Positions 1-32,258 of a stretch of 32,258 nucleotides of DNA are shown in pieces. Each line of letters opens with the position of its first letter. The first letter of the stretch is position 1. The stretch lies in assembly GCA_021731085.1 (NCBI GenBank), contig JAKFYB010000036.1:1-32258 (forward strand). The letters are read 5' to 3'. The DNA comes from Dehalococcoidia bacterium (GTDB lineage Bacteria > Chloroflexota > Dehalococcoidia > DSTF01 > JACRBR01). A program made the translations under genes and the position numbers. The notes below the pieces were generated by a model. The model searched no databases, was not told where the DNA came from, and saw only the letters and a list, made by a program, of their open reading frames with translations.

Positions 1-100
1 TGCCCGGGGTGCGGAGGACGGGGGGAGCGGTCAGGAGTCGCCGCAGACGCGGGCGGTCAGGCTGTCGAAAGTTGCGGCCGACGTTGACTGGCTCTGCCAT
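1..100 (-). CDS. Partial gene of unknown function (5' end only)
   Basis: An ATG at 98-100 is preceded by a GGAGG Shine-Dalgarno sequence six bases away, just after the hairpin terminator at 126-168, and the frame stays open to the window edge. The 33 visible codons begin MAEPVNVGRNFRQPDR and are rich in Arg and Pro. I do not recognise the product. Third positions are mostly G or C, as in neighbouring genes. The placement suggests the first gene of the next transcription unit or a read-through continuation. A competing frame that begins upstream of the terminator and stops at 31 is also open, so the call rests mainly on the ribosome binding site. Confidence 0.5.
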   Translation of the reverse strand, partial: MAEPVNVGRNFRQPDRPRLRRLLTAPPVLRTPG

Positions 101-125
101 TTGAAGCCTCCGATTCCAGCGCATA

Positions 126-168
126 ACAAGAAGCGCCGAGGCCAATATATAGCTCCGGCGCTTCTTGT
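126..168 (-). terminator. Hairpin terminator after the gene ending at 186
   Basis: ACAAGAAGCGCC (126-137) pairs perfectly with GGCGCTTCTTGT (157-168). A further GAG/CTC pairing sits inside, past a single bulged base, around an AT-rich loop. It lies 18 bases past the stop codon at 186. The 3' flank on the minus strand is only moderately T-rich (TTGTTATG), so termination may be partial. Its core resembles the terminator at 5081-5121. Confidence 0.65.
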
Positions 169-185
169 GTCCGTTGAGGCGGGAC

Positions 186-536
186 TCAGGTGACGGCAAC
201 CACCTCGAGCGTGATCTGCTTGCCGCAATACTGCGACCGCGTTTCCACGTCCCAGGCGTGCTTCACCTCGATCGCATCGTAGAAGTCACCAGGCAGAGCG
301 CCCTTCGGCAGCTCTGCGTCGAAGACCTTCATACGCTCGGTGAGGGTGTCGATGAAGACCGGGTCAGGCGTCCAGACGTGCCCACACTCGCATGTCCCGC
401 GCACGATGCGCAGCGGCCTCGAGGCCATGTCGAAGTTGCGCCGCGTGACCTTGATCTCGACGGGCGGGTGCTCGGCGAGGAAGGTGCGGACGCCTTCGAC
501 GGTGGCGCGTGAGAACTTCTCGATGCTGATGACCAT
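186..536 (-). CDS. Hypothetical protein with a CxCGH motif
   Basis: A 116-residue protein of unknown function. A short Cys motif, CECGH at about residues 49-53, together with a late Cys (about 104), could bind a metal or form a disulfide, but a full zinc site is not evident. The rest is a mixed alpha/beta soluble protein without signal peptide or membrane segment. The ATG at 536 lies just past the stop of the previous gene (540), so it belongs to the same transcript, and it is the last gene before the hairpin at 126-168. Being at the end of the head-gene run suggests a minor virion or morphogenesis role; that is inference only. Confidence 0.75.
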   Translation of the reverse strand: MVISIEKFSRATVEGVRTFLAEHPPVEIKVTRRNFDMASRPLRIVRGTCECGHVWTPDPVFIDTLTERMKVFDAELPKGALPGDFYDAIEVKHAWDVETRSQYCGKQITLEVVAVT

Positions 537-539
537 GTC

Positions 540-965
540 TTAGCCCTCCGGCACGTCCAGCGTCGCCGCGGAGCAGGATACCGTGCTCCCTGACGTGATG
601 CTGGTCGTATTGATGACCATGTCGGCCGCAGACGTCGCAGCGTTGCCCTGGAAGACCACCGTGCCGCCGGTCTGAGTCTTGATGCGGAAGTGCGTCAAGG
701 TGACCGTGTTGTCGGCGCTGGTGTCGCTCGAAATTGCGGCGAAGGTGCCACGGGCGGCAGACCCAGTGTCCGACGTGCCCGAGAAGATCGACGCGTTGCA
801 ACCTAGCGAAAAGGCGAGAGTGCCAGCTTCGGCAGCGTCCGCGTTGGCGGGAACGGAGCCGCTGTAGCCCTCGATAACGGCAGCAGTGCCGGCGTTGGCG
901 GCCGTCTCGATCGCTTGGAGCATGACCAGGGCGACCGCCTGGGTGACGAACGGTGCGGCAGCCAT
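540..965 (-). CDS. Hypothetical structural-region protein, Ala/Thr/Ser-rich
   Basis: A 141-residue protein starting MAAAPFVTQAV. Its composition is Ala, Thr, Ser and Gly with alternating hydrophobic residues in the second half, which looks like a beta-rich virion protein. No catalytic motif is visible. The start is fixed by a TAATG overlap in which the stop of the gene at 965-1441 shares a base with this ATG, implying translational coupling. Small Thr/Ser-rich proteins of this kind are common among phage minor head or tail proteins, but I cannot assign a specific family. Confidence 0.75.
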   Translation of the reverse strand: MAAAPFVTQAVALVMLQAIETAANAGTAAVIEGYSGSVPANADAAEAGTLAFSLGCNASIFSGTSDTGSAARGTFAAISSDTSADNTVTLTHFRIKTQTGGTVVFQGNAATSAADMVINTTSITSGSTVSCSAATLDVPEG

Positions 966-1441
966 TAGTTACCCCCCACTCGCCGAAGCGTGATGCTGAT
1001 CGGCGTGCCGATGTTCTGACGCGCAAACCGCGCCAGTTCGAACATGACCAGACGCTCGGTTCCCTCGACGTCGCCCAGCCGGCGCATCGTGTCGATGAGC
1101 TGGATGAGGGCGTCGTGGCCGCTGACGAGGATGTGGTTGCCGTCGTTGTCGACGCCGGCGAACTGCGGCGTTTTGGCCTCCTCCGTGGCGAAGCCCTCGA
1201 CGTTCACGAAGAGTTCAGGGTGGGCCGCCACGAAGGTGTCGGCCATGTCCTGCATCTGCCACGTGAGGCGTCCCTCGATGCCTTTGGGCGTGCCGTAGCG
1301 TTCTACGGCCTCCCAGAGGGCGCTCGAGTCGTCGCCGTGATAGTCGGCCAGCTTGGCCCGCCCCAGCGCGTCCATGACCTTCGCCTTGGCCTCTCGACGC
1401 TGCTGGCGGACTTCGATAAAAGCCGTGATGGCTTCGTCCAC
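965..1441 (-). CDS. Hypothetical protein, 158 aa, mostly helical
   Basis: The protein begins with a GTG codon (MDEAITAFIEVRQQRREAK) that overlaps the preceding stop as TAGTG. The first 35 residues are strongly charged and predicted helical; the remainder is mixed, with no transmembrane or signal sequence. I recognise no family. It sits between the zinc-finger protein and a beta-rich structural protein in an uninterrupted minus-strand run, so co-expression with the late genes is likely. Function unknown. Confidence 0.75.
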   Translation of the reverse strand: MDEAITAFIEVRQQRREAKAKVMDALGRAKLADYHGDDSSALWEAVERYGTPKGIEGRLTWQMQDMADTFVAAHPELFVNVEGFATEEAKTPQFAGVDNDGNHILVSGHDALIQLIDTMRRLGDVEGTERLVMFELARFARQNIGTPISITLRRVGGN

Positions 1442-1845
1442 TAGCTGGTTCCCTTTTCGGCAGCAGCCGCCCGGGCACCCGCGAGGTTGAGGTCGTGGGC
1501 TTCCTTCGTGTGCTTGCCGAGCTTAATCGGCGTGTCTTCGGTGTGGTCGCAGAGCGGGCACTTCAAGACGCCGTCCTGGGCTGCACCCGAGGACTTGGTG
1601 TCGGCTGAGTCGTCCTGCTTCGCGTCGCCTTCACTGCCATCGTCGGCCTTGCCGTCGTCGCTCGACGCGGTCGTCGTCGAGGGCTTGGTCGCCTCGTCGT
1701 CGCTTGCGTCTTCGCTCTCGTCGGAGTCGGCTTCGGGCTCGTAGTCGATACCCGGCCGGAGATGGATGTTCCCGTACCCCTGGAGGTGACGGATGTCGTC
1801 CAGCGGCAGGCCACATTCGGGGCAGACTTTCGGGGCTTCAGGCAT
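1441..1845 (-). CDS. Zinc-finger protein with acidic linker (CPxC head, C2H2 tail)
   Basis: A 134-residue protein in three parts. The N-terminus has a CPECG knuckle (C8, C11). The middle (about 36-88) is a low-complexity acidic stretch of Asp, Glu, Ser and Thr that is probably disordered. The C-terminus has a classical C2H2-like spacing: C96-x2-C99-x12-H112-x4-H117. I chose the ATG at 1845 because GAGAGGA lies eight bases upstream and the longer frame overlaps the previous gene. Zinc fingers on acidic linkers usually mediate nucleic-acid or protein contacts. A zinc finger in the head-gene run next to a secreted protease is unusual, and its role is unknown. Confidence 0.75.
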   Translation of the reverse strand: MPEAPKVCPECGLPLDDIRHLQGYGNIHLRPGIDYEPEADSDESEDASDDEATKPSTTTASSDDGKADDGSEGDAKQDDSADTKSSGAAQDGVLKCPLCDHTEDTPIKLGKHTKEAHDLNLAGARAAAAEKGTS

Positions 1846-1865
1846 GTTTGCGTTCCTCTCTTCGG

Positions 1866-2561
1866 CTATCGCCAGTAATTGCGAATCAGCGTGCAGTCGT
1901 CCACCCATTGTGGGTCATTGAGGCAGATCAGGCTGGGGGGTTGGCGCTGCCAGCAGTAGGACATGATGCTCGCCACGTCGTAGCAGGCCCCCGGGCTCAG
2001 GTAGCGTGCGGGGTTGTCGGCGGGCATGACGTAGTCGGAGAAGCCGAGAAGGTGCCCCAGCTCGTGCGTGACCCAGTCGCGGTTCTGGCCTGCCTGCTCT
2101 GAGCCCATGAAGCTGATCGCGAGGTTGTTCCCGCGCTGCACGTAGCCGGCGCTGCACTTCGTCTGCACCCAGGTCGTGGCATAGCCGTGGGCCGTGAGGA
2201 GGAAGTCGGCGTCCTGCCAGTTGCCGAAGTGCGGGGCGAAGATGGCGAAGCCGTACTCACGAATGAAGCCCTCATTCCAGAGGGCCATCGCGGTTTCTAC
2301 GTCTTGATGAGTAAGTCCTGCCGGCGCGAGGTCGGGGTCGACGCTCACCGTGTAGGTGCGAGGCGTCGAGAGCTTGCAGGCGTCGCCCATGTAGGGCGCG
2401 GCAGCAGCCACCGAGGGAGCGCACATGACGATGAGCGCCGCAACGATGAGAACGGGCATGAGGAAGAGGTACGCGACGAGCGCAGCACCAGGCCAGTAGA
2501 TCGGCTCGCGCTCGGCCTTGGCCGCTACTTCTTCCGCTTGCTCAATCACCGTCTTGCTCAT
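1866..2561 (-). CDS. Membrane-anchored metzincin-type zinc metalloprotease
   Basis: A 231-residue protein. Residues 1-24 are hydrophilic, followed by a hydrophobic segment at about 25-55 (LFLMPVLIVAALIV) that should act as signal anchor or signal peptide. The catalytic signature is H166-E-L-G-H170-L-L-G-F-S-D176, an HExxHxxGxxD motif, followed by a likely Met-turn SIMSY (M200). An Asp as third zinc ligand is the hallmark of the snapalysin (M7) family of Streptomyces; most metzincins use His. Six Cys outside the membrane segment (C62, C136, C193, C203, C213, C223) fit an extracytoplasmic, disulfide-bonded enzyme. The ATG at 2561 overlaps the previous stop (ATGA). Substrate is unknown: a host surface protein, a virion protein or a competitor are all possible. 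Confidence 0.85.
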   Translation of the reverse strand: MSKTVIEQAEEVAAKAEREPIYWPGAALVAYLFLMPVLIVAALIVMCAPSVAAAAPYMGDACKLSTPRTYTVSVDPDLAPAGLTHQDVETAMALWNEGFIREYGFAIFAPHFGNWQDADFLLTAHGYATTWVQTKCSAGYVQRGNNLAISFMGSEQAGQNRDWVTHELGHLLGFSDYVMPADNPARYLSPGACYDVASIMSYCWQRQPPSLICLNDPQWVDDCTLIRNYWR

Positions 2562-3016
2562 TCCTTCTTCACCTCTACCCAGTCCTGATCCCGGTACGCT
2601 TCCGGCCCGCGGTTGTAGGTGCGCTGGTAGGTAGTGCCGCCCAGCTCGATGCTGAAGACTGCCTGCCAGCCCTTGCCCTGCGGCCCGTCGTAGGTGTCGA
2701 TCTGCACGCTCAGGGCGTCGAGCCCAGTCTTGTCCGGCAGGTCTGCAAGCGTGGCAATGCCCACGTCTGCCCACGTCTCTTTCTGGTCGGTGGGCTTGTC
2801 CGCGAAGTTGACCGAGGAGAGCAACTGGCGGCGCAGCTGGACGTAGCGTTCGCGCTGTCGAGTAACGGCGGGCACGTCCTTGCCGCCCTCGTCCTTCGAT
2901 GCGGGGACTAGCACCTCAGTGCCGTCGTGGTAGGCGTCCTGCTTCGCGATTACGAGGTCGCGCAGGGCTACGAGGAAGGTGTTGAGGCGGTTGCGCTGGG
3001 CTGCAGTGAGTGCCAT
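2558..3016 (-). CDS. Hypothetical structural-region protein, 152 aa
   Basis: The N-terminal half is helical and charged (starts MALTAAQRNRLNTFLVALRD). The C-terminal half has beta-like segments with aromatic residues (YDGPQGKGWQAVFSIELGG). No catalytic motif or membrane segment is visible. The ATG at 3016 overlaps the stop of the 525-codon appendage gene as TGATG, and its own stop overlaps the metalloprotease start as ATGA, so the three genes are likely co-translated. A chaperone or attachment factor for the upstream appendage protein is possible on position alone. Confidence 0.7.
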   Translation of the reverse strand: MALTAAQRNRLNTFLVALRDLVIAKQDAYHDGTEVLVPASKDEGGKDVPAVTRQRERYVQLRRQLLSSVNFADKPTDQKETWADVGIATLADLPDKTGLDALSVQIDTYDGPQGKGWQAVFSIELGGTTYQRTYNRGPEAYRDQDWVEVKKE

Positions 3017-4593
3017 CAGACCGTGACCCCCGTCAGGTTGTAGGCGCGCTTGAACCAGCGCCGCATCGACTTGCGCTGTGGCTCGGCGTGGTTGGCAGCG
3101 AAAATGAGAGGGTCGGCCATGTCACCGTTGAAGAGAGACACGATCCCGGAACTGTCGTGACGGCCGCCGAGGACGAAGTTGTCGAGGGCAGACGAGTCGC
3201 TGAACCAGTCGCCGCCGTTTGACCCACTAACAACGGTCAGGCTCTCAGCAGCCCCATCAAGAACAATCTCCCATGCAGTGCCAGACGAGTGGAACTCTGC
3301 CAGGTGGTAGCCGGTCAGCCCGACGAGGTCGGTGCTGCCCCTTACGGTGTCGTCTGTGTCGTTATTGCGCTGGCTGATCGCGAGGTATGCATCTGTCGTT
3401 AGCTTGCGAATGTTGATCAGGAAGTACCGGATCGTGCTGGCTTCATCTGCTGAACCTAACAACACGCTGAGAGTTGTTGCTGGCAAAGCCGCCATCTTGA
3501 ACAAGACGTAGATCGACCCCGCAGCTGTGTTGATCGCCGCGGGCATACTCGACACCTTCAGAACGTCGTCAGTGCCGTCGTAGCGGATGACAGGCTTACC
3601 GTTTATCTCTCCAGACTGGAAGGTCGGTGCACTCGTGGCGGATACCAGCAGCGGGTCGATGTTGCTGGCGCTACGGTCGTCCAGTCGGCGGATGATGGCC
3701 GCGTCATAGGCCGGAATCTCGCTCGGCCCGGCAGCCCAGGTAACGGTGTTGTTGTCGGTGAGGTTGTTGGAGCCCTGAGAGTCTGCGCGAGTGCCGCTGA
3801 CCTCGCCCATCTTCCAGTAGGAGACAAGGATGCTTAGGAGACGGGCGCCATCGTTGCTCGCGTTGCCGAACTCTTCGCAGGTGCGGCCTGCGCCGCCGTT
3901 GCAGAGCCAGGTGCGCTCTGCGGCGGTGAGGGCAGCGTTAAACAGCGCCGCGCGTGTCTGACGCCCGTTGAAGAAATTAGCAGTGCCCGCCTGAACTGAA
4001 CCAAACTCAAGTGGCGCCGTGCCGTTGTGCGGTGCTGCAATAGCAAGGTTTCCGGTACTTCTCGTTCCGGCGTCGACGCTGATCCCAATCGTGCCATCCG
4101 ACACGTTTAGACCGGCAGAAAGCATGTACCAGGTGCTAAGCGATGGCCCGGCGCCCGCTGCAGCTTGCACGTCGAGAAAATGGCTTGCATTCGCAGTTCC
4201 GTCGTCGGAGCACGAGAATTGCCAGCGGTCGTTGGAGCCATGCAGGTAGAGCCGGTAGGATCGCTGGTTCCCGGCAGAAACAAACTTAGTGACGACCTCC
4301 ATGTCGGTGCCCGGCTTGCTGTCGAGGTATACCCAGGTGATTAACTCGAAGCTGCCAACAGGAGTCTGCGAGGCGTTATCCGCGACGCTTAGCGACTCGC
4401 TGTTAGCCGCCGTAAACTGACCCGCGCCGCCCGTCTTCGCACCGAGGCCATCGTCCAGCCAGAGGGCGAGATTGGGGAGATAGGTTGGCAAGAAGTCTTC
4501 CTCGTCCTCGCCAGCCAGCAACAACGACAAGAGGACAGGATCCATGCCGCCGGATGGGCGGCGCTTCTTCTTGCGGGCGAGTTGCGCAACCAC
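3016..4593 (-). CDS. LamG / concanavalin-like appendage protein (receptor-binding candidate)
   Basis: A 525-residue protein with two regions resembling concanavalin A-like (LamG) jelly rolls. The first, about 58-235, has typical strands such as FELITWVYLD, RLYLHGSNDRWQFS and WYMLSAGLNVSDG. The second, about 320-500, includes VIRYDGTDD, IYVLFKMAAL and NGDMADPLIFAANH. Such modules bind carbohydrates or proteins and are common on phage tail fibres, spikes and head appendages. The start is a GTG at 4593 with GGAAG six bases upstream; a later ATG at 4545 has no good ribosome site. Base composition looks visibly less GC-rich than in neighbouring genes, consistent with recent acquisition, which is frequent for host-recognition genes. 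The receptor is not predictable. Confidence 0.7.
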   Translation of the reverse strand: MVAQLARKKKRRPSGGMDPVLLSLLLAGEDEEDFLPTYLPNLALWLDDGLGAKTGGAGQFTAANSESLSVADNASQTPVGSFELITWVYLDSKPGTDMEVVTKFVSAGNQRSYRLYLHGSNDRWQFSCSDDGTANASHFLDVQAAAGAGPSLSTWYMLSAGLNVSDGTIGISVDAGTRSTGNLAIAAPHNGTAPLEFGSVQAGTANFFNGRQTRAALFNAALTAAERTWLCNGGAGRTCEEFGNASNDGARLLSILVSYWKMGEVSGTRADSQGSNNLTDNNTVTWAAGPSEIPAYDAAIIRRLDDRSASNIDPLLVSATSAPTFQSGEINGKPVIRYDGTDDVLKVSSMPAAINTAAGSIYVLFKMAALPATTLSVLLGSADEASTIRYFLINIRKLTTDAYLAISQRNNDTDDTVRGSTDLVGLTGYHLAEFHSSGTAWEIVLDGAAESLTVVSGSNGGDWFSDSSALDNFVLGGRHDSSGIVSLFNGDMADPLIFAANHAEPQRKSMRRWFKRAYNLTGVTV

Positions 4594-4594
4594 G

Positions 4595-5044
4595 CTAGTC
4601 TTCCGTCAGGTCGAGAATCGCGAGCTGGAATCGCGGAAGCTCTCCCGCCGCGATGTTAAGAGCGCCCTTCGCCTGTATCTGGCCGACGATCTTCCCGGCA
4701 GGGGCGGTGTAGGCGATCCCGAGCGGGCCGCGCTGGGTGTATTGGTTGTTCGCGAAGTCGCTGAAGGTCGAGTTGAACTCGATGCGCCCAAGAACCTGCT
4801 CATTTTCTTCGTTCGACAACGTTAGTGCGTTGTTGTCGGTCGGCATCGAGATCATTGACCTGAACAGGATGAGGTCTACCTGGAGACCCTCGTCGTCGCG
4901 GTCGAAGTAGCGCGCCGTGTAGATGACGCCGTTCTTCGGCACAGCGATCCAGAAGGGCTTCCCGATCGCGTCGAGAGATGCGTAGGCAGCACCCGTGCCG
5001 ATGCCCGGGGGAATGAAGATGTCGGTCTCGGAAATCTGGGCCAT
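4595..5044 (-). CDS. Structural-region protein, 149 aa
   Basis: Begins MAQISETDIFIPPGIGTG and continues with beta-type segments (FWIAVPKNGVIYTARYF, RIEFNSTFSDFANN). I prefer the ATG at 5044 over an in-frame GTG at 5053, because the GAGGTG Shine-Dalgarno lies at the right distance for the ATG and overlaps the GTG. It is the first gene after the strong terminator at 5081-5121. It needs read-through from the capsid transcript or its own promoter, and I found no convincing promoter in the 40-base gap. Probably a small virion protein, for example a collar or appendage adaptor; the family is not recognised. Confidence 0.7.
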   Translation of the reverse strand: MAQISETDIFIPPGIGTGAAYASLDAIGKPFWIAVPKNGVIYTARYFDRDDEGLQVDLILFRSMISMPTDNNALTLSNEENEQVLGRIEFNSTFSDFANNQYTQRGPLGIAYTAPAGKIVGQIQAKGALNIAAGELPRFQLAILDLTED

Positions 5045-5080
5045 CGGGGTCACCTCGTCTTTCGTCGCTTATTGAACCAC

Positions 5081-5121
5081 AAAAAGCAGCGCCGAGAACT
5101 TTTACGTCCTCGGCGCTGCTG
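5081..5121 (-). terminator. Strong Rho-independent terminator inside the head-gene run
   Basis: AGCAGCGCCGAG (5085-5096) pairs perfectly with CTCGGCGCTGCT (5109-5120): a 12-bp GC-rich stem with a 12-base loop, followed on the minus strand by TTTTGTGG. It starts 22 bases after the stop of the gene at 5143-5925. Geometry and T-run are typical of an intrinsic terminator. Confidence 0.85.
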
Positions 5122-5142
5122 CTAATTCGCTTCGTGCGGTTG

Positions 5143-5925
5143 TTAGACGACGCCGCCAGAGGCTCCGAAGAGGTCTCCAGCGAGGTTCGGCGGGAAGATC
5201 AGGCCTTCACAGATGATGAAACCCGTGCCTGCCTGAGACGCGGCGTAGACGCTGAGGCTTGCGCCCGCAGCGGCCGAGCCGCCCGTGCCGGCAGGAGAGC
5301 CGATGATCAGCGGCGGGAACCCGTCGCGACCAGCAACCCACTGCCAGTTGAGTTCGTTGCGGTCGTTCTCGGTGGTCGCAACGGTGTCCGTGAGGGGCCG
5401 CTGCTTGCGCCAGAACGTGAACGCGCCGGAGACGTTGGGGTCGGTGATGCCGGCAGCGTCGATCGCGCCCGTGGCAGTGATGCCAGCGGAGTGCGACGCG
5501 CCAGTGCCGGGAGTACCCGCACCCACACGCTTGTTCGCGACGGTGGCCGCGGTGCCGGTCGCCGAGGAGTCACCCTCGGGCGAAGCCAGCGCCATGACCT
5601 CCATCGTCGACTCGGTGCCGACCGCCTCGAAGGTGACCTCGATGACGGTCGGGATGAACGCGTAGCCGAGGGGGACATGGACGAAGAGGTCAGGGGCGTC
5701 CGCGTCGTACGCGCCGGCGAAGGTCGCCGGGGTCGATGCGAGGCCTACCTGGATGTTCCATCCGTGGCCCGCCCACTCCCACGCCGCGATCCACTTTGCG
5801 AGGTCGCTTGCCGTCGAGCCGTCAGGCAGCGTCCACGCGCGCACCGCGGCGTTCGCCGGGATGATCGCGGGGATGCGCTGAACCAGCTCGTAGGGGCGGA
5901 CATCTGGGGGGTAGAAATTCGACAT
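5143..5925 (-). CDS. Virion structural protein, beta-rich, 260 aa
   Basis: Starts MSNFYPPDVRPYELVQRIPA. The middle (about 125-165) is Ala/Gly/Thr-rich and flexible; flanking parts have alternating hydrophobic residues (LFVHVPLGYAFIPTVIEVTF). No enzyme motif, membrane segment or signal is visible. It follows the capsid, decoration and 257-residue structural genes with short spacers and precedes the strong terminator, so it closes the capsid transcription unit. This makes an abundant head, head-tail or fibre protein plausible. Mass spectrometry of virions would settle it. Confidence 0.7.
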   Translation of the reverse strand: MSNFYPPDVRPYELVQRIPAIIPANAAVRAWTLPDGSTASDLAKWIAAWEWAGHGWNIQVGLASTPATFAGAYDADAPDLFVHVPLGYAFIPTVIEVTFEAVGTESTMEVMALASPEGDSSATGTAATVANKRVGAGTPGTGASHSAGITATGAIDAAGITDPNVSGAFTFWRKQRPLTDTVATTENDRNELNWQWVAGRDGFPPLIIGSPAGTGGSAAAGASLSVYAASQAGTGFIICEGLIFPPNLAGDLFGASGGVV

Positions 5926-5949
5926 GCTGTTGAATCCTTCCTGCCGCGC

Positions 5950-6723
5950 CTAGTAGTGGCCGTGCCAGGCGTAGCGGATGTCCACGTTCGCGAGAACGGG
6001 GTCATTCGTTCCAGCAGCCACGACGCCCTGGCCGAACGCGAGCGGGAACTCGTCGGCCTCAATCGCGATCGACTGCCCGTACGCCTTGTCGAGGTTATCG
6101 ACGAAGCCGTAAGCGAGCGCGGCGATGCGGTCAAGAACGATGCGGAAGCGGTGCGGGTTGGTGTCCACCGCAGCGATCGCGGCCGAGGTCGCAGCGCCGG
6201 AGCGCAGCTTCCACGACGTACCGTCGGTGAAGATCATCGCCGCGTAGTCGTTGGCGACAGCAGCAGAGCCGCCGTCCTCAACGAAGCCGATGCCTGAACC
6301 CGTTTCGTTCGCGTTCGCCGAGAAGCGAGCGACGAAGTCACAGATCAGGAACCGCGGCAGATCAGGCGTGCCGTTGTTGGAGATCCTGCCGACCAGTCGA
6401 CTGACCGCAACACCGTGCGACCAGTCGCCAAAGATCGACGGGGACTGAATGACGTCTGAGGCGGTGTCCGTGTGAACGCCACCCGTCGTGCCCTTGTCGT
6501 CAGCGGTCAAGAAGTCCGCGCCGCTGGGGGCGATGTAGGGCGGGGCACCGGTCACCGTCCAGCCGAAGGCCGAGAGGTCGTTACCCTCGGTCGTCGCGCC
6601 GTAGGCGTCCACGTTGAAGTTTGCTGAGTACCGCAGGGCGATCTTCTCGCCCCAGTCACGGGCTCGGCTCGCGTGGTGCAAGCCGTACATGATGTCGAGG
6701 TACTCGCGGGATCCGATTTCCAT
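5950..6723 (-). CDS. Virion structural protein, jelly-roll-like, 257 aa
   Basis: Starts MEIGSREYLDIMYGLHHAS. Residues from about 30 onward resemble a lectin-like beta sandwich (VGRISNNGTPDLPRFLICDF, RFRIVLDRIAALAYGFVD). A good Shine-Dalgarno, AGGGAGAAC, precedes the ATG at 6723 in a 42-base spacer. Genes of this size directly downstream of capsid and decoration genes usually encode minor head or fibre components. I cannot name the family, and the sandwich is inferred from strand periodicity only. Confidence 0.65.
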   Translation of the reverse strand: MEIGSREYLDIMYGLHHASRARDWGEKIALRYSANFNVDAYGATTEGNDLSAFGWTVTGAPPYIAPSGADFLTADDKGTTGGVHTDTASDVIQSPSIFGDWSHGVAVSRLVGRISNNGTPDLPRFLICDFVARFSANANETGSGIGFVEDGGSAAVANDYAAMIFTDGTSWKLRSGAATSAAIAAVDTNPHRFRIVLDRIAALAYGFVDNLDKAYGQSIAIEADEFPLAFGQGVVAAGTNDPVLANVDIRYAWHGHY

Positions 6724-6765
6724 GGGTTAGTTCTCCCTATGCCTGCTGCAGAGGAGCCTGGTTAA

Positions 6766-7155
6766 TTAGGCCCTTCGCGGCAGGTCTCGAATCACCCGCA
6801 CCCGACCGCCACCCGTGAACGTCCAGGTGATCGTGCCGTCGTTCTGGAGGAAGCGGCCGGCCTCGAGGATGATCTCCTTGAGGTCGTTCGCCGCCAGGGT
6901 GACGGTGACCGTGCCCTTGTCCTTGAGCGGGGAGGGCGGGTAGTCGCCGGCATCGAAGACGACGGAGCCGGTCGAGCCGGCGGTCTCCTCGATGATGAAG
7001 CGCAGCCGCTCTTCGCCGCTGAGGTACGGGTGGGTAGCGCGGTAAGTGTCCACCGAGCCGGTCTGGCCGGTAGTGAACGCAGTGCCGCTGCCGACGAGGT
7101 CAGCAGAGGCGACGTTCGGGGCGAGGTCAGTAACGGTGACAGCAACGTCAGCCAT
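6766..7155 (-). CDS. Capsid decoration-like protein
   Basis: A 129-residue protein beginning MADVAVTVTDLAPNVASADL. It shows features seen in small phage head proteins next to capsid genes: an early Gly/Thr turn region, a FIIEETAGSTGSVVFDAGDY segment with the following PPSP, and a late strand with RFLQNDGTITWTFTGG. These fit a compact all-beta protein that cements capsomers. It lies 27 bases downstream of the major capsid gene. The role follows from position, size and pattern; a minor head protein is the main alternative. Confidence 0.65.
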   Translation of the reverse strand: MADVAVTVTDLAPNVASADLVGSGTAFTTGQTGSVDTYRATHPYLSGEERLRFIIEETAGSTGSVVFDAGDYPPSPLKDKGTVTVTLAANDLKEIILEAGRFLQNDGTITWTFTGGGRVRVIRDLPRRA

Positions 7156-7182
7156 TGTCGTAAGTCTCCTTCTCGGCCTTCG

Positions 7183-8034
7183 TTACGCCGCGTACTGGAC
7201 GTCGACGTAGGCGAGGCCCTGGGGCTGCGTCACCTTGCCACCGAAGACGAGCTGAGAGTCGACGCGCTCGTCGAAGTCACCAGCGGTGACCGGGATGTGG
7301 CGCATGTCGTTCATCTGCTCGGCGTAGGTGGTCGAGCCCTCCCACGCAAGCTGGATCCGGTAGGTCGAGCCTGAGCGGTAGGTGTTGTTGGTGACGTGGA
7401 CGTCGGCAAACTCGACCTGGCCGATCGCCTGACCGCGGATCGTCTTGCGAGCCTCCGCGGTGTTGTGACCGGTGAAGCGCGAGTCCTTAGTCAAAAATCC
7501 TTCGAAATCGGGGTCGATGAAGACGTGCAGTTCCGAGTTCGGGACGTTCTGCTTCTTCACGGCCTTCACCAGGTCGACGATCGTCTCGTACGCCGAAGCG
7601 TTCATGCCGAGGCCGATCGTGCGGTTGGTCAGGATGTTCGACGACATGGTGCCGTTGTACATGAGGTCGCGGATGAAGTCGTCGACGTCGTCGGCAAGCT
7701 GCCACGCGCCTCGCTTCATCGTGCGATCCCACATCTTCGTGCCCGCGCTCGACGCCAGCTTCTTCTCCATGTCGTCGATCTTGAGGGCGAAGACCTGGCG
7801 CTGGTCGACGACCATGTACTGCTTGCCGGGGGTCGGCCGCACATACGTGATCGTCCCGTCGCGGGCGTAGCTGGTAGTGGTGACCTCGGGCTCGGTCAGG
7901 ATCTCGAGCTGGTTGGTGTAGGCAACGTCGCCCTCGTAGTCCTGGTTCGTGCCCATCTTGAAGACGTGAGCGTCAGACAGCAAGTTCAAGAACTTGGCTG
8001 CCTGCTTCGCCATGATGACAGTGTCAAGAGCCAT
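7183..8034 (-). CDS. Major capsid protein
   Basis: A 283-residue protein starting MALDTVIMAKQAAKFLNLLS. The pattern (QDYEGDVAYTNQLEILTEPE, then DQRQVFALKIDDMEKKLAS, a helical spine segment and a C-terminal strand domain with FADVHVTNN) fits HK97-fold coat proteins. It follows directly after the scaffold-like gene and precedes the decoration-like gene, the standard head-gene order. The ribosome site GGGAGGAA precedes the ATG. Charged, Lys/Arg-containing internal segments and the lack of a signal are as expected for a self-assembling shell protein. A putative N-terminal prohead cleavage is not obvious. Whether it is P22-like or another HK97 lineage needs structure-based comparison. Confidence 0.85.
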   Translation of the reverse strand: MALDTVIMAKQAAKFLNLLSDAHVFKMGTNQDYEGDVAYTNQLEILTEPEVTTTSYARDGTITYVRPTPGKQYMVVDQRQVFALKIDDMEKKLASSAGTKMWDRTMKRGAWQLADDVDDFIRDLMYNGTMSSNILTNRTIGLGMNASAYETIVDLVKAVKKQNVPNSELHVFIDPDFEGFLTKDSRFTGHNTAEARKTIRGQAIGQVEFADVHVTNNTYRSGSTYRIQLAWEGSTTYAEQMNDMRHIPVTAGDFDERVDSQLVFGGKVTQPQGLAYVDVQYAA

Positions 8035-8061
8035 GGTTGATGGTTCCTCCCGGGCGTCCGG

Positions 8062-8997
8062 CTAGAGCGCTTCGACCTCGTCGGGCCGCTCGCGCGTAAC
8101 CTGCGCCCGCTGCTGTGGTGTCATTGCCATGAATGATGCCCTGGTCAGCCGGCCGCCGGCAGGAACGCTGCGCTGCGATGACGGAGGCACTTTGTCCGGC
8201 GTCGACGCAGACTCTTCGTTCTGCTTTGCCTTCTGGTACTCGTCCCACTGATCCTTCGGCACCGCGACGTGGTCTTTCGGTAGCACGGGGTCTGAGGAGG
8301 GAGCGGGCCCTTCGGCCTTGGCGTCCATCCGTCCGAACTCTCGATGTAGCTCGAAGAGTTCGGTGAGGGTCATCTGACCAAGGTTGCGTTCGACGGTCGG
8401 GGTGACCTGGATCCCCCGTTCGACCAGAAGCTCGCGGGTGTCCATGCGGGCGGACTCGACGAGCGGAGCCGAGGCCGAGTCATCGAAGACCTGGCCGGTG
8501 CGGCGCTCGAAGCGCGTCTTCAGAAGCTCGAGAGCAGCGTCAGGCAGGGCCTCGTAGCCGAACTGGGTGAGCACGGTTTTGGCGTCCTCGATGAAACCAT
8601 CGGGGGCCTTCATGATCGCCTCAGTCTTGGCGACTACAGCCTGCTGTCGCGCACTTTCCACCCGCGCGATATCACGCTGGCGCTGAAAGTCCCTGTTGCG
8701 CTGGTCGTCTCGGAGGGCGTCCCGGCGGGCGATTTCCGCGCCCGAGAGAGCCTCCTTCGAGGCCTTCGCATCAAGGTCTGCGAGCGTCCACTGGTCAAGA
8801 GGTTTCGGCGCTGGCGTTGCCGGTGCAGGCGGCTCCTCGCCCCCGTCCCCCTGAGTGCCGATGTCTCCGTCCGGCTGCGAGGGTACTGGCGTCTCTGCTG
8901 CAGGAGCAGGCGCTTTCGGCTCGTCACCCGAAGGATTGACGGGGTCAGGCGAAGGAGTGGGTGTTACCGGTGCGTTTTGCGGTGCTGCTTCAGCCAC
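8062..8997 (-). CDS. Scaffold-like capsid assembly protein
   Basis: A 311-residue acidic protein. Residues 1-70 are Pro/Ala/Glu-rich and probably disordered. About 75-235 is highly charged and predicted mostly helical. The end (SFMAMTPQQRAQVTRERPDE) resembles the short C-terminal helix-turn-helix used by scaffolding proteins to bind coat protein. It lies immediately upstream of the major capsid gene. The start is either TTG at 9000 or GTG at 8997; I chose GTG, nine bases from the GGGAGG site. That ribosome site lies in the 3' arm of the hairpin at 9007-9039, so initiation may be controlled. Confidence 0.75.
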   Translation of the reverse strand: MAEAAPQNAPVTPTPSPDPVNPSGDEPKAPAPAAETPVPSQPDGDIGTQGDGGEEPPAPATPAPKPLDQWTLADLDAKASKEALSGAEIARRDALRDDQRNRDFQRQRDIARVESARQQAVVAKTEAIMKAPDGFIEDAKTVLTQFGYEALPDAALELLKTRFERRTGQVFDDSASAPLVESARMDTRELLVERGIQVTPTVERNLGQMTLTELFELHREFGRMDAKAEGPAPSSDPVLPKDHVAVPKDQWDEYQKAKQNEESASTPDKVPPSSQRSVPAGGRLTRASFMAMTPQQRAQVTRERPDEVEAL

Positions 8998-9000
8998 CAA

Positions 9001-9040
9001 AAGAAACCTCCCTACGTCGAACGTTTTGACGTAAGGAGGA
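9001..9040 (-). terminator. Hairpin with T-run that also contains the scaffold gene ribosome site
   Basis: CCTCCCTACGTC (9007-9018) and GACGTAAGGAGG (9028-9039) form a 12-bp stem with one G-U pair and a 9-base loop. On the minus strand it is followed by TTTCTTTT, as in an intrinsic terminator. The 3' arm contains GGGAGG, the ribosome site of the scaffold gene. The element may attenuate transcription, mask translation, or both. Confidence 0.65.
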
Positions 9041-9073
9041 TGGAGTGTCTAACGACTACGTGTCAATTTCGCC

Positions 9074-9307
9074 CTAAGGCGTCTCGGGCGAATACCTCTC
9101 GTTGACCTCTTCGGCCCCGCGCTCTTCAAGCCACATCGGCCACGTCTTGAGCGCGGTTCCCCTGCAAATGTGCTGACGGAGAGAGCTACCGGCGATGAAG
9201 CACTGACTGCAGACGTCGACGAGGGTGCGGGTTTTCACCCCCATGACCGTCACCGGCATCCGCACGCGGGTCACGTTGTGGGTTCGGATCCGTTGTCGGA
9301 CAGCCAT
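9074..9307 (-). CDS. Small basic protein with Cys/His residues, 77 aa
   Basis: The N-terminal third is Arg/Thr/Val-rich (MAVRQRIRTHNVTRVRMPVT). A CSQC pair and a later HIC at about residues 33-48 may form a metal site. The ATG overlaps the previous stop as TGATG, so translation is coupled. It is the last gene before the hairpin at 9001-9040. No known family is recognised. The pattern resembles small zinc-ribbon proteins that actinophages encode in numbers. Confidence 0.65.
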   Translation of the reverse strand: MAVRQRIRTHNVTRVRMPVTVMGVKTRTLVDVCSQCFIAGSSLRQHICRGTALKTWPMWLEERGAEEVNERYSPETP

Positions 9308-9570
9308 CAGTTGAGGTGCAGCCCGTTGCGAGGCAGGACGATGTTCGGCTGCGCTTGAGGGTTGATCGGCAGCACGGGGCGCGGCAGCTCTGGGTGCGCG
9401 AGCTTCAGCAGCCGCCAGTCGCGCATGTCGTTCGATACGAACTCCCGCGTGTCGGGGTCAACCATGAGAAAGCGGCCGCCCATGCTGGGGTCGACCGCAA
9501 GCACCCACTGCCCGCGGCGCTTCTCGGGGTCTACGTTCTCGTCGTCCTTGTGGTAGACAGCAAATTCCAC
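9307..9570 (-). CDS. Hypothetical protein, 87 aa
   Basis: A small soluble protein starting MEFAVYHKDDENVDPEKRRG, with a middle segment WVLAVDPSMGGRFLMVDPDT that looks like a beta hairpin and a Pro-rich end. No signal or membrane segment and no catalytic motif. It lies between the HTH gene and the small basic gene. Function unknown. Confidence 0.65.
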   Translation of the reverse strand: MEFAVYHKDDENVDPEKRRGQWVLAVDPSMGGRFLMVDPDTREFVSNDMRDWRLLKLAHPELPRPVLPINPQAQPNIVLPRNGLHLN

Positions 9571-9586
9571 GGCAGATTCCTCCCTA

Positions 9587-9781
9587 TTACTGCGTCGACC
9601 GCTGCGTTCGGAGCACCGCTATATCGCGGGAGTCATACAGACGACCTAGAGATGTTCGCAAGCAGGCGATCTTGCCTTCGTCAGTCATCTGTCGCAGTCG
9701 CTGAGTCGAAAGCCCCAACTCTTGAGCCGCTTGTGTTGGCGACAGGAGTTGGGGCAGATCCCATTCACGTTCCGTAGTCAT
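9587..9781 (-). CDS. Excisionase/MerR-type helix-turn-helix protein
   Basis: A 64-residue DNA-binding protein. The motif LLSPTQAAQELGLSTQRLRQ (about 12-31) followed by MTDEGKIACLRTSLGRLYD is the winged HTH pattern of small excisionase- or MerR-like proteins (HTH_17 type): helix, turn, recognition helix, then a wing that ends in a short helix. In phages such proteins act as directionality factors or transcription regulators. Here it lies among head genes with no integrase in sight, so a late-gene regulator is more likely than excision. The ribosome site lies in a small hairpin (9792-9809). Confidence 0.8.
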   Translation of the reverse strand: MTTEREWDLPQLLSPTQAAQELGLSTQRLRQMTDEGKIACLRTSLGRLYDSRDIAVLRTQRSTQ

Positions 9782-9791
9782 GTGGTGTCAC

Positions 9792-9809
9792 GCTCCCTTC
9801 TGCGGGAGC
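9792..9809 (-). promoter_or_regulatory. Small hairpin covering the ribosome site of the HTH gene
   Basis: GCTCCC (9792-9797) pairs with GGGAGC (9804-9809) around a 6-base loop. On the minus strand the 3' arm GGGAGC is the only purine-rich ribosome-site candidate for the HTH gene start at 9781. A 6-bp stem could reduce initiation. It resembles, on a smaller scale, the hairpin before the scaffold gene. Confidence 0.35.
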
Positions 9810-9815
9810 ATATCA

Positions 9816-12389
9816 CTACGCGACGCCGAGAAGCTCGTTGACCCGTCGCGAGGGCGGGGGAGGAGTCGAGCCCACCGGAGCAGGCTTGTAGCGGCCACGG
9901 CGCTGGTTCGAACGGCGGCCGCTCAGGAGCTGCATGATCGCCGACCCGACCGCGAGCTGCGTCTGCGGGCCCACCTGGGGGATGCCGGTGGGCGTGAAGT
10001 TCAGCCCGCCCTGCCCGTCGGCGCTGACGCCCTCCATGGTGCCGACCTCGCCGGCCTCGGCGTAGTGCCGGCCCGACTCCCGCCCGATGAGGTCGGCGGG
10101 CTCGTTGAGCATGAGGTGCGGCGTGCCGTCGGGGTTCTGCGCGACCATGCCGGGGTTCTCGCCCAGCATGGGGCCCGCAGTGCCGCCGGCGGCGTACTGG
10201 ATGTTCGAGGGCACGTCGGAGCGGAAGAGGCGCTGGTAGACCTCGCTCTGCAGCGGGTTGAAGCCGGGGACGCGGTAGCCGGCGCTGAGGTCTTGGCCCT
10301 GGAAGTCGCGCCCGATCGTGTTGAGGTTGCGCAGGATGTTGCTCAGGTTCTGAAATCCACCGAACCGGGCCGACTTCCCCATGAGGCCGACGTCGGTCTC
10401 GTTGGGGCCCGTAAAGCGCGTGACTGCCTCGTCACGGAGACCGTCTGCACTGACGGGACGGTTCGTCTCGACCGACCTCGGGGACATGCTCCGCGGCCGC
10501 CACTGGTTCGCCGTCGAGTAAGCCTCTGCGGTGCCGCCGCCGGCGAAGCCGATCTTGCGGTAGTAGTCGCTCTCGGGGATGGACTGGCTGCCAGCGAACT
10601 CGTTGAACCCGTTGATGCGATCCCCGGCACTGAGGCCCTGCTCGCGGTAGTTCTGCCCCATATCGGCGAGGCCGACGCGGATGCCGGGGAAGTCAGCCGG
10701 CATGCCGGTGCGGGCGCGGAACTGCAGTTGCTGGAAGCGCGGGGTCTGCCAGTCGTTGAACGCGCTGATCGCGGTGCGAAGACCGGAGTCAGCCGACGCG
10801 CCGCTGTACATCCAGTCGGAAGGGTTGACCCGCGTGGCCTGCTGCTGCGAGGACGTCGTCGCCTGCGGGTTCCGCACTGACGAAGCCGCTGCAGGGGCGG
10901 CAGGGGCAGCAGTGCCGTTCGAGGCCGCAGCGGCAACAGCGGTGTTCTGCCCGTTGATCTTCGCCTGCTCTTCTGGAGTCAGGGCTCGCTGCTGGTAGCC
11001 ACCGGTGCCGATCGCCGGGGCCTGCTGCGGCGCACGGGCCTCGTAGTCGCCGAGGAACTGCTGCGCACCCGGGTCGAGGACACCGCCTCGGCGCTTCACC
11101 TCGGCCAGATACCAGGCCCGCTCGTCATCGCTGAGGTACTGCTGACCGGTCGCCTGCTCGAAGCTGCGGCCGGCGGGCCCGACGCTGCCACCTTCTGCGA
11201 AGCCGAAGCCCTTGTAGTCTTTGGCCTCCATGCCGTAGTTGCCGGCACCGAGGAGCTTCGCCATGGCAGACGGGTTGGCTGCAGCGGGTGGGGTAGCTGC
11301 AGCCGCGGGGCCACCCGTAGTAGCGCCCGTGGGGTCACCCCCCATCAGCTTCGCGAGGATGCCCTGCTTCTCCCAGTAGTCGCTCGTGGGGACAGCCTGG
11401 TTGCCGCGCAGTTCACCGAAGCCCTGGAGCATGTCGGCGTTGAGGCCCTGGTCGCGGAAGTTCTGGCCCAGGTCGGCGATGTTCACCCGAAGCCCCGGGA
11501 AGTCTCCAGGCATGCCGGTCGCGCTCTTGAACTGCAACGACCCGACGCGCGGCTGCATCAGCTTCTTGAAGTTGTCGATCGCGCTTTTGATGTCCGTCTC
11601 GTTCCAGCCGTTCGCGCTGCCAGACGAAGTCGAGTAGCCCGAAGAGCTGCCGCCGTAAGGCTTCGCGCCGAGAGCGCCGAAGGGCTTGCCATCGTAGAGC
11701 ACGCCCTCGCCCCAGTCCGTCCACTGGTCGGGGTTCTTCGAGACGAGTTTCCATGCGTTGATGAGCTGTTGCTCGGGCGGCGTCCCCGGGGGCGTACGCG
11801 AGACGCGATCCTGCACGAGTCCGTAGCCGTTGCCGCCGTCGCCGGGGATGTTCGGGTCGCCGCCGCTCTCGCCTTCGATGACGTAGAGCATCTTGTCGGC
11901 GAGCATCTCGGCGTCAGGACGCGCACGCAGCGCCGGCGGCATCGTGTCCATGACGAGCTGACGCCACTGCTCGGTGCCCTCGCTGTAGCTGCCGGGGTTG
12001 CGCCTGGGGGCGCTGGCTTCCAGCGTGGCGCTGTCCTGGGCAGCCATGAAGTCACCCGGCTTGGCCGTCGCTACACCGCCGGCGCTGGCGGTCTTGGTTG
12101 AGGAGGAGTCGGCCTTGGCGCGTGCATCGTCGATCATCGAGTCGATGATCGAGTCGCCGTACTTGCGGGTGCCCTCGGGGTTGAGGTCAGAGACGCCCGT
12201 CCGCTGGGACTGCAGCTCCATCTTCACCTGTGCCCAGGAGATCCGCCCTGCACGCGCCGCAGCGAAGAGCTGCTCAGGAGTGGCCCCCGACCATGTCGAG
12301 GCCGAACCGCCGCCGCCAGTGTCGCCCTGGTCGGCGAGACCTTCGAAGACGATGCCAGTTGCCGGGTTGTACTCAGTCCAAAAGCCCAT
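9816..12389 (-). CDS. Large internal virion protein with lysozyme-like motif and three internal repeats
   Basis: An 857-residue protein. About 140-225 contains a transglycosylase/lysozyme-like signature: ML-x-YVIEGESGGDPN (E175 is a candidate catalytic Glu) followed by GNGYGLVQ. Downstream are three divergent copies of a repeat: about 261-345, 533-612 and 664-722. They share TGMPxDFPGxRVxxADxGQN and the downstream GLxA...GFxE...DY pattern; the third is shorter. Each copy is followed by a Gly-rich FAEGG / FAGGG / YAAGG motif (about 397, 615 and 731). Ala/Pro/Gln-rich linkers separate the units. With the 1574-codon protein next door this fits a virion protein that opens peptidoglycan during DNA entry. 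No signal peptide is seen. Confidence 0.7.
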   Translation of the reverse strand: MGFWTEYNPATGIVFEGLADQGDTGGGGSASTWSGATPEQLFAAARAGRISWAQVKMELQSQRTGVSDLNPEGTRKYGDSIIDSMIDDARAKADSSSTKTASAGGVATAKPGDFMAAQDSATLEASAPRRNPGSYSEGTEQWRQLVMDTMPPALRARPDAEMLADKMLYVIEGESGGDPNIPGDGGNGYGLVQDRVSRTPPGTPPEQQLINAWKLVSKNPDQWTDWGEGVLYDGKPFGALGAKPYGGSSSGYSTSSGSANGWNETDIKSAIDNFKKLMQPRVGSLQFKSATGMPGDFPGLRVNIADLGQNFRDQGLNADMLQGFGELRGNQAVPTSDYWEKQGILAKLMGGDPTGATTGGPAAAATPPAAANPSAMAKLLGAGNYGMEAKDYKGFGFAEGGSVGPAGRSFEQATGQQYLSDDERAWYLAEVKRRGGVLDPGAQQFLGDYEARAPQQAPAIGTGGYQQRALTPEEQAKINGQNTAVAAAASNGTAAPAAPAAASSVRNPQATTSSQQQATRVNPSDWMYSGASADSGLRTAISAFNDWQTPRFQQLQFRARTGMPADFPGIRVGLADMGQNYREQGLSAGDRINGFNEFAGSQSIPESDYYRKIGFAGGGTAEAYSTANQWRPRSMSPRSVETNRPVSADGLRDEAVTRFTGPNETDVGLMGKSARFGGFQNLSNILRNLNTIGRDFQGQDLSAGYRVPGFNPLQSEVYQRLFRSDVPSNIQYAAGGTAGPMLGENPGMVAQNPDGTPHLMLNEPADLIGRESGRHYAEAGEVGTMEGVSADGQGGLNFTPTGIPQVGPQTQLAVGSAIMQLLSGRRSNQRRGRYKPAPVGSTPPPPSRRVNELLGVA

Positions 12390-12413
12390 AGCGGCCCCCC
12401 TTGCGGAATTACT

Positions 12414-15400
12414 TTACGGTTTCGCCGCCGTGCGTGCGCGTTTAATCATCTCGGCTCGAGCTGCAGCGCGAGCGCCGTCGACCGTCGCCCGTATCTGCTT
12501 CTTCTTCGCCTCGTCGGCCGACTTGCGGTAAATCGTGCCCGACAGCAGCTTCTCGAGGCGCTGCTCGGTCAGGCTGCCGGCAAGCGCCTGGTACTCGTTC
12601 TGCTCGTCAGCGGTCAGCGTGTAGGTGCCGATCTTGTCCGTGACGTAGCCGACGTTGTAGTCGAGCCGCGCGAGTTCAGCGTCGAGGGCGGTCTGGTGGT
12701 CACCCGTGACGCGTACCGGCAGCGGGATGCCCTGCTTGACCTCCGCGCCGAAGGCGTTGCGCTGCGGGCGCACCGTGCTCGACAGCCCCGGGATGCCGGT
12801 CTTCAGCGTCTCCACCGGGCCCGAGGGGTCGCGCTTCGTGGGGTCGATGACCTGGGCGGCCTGCCGCGCGGCACCGGAGAAGGGGACGAAGCCGCCCACC
12901 TGCCGAGTCGCGAACCGCTCGCCGTAGCGAATCGGGTCGCGCAGGGCGTCCATGAGGTCGGTGAGGCCGTTGAGGTACGCCTGGTCGTAGAGGTTGCTCG
13001 AGACGTTGGCGACCGCCTGCTTCACCTTCTCCGTCGGGTCTTCACCGGACTTGAGGGCGTCGCGCACGCTGGCGACGAGCAGCATGGTCGTGTTGACCGC
13101 GGGGAGGCTCTTGTACTCGACCCAGCCCACCCCCGGCACCTTGATGCTGAAGGCCGACTTACCCTCGCGCTGCCAGCGGTCACGCTCGCCGCTGTTGGTC
13201 GGCATGCCGGCAGTGAGGTCGATGACGCCGCTCTCGAGGCCGGCAGCCAGCGACGCAGCCAGGGCTGAGCCGAGGAACGCGCCGCTCAGTTCGTCGACGC
13301 CCTCGGGGTTGCCGTGCATCGCCTTGCGCCACGCGGGGATGTTGAGCAGGCCAAAGGGCGAGTTCGTGACGCCGTACTTGACCGCGTTGGCGGGTGTCTT
13401 CAGGAAGGCGATTGCCAGCCGGCCGGGGAGGCCGAAGCCGTCGCGGAGCTTCGTGAGGCCCTCGACGATCGTCGCCGTCTTGCCCTCGGGGTCGTTGCGG
13501 AAGGTCAGCTCGTCAGCCTGGTCAGCGGCCTTGGCGACTTCCTCGTCGGTCGCGTTGGCGATGAGCCAGTCGATGCGCTGCTTCAGCGCGGGCCCACGGA
13601 GACCCTCCGACTTCGCCTTCCGGACGGCGTTGGCTTCCTTCATCGCCTGGAAGTTGATGCTGCCGAAGAGTTCGTCCATGGCGCTGAGTCCGCGCAGGGG
13701 CAGGCCGAACGCGGTGCCGATGGGGCCCTTGAGCGGCGGGTCGCGCATGATCTCGGCCTTGCCGGCAGCTGCAGGGCTGATGCCGCTGCGCATGGTCTTC
13801 ATGAACGCCTCGACGCCGGGGCCGAAGCCGTGCAGCGCTCCTGAGACCGCGGCCGGAGCTTCCTGCAAGAAGCGCTCAGCGGGGCGGCCCTGGATGAAGG
13901 CAAGGGGCTGCTCGATGGCGGCCGCTGCGCCGCGCTTCACCGGGGCGTACGCCGTCGTGGTGGCGTTGCCGACGACGTTGCGCGCCTGGGTCAGCGGGCC
14001 CGAGAGCACGTTGTTCTTCCAGTAATACTCGAGCTTATTCCAGAACGTCGGCTTGTCGGCGTTGCGCAGGAAGCGGTTCAGCTTCTCGGGCGTGTCGATG
14101 CTCGGGTCTCCCGACGTCAGCATGACCGCCAAGTTCTCGACGCGCTGCTTCGACCAGCCGACCTGGTCGAGCATCTTGCGCACGTCCTTGTTCTTCTTCG
14201 CGCCGGCGAGGACGCTGCCGATCTGCTTGTCGAGGGTGTTGGTCGCGCCGCCCTGCGCGTTGGCGTGGGCGATGACGGCCTGCACGAACTTCGCCTGAGC
14301 GCGCGACGAGTCGTCGCCGCTGACGATCGCGTCTGCGGCGTCGTTCACGGCCTGCGTCTCGCGGGCGTAGGGCTGCTGCGGCTGCGCCTGCTGCGCGGCA
14401 CCACCGGGGCGAGGGCCACCAGCTGGCATTTGTGGGGCAGTGCGCGGGTTCGGGGCCATGCGACCGGGTGCTGCAGCCGGGGGCGCGAGGTTGTGCTCGC
14501 GCAGGAAGGCGTCGACTTCACCCTGGGTCTTCGCCCACGCGTAGACGCGACGTTCACCCGAAGCAGAGAACGCGTCAGGGACAACGCTATCGAGCATGAC
14601 GTCGCCCTTGCCGGCACCCCGAGCGGCCGCTACTGCTCGACGCATGGCCTGGGCCTGGGCCTCGGTCACCGGGGCGTGGATCTCGAACCCAAACCCGTTG
14701 CCCACCATCCGCACAGCACCCGTCTCCGTCATGAAGTTCTTCATGTCGTCGTAGGCAGGGTTCAGGTTGTCCCCATACGAGCCGTTGACCGCAGGCAGCT
14801 CGCCGACGCGGACGTGGGCGTCCGTCTCGAAAGGCTGCTTGCCGCCGACCATGGTGCCGTCGTCAAGCAGGTACTTCGCCCGGGCCGGGTCGGTCGTGAC
14901 GCCGAAGAGGCGCTTCGCCTGATCGACCTTCGCCTGCTTCGTCTGCAGGGGCGGCTGAGCGGCATCGCGTGCGCCACCAGGCATGGAGTAGGACTCCTCG
15001 CCTGCCGGAGCGCGGCCACCAGGCCCATTGATGCCAGCAGCGTTGCGAGGCAAAGGACGAGCGGCCTCAGCACGCCGGGAAGCGACGTCAGCAGCGAGGC
15101 GCTCCTGGGCCGCCCGTCCCCTTTCGCCAGCGGCGTTGGCGGCGTTCTCTGCGTCGAGGGCGTTCGAGCGCTTGGTCATGCGGCCGGCGCGCTCGAACTG
15201 CCGGGTACGAAGGTTCTGGTATTCGACCATCTTCCCTGAGGCGAGGTCTTTGCTGGCCTGCTCGATGCGGGTGATCTCGTCCTTCGAGAGGCCGCTCATG
15301 CGCAGCCGCACCGCGTACTCGAGGTCGCTCTCGTCAGCGCCCTGCATGAGGTCTGCGTCGGCGTCGGCCGGCAGGTTAGCAGGTTGGGCCGACGCCCCCC

Positions 15401-17138
15401 CGCCTTGCGGGGCTGATCCTGCCGGCCGAGGCTCCTGCGGGGTGGAGGCATACTGGCGCGACTCATCGATCAGGCTGTTAATTGTTTCGCCTTTTGCGTT
15501 GATGGCCTGGAGCCTGACCGGGAGGCTTTCAACTCCCGACTGCAAAGCAGCAGCGACGCGGTGATGTCCGTCTACGATTCGCAATTCGCCGTCAGCGAAG
15601 ACCGACACGTCGATCGGCTCAGAGAAATCCATCCCGGCTGCAACCTCGGGGGAGACCGCGCGAACCTCGTACATGTTCATCGCCTTGAGGCTTCGGGGCG
15701 AAATCTGCGTCACCTCTGGGATCGGCGTGTGGTACTTCACGCCTCGCTCATAGGGCGTCGGCTCTTGCACCGCTTCACCCGGGAACGTCCCCTGCTTCAC
15801 TGGCTCGTCTGGCGCGGGCTCAGGCGGGGTGGCCTGGTGAGTGGGCAGCATGCGCGGCTGCGCGCCCTCATCCATCGGCGGGCGCGGGCCCACCAGCGAG
15901 GGCGTGTTCGGCTTCATCGTCTGGAAGACAGCGCCCTTCGGCAGGCTGCCGCGGTCGGCGAGCGAGTCGACGTAGGTCTGGCCCTCGCGGCGCAGCTGCC
16001 CGATGCGGAAGCGCAGCAGGTCAGCGTGCTCCTCGGGCGTCCAGCCCGCCTGCGAGGGGTGACTGATGACAGGAGTCGCGCCGCCCTGAAGGTCAGTCAG
16101 CTCCTGGGCGAGGCGCTCTTCGTCAGCCTTGATGCCCTCAAGCTTCGCGAAGAGCGTGCGCTCGTTCTGAGAGTCGAGCCTCGCGCGGACGGGCGCGTCG
16201 AAGTTATTCGCGTTGAGCGAATCGACCGGCTGTGGCTCAGTCATATTCTTGGAGATTGCCGCGCGCTCGTCGCCCGACGCGGCCCAGTATGCGTCGTTCG
16301 TGCGGCCCTGATACGCCTGCTCGAGGGCGGGGTTGGCGCGAATCTCATGCCCAGCCACCGTGTCGAGGTTCTGCATGACCTCGCGTGCAGCCGGGTTGCC
16401 GCCACCAGGGCCGCTCCAGAAGCCCTTCGCCGTCGCCGGCAGGAAGTCGCCCTCGAACAGCGAGCGGAAGCGCCGAGCGATTGCGGGGTCGAGCAGCGCG
16501 TCTTCAGGCAGGTTGAGGAACTCGCGCAGCATTGCGTTGCCGCCCCGGCTGGTCGCCATCGCTGCCGGCAGGGCCTGGAGCGCAATCTCCCACGGCTTCG
16601 TGGGGATCGCCGCTTCGCCCGCCGTGCGGTTGATGCCGCTCCCTACGTCGCGCAGGGTGTTGAACGGGGCCTCGATGCCGAGGCGCGCCAGGATAGGGTT
16701 GCGGACGCTGAGGTCTTGCAGGCCGGTGTCCATGCCGAGGGCGTCGAGGCCTTGGCCGATGGTGCGGACGGGCAGGAGGGGGGCGTCGAGCGCCGCGGAC
16801 GGGTCACGCAGGAAGCCGGGGCCCTCAGCAGCAACGTCGCCGACGAAGCCCTGCAGGGCCTTCAGCGGCGCGATCGTCCGGTCGTACGGCGCGTAGTTGT
16901 AGTCAGGGGCGACGTCAGGGGCGCGGTTGGCGATGATGCGCTGCGAGGCGCTGTTGAGCTGAGGCTGGGGCGGCCGGGTCGCGATCTGCTCCGTCACCCT
17001 CTCTACGAGGTCTTGGAGCCAGCCGTTCTTCCCGGGCAGGACGGGGGAAGCGCCGACGCGCGCCGGATCGCCCTTGCTCTGCTCGAGCCTCAGCCGCTCT
17101 TCTTCATCGAACCGGAGCCATTCGGGAGACATGACCAT
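12414..17138 (-). CDS. Giant polyvalent, probably injected virion protein (1574 aa)
   Basis: The ATG at 17138 follows GAGGTGA at good spacing. Three regions stand out. About 478-545 has a ParB/sulfiredoxin-like motif (DGELRIVDGHHRVAAAL, D523-G-H-H-R). About 740-880 resembles a large polyvalent-protein associated domain (KYLLDDGTMVGG, then H775, GFGFEIHAPVTEAQAQAMRR). About 1030-1400 is a helical region with NNVLSGPLTQARNVVGN, typical of C-terminal parts of very large phage proteins that travel in the virion. Ala/Pro/Gln linkers separate the regions. Polyvalent proteins are enzymes and adaptors delivered with the genome to protect or reprogram it. Individual activities are not proven here, and I see no protease or polymerase motif. 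Confidence 0.7.
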   Translation of the reverse strand: MVMSPEWLRFDEEERLRLEQSKGDPARVGASPVLPGKNGWLQDLVERVTEQIATRPPQPQLNSASQRIIANRAPDVAPDYNYAPYDRTIAPLKALQGFVGDVAAEGPGFLRDPSAALDAPLLPVRTIGQGLDALGMDTGLQDLSVRNPILARLGIEAPFNTLRDVGSGINRTAGEAAIPTKPWEIALQALPAAMATSRGGNAMLREFLNLPEDALLDPAIARRFRSLFEGDFLPATAKGFWSGPGGGNPAAREVMQNLDTVAGHEIRANPALEQAYQGRTNDAYWAASGDERAAISKNMTEPQPVDSLNANNFDAPVRARLDSQNERTLFAKLEGIKADEERLAQELTDLQGGATPVISHPSQAGWTPEEHADLLRFRIGQLRREGQTYVDSLADRGSLPKGAVFQTMKPNTPSLVGPRPPMDEGAQPRMLPTHQATPPEPAPDEPVKQGTFPGEAVQEPTPYERGVKYHTPIPEVTQISPRSLKAMNMYEVRAVSPEVAAGMDFSEPIDVSVFADGELRIVDGHHRVAAALQSGVESLPVRLQAINAKGETINSLIDESRQYASTPQEPRPAGSAPQGGGASAQPANLPADADADLMQGADESDLEYAVRLRMSGLSKDEITRIEQASKDLASGKMVEYQNLRTRQFERAGRMTKRSNALDAENAANAAGERGRAAQERLAADVASRRAEAARPLPRNAAGINGPGGRAPAGEESYSMPGGARDAAQPPLQTKQAKVDQAKRLFGVTTDPARAKYLLDDGTMVGGKQPFETDAHVRVGELPAVNGSYGDNLNPAYDDMKNFMTETGAVRMVGNGFGFEIHAPVTEAQAQAMRRAVAAARGAGKGDVMLDSVVPDAFSASGERRVYAWAKTQGEVDAFLREHNLAPPAAAPGRMAPNPRTAPQMPAGGPRPGGAAQQAQPQQPYARETQAVNDAADAIVSGDDSSRAQAKFVQAVIAHANAQGGATNTLDKQIGSVLAGAKKNKDVRKMLDQVGWSKQRVENLAVMLTSGDPSIDTPEKLNRFLRNADKPTFWNKLEYYWKNNVLSGPLTQARNVVGNATTTAYAPVKRGAAAAIEQPLAFIQGRPAERFLQEAPAAVSGALHGFGPGVEAFMKTMRSGISPAAAGKAEIMRDPPLKGPIGTAFGLPLRGLSAMDELFGSINFQAMKEANAVRKAKSEGLRGPALKQRIDWLIANATDEEVAKAADQADELTFRNDPEGKTATIVEGLTKLRDGFGLPGRLAIAFLKTPANAVKYGVTNSPFGLLNIPAWRKAMHGNPEGVDELSGAFLGSALAASLAAGLESGVIDLTAGMPTNSGERDRWQREGKSAFSIKVPGVGWVEYKSLPAVNTTMLLVASVRDALKSGEDPTEKVKQAVANVSSNLYDQAYLNGLTDLMDALRDPIRYGERFATRQVGGFVPFSGAARQAAQVIDPTKRDPSGPVETLKTGIPGLSSTVRPQRNAFGAEVKQGIPLPVRVTGDHQTALDAELARLDYNVGYVTDKIGTYTLTADEQNEYQALAGSLTEQRLEKLLSGTIYRKSADEAKKKQIRATVDGARAAARAEMIKRARTAAKP

Positions 17139-17176
17139 GGCGCATCACCTCGCGCCAGAAGAGTATCAGAAGTGAT

Positions 17177-17368
17177 TTACGGGCAGTGCCCTTTTTTGTG
17201 GTCGTCTAGCGGCCTGCCGCAGTTGTCGCAGCGGCCGGTGACGTGCCCTGAGGCTGCTACGACGGGGTTCATTTGCTTGCACTTGGGGCAGGGGATGAAC
17301 GCGCCGGCCTCGATGTAGTGTTCGTAATCGCGCTTGCACTTGCCGCACCTGGCGATCGCGAACTGCAT
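17177..17368 (-). CDS. Zinc-ribbon mini-protein with three CxxC pairs
   Basis: A 63-residue protein with Cys pairs CGKC (8, 11), CPKC (27, 30) and CDNC (47, 50), plus C62. The first two pairs form a complete zinc ribbon. The third, with the terminal Cys or the nearby His, may form a second site. Such short proteins bind nucleic acid or partner proteins. It lies between a 79-residue gene and the giant virion gene, in the same direction. Confidence 0.8.
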   Translation of the reverse strand: MQFAIARCGKCKRDYEHYIEAGAFIPCPKCKQMNPVVAASGHVTGRCDNCGRPLDDHKKGHCP

Positions 17369-17378
17369 CGTCAGCCTC

Positions 17379-17618
17379 TCAGCCGTTCCTGATCTTCGAG
17401 CACTCGGCCCACTGCGCGTAGGTGAGCATCCCGAGCATTGCCGCCTGCGAGTCGCAGCGACAGTAGGTGCCGGTGGTGCCGTCTTCGCGCCGCCAGACGA
17501 TGACCAGTTCCTCGATGTCGTCGGCCTCGGCCAGCACCTCAGCGAGCAACGCGCGGGGCGAGTCAGACGCTTCGCCGATGAGTCCGTCCCAGTCGATCTC
17601 AGCCAAGCTCTGCCTCAC
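17379..17618 (-). CDS. Hypothetical protein, 79 aa
   Basis: Start taken as GTG at 17618, preceded by GGTGGGG. Residues 35-60 form a beta-like stretch (LVIVWRREDGTTGTYCRCDS) followed by a helix ending MLTYAQWAECSK. I recall similar small proteins in other phages, with a 'REDG-x-x-x-YxRCDS' core and a helix, but know no function for them. It overlaps the tiny gene at 17599-17697 by 20 bases. Confidence 0.65.
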   Translation of the reverse strand: MRQSLAEIDWDGLIGEASDSPRALLAEVLAEADDIEELVIVWRREDGTTGTYCRCDSQAAMLGMLTYAQWAECSKIRNG

Positions 17619-17697
17619 ATCCCCACCGACAGGCGATTATTGAGTACGCCTTCGCCAAGACGACTTCGAAGTCGACGTACTCGCTCTCGTCTCTCAC
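17599..17697 (-). CDS. Tiny coupled gene, 32 aa
   Basis: Begins with GTG in a GTGA overlap with the stop of the gene at 17694-18164 and runs VRDESEYVDFEVVLAKAYSI before ending at 17599. G/C-rich third positions (GTC GAC TTC GAA GTC GTC) and the overlap support translation. It contains two Cys (CRWGC). It accounts for the 76-base gap between its neighbours. Function unknown. Confidence 0.45.
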   Translation of the reverse strand: MRDESEYVDFEVVLAKAYSIIACRWGCEAELG

Positions 17698-18164
17698 GCC
17701 TTCATCTCCCGCGGCACCAGGCCCCCCTCGAGGAACTGGCTGTAGAGGTCGTAGTAGTCCTCGCAGCAGCGCGTCCAGTATTCGGGGAACTCAGCCGCCA
17801 AAGCCGTCCACTGCGGGTAGACCGCCGGCGAGACGACTTGCTCCTCCATCGAGGGCTGTCCCATTTCGTCGATCATCTGCTGCTGGGTCGCGGGGTCGAT
17901 GCTGGGCACCATCTCGACGACGGGCCCCTGGTCGGGCGGCGGCGCACCCTCGGGGGTAATCGGCGGGTTGACCATGTAGACGTACAGGCGCTCGCTCGGG
18001 GCCCAGTCCTCGAAGGTCTTGAGGCCGAACATCGAGGCGATGATGCGCGTGTACTGCGCCATGCCCTCTTCGGCGTCGCGCTCGATCCACTTCTGCACCA
18101 GCTTGCGCTCGGCCTTGTCCTGCTCGTAGATGCTCTCGTAGGGCGAGGGAGGGAAGGCGGCCAT
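17694..18164 (-). CDS. Hypothetical protein downstream of portal, 156 aa
   Basis: A soluble, acidic protein. The first 60 residues are helical and charged (ERKLVQKWIERDAEEGMAQY). The middle is Pro-rich (NPPITPEGAPPPDQGP). The end has aromatic helices (YWTRCCEDYYDLYSQFLEGG). It starts directly after the stop of the small membrane protein gene and is three genes downstream of the portal start. A head-completion or portal-associated role is conceivable from position; no motif supports it. Confidence 0.7.
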   Translation of the reverse strand: MAAFPPSPYESIYEQDKAERKLVQKWIERDAEEGMAQYTRIIASMFGLKTFEDWAPSERLYVYMVNPPITPEGAPPPDQGPVVEMVPSIDPATQQQMIDEMGQPSMEEQVVSPAVYPQWTALAAEFPEYWTRCCEDYYDLYSQFLEGGLVPREMKA

Positions 18165-18389
18165 CTACGCTGCCTCTCGCTGCCAGCGGCGCAGGTTGCG
18201 GACGTAGATCGCCGTGAGGATGACCGCGAGCGGCATCAGCCCCCAGGCCTCGACGGTGTAGTCGAAGTAGAGCCACACCGCCTGCGACGCGATGCCGATC
18301 TTCCACGCGAGCGGGTTCTTGTCGCCGGCCAACTTCATCGTGACCATCGTGCAGCCCATCAGGAACCACGGGATCAGCGCGTCAACCAT
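18165..18389 (-). CDS. Small membrane protein, PnuC-like or holin-like (74 aa)
   Basis: Three hydrophobic segments are visible: about 4-21, 28-46 and 49-66, with a basic end (RNLRRWQR). The layout 'short TM1, NP-x-AWKIG-x-ASQ-x-VW, TM3 ending YVRNLRRW' resembles a small membrane protein common near phage structural genes and related in pattern to nicotinamide riboside transporters (PnuC). A holin is an alternative given its size. The ATG overlaps the portal stop as TAATG. Confidence 0.65.
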   Translation of the reverse strand: MVDALIPWFLMGCTMVTMKLAGDKNPLAWKIGIASQAVWLYFDYTVEAWGLMPLAVILTAIYVRNLRRWQREAA

Positions 18390-20371
18390 TAGCCCATCCC
18401 CGAGGTTTCGAGCGTGCCCTGGTCGGACGCCGGCGAGGCCATGCGAACGATGCCGCCCGTGCTCCCGCCACCTCCACCACCGACGCCGCCGGCAGTGCTC
18501 TGCGGGGCCCCGGGAGGGACGCCTGCGCCGGCGCTCTGGGCCATGAGGTACTCGGTCGCGTCGACGCCGAGGGTGAGGGCGTCCTGGCGGATAGAGGCGG
18601 CGAGGATGAGGCTGTCGTGCGCGTCGCGGATTCGCTTGTAGCGGCCCTCAGCGCGGATCTGAGTGATGTACTCCTCGCTGTTCTCCTTGCCCAGGATGGT
18701 CGCCATCTCCTCGTCCGTAATCCAGACCGAGCCGTCCGGCATGGTCATGCGTTCTTTCGCGGCCTGGAGGTTGGTGAGGATGGTCGAGGCGCGGCGGTCG
18801 ACGCGGAGGATGCTGCGCTCGAACTCGTAGTCGTAGCGCCTGCCCTCCCACTCGATCTTCTTGCCGCGGGGCGTCTGCTTGCCGTAGATGCGCTCGCGCC
18901 CGGTCGTGACGGTGACGCTCTTCTCGCCCTTCGGCGCGTTGTAGCGCCAGAAGTGATCCTTCATCTGCAGCAGCTTCAGCAGCACGTTGTGGTAGAGGCT
19001 GAAGGTCTCGACGTAGTCCTGGTCTTCGAGGTCAGCGACCTTGAGCAGTGAGCTGACCGGGGCGTTGCGCAGGGTGACCGCGGAGCTGTCGCCGCCGGCG
19101 AACGCGCCACGGGGGACGTACTGGTCGTGCTCCAACTTCTGCTGCTCGTAGAGCTTCTCCTCGTAGACGTTGGCCTCGGCGTCAACGTTGGTGACGGTGC
19201 CGAAGGTCGGGTTGACGCGCCCCTCGACGAGGTTCGACAGCGACTTGAGGAACGCCTCGCGAGTCGCCCCGTCAGCGGTCATCAGCTCCTTCTGCACGTC
19301 CGGCGGCAGGGGAGCTGCGTAGCGCGGGCGCTCGGCAGACCTCGAGGCCCACTCGCTCTGGGTGAAGTCGAGGTTGCGGCGGGACTGCATCATCGCCAGC
19401 AGGAAGCTCATGTAGCGGTCTTCAGGGCGGTAGGCCCCCGAGTTGTAGTAGCCGCAGGCGACGACCAGGGAGGGGATGCCGAAGGGGTTGGCCCACTCGC
19501 CCTCGCTGTTGAAGTCCTCCATCGGGGCGAGCTTGCGGCCCTTCCCGTCGCTCTGGGCGGCCGGCATGACGACGTAGTGCCGGATCTTCGAGCCCTCGTC
19601 GAAGAGGCAAATCTTGATCTTCTGGCTGCCCGCGAACGAAGAGGCCGCCTCGCCCATGCCGTAGCCGGAGCGCAGGGTCGCGAAGTCCTTGTCCCAGATC
19701 GAGAGGAGCGTCTTCTGATCGACCTCGTCGTCCTTCTTGTAGTCGCCGTAGTTCGTGACGAAGTCGACCACCGGTATCTCGTACTCGCGCACCGCGGCGG
19801 TGACGTTGAGTTGGCCGTCGTCGAGGAAGGCGGTGTCGGTGATGTCAGCGGACACCTCGACGCGTATCGGCTGGTAGCGCCGGCGGTAGGAGTCGCAGGC
19901 CCGGTTGTACTCGGCGGCCGTGAGGACGTTCTTGCCATCGCCGTTCTTCTCCCGCACCGGCAGCGTGAAGGCGTTCTGCTGCACCCAGACCGGCGCGTAG
20001 GCGCTCTGGGCCTGGTGACGGTGGATGGCGCGGCTGAGGATGCCCGAGGAGTCGACGCGGAGGAGGAAGTTGCCGTCCTGCATTTCGTGCTGGTCGGCGC
20101 GGGCCTTGTCGGCGTCGTGGTCGGGGTCGATGTGGACGGCGTACTCGGGGGCCGAGAGCGTCGCGACGACCTTGCGGGTGGCCCACTCGACCTCGTAGGA
20201 GACGATCGTGCGGATGCGGGGGTAGCCGAGCTTCTCCAGCTCCTTCTCCATCACGGGCCCGTGGCGGGCGTTTGCGAGGTCGCGGCGCGTCGCTGCGTCC
20301 TTGTGGAGTTCAGCGAAGTTGTTGCGCAGCTCCTGCACGAGCCCTTCGACGTCCGATGTCCCGTAAGCCAT
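18389..20371 (-). CDS. Portal protein
   Basis: A 660-residue protein directly downstream of the terminase large subunit, with TAATG coupling. Size, position and composition (mixed alpha/beta, long helical segments such as EEKLYEQQKLEHDQYVPRGA, and a disordered Gly-rich tail at about 632-645) fit a portal of podovirus or P22-like size. The portal forms the dodecameric ring through which DNA is packaged and ejected. I identify it mainly from order and length; the sequence itself carries no short diagnostic motif that I can point to. Confidence 0.75.
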   Translation of the reverse strand: MAYGTSDVEGLVQELRNNFAELHKDAATRRDLANARHGPVMEKELEKLGYPRIRTIVSYEVEWATRKVVATLSAPEYAVHIDPDHDADKARADQHEMQDGNFLLRVDSSGILSRAIHRHQAQSAYAPVWVQQNAFTLPVREKNGDGKNVLTAAEYNRACDSYRRRYQPIRVEVSADITDTAFLDDGQLNVTAAVREYEIPVVDFVTNYGDYKKDDEVDQKTLLSIWDKDFATLRSGYGMGEAASSFAGSQKIKICLFDEGSKIRHYVVMPAAQSDGKGRKLAPMEDFNSEGEWANPFGIPSLVVACGYYNSGAYRPEDRYMSFLLAMMQSRRNLDFTQSEWASRSAERPRYAAPLPPDVQKELMTADGATREAFLKSLSNLVEGRVNPTFGTVTNVDAEANVYEEKLYEQQKLEHDQYVPRGAFAGGDSSAVTLRNAPVSSLLKVADLEDQDYVETFSLYHNVLLKLLQMKDHFWRYNAPKGEKSVTVTTGRERIYGKQTPRGKKIEWEGRRYDYEFERSILRVDRRASTILTNLQAAKERMTMPDGSVWITDEEMATILGKENSEEYITQIRAEGRYKRIRDAHDSLILAASIRQDALTLGVDATEYLMAQSAGAGVPPGAPQSTAGGVGGGGGGSTGGIVRMASPASDQGTLETSGMG

Positions 20372-21855
20372 TACATGCGCCCCCCGACGGAGATTGAGTC
20401 GTTCTGCTTCTTTTCGTCCCGCGGTAAGTCTAGCGGAATGAGACTTGCGCGTAACAACCGGATAGCAGCCATCGACGTCGTGTCGACCTGGTCGTCGTGC
20501 GCCCCGTTCGGGAAAGCGGCGTGCTCGTCGATGAACTCCTTCGTCCAGGTCTTGCGCGGCAGGTAGAAGTTGCCCGAGTGCTGATAGGGCGAAGCGGCGA
20601 TCGCGCGCACCGGCTTCGGGACGCCACCGGTGGGTAGCGGCACGACTCCAGGCACCCTGTCGCGCATCGTCTGGATGAGCGGCTCAGCCCACGCGGTCTC
20701 TTCGACGTAGACGGGCAGCGGGTACTTCGCGTGGGCGTCGATGAGCTGCTCGCATATCTCGCTGAACGTCCACCGGCCCTTCGCCGCCTCGAGCCAGTAG
20801 AGGTCTTTGCCGATGCGGATGACCGCGGCCCATGCGGCGAAGTCGGCGCTCTTCACGTCCTTCCAGCCGGCCGTGTCGACGAAAATGCCACCCGGCCACG
20901 CGCTGACGGTGGGGGCCTCGTCGTAGAACTGCCAGGTGCTGCGTCGGAAGACGTCACCCTCGAGAGGCGTCGGTCGCTGCTGATACAAGGCTGACCACCA
21001 GTACGCGTTGGTGCGGTCGCGTAGCCGCATCAGGAAGCTCTTCGGCCGGCGCTCGGGCCAGAGTGCCTCTCCCGGCTCTCGCCCCAGCGGGTCGTTCTCC
21101 TCGGCGAGGGCGGGCATACGCAGGACGAACCACTGCTCCTCGTCCTCCTGGTCTTCCTCGTTGCTGAGGATGCGGCCGAGGATGTCGCCCTCGTTCCAGC
21201 GGGTCATCGGGATCAGGACGATCGGCTCGAGGCCGTCGCCGTCAATCTCGAGACGGGTCGACAGCTCCGACTGCCACCAGTCCCACGCGTTGCCCTGGAT
21301 GACAGGCGAGGCTGCGTCCTTCGCGCCCCTGACGAGGTCGTCGCCGACTGCGAGGTTGGCACCGCGGCCGGTGATACCGCCACCGGTGCCGGCCGTCATC
21401 ATGCCGCCCTCGTGGCCCTCAATCTCCCAGTCGTTCGCGGCCTTCGTGCGCTGGCTGACGCGGATGCCGAAGCAGCGCTCCCCCAGGGCCTCGAGGACGT
21501 TGCGGGCTTTGCGGCCCCAGGTCTTCGCGAAGCCGTCGCCGTAGCTGGTGAGGATGACGTGGTGGTGGGGGTAGGTGCCGAGATACCAGGCGGGGAAGTA
21601 GCGGCTGCACATCTCGCTCTTGCCGTGCCGGGGCGGCTCTGAGACGCCGAGGCGGGTGAAGGGCAGCAGCTCGTCGTCGGAAACGTCCGCTGGTATCGGA
21701 CGGTTGGTCTCGAGCTTGCGGAGGAGCCCCGCCGGCGCGACGCGCTGTGAGAGCCAGACGAGGAGGGTGTCGAGGAAGACGATGTGCCGGGGCTCAGTCC
21801 ACCTCGGGTTGTGCAGCTTCGCCAGCGCGCTCGGGGAGGAGGGCGGATCCACCAT
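20371..21855 (-). CDS. terL: Terminase large subunit (packaging ATPase and nuclease)
   Basis: A 494-residue protein counted from the ATG at 21855. The frame is open further upstream to 22056, but that part overlaps the small-subunit gene and looks out of frame. ATPase: Walker A EPPRHGKS (73-80), Walker B NLAVGDDL (168-174), and a MTRWNEGD segment (217-224) common in this family. Nuclease (RNase H fold): D327 in FVDTAG, acidic E385/E386 in VYVEETAW, and HDDQVD (453-458). It powers DNA translocation through the portal and cuts concatemers. Overlap with the small subunit is 62 bases. Confidence 0.93.
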   Translation of the reverse strand: MVDPPSSPSALAKLHNPRWTEPRHIVFLDTLLVWLSQRVAPAGLLRKLETNRPIPADVSDDELLPFTRLGVSEPPRHGKSEMCSRYFPAWYLGTYPHHHVILTSYGDGFAKTWGRKARNVLEALGERCFGIRVSQRTKAANDWEIEGHEGGMMTAGTGGGITGRGANLAVGDDLVRGAKDAASPVIQGNAWDWWQSELSTRLEIDGDGLEPIVLIPMTRWNEGDILGRILSNEEDQEDEEQWFVLRMPALAEENDPLGREPGEALWPERRPKSFLMRLRDRTNAYWWSALYQQRPTPLEGDVFRRSTWQFYDEAPTVSAWPGGIFVDTAGWKDVKSADFAAWAAVIRIGKDLYWLEAAKGRWTFSEICEQLIDAHAKYPLPVYVEETAWAEPLIQTMRDRVPGVVPLPTGGVPKPVRAIAASPYQHSGNFYLPRKTWTKEFIDEHAAFPNGAHDDQVDTTSMAAIRLLRASLIPLDLPRDEKKQNDSISVGGRM

Positions 21856-22273
21856 CGCCACCTGGTACGGATTGACCTGAGCTGCCACCGAGTTCGAGCG
21901 CGGCGAGAAGACGAAGGAGCTTGTCCGTGGTTGTTCCCGCGTAGACGGCAAGCGCAGCGGCGGACTGGCTTTTGACCCAAGCTGCGTCCTGAGACGCGAC
22001 AGCGACAGCTTCAAGGGTGTCGAACCAAGTCCCGACGAGGTTCCAGATTCGTTCATCGAGCCATTTCCAGTCTTTAGGCGGGCCGGATTTTCCCGCCCCT
22101 TCTGGCGCAGACCAGTCGTTGACTAGCTTACGCCCCGCCTCGCGCCAGTCGCGCAACGTCTTCTCGGGGATGGAGTATTCGCGGGCCAACGTCTTGATGG
22201 CCCCACCAGAAAGGAGCTTCGCGAGCACTGCTGCACGAAGCTCCGGGGTGTATTCGGGTTTGCGCTGGGGCAT
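21794..22273 (-). CDS. terS: Terminase small subunit
   Basis: A 159-residue protein. Residues 9-47 form a homeodomain-like HTH (ELRAAVLAKLLSGGAIKTLA, then YSIPEKTLRDWRE) that would recognise the packaging site. The middle (about 65-130) has helices typical of the oligomerising core (DWKWLDERIWNLVGTWFDTL), and the tail is Gly-rich. It precedes and overlaps the large subunit gene, the usual order. The recognised DNA site (pac or cos) is not visible in the window. Confidence 0.85.
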   Translation of the reverse strand: MPQRKPEYTPELRAAVLAKLLSGGAIKTLAREYSIPEKTLRDWREAGRKLVNDWSAPEGAGKSGPPKDWKWLDERIWNLVGTWFDTLEAVAVASQDAAWVKSQSAAALAVYAGTTTDKLLRLLAALELGGSSGQSVPGGDGGSALLPERAGEAAQPEVD

Positions 22274-22276
22274 GGG

Positions 22277-22672
22277 TTAGACCTTGTAGCTGCCCTCCGT
22301 GCCGGCAGCCTGACGCTCCCGGGTGCGGGCGTTGAGTTCAGCGATCGCGAGGTCGAGGTACTCGATGGCCTTCGCATTGTGCGCGTTCGAGAACCTGCCG
22401 GCCGAAGGCTCGCCGTCCATCTCTGGGTGGTCACCCTGAAAGAAGCGGAGGCGGTCGATAGCGGCGCCGATGACGTCCTCGAGGACGGCTCCGTTGGGCC
22501 GCTGGACGCCGTTCTGCCACTCGATGCGGTAGCCCTGGCCCTCAGTCACGCCGCCTGTCGGGTTGCCCTCGGGGCTGGTGTAGAAGACGCTCAGGCGCTG
22601 CTGGCGGTCTTTGTGGACGGGGCTGTCGCTGTCGACGAAGAGCGGCTGACGGCTGATGTGAGTCTCTGTCAT
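22277..22672 (-). CDS. Acb2/Tad1-type hairpin domain protein (possible anti-defence)
   Basis: A 131-residue protein. The core (about 60-80) reads LEDVIGAAIDRLRFFQ. The C-terminal half forms a helical hairpin: a FSNAHNAKAIEYLDLAIAEL helix followed by NARTRERQAAGTEGSY. This resembles a widespread phage family with a 'NGV..E.LL..I.DRL..FQ ... F..R.N..A...LEEA...L..RT..R..RGVEGT' pattern, which I recall being linked to the Acb2/Tad1 hairpin domain. Acb2 and Tad1 sequester cyclic oligonucleotides or cADPR isomers and so block CBASS or Thoeris immunity. The ribosome site GGGAGG lies seven bases from the ATG. The family link is from memory and pattern; sponge activity is not shown. Confidence 0.5.
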   Translation of the reverse strand: MTETHISRQPLFVDSDSPVHKDRQQRLSVFYTSPEGNPTGGVTEGQGYRIEWQNGVQRPNGAVLEDVIGAAIDRLRFFQGDHPEMDGEPSAGRFSNAHNAKAIEYLDLAIAELNARTRERQAAGTEGSYKV

Positions 22673-22684
22673 CGTGTTTCCTCC

Positions 22685-23011
22685 CTAATCTCGTGCTCGT
22701 TGCGGCGATGGTAGCACCTCAGTCGGCGTCAAAAACTCTGTCTCGGCCTTCGCGAGGGCAATCGAGTCCTGCCCGAAATAGCCGGCGAGGCGTCGGAACT
22801 GGTCACGGAGCCAGTCCATGAGAACGCCGTCCTCGGTCTCGAAGCACCAGCAGTCGTTCTGAAACTCGCTGTTGGTGAAGCTCATCCAGCGGCCATGGAC
22901 GCGGATCATCGAGTGGATGAGCTTGCTGTCGAGCAGCGTGCAGAACCTCGCCCACTCTTTCTGGCTGAGCTTGTCGTCGCTGTTGCCGATGCTGACGTAG
23001 TAGACGCTCAT
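22685..23011 (-). CDS. Conserved actinophage-type hypothetical protein (YYVSIGNSDDKLSQ family)
   Basis: The start is ATG at 23011, with AGGAGGT eight bases upstream; a longer frame lacks such a site. The 108-residue protein begins MSVYYVSIGNSDDKLSQKEW and has a late QDSIALAKAETEFL segment. This two-block pattern is known to me from small proteins of actinobacteriophages and their hosts, of unknown function. The ATG overlaps the upstream stop as ATGA. Confidence 0.75.
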   Translation of the reverse strand: MSVYYVSIGNSDDKLSQKEWARFCTLLDSKLIHSMIRVHGRWMSFTNSEFQNDCWCFETEDGVLMDWLRDQFRRLAGYFGQDSIALAKAETEFLTPTEVLPSPQRARD

Positions 23012-23277
23012 GTCTTCGCACCTCCTGCCATCTTGACCTCGGCCCACGCCTCGAGCTGCCGCCGACGAAGGTCGGCGTATTCGTCAGCGAAGCCCTGCAG
23101 CCGCGCCCAGACCTCAGCGTCGTACGGGACGACGTCGAACGGGGCGAAGGTCACGCTCTTCTGCTCGGTGCCGCTGATGACGACATGGCCGTTCTCGGCG
23201 ACCGATGCGACCTCGTTGACGCTGTAGTAGGTGGCGACGCCCGTGCGCCGCACGATGACCTTGTCGCCGGCCTTCAT
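23008..23277 (-). CDS. Hypothetical protein, SH3-like N-terminal segment, 89 aa
   Basis: Start chosen at ATG 23277, which overlaps the upstream stop as ATGA; a longer frame to 23346 would overlap its neighbour extensively. It begins MKAGDKVIVRRTGVATYYSV and continues VASVAENGHVVISG, a small beta-barrel-like pattern. A helical, charged end follows (FADEYADLRRRQLEAWAEVK). Function unknown. Confidence 0.65.
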   Translation of the reverse strand: MKAGDKVIVRRTGVATYYSVNEVASVAENGHVVISGTEQKSVTFAPFDVVPYDAEVWARLQGFADEYADLRRRQLEAWAEVKMAGGAKT

Positions 23278-23456
23278 GACGGCACCCATCTTCGCTCGTA
23301 CTTGCCGCACTTCACGCAATAGCGCCACTGATTCGGGTTGATCCATCCATGCTCAGGCCACCTCGAGTCGGAGGTGTGCGGGTCGTTCGGCGCTGACCAC
23401 TTCGTCCAGCGGTGAAACAGCGGAAAGCACCAGCCCTTTTTCATCTCCTGCTTCAT
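23274..23456 (-). CDS. Small zinc-binding-type protein, 60 aa
   Basis: Start at ATG 23456 overlaps the winged-helix gene stop as ATGA. The protein starts MKQEMKKGWCFPLFHRWTKW and ends with RYCVKCGKYERRW. The FHRWTKW...CVKCGKxxxRW pattern is familiar from many short phage proteins in which the CxxC joins an upstream Cys/His to bind zinc. Function is unknown. Confidence 0.65.
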   Translation of the reverse strand: MKQEMKKGWCFPLFHRWTKWSAPNDPHTSDSRWPEHGWINPNQWRYCVKCGKYERRWVPS

Positions 23457-23698
23457 GCTGTCTCCTTCGGGTAGCAGCGCAGGCTGTCGGGGCGCTGGCC
23501 CAGGATGTTGCCGGGAGTTCGCACCTCGACGAGGTCGCGGTCGGTGAGGGTGGTGACCACTGCGCGTACCTGCGTCCACGTCAGGTCGGTGATGTCGGCG
23601 AGTCGCGGCACGGACGACCCCGGGTTGGCGCGGATGGCTGCGAGGACGGCCTCTGCGCGGGGCCTGAGCGGCGGTCTACGGACGTCTCGCGTCTTCAT
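23453..23698 (-). CDS. Winged helix-turn-helix regulator, 81 aa
   Basis: Residues 13-65 form a compact wHTH: helix 1 RAEAVLAAIRAN, the HTH pair VPRLADITDLTWTQVRAVVT, then the wing DRDLVEVRTPGNILG. This is the MarR/ArsR-like arrangement. It is probably a transcription factor acting on phage or host promoters. The N-terminal basic tail (MKTRDVRRPPLRPR) would contact DNA. It overlaps the tiny gene at 23676-23750. Confidence 0.75.
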   Translation of the reverse strand: MKTRDVRRPPLRPRAEAVLAAIRANPGSSVPRLADITDLTWTQVRAVVTTLTDRDLVEVRTPGNILGQRPDSLRCYPKETA

Positions 23699-23750
23699 CG
23701 CCGTTCGCCGTCAAAAATCCTGCAGCCCATGCCAACTCGACATCTGTCAC
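23676..23750 (-). CDS. Tiny ORF resembling the start of a LAGLIDADG-type homing endonuclease
   Basis: A 24-codon frame starting GTG in a GTGA overlap with the stop at 23747. It reads VTDVELAWAAGFLTANGDED. 'DLAWAAGF.DGEG' is the typical first motif of phage LAGLIDADG homing endonucleases. Here the Gly-Glu-Gly end is changed and the frame stops soon after. It may be a remnant of such a gene or a chance match. Confidence 0.35.
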   Translation of the reverse strand: MTDVELAWAAGFLTANGDEDARRP

Positions 23751-24085
23751 CGTTTGCGTTCTCCCTTCGACCAAGCCTTGTTGTCTGGGCAGGTTGCGTA
23801 GTGCGAGACGAGGCGCTTCGAGACGTCCTGCTCGTCGATGCCTGCGCCCTTGACGATGTAGAAGTCCCCGATCTTCGTCGCGTGCCCGTCGGCGAACTCG
23901 TAGGCTGCGGTCGGCTTGCTGCCTACTGCGGCCTGCACGTTCTCGGGGAGGTCTTCGCGCTTCTTCGGCACCTCGCTGGCCCAGAGCGGCCACCAGACGC
24001 GCTCCTCGCTGAGGGGCAGCTTCGCCCCGGTCGGGCTTATCGCCCAGGTGATGATGGCGTCGCAGGAGCGGCAGCGGTCAGCCAT
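23747..24085 (-). CDS. Zinc-ribbon-type hypothetical protein, 112 aa
   Basis: Start at ATG 24085, eight bases inside the upstream gene. It begins MADRCRSCDAIITWAISPTG, then AKLPLSEERVWWPL. This 'CxxCxxxIxWaxtxxGkxxPl' pattern occurs in many phage proteins and probably binds zinc with help from a late His and Cys (HYATC, about 95-99). Function is unknown. Confidence 0.7.
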   Translation of the reverse strand: MADRCRSCDAIITWAISPTGAKLPLSEERVWWPLWASEVPKKREDLPENVQAAVGSKPTAAYEFADGHATKIGDFYIVKGAGIDEQDVSKRLVSHYATCPDNKAWSKGERKR

Positions 24086-24386
24086 TGTCGCGCACCTCGA
24101 TCCTGCATAGCTCGACGACCAGCGAGGCGTATTCGGGGTCGAGCTTGGGGTACGCCCCGCCGGAGTTGTTGACATGCCCTTCGGCCCAGCGGGTGAACGC
24201 GTGCGCCCACTCGGGGTGTGCGAGCGCGAGTTGCAGGCCCTGCACGAGGCCGTTCAGGTGAACGATTGCGCCCACTGGCTCGCCGTAAATCTCGATGAGC
24301 AGCCCCACCAGCCTCACTCCGGGGTTGCCCTCGCCGTCGGGTTCACTCTGCCCGAGAAGTTCGCGCCAGTTCGGCACTTCGCTCAC
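24078..24386 (-). CDS. Hypothetical protein, 102 aa
   Basis: The start is a GTG at 24386 in a GTGA overlap with the upstream wHTH gene; a longer frame would overlap that gene. It begins VSEVPNWRELLGQSEPDGEG, has a hydrophobic middle (VRLVGLLIEIYGEPVGAIVH) and a helical region rich in Trp and His (HPEWAHAFTRWAEGHVNN). Soluble, no known motif. Confidence 0.65.
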   Translation of the reverse strand: MSEVPNWRELLGQSEPDGEGNPGVRLVGLLIEIYGEPVGAIVHLNGLVQGLQLALAHPEWAHAFTRWAEGHVNNSGGAYPKLDPEYASLVVELCRIEVRDNG

Positions 24387-24733
24387 AGCGTGGCCCCTTC
24401 CTGCCGCAGTATGGCAGCGCAAGAGTAAGCGAGGGCAGCGCCGACGAACGTCAGCATGTAGCGGTTCTCGCGGCCCTTTCTTTCGACCGTAGCCCACCCG
24501 GCCTCCACAACCGCAGCAGTTAGGTGCATGACGGTGCGCTGGGTGACCTTGAGGCGAGTCGCCAGGGCCTGGATGCGGACGTCCTCAGGCTCGGTGTAGA
24601 GCAGCGCCAGCAGCGCCCCGGTGGAGGTGACGAGCTGGCTGCCGCTGCCGATCTTCGATGATGTCGAGCGCCGACTTGATCGCGGAGTGATCGCCTCGCT
24701 TCGCGATGCTCTGGGTCTGGTTTCTGTAGTCAT
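24383..24733 (-). CDS. Winged helix-turn-helix regulator, 116 aa
   Basis: The first 35 residues are Ser/Arg/Thr-rich and probably disordered. Residues 38-95 form a wHTH: ALLALLYTEPEDVRIQALAT, LKVTQRTVMHLTAAVVEAGW, then the wing ATVERKGRENRYML. The last 20 residues are Ala-rich and hydrophobic (FVGAALAYSCAAIL). This fits an ArsR/MarR-like transcription factor. It is the first gene after a 30-base gap, and I found no clear promoter in that gap. Confidence 0.75.
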   Translation of the reverse strand: MTTETRPRASRSEAITPRSSRRSTSSKIGSGSQLVTSTGALLALLYTEPEDVRIQALATRLKVTQRTVMHLTAAVVEAGWATVERKGRENRYMLTFVGAALAYSCAAILRQEGATL

Positions 24734-24763
24734 GCGGGGGTTTTTACGTCCTTTCTGTAATAA

Positions 24764-24991
24764 CTACCGCCGACGCCGGCGGCTCTTCTCGATTGCGCTC
24801 TTGCGGCCTCGGGACTTCATCTCGGCGACCCGTCGCGCCGCTGCGACCTGGGCGCTGCCGGCACCGCAGACGAGGCAGACGACGACGCCGAGGGTGACGA
24901 CGACAGCGGGGTCGCCGCACTGCAGGCACGTCGTCTGCGGCGGCGGGGGCGGGTCGAGGCTGAAGAGTTCGGGCTGCTCGTCGCCGGTCAT
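24764..24991 (-). CDS. Zinc-ribbon protein with basic tail, 75 aa
   Basis: Starts at ATG 24991, directly after the tiny zinc-ribbon gene (24994). CLQC (22, 25) and CLVC (39, 42) flank a beta hairpin (AVVVTLGVVV), a complete zinc ribbon. The N-terminus is Pro-rich. The C-terminus is strongly basic (RGRKSAIEKSRRRRR) and could bind nucleic acid. Longer upstream frames overlap the tiny gene and were rejected. Confidence 0.7.
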   Translation of the reverse strand: MTGDEQPELFSLDPPPPPQTTCLQCGDPAVVVTLGVVVCLVCGAGSAQVAAARRVAEMKSRGRKSAIEKSRRRRR

Positions 24992-24993
24992 CG

Positions 24994-25074
24994 CTACAGG
25001 GCGATCTTGCAGTGCGCGCAGACGTAGTGAATCCCGGTGTAGATGAGCGGGCGGCCGCAGTGCGGGCACTTCAT
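24994..25074 (-). CDS. 26-residue zinc-ribbon micro-protein
   Basis: Reads MKCPHCGRPLIYTGIHYVCA and ends at 24994. CPHC (3, 6) and CAHC (19, 22) with a 12-residue hairpin between them form a full zinc ribbon in a minimal protein. The ATG overlaps the upstream stop as ATGA and the stop lies two bases before the next start, so it is embedded in a coupled run. That arrangement supports a real gene despite its size. Confidence 0.65.
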   Translation of the reverse strand: MKCPHCGRPLIYTGIHYVCAHCKIAL

Positions 25075-25292
25075 TCGTCGGCTGCCTTCGCCACCACGTC
25101 ATCCTTCAGCGCGTCGAGCATCGCCTTGCGCCCAGCGATCGCGTTGCTGACGGTGGCGTCGACGTCGCCTGCGTCGGCCGCGTCGGTGACGGTGAGTTCG
25201 TAGGCTTCCTGCCCGCCCTTCGTCGCGCTGCTCTTGAACTTGGCGATGACCTTCGGGCCGGTGCTGATGGGTTCCTCTTCGTGCTCTGACAT
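25071..25292 (-). CDS. Hypothetical protein, 73 aa
   Basis: Start at ATG 25292, preceded by the leader motif GAAGGGAGCG. Residues begin MSEHEEEPISTGPKVIAKFK, then SSATKGGQEAYELTVTDAAD. The first part looks like a beta hairpin and the last 30 residues like a helix (AIAGRKAMLDALKDD). Function unknown. It follows the structured gap at 25331-25379. Confidence 0.65.
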   Translation of the reverse strand: MSEHEEEPISTGPKVIAKFKSSATKGGQEAYELTVTDAADAGDVDATVSNAIAGRKAMLDALKDDVVAKAADE

Positions 25293-25330
25293 GTTTCGCT
25301 CCCTTCGATGTGCGTGGGCTGAGAGTCGCC

Positions 25331-25379
25331 CGAGGCGGCGATTAGCGGGCAACGGGGGAGCCCGTTAACCGCCACCTCG
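25331..25379 (-). other. Nested hairpin in an intergenic gap
   Basis: The 94-base gap between the genes at 25387 and 25292 holds a multi-tier inverted repeat: CGAGGCGGC (25331-25339) with GCCACCTCG (25371-25379, one wobble pair), and inside it AACGGG (25351-25356) with CCCGTT (25361-25366) around a 4-base loop. There is no T-run, so an ordinary terminator is unlikely. An RNA processing, stability or protein-binding site is possible. Confidence 0.45.
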
Positions 25380-25386
25380 CGGGGCT

Positions 25387-25554
25387 CTAGTTCGTCGTCA
25401 TGCCGGTGAGTAGCGCTCCCTTGAGCCTCGGGTGTAGGTCGCTGAACCGCAGGGTGCCGTCGGCGATTGCCTTGCGCCGCGCCTCGGGCCACCACGGCTG
25501 CGCGTCCCACGAGCAGAGCCAGCAGACGGCACGGGGGCCATGCAGGCACTTCAT
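25387..25554 (-). CDS. Small Cys/Trp-rich protein, 55 aa
   Basis: Begins MKCLHGPRAVCWLCSWDAQP. C3, H5, C11 and C14 could form a zinc knuckle, followed by a short helix (EARRKAIADGTL) and a basic end. Start set by ATGA overlap with the stop at 25551. Some nearby small proteins start with the same MKCLH/VKCLH/MKC motif. Confidence 0.65.
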   Translation of the reverse strand: MKCLHGPRAVCWLCSWDAQPWWPEARRKAIADGTLRFSDLHPRLKGALLTGMTTN

Positions 25555-25889
25555 CGCAGCGGTCGCCGCAGAACGTAAGCGTGCTGGTGAGGCGGCAGGC
25601 CGTCGTGAGTCGACACGATGCCGTGCTTCGTAGCGTCGCCGTCGAACAGGTGCGCATCGAGGGCTGCCTCGCCCTCTGCATCGCCGTCGGCTGTGTGCCA
25701 CGGGGCGACCTTCGTCCCGGTGTCGCGCGGCCATCCGCTCTGCAGGTCGCGACCAGCGGGCCAGCCCTCGTCGTTGTAGTCGGGGCAGCCGCGACGGGCC
25801 CAGGCGAAGAGGCCGCTGTCCCACGCGACGAAGACGATGACGGCGCAGACGACGCCGGCGAGCACCAGCGGGATGATCTCGGGGTTCAT
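25551..25889 (-). CDS. Single-span membrane protein, 112 aa
   Basis: The N-terminus is a transmembrane segment (PLVLAGVVCAVIVFVAW, about 7-23) with no lipobox, followed by a hydrophilic, Asp/Gly/His-rich domain outside or inside the membrane. The ATG at 25889 overlaps the upstream stop as ATGA. No known family is recognised. A membrane-associated accessory or lysis-timing role is a guess. Confidence 0.65.
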   Translation of the reverse strand: MNPEIIPLVLAGVVCAVIVFVAWDSGLFAWARRGCPDYNDEGWPAGRDLQSGWPRDTGTKVAPWHTADGDAEGEAALDAHLFDGDATKHGIVSTHDGLPPHQHAYVLRRPLR

Positions 25890-26188
25890 GCTTTCCTCTC
25901 CCGCGGCGACGTGCGCCGCTCGTAGCTAACGCGCCATACGGCACCCGACCACCGGGCCCGGGCGTTCCACCAAGTTGCGTCCTCGAGCAGCGCCAGCGCC
26001 GTCTGCTGCGCGGCGTGCTGCGACTGGATGGACGAGTCCCCTGCCACCTCGATCGACGGCGGCACTGCGTGCTTCATCGGCACCGCGGTGTCGGGGTCGA
26101 GGGTCAGCGGCGGGCGGAAGTACAGCAGCTGAAACTCTTCGCCGGCGTCGATGAAAGGCGGGAGGTCGTCGAGGGAGTCGCCGGTCAT
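25886..26188 (-). CDS. Hypothetical protein, 100 aa
   Basis: Begins MTGDSLDDLPPFIDAGEEFQ. A middle acid/Pro segment is followed by a helix (SQHAAQQTALALLEDATWWN) and a basic end (YERRTSPRERKA). Start supported by ATGA overlap with the stop at 26185. Function unknown. Confidence 0.65.
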   Translation of the reverse strand: MTGDSLDDLPPFIDAGEEFQLLYFRPPLTLDPDTAVPMKHAVPPSIEVAGDSSIQSQHAAQQTALALLEDATWWNARARWSGAVWRVSYERRTSPRERKA

Positions 26189-26394
26189 GCTCGGTCGTCG
26201 ACCTGACGTCGCGTGTAGACGTTGCCCTCGTCGCGCTGGGCCTCGAGGCCGGCGTCGGCGAGGCGGTCGTACTGGTCAGCGTTGGCGAGGTGGACGCGCG
26301 TGGACTCGACGGTCTGGCGGCGCTCCTTCGCGGCCCAGCGCTCGTTGCGGGCGAGCATCTGGTAGTACTCGGGTGTCCAGGGCTTCGGGTTCAT
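26185..26394 (-). CDS. Hypothetical protein, 69 aa, helical
   Basis: Begins MNPKPWTPEYYQMLARNERW, then a charged helix (AAKERRQTVESTRVHLANAD) and a short basic end. The ATG at 26394 overlaps the end of the frameshifted gene (26391) as ATGA, which also supports that gene's reading frame. A longer frame upstream to 26571 is out of register with that gene and was rejected. Function unknown. Confidence 0.7.
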   Translation of the reverse strand: MNPKPWTPEYYQMLARNERWAAKERRQTVESTRVHLANADQYDRLADAGLEAQRDEGNVYTRRQVDDRA

Positions 26395-26684
26395 CGGTTG
26401 ATGCCCTCCACCGGCTTCACAACTGTGCCGCCGTGCGGGCCGGGGATGAGGCGGTCGAAGATGGTCGCCGCTCGAGGGCCGCGCCGGCCTCGAGGGAGCG
26501 GAGGGCGTAGACAAGCCCGTTCCGGTAGGACTGCTGCTCGCCGATGATGCGGCGGGTGTAGGCCAGGTCACGCCCGCTGTTGATGTTGACGAGGCAGAGA
26601 TCCTGGAGGCGGGCGATCTCCTTTGTCGTTGCGGGCGATCTCGTCCTGAATGCTCTGAGCTGCGGAGTTGGCCTGGGTGGTCAT
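26391..26684 (-). pseudogene. Gene interrupted by two compensating frameshifts (about 97 aa)
   Basis: From ATG 26684 the frame reads MTTQANSAAQSIQDEIARND and then stops early. With one extra base removed near 26619-26622, coding continues as EIARLQDLCLVNINSGRDLA and YTRRIIGEQQSYRNGLVYAL. A second shift of opposite sign near 26467-26472 restores the first frame for the end, ATIFDRLIPGPHGGTVVKPV. The real end overlaps the next ATG (ATGA). The product would be a helical protein of unknown function. Either the gene is decayed or the assembly has two single-base errors. The first shift lies in a 22-base near-repeat of GAGATCGCCCGC. Confidence 0.6.
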
Positions 26685-26735
26685 TGTCGTTCCCTTCGCT
26701 AGCGCCGCCGGGGGGTTCCAGCGGCTGATGTCATT

Positions 26736-26764
26736 AATCTACACGCACCGAAAACCACTGTCAA
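26736..26764 (-). promoter_or_regulatory. Sigma70-type promoter
   Basis: On the minus strand, TTGACA (26764-26759, perfect -35) is followed after exactly 17 bases by TAGATT (26741-26736, 4 of 6 matches). It lies in the gap between the Rpf-like gene and the gene starting at 26684 and would drive the run of small genes to the left, possibly into the packaging genes. The predicted start is near 26729. Confidence 0.7.
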
Positions 26765-26770
26765 CTATTT

Positions 26771-27352
26771 TCACCTAACACCACCCACCGCATCAGCAAG
26801 CGCCCTCGGGCCGCAGTAGGGCCACGGCGCGACGCCTCGCAACTCGAAGAGCGCCCAGCCGCGATCGTCCTGCTCGGCCTTCGATGCGTCGCTCGGCAGC
26901 CCGACGCCGCCCATGCCCGCCCAGGTCGGCGGGTCGAACTGCAGGCCGCCGTAGAAACCGTTACCGGTGTTGATCGCGTAGTTGCCGCCCGACTCGCACT
27001 GACTCAGCGACGCGAGGAAGCGCCCACGGTCGACGCCGGAGCTGTCCCCGGCCGCTCCCATTCGCTCCGCAGGAACAGACCGCAGTGGCGGCAGAAGGGC
27101 GCGCAGGCTTCGAGGTTGTAGCGGTTCGGAGGCGTCGCCCACTCCGCCGCCCATGGCCCATTGAGGACGATCGGCGTACCTCGGCGCTTGCAGCTCTGGC
27201 ATTGTGGCAGCGCCCGATAGCGCCGAAGAGCGCGGCAGAAATTCGTGAGCAATAGCAGTGACCCCAGAACGGCTGCCAGCGTCAGAAACATGATCGACCT
27301 CCGGTGTGATAGCTAGGGCGACGACGAGCGTCGCGGCGAAGACGTAAGCCAT
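26771..27352 (-). CDS. Secreted Rpf/transglycosylase-like protein
   Basis: A 193-residue frame. It begins with a hydrophobic segment (MAYVFAATLVVALAI) fit for a signal peptide, with TAATG coupling to the upstream gene. A linker of about 90 residues follows, then an Rpf domain (about 112-193): SLSQCESGGNYAINTGNGFY with E120 as catalytic Glu candidate, GGLQFDPPTW, and C119/C180 as the likely disulfide. Rpf domains cleave peptidoglycan in actinobacteria and occur in their phages. The linker overlaps a second gene (27004-27291) in another frame, and codon use there favours that second gene. A shorter product from ATG 27061 (residue 98) is possible, but it would lack the signal peptide. Confidence 0.8.
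   Translation of the reverse strand: MAYVFAATLVVALAITPEVDHVSDAGSRSGVTAIAHEFLPRSSALSGAATMPELQAPRYADRPQWAMGGGVGDASEPLQPRSLRALLPPLRSVPAERMGAAGDSSGVDRGRFLASLSQCESGGNYAINTGNGFYGGLQFDPPTWAGMGGVGLPSDASKAEQDDRGWALFELRGVAPWPYCGPRALADAVGGVR
27004..27291 (-). CDS. Nested membrane protein with zinc ribbon, 95 aa
   Basis: Lies inside the Rpf-like gene in another frame. The ATG at 27291 has a strong GGAGGT site six bases upstream. Residues 2-18 are transmembrane (FLTLAAVLGSLLLLTNF). A basic stretch follows (RALRRYR), then C31, C34 and C67, C70 (CQSC, CRHC) form a zinc ribbon. Third-position G/C is clearly higher in this frame than in the host frame over most of the overlap, so translation is likely. The last 12 residues look unconstrained. 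Confidence 0.65.
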   Translation of the reverse strand: MFLTLAAVLGSLLLLTNFCRALRRYRALPQCQSCKRRGTPIVLNGPWAAEWATPPNRYNLEACAPFCRHCGLFLRSEWERPGTAPASTVGASSRR

Positions 27353-27657
27353 TACAGGTTCCTCCCACAGCCGCCACACCATATGCGCGGCGTGTTCGGG
27401 TCACGATAGCCCAGCTTGCCCCCGCAGCGGCACTTGATCGGCACCGCGGTCATGCGATCGGGGATCGTGTGGACGCTCGTCGAGGTGTCGAACTGCACCG
27501 GAATACTTTCGGGAATTTTTTGCGCCGCTTTTGCCACCGGTTCCCGTTTTCGCGCCTCAGGTGAGGGGGGAGAAACGGAACCGGTGTGCTCGAGGACATA
27601 GGCAGCCGTGTCGATCGCCTCGTCGTCATCGAAGGACGGCAGCTCGTAATCGTTCAC
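27352..27657 (-). CDS. Protein with C-terminal zinc ribbon, 101 aa
   Basis: The start is a GTG at 27657 in a GTGA overlap. The first 70 residues are acidic then basic and probably flexible (VNDYELPSFDDDEAIDTAAY; EARKREPVAKAAQKIPESIP). The end holds a zinc ribbon: C76, C78 (CRCGG) and C94, C97 (CGGCGRN). A longer upstream frame is out of phase with the overlapping gene and was rejected. Function unknown; it couples by TAATG to the Rpf-like gene. Confidence 0.7.
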   Translation of the reverse strand: MNDYELPSFDDDEAIDTAAYVLEHTGSVSPPSPEARKREPVAKAAQKIPESIPVQFDTSTSVHTIPDRMTAVPIKCRCGGKLGYRDPNTPRIWCGGCGRNL

Positions 27658-27896
27658 AGCATCGGCTCCTGCACCGCGCTCTCGGTGGCGATGTCGACGT
27701 GGGCGGTGAACGCCGATAGCGATCGCCCATAAGCGGCATTCTGCAAGATGGTCGGAGCGTTGAGTGCATACGCCTGCGCCAGCAACTTGTGCGCGTCGGC
27801 GACAGCGTCCCATAACAACACCGCCTCGGCGCAGAGCTTAACGCCGCGCACGCAGCCGCAGGGCAGCTCGCGGCCCCACCATGCCGGCAGGCTCAT
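27654..27896 (-). CDS. Hypothetical protein, 80 aa
   Basis: Begins MSLPAWWGRELPCGCVRGVK, with a Cys cluster (CGC, then C22), then a long amphipathic helix (AVLLWDAVADAHKLLAQAYA) and another helix. Start by ATGA overlap with the gene ending at 27893. Function unknown. Confidence 0.65.
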   Translation of the reverse strand: MSLPAWWGRELPCGCVRGVKLCAEAVLLWDAVADAHKLLAQAYALNAPTILQNAAYGRSLSAFTAHVDIATESAVQEPML

Positions 27897-28060
27897 AGCA
27901 GCACCATCTGCGCTGCGCCGCCCACGGTCTTCGGGGGCGGTGGCGGCTGCTCAGTGCGGTAGCGCGCGTCTGCGAGGATGACGGATGACCAGTGGCGGTG
28001 TGCCACGCAAGCGCCGGCCATGTCGGCCTCGAGGGGGCAGCCGACGTGCAGGCACTTCAC
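27893..28060 (-). CDS. Small Cys/His-rich protein, 55 aa
   Basis: Start GTG at 28060 in a GTGA overlap. It begins VKCLHVGCPLEADMAGACVA and continues HRHWSSV: C3, H5, C8, C18, H21 and H23 can form a zinc site. The tail is Pro-rich. This type (KCLHxGC...C..H) is repeated in several small genes of the window. Confidence 0.65.
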   Translation of the reverse strand: MKCLHVGCPLEADMAGACVAHRHWSSVILADARYRTEQPPPPPKTVGGAAQMVLL

Positions 28061-28560
28061 AGCGTCAGCCTCCTCTGCGGCCCTGGTGCCGGCGGCTCCG
28101 GCTGCTTCACTGGCGTCGTCGGCTTCCACTCGGCCGATGGTGGCTTGAGCACCTCGTCGATCTGTCGACGGTGTTCTGTCGGGTAGGGGCCTTCCTCGAC
28201 GACGTGCCAGTAGTCGATCGGCACGTAGAGCTGCCATCCTTCACCGTGCTGCTTACGGATCGCGGCGTCCGCGAACTCCGAAAACAGCAGCCGGTAGAGT
28301 TTGCCGTCGACCTCGTAATCGATCCACTTCGCTCCTCGTTCAAAAGCTCGGTTGAAGAGCCGCTCGTCGAAACTCAGCGAGTCGGCGAGCTTGTGCAGGG
28401 CCGCCCGCTTCCGGTCGAACTTCCGGTGCAGGACGAGCACGGGAGAAGCCTCGCGCGGCGGGCCCAGCAAGACGAGCTTGCCGATGACGTCGTAGTCGTT
28501 CTGGCCCTTTCGCCGGATCGCGAAGGTGTGGGTGGTGTGGTACTTGGGCTCGTTGAACAT
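28057..28560 (-). CDS. Hypothetical protein, 167 aa
   Basis: ATG at 28560 preceded by the leader GAAGGGAACG. Begins MFNEPKYHTTHTFAIRRKGQ with beta strands (YDVIGKLVLLG, SPVLVLHRKFD), a helical middle (KRAALHKLADSLSFDERLFN) and an aromatic segment (GWQLYVPIDYWHVVEE). The tail is Pro-rich. No motif known to me. The size and mixed fold suggest a soluble enzyme or adaptor. Confidence 0.7.
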   Translation of the reverse strand: MFNEPKYHTTHTFAIRRKGQNDYDVIGKLVLLGPPREASPVLVLHRKFDRKRAALHKLADSLSFDERLFNRAFERGAKWIDYEVDGKLYRLLFSEFADAAIRKQHGEGWQLYVPIDYWHVVEEGPYPTEHRRQIDEVLKPPSAEWKPTTPVKQPEPPAPGPQRRLTL

Positions 28561-28607
28561 CCGTTGCGTTCCCTTCTGCGCCCTGGGGTGGGGCGCTGCT
28601 AACTCTA

Positions 28608-28901
28608 CTACGCCGGCTTCCCCGCTGCCGAGCGCTGCCAGCGCCATACGGTGCGCGTCGAGACGCCGACGCGCTCAGCGACGACGTCAACCGACACGCC
28701 GGCGTCGAGCGACTTTAGCGCCGCTTCACGCCTGGGGTCGACCCCGCCCGCGCTCAGCGGCGTCACCGGCACGCTGTTGCCCTCCGGCGAGTCATAGACG
28801 CAGAACTCGCGCGGGCAGCTCAGGCACGCCGGGTGTAGCCGGCATCCGGTGTCGCGCCAGTTTCGCGCCTCGGGCTCCCACGCAGCCCCTACAGTGCCCA
28901 C
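28608..28901 (-). CDS. Cys-cluster plus helix-turn-helix protein, 97 aa
   Basis: The start is a GTG at 28901 that overlaps the previous gene by 13 bases. Four Cys at 20, 26, 29 and 34 (CRLHPACLSCPREFCVYD) form a compact cluster for zinc or an iron-sulfur centre. Residues 57-90 form a homeodomain-like HTH (RREAALKSLDAGVSVDVVAE, VGVSTRTVWRWQR). The combination suggests a metal-dependent transcription regulator. A 'CLxCPxxxCxYD' cluster next to an HTH is a pattern I recall from other actinobacterial and phage proteins. Confidence 0.75.
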   Translation of the reverse strand: MGTVGAAWEPEARNWRDTGCRLHPACLSCPREFCVYDSPEGNSVPVTPLSAGGVDPRREAALKSLDAGVSVDVVAERVGVSTRTVWRWQRSAAGKPA

Positions 28902-29305
28902 TGTACCGGCCCTTCGGTGACGTGCTCCTCGCCTTCGACCATGGCGGCCCAGTCCTCGCGGACTAGTTCAGCGGCCGTGCTCCAGCGGGCTCGCGCATCT
29001 GCGGCCGACTCGGCGATGGCTGCATCCTCGACGGCGTTCGCGTCGAGGATGACCAGCGCTTCAGCCTCGGACGTAAAGCTGCGCCGGCGCAGGCCGCCCT
29101 GCCGGTCGTGGTCGACCATGATGTTATAGGCGCTGCGGTACTCGACCTCGAGGCGGGCGAACATTCGCAACTCGCTGCTCAGGCCGGGGTCTCTCTGTAG
29201 GCCCATGAGGCCCTCGTCGGTCGTGTCTTCGAAGAGCACCTGGGCCCAGTACGGGATCACCCGGCGCTGCTGGTCTGCGCTGATCATCTTCGGGTTGTTT
29301 GTCAT
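28889..29305 (-). CDS. Hypothetical protein, 138 aa, helical
   Basis: Begins MTNNPKMISADQQRRVIPYW after the leader GAAGGGAACG. Mostly helical and acidic in the second half (EALVILDANAVEDAAIAESA; LVREDWAAMVEGEEH). No membrane segment or motif. Follows the replication-initiator-like gene by 33 bases, so it may act in replication, but nothing in the sequence proves this. Confidence 0.7.
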   Translation of the reverse strand: MTNNPKMISADQQRRVIPYWAQVLFEDTTDEGLMGLQRDPGLSSELRMFARLEVEYRSAYNIMVDHDRQGGLRRRSFTSEAEALVILDANAVEDAAIAESAADARARWSTAAELVREDWAAMVEGEEHVTEGPVQWAL

Positions 29306-29338
29306 CGGTTCGTTCCCTTCTTCTTGGCCTCGCGGGGG

Positions 29339-29854
29339 TTACGCGAAGCGGTTCTTCAGTCGTTCGATCGCGGTCAGCTCCTGTGGGACTTTCGCGGCCG
29401 CCGCCGCGCTATCTTCCCCTTTCTCCTTCCTTTGTTTGTTCTTCAAAGAGTTGATCTTTGTGTGACGTGAGATTTCAGTAGGGGGTACTGAAGTGGTTTC
29501 CGTAGGGGTACTGAAGTGGTTTCCGTAGGGTACTGAAGTGGTTTCCGTACCTAACACTTCACCTATCGCCTCCGCAGACCACACTCTCCATGCCAAAAAG
29601 TAGAGGTTTGACGTCCATTCCCGGGCGCTTTTGCGTCGTCGTTGGATGCTCAGGAAGCCCCTCTCCTCGAGCCCCTTGAGGATGTCCCGGCAGCGCCGAT
29701 CGGTCAGCCGGCACTTCGTCGCAAGGTGGTTCATGGAGGGCTTGCAGACCCTCGTTTCGTCGTTCTCCATGTAGGCGAGGGCCATGAGAACGAGCTTCTC
29801 GGACGCGGTGACTTTGTCTTGTTTCCATGCCCAGGCGAGGGCGTCCCAGCTCAT
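29339..29854 (-). CDS. Winged-helix replication initiator-like protein
   Basis: A 171-residue protein. Residues 1-90 form a wHTH typical of phage replication proteins: MSWDALAWAWKQDKVTASEK, LVLMALAYME, then KPSMNHLATKCRLTDRRCRD and ILKGLEERGFLSIQRRR. Residues 102-130 are Thr/Pro/Ser-rich and are encoded by three 22-bp direct repeats (29483-29549). The end is charged. The layout recalls the lambda O gene, where origin iterons lie inside the initiator gene. Its partner helicase or loader is not visible in the window. The ATG overlaps the stop of a short leader peptide. Confidence 0.7.
   Translation of the reverse strand: MSWDALAWAWKQDKVTASEKLVLMALAYMENDETRVCKPSMNHLATKCRLTDRRCRDILKGLEERGFLSIQRRRKSAREWTSNLYFLAWRVWSAEAIGEVLGTETTSVPYGNHFSTPTETTSVPPTEISRHTKINSLKNKQRKEKGEDSAAAAAKVPQELTAIERLKNRFA
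29483..29549 (-). repeat. Three 22-bp direct repeats (iteron-like), possible replication origin
   Basis: Three identical copies occupy 29483-29504, 29506-29527 and 29528-29549 on the plus strand, starting GGGTACTGAAG and ending TTTCCGTA. The spacing is 23 then 22 bases, so each copy is read in a different frame and the protein repeats differ: the DNA, not the protein, is conserved. The adjacent 29400-29480 is T/A-richer. This matches an initiator binding array beside an unwinding region. Confidence 0.7.
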
Positions 29855-29886
29855 GGTGTGGCCTCAAGGCGGGTTGAGGGTGTCAT
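29851..29886 (-). CDS. Short leader peptide coupled to the initiator gene
   Basis: ATG at 29886 has AGGAGCG seven bases upstream and reads MTPSTRLEATP, then stops in an ATGA overlap with the initiator start. The frame is open further, to an ATG at 29952, which has a weak ribosome site inside a GCCACA/TGTGGC hairpin (29946-29963). The initiator has no other clear ribosome site, so its translation probably depends on this peptide. Confidence 0.5.
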   Translation of the reverse strand: MTPSTRLEATP

Positions 29887-29987
29887 CTGTAACGCTCCTG
29901 TATCGGCAGTGCGATGAGTTTGCGACTGTTCTATGCGGTCGTGAAGCCACATTTTCTTGTGGCGAACGGGCGTGCTGGGTACTAAAT

Positions 29988-30512
29988 CTAGGAGTCAGCC
30001 TTACCTGTAGCGGGGAGAAGGGCGCGGGCGCGGATAAGGACACACCCATCGCGATGCTTCAGCCCGTTACCGTCATAGGTCGGGTAATCGACGTAATGGC
30101 ACCAGCGGCAGCCTGCAAGGGCTCGTGTCGCGTTGTAGTCGTCCAGTGCGTCGTGAGCAGCCCCCAGTGACGCCTCCAGTTCGCGTACTCGCTCCTCCAC
30201 CCGTTCCATGATTTGCTCATTCGTCAGCGTCTCACCGTTGCCAAGTCGGGCGTACATCCTCGAAAGAGGCTCGATAATTCGTATGTACCGGTTGCGAATT
30301 TCGTTGCGCTCCTCCTCCAGTTTCCGGGCGCGTCGGGCAGCAGCGTGGTCGGCGACGATACCTAGAGCTATCTCCTCTGTCGCGATGAAGTCGGCGATCA
30401 TTTGCCCGCCATCTTGTCCCTGCTTCTCCCATATCTGCCAGAACTCCCAGTCGGCAACGATGGTTGGCTTGACTTCCCACTCCTCCTCGTCCGCGTCCTG
30501 CTGGTTAGTCAT
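29988..30512 (-). CDS. Coiled-coil protein with C-terminal Cys/His site, 174 aa
   Basis: Start at ATG 30512, within the end of the gene at 30505. Residues 1-25 are acidic, then a long charged helix (about 60-125: ARRARKLEEERNEIRNRYIR; ERVEERVRELEASLGAAHDA) predicts a coiled coil. The end has CRWCHYVDYPTYDGNGLKHR and DGC, a CxxC...H...C pattern for one zinc. Function unknown; it lies just upstream of the initiator. Confidence 0.7.
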   Translation of the reverse strand: MTNQQDADEEEWEVKPTIVADWEFWQIWEKQGQDGGQMIADFIATEEIALGIVADHAAARRARKLEEERNEIRNRYIRIIEPLSRMYARLGNGETLTNEQIMERVEERVRELEASLGAAHDALDDYNATRALAGCRWCHYVDYPTYDGNGLKHRDGCVLIRARALLPATGKADS

Positions 30513-30708
30513 GGAACACCGCCTTGTTATGAGCCCGCACGATCTCGTCTGCCCACTCGCGCTCGTAAACGACACCGATGACGCGAATCATGTTGTCGTC
30601 CCTGTCGCGAGCATTAATCGGCCATGCCTGCTCGTAGGGAACGGGGCGAGCATCGACCACCGACCAGCGCAGTCTCTGCTGGCGCTCCGGGGCGCTGTCC
30701 TGGGTCAT
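30505..30708 (-). CDS. Hypothetical protein, 67 aa
   Basis: Start at ATG 30708, AAGGAG eight bases upstream. It begins MTQDSAPERQQRLRWSVVDA and has a late NMIRVIGVVYEREWADEIVR. This looks like a small beta-alpha fold, similar in layout to short phage proteins of unknown function. The ATG overlaps the upstream stop (ATGA). Confidence 0.65.
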   Translation of the reverse strand: MTQDSAPERQQRLRWSVVDARPVPYEQAWPINARDRDDNMIRVIGVVYEREWADEIVRAHNKAVFHD

Positions 30709-30881
30709 CGGGAGGGCTCCTTCGGTTGGTCGTGACCACAAGAGCAGCAGGGCTCGCCGTCCCACCAATGTTCACAGTGCGTCTCGTCTTCACGCTTGTC
30801 GCAGTAGCCTTCACAGACACGGCAACCCGTCTGGCGTTCACCGTTCGTCAGGCCGCAAATCATGGCGCACTCATCAGTCAT
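30705..30881 (-). CDS. Cys-rich mini-protein (9 Cys in 58 aa)
   Basis: Begins MTDECAMICGLTNGERQTGC and contains C5, C9, C20, C23, C27, C36, C45, C46 and C48 plus several His. Enough for two zinc sites or a disulfide-rich fold; the lack of a signal peptide favours zinc. The ribosome site is GGAGGGGAACG. Start overlaps the previous gene by eight bases. Confidence 0.65.
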   Translation of the reverse strand: MTDECAMICGLTNGERQTGCRVCEGYCDKREDETHCEHWWDGEPCCSCGHDQPKEPSR

Positions 30882-31080
30882 CGTTCCCCTCCTCGTAATA
30901 CCAGCCGTCCATGTACCTGATGACGCCGCCTTGGATTCGGATGCCTTGTGTAGGCCAATTCCGTTCCCTGCGAGCAATGCGCTCTAGTAGCCTGTCTAGA
31001 TTCTTGTCTCTTGCACGTTTTGTCCGCCGGGTCGTCGCCGGGATGATGCCGGGTCGTCGCCGGGATTCATTCGTCAGCAT
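30874..31080 (-). CDS. Small basic protein, 68 aa
   Basis: Starts at ATG 31080 after the same GAGGAGGGGAACG leader as the next gene. Strongly basic first half (SRRRPGIIPATTRRTKRARD), then a helix (LDRLLERIARRERN) and a short strand region (GIRIQGGVIRYMDGWYY). Possibly nucleic-acid binding. Part of it is coded by two copies of GGGTCGTCGCCGGG at 22-base spacing. Confidence 0.6.
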   Translation of the reverse strand: MLTNESRRRPGIIPATTRRTKRARDKNLDRLLERIARRERNWPTQGIRIQGGVIRYMDGWYYEEGNDD

Positions 31081-31489
31081 CGTTCCCCTCCTCGCTGCCG
31101 GGGCGCTGTCCTGGGGCGGAGAGGGCGTGGTCGGCGATCTGGGTAGCAAGCGGTTCATCACTCAGGATGCCCCACTTATGCACTTCTCTCAGCGCAGCCT
31201 CGTAACGCACTGCCTTCCCCTCTGCCGCCTCCAGTTGCGCCTTGAGGGTGGTGATGGTGGCTTCGAGGGCGTTAAGGTAGTCGGCTGCTTCCTCAACCTC
31301 ACCTTTCTCGGCAAAGAACGCGAAGTACATTTCGTACTTGCCGTCCACCTCGGGGTCAAGCCAGCGGTGCAGGTGGCAGCTGTCGAGACCCTCATGCGGG
31401 TTGTCGACATACTCGGCGCTCGGCATCGCGCCCCAGATGTTCGCGTCGGGCCACTTCGCCCTCTGGTTCTCGCTATCGCTCATCGTCAT
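31067..31489 (-). CDS. Hypothetical protein with coiled-coil segment, 140 aa
   Basis: ATG 31489 in an ATGA overlap with the RusA-like gene. First 60 residues are Trp/His/Asp-rich (KWPDANIWGAMPSAEYVDNP), about 60-105 is a heptad-like helix (VEEAADYLNALEATITTLKA, QLEAAEGKAVRYEAALREVH). The end is acidic. Function unknown. Confidence 0.65.
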   Translation of the reverse strand: MTMSDSENQRAKWPDANIWGAMPSAEYVDNPHEGLDSCHLHRWLDPEVDGKYEMYFAFFAEKGEVEEAADYLNALEATITTLKAQLEAAEGKAVRYEAALREVHKWGILSDEPLATQIADHALSAPGQRPGSEEGNDADE

Positions 31490-32184
31490 AGCACCCTCAG
31501 CTTCACTAAAACCCCCGGCGGGGTGTCCGGTGGAGACGCGAAGAACTTCCGCGCCCTGACCTCAAAGACGAGGCCGTCATCCTTCCAAAGCTTCGACTCC
31601 GTGATCCCGTCAAATACTGCCCTCACGAGCTTGTCAACATCTTTCCGCCCCACGGTCGCGAGCCTGTAGAGCTTCGCGTCGGGATCCCACCAGAGCGGCG
31701 ATCGGCGGCGGTCGCTGATGACGTAGAAGGTCAGGTCGACTTCGACTGCGCGGTCGAGGATCGGCGGCCGGAAGTCCCACGCGGCGCGTGCAGTCGTCCA
31801 CACGAAGCCGCGCCAGCGGGCGAGGGCCTTGTCGTTCGCGTCGATGATCCGGCCACGCATGGTGCGAAGAGAGCCCTGCGTTTCGGGCTGGCCGGCGACG
31901 AAGAAGGAAACGCAACGGCCCGGGTCGGGGGCATTACTACCCGCCCGGGCCGTTGAGGCTATCGGCCCCTGGACGGCCGAAGGTGCGGTAGGCGTGAGCC
32001 CTTGAACCGCCGTGCAACCCGCTGGTCTATCGTTCCCCGCCGAGGCGGGTGTGCGAGTACCCCTACCCGCACCGATCGAATCAACAACAGCGGGCTCGAA
32101 GAGAACGTCGCCGCTGAGGGCGATAGCCTTCGGGCCGTCCAGGGGACGGGCGAAGGTGCCGTCCCCCTCGCCTGTGCCCGCCAT
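31486..32184 (-). CDS. RusA-like Holliday-junction resolvase with N-terminal extension
   Basis: Residues 91-216 match the RusA family: an opening strand (VSFFVAGQPETQGSLRTM), a central strand VEVDLTFYVI, and the acidic motif GRKDVDKLVRAVFDG (D182, D184, D192), then LWKDDGLVFEVRARKFF with D202/D203. RusA dimers cut four-way junctions and process recombination or replication intermediates. The typical family length is about 120 residues; here a 90-residue Gly/Ala/Thr/Pro-rich N-terminal extension precedes it. Its DNA contains two strong inverted repeats (31914-31954; 31982-32073). No in-frame start codon lies close to the domain, so the extension appears to be translated. Confidence 0.85.
   Translation of the reverse strand: MAGTGEGDGTFARPLDGPKAIALSGDVLFEPAVVDSIGAGRGTRTPASAGNDRPAGCTAVQGLTPTAPSAVQGPIASTARAGSNAPDPGRCVSFFVAGQPETQGSLRTMRGRIIDANDKALARWRGFVWTTARAAWDFRPPILDRAVEVDLTFYVISDRRRSPLWWDPDAKLYRLATVGRKDVDKLVRAVFDGITESKLWKDDGLVFEVRARKFFASPPDTPPGVLVKLRVL
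31914..31954. repeat. Strong palindrome inside the resolvase gene
   Basis: AACGGCCCGGG (31914-31924) pairs perfectly with CCCGGGCCGTT (31944-31954). A further CGGG/CCCG lies inside past one bulged base, around a 10-base loop: a 15-bp stem. On the minus strand the 3' flank is GCGTTTCCTTCTT, weakly terminator-like. It may extrude as a cruciform. Confidence 0.7.
31982..32073. repeat. Long-range inverted repeat inside the resolvase gene
   Basis: GGTGCGGTAGG (31982-31992) pairs with CCTACCCGCACC (32062-32073), one bulge. ACCCGC (32017-32022) pairs with GCGGGT (32045-32050) inside. The 92-base element has a 7-bp outer stem like a tRNA acceptor but no proper D, anticodon or T arm. Structure in the mRNA or DNA of the extension is suggested. 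Confidence 0.45.
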
Positions 32185-32188
32185 GATC

Positions 32189-32258
32189 TTAGCTGCCCTC
32201 CGCGACAGCGTCGAACATGTCTCGACGATGCGCGTCCAGGCCGACCCAGCGCCGCGAG
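32189..32258 (-). CDS. Partial gene, C-terminal end only
   Basis: The last 22 codons of a gene that enters from the right edge end at TAA 32189-32191, reading SRRWVGLDAHRRDMFDAVAE then GS. G/C-rich third positions and the GGAGGG ribosome site of the resolvase within its end fit a real upstream neighbour. The product cannot be identified from this part. Confidence 0.55.
   Translation of the reverse strand, partial: SRRWVGLDAHRRDMFDAVAEGS

Follow-up and report, generated by a model that had tools for sequence, protein, structure and literature searches.

We found that a stretch of minus-strand phage DNA probably encodes two unrelated proteins in two reading frames, with a small membrane protein gene lying inside the gene for a cell wall enzyme. 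The window (the whole stretch of DNA that was analysed, 32,258 nucleotides) is the whole 32-kb contig of a metagenome-assembled genome and carries a tailed-phage gene set that includes a RusA-like resolvase, a replication initiator, a terminase, and a major head protein. The nested locus sits on the minus strand, in an accessory region between the replication and terminase genes. Its outer gene (26771..27352, minus strand) encodes a 193-residue Rpf-type lytic transglycosylase, predicted to be secreted, in which a hydrophobic leader and a probably disordered linker precede the Rpf domain. The inner gene (27004..27291, minus strand) encodes a 95-residue single-pass membrane protein with a C-terminal CxxC ... 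CxxxCxxC pattern. An earlier, sequence-only reading of this DNA had placed a 95-codon frame wholly inside the outer one, and its coordinates for both frames were correct; the two frames share the strand and differ by a shift of +1.

The outer frame runs from an ATG at 27352 to a stop at 26771 with zero internal stops. Its start codon overlaps the TAA of the preceding gene as TAATG, and GGAGG lies 8 nt upstream. The preceding gene (27352..27657, minus strand), part of the same gene run, encodes 101 residues with a C-terminal CxC...CxxC pattern, for which the family search gave no more than a zinc-ribbon match below threshold. CxxC pairs are found in more than one small protein of the accessory region (24764-25102 and 27352-27657, both on the minus strand), and small CxxC proteins are also present in the Rpf neighbourhoods of related phages (L079 and L080). 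The first 14 bases of the outer gene, TGTAATGGCTTACG, are identical to those of a portal-type gene that starts at 20371 on the same strand, perhaps by coincidence.

Residues 115-180 of the outer product match PF06737 (E 6e-21; 75 bits against a cut-off of 27). The family placement, the domain alignment, and an AlphaFold model agree on a catalytic domain at 26813..27010 (minus strand) with a CESGGN motif and two conserved cysteines, C119 and C180; C119, E120, S121, and G122 are invariant in the alignment. The AlphaFold model, built from a 13-row alignment, is confident from about residue 105 to 190, with pLDDT 92-97 over most of that range. The closest solved structures are RpfC, RpfE, and RpfB, and Foldseek superposed the model on RpfC with 51% identity, an rmsd of 1.0, and a TM score of 0.88 by target. 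Residues 30-95 are probably disordered, since AlphaFold confidence is low there. The Rpf segment of the frame has a codon score of 0.23.

Ahead of the linker, the leader MAYVFAATLVVALAITPEVD (27293..27352, minus strand) is hydrophobic and lacks both a clear AXA site and a basic n-region, so that it resembles either a signal peptide or a signal-arrest sequence. Over its 20 codons the codon score is 0.33, which equals the median of true coding sequence; scores this high turn up in 0% and 0.1% of false sense frames and in 0.8% of antisense frames. A survey of about 170 frames with the Rpf domain, drawn from species genomes, phage records, and viral contigs, showed that the domain is generally preceded by a hydrophobic leader in a single open frame, with the caveat that start codons were chosen automatically and individual entries may be off. 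Leaders of the same unusual kind, free of basic residues, occur in five environmental phage Rpf proteins (L030, L072, L080, L092, and L099); one such leader, MALVVTILALAAP, can be set beside its counterpart in the window, MAYVFAATLVVALAITP. Since the surveyed domains generally lie in open frames behind hydrophobic leaders, and several phage Rpf proteins have this leader type, we take the outer frame to be a genuine gene of full length and consider this very likely. The leader suggests that the product is exported, and the two conserved cysteines of the domain would fit folding outside the cytoplasm.

The outer gene falls among the ordinary phage Rpf lysins. BRock gp43 of a Streptomyces phage and gene 102 of the Mycobacterium phage prophi79-1 likewise combine a leader with a PF06737 domain and CESGGN, as do actinobacterial RpfC and RpfE. 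Annotated phage Rpf examples differ in having a gap of about 35 residues between leader and domain, with neither a long linker nor a nested gene. A leader before the inner frame and an Rpf domain after it, as the sequence-only reading had described them, are thus both in place. That reading had also held that relatives with outer-frame stops between leader and domain would reduce the real genes to the inner one and a short Rpf gene; such stops were sought in relatives and none were seen, the relatives sharing the domain and the style of leader, not the linker.

Export of a phage transglycosylase by its own leader has a precedent in Kayvirus Tgl, which is exported by its own signal peptide and shares an Rpf-like core lysozyme motif (PMC7150955). 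Tgl has an AXA cleavage site where the outer product has no clear one, and the excerpted account mentions no nested gene, unlike the locus described here (PMC7150955). Elsewhere in the window, two other minus-strand genes are of note. The product of 1866-2648 is membrane-anchored or secreted and contains WVTHELGHLLGFSD, an HExxH-type metallopeptidase-like site; it matches Peptidase_M57 only below threshold and would be unusual phage cargo. The large protein of 9816-12389 has, by eye, a second transglycosylase-like stretch (EGESGGDPNIPGDGGNGYGLVQ); it matches a tape-measure family only weakly and is possibly a virion-borne wall enzyme.

The inner frame opens at an ATG at 27291, in the +1 frame relative to the outer gene, and closes at a TGA at 27004. 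Its Shine-Dalgarno sequence GGAGGT (27297..27302, minus strand), which falls within P-E-V codons of the outer frame, lies 5 nt upstream of the ATG, in agreement with the strong ribosome site first noted there. The transmembrane helix and four paired cysteines that had been read from the translation also held up: the maximum hydropathy over 15 residues is KD 2.48, and C31xxC34 and C67xxC70 give two CxxC knuckles, to which C63 is added. These motifs make zinc binding by the C-terminal part probable. An N-out/C-in topology is predicted from the positive-inside rule, because a RALRRYR stretch follows the helix. Farther downstream by a few genes, the frame at 25551-25889 (minus strand) encodes a further small membrane protein, MNPEIIPLVLAGVVCAVIVFVAW...ARRGC, which has no family match and is a candidate holin.

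Searches with the inner product gave no Pfam match at a cut-off as loose as E 10 and no PHROG family, and its single-sequence AlphaFold model (pLDDT 56) was too poor for a fold search. We found no homologues in IMG/VR, phage and plasmid records, species genomes, or 60 kin and 300 phylum genomes; the weak matches in those collections are due to chance, and several contain stops. Terminase searches for related phages reached nothing closer than remote matches, with 25-30% identity in viral contigs, while capsid searches gave zero matches, so there was no syntenic locus to compare, and DNA-pattern scans for near-identical viral contigs returned only unrelated matches. None of the roughly 170 related Rpf frames contains a comparable nested gene, and no small gene combining a transmembrane helix and CxxC next to Rpf in other phages has a ribosome site. 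The inner protein is thus an orphan, and its reality rests on signals in one sequence.

Those signals fall within an overlap that spans outer residues 21-116, almost exactly the predicted disordered stretch, the domain match beginning at residue 115. Openness alone is weak evidence for either frame: the inner frame stays open in 40-43% of synonymous resamples that preserve the outer protein, and 19-27% of resamples that preserve the inner protein leave the outer frame free of stops across the overlap. One alternative is that only the outer gene is real and that the inner frame is a chance opening in a GC-rich linker under low constraint. Such an account would be in keeping with the ease with which the inner frame stays open, with the missing homologues, and with the start-signal-free open frames that occur inside 23 of 60 other long Rpf linkers. 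What it does not readily explain is the combination of features. When synonymous codons of the outer gene were redrawn in 20,000 trials, a nested ORF of at least 60 codons with GGAGG arose in 1.3% of resamples, one whose product also had a strongly hydrophobic helix in 0.02%, and one with a Shine-Dalgarno sequence, a transmembrane helix, and two CxxC pairs in none; the same combination was found at a single one of 16,539 ORF starts of 60-160 codons on about 1.9 Mb of scanned strands, that one being the inner gene, and both figures are weakened by the choice of helix and CxxC as features after the ORF had been seen. GGAGG preceded none of the 49 nested starts (at least 60 codons) inside 16 other genes of the phage. 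With the excess of codon signal in the inner frame described below (z 3.85), these results make a chance inner frame unlikely.

Over the overlap the mean codon score is -0.13 in each frame, which falls at the 1st percentile for windows of true coding sequence and at the 99.7th for false ones. When one protein was fixed and synonymous codons were redrawn, the other frame scored above expectation. Given the inner protein, the outer score has a z of 3.06, a value reached in none of 113 control windows; given the outer protein, the inner z of 3.85 was reached in one of the 113. A milder test that permutes the existing codons gave P 0.02 for the outer frame (0.10 given that it is open) and P 0.007 for the inner frame (0.018 given that it is open). 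Excess signal in both frames looks like dual coding, as judged from a single sequence.

This balance shifts along the overlap. Third-position bias had been said to favour the inner frame over most of it, and we found this to be so in the middle third only (27195-27100; inner 0.02 versus outer -0.18), while the first third (inner -0.26 versus outer -0.17) and the last third (inner -0.30 versus outer -0.01) lean towards the outer frame. The inner lead in mid-overlap bears on a second alternative, in which the inner gene is real and is followed by a short, leaderless Rpf that starts at 27061 (MGAAGDSSG...) and overlaps the end of the inner gene by 58 nt. The outer frame from 27352 to 27061 would then be merely open, as it is by chance in 19-27% of the inner-preserving resamples, and the locus would be a classical pair of holin-like membrane protein and cytoplasmic lysin. 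A GGAG close upstream of the ATG at 27061 would serve such a start, yet it is only 3 nt away. The short form also leaves out a leader whose codon usage is typical and whose start comes with a separate GGAGG and with TAATG coupling, and it would set the protein apart from the surveyed phage Rpf proteins with their hydrophobic leaders and leave the two conserved domain cysteines on a cytoplasmic enzyme. We regard it as improbable. We also rejected a fusion of the inner frame to the Rpf domain by frameshifting, as unneeded and topologically awkward.

An indel or misassembly that shifted frames and made two neighbours look nested must also be weighed, since the contig belongs to a metagenome-assembled genome and is somewhat off in composition: its tetranucleotide correlation with six contigs of the same genome is 0.74-0.85, compared to 0.87-0.96 among those six. 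On the other hand, both frames are complete, each with its own start signals and stop, and, with the inner stop placed right at the edge of the Rpf domain, no single indel would turn the pair into separate genes of the usual kind. An artefact is thus very improbable. The composition of the contig touches the host as well: the source genome has no other Rpf domain, the domain is above cut-off in 4 of 197 members of the class (the window's own genome included), and Rpf loci in named genomes are mostly from Actinomycetota. The phage may infect an actinobacterium and its contig may be mis-binned, a question that leaves that of the nested gene untouched.

With these alternatives weighed, we favour the reading in which both frames are translated, and we hold it to be probable. 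The locus had been likened to the nested Rz/Rz1 lysis pair, and the likeness stands for the geometry. In lambda, the gene for Rz1, a lipoprotein of the outer membrane, is embedded in the +1 frame of that for Rz, a coiled-coil protein of the inner membrane, and the two act in Gram-negative lysis (PMC6139136). Here too a small gene lies wholly within another in the +1 frame, with envelope-related products, but the pair joins an enzyme to a predicted membrane zinc protein. A lipobox is missing from both products, and the outer one is an enzyme, of an Rpf type that is typical of actinobacteria. An Rz1-type lipoprotein, for which the lipobox consensus is [LVI][ASTVI][GAS]C (PMC6139136), was considered for the inner product and rejected, as C19 is preceded by TNF in MFLTLAAVLGSLLLLTNFC; an Rz-type outer protein, anchored in the inner membrane with a helical periplasmic domain, is ruled out by the Rpf enzyme domain. 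Mycobacteriophage Ms6 lysA resembles the locus in giving a second product from inside a phage lysin gene, although, in the excerpted account, that product is an embedded second endolysin in the same frame, with no overprinting, whereas here the other frame would give an unrelated protein (PMC3111421).

Together, these results suggest a mechanism in which coupling to the gene before it, together with a GGAGG of its own, would start translation of the outer gene at 27352. The hydrophobic leader would send the protein through the membrane; behind it would come about 85 residues of disordered linker and then the C-terminal Rpf domain, whose predicted function is to cut the glycan strands of peptidoglycan. 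A second gene would have been overprinted in the +1 frame onto the linker, because the linker sequence is free and nearly any residues there would be expected to suit the outer protein. The GGAGGT of the inner gene would let ribosomes begin at 27291 on the same mRNA, and the product would be a single-pass membrane protein with a putative zinc-binding part in the cytoplasm. We infer that both products are expressed, and coupled and internal initiation on one mRNA would then fix the ratio of the inner protein to the lysin.

It is possible, on a tentative view, that the inner protein is a membrane-bound partner or regulator held at a fixed ratio to the lysin, such as a holin- or antiholin-like timer. 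Less likely still is a new type of overprinted pair in which a membrane zinc protein, having arisen de novo within the lysin's disordered linker, controls the timing or place of lysin action, a counterpart of Rz/Rz1 by geometry and not by ancestry. If both proteins are made, the locus would be a clear case of a phage evolving a membrane gene within the unconstrained linker of an exported enzyme, and Shine-Dalgarno-led nested frames in the disordered linkers of secreted phage enzymes would represent a general route to new genes. The Rpf class of phage lysins would then gain a partner from the same mRNA.
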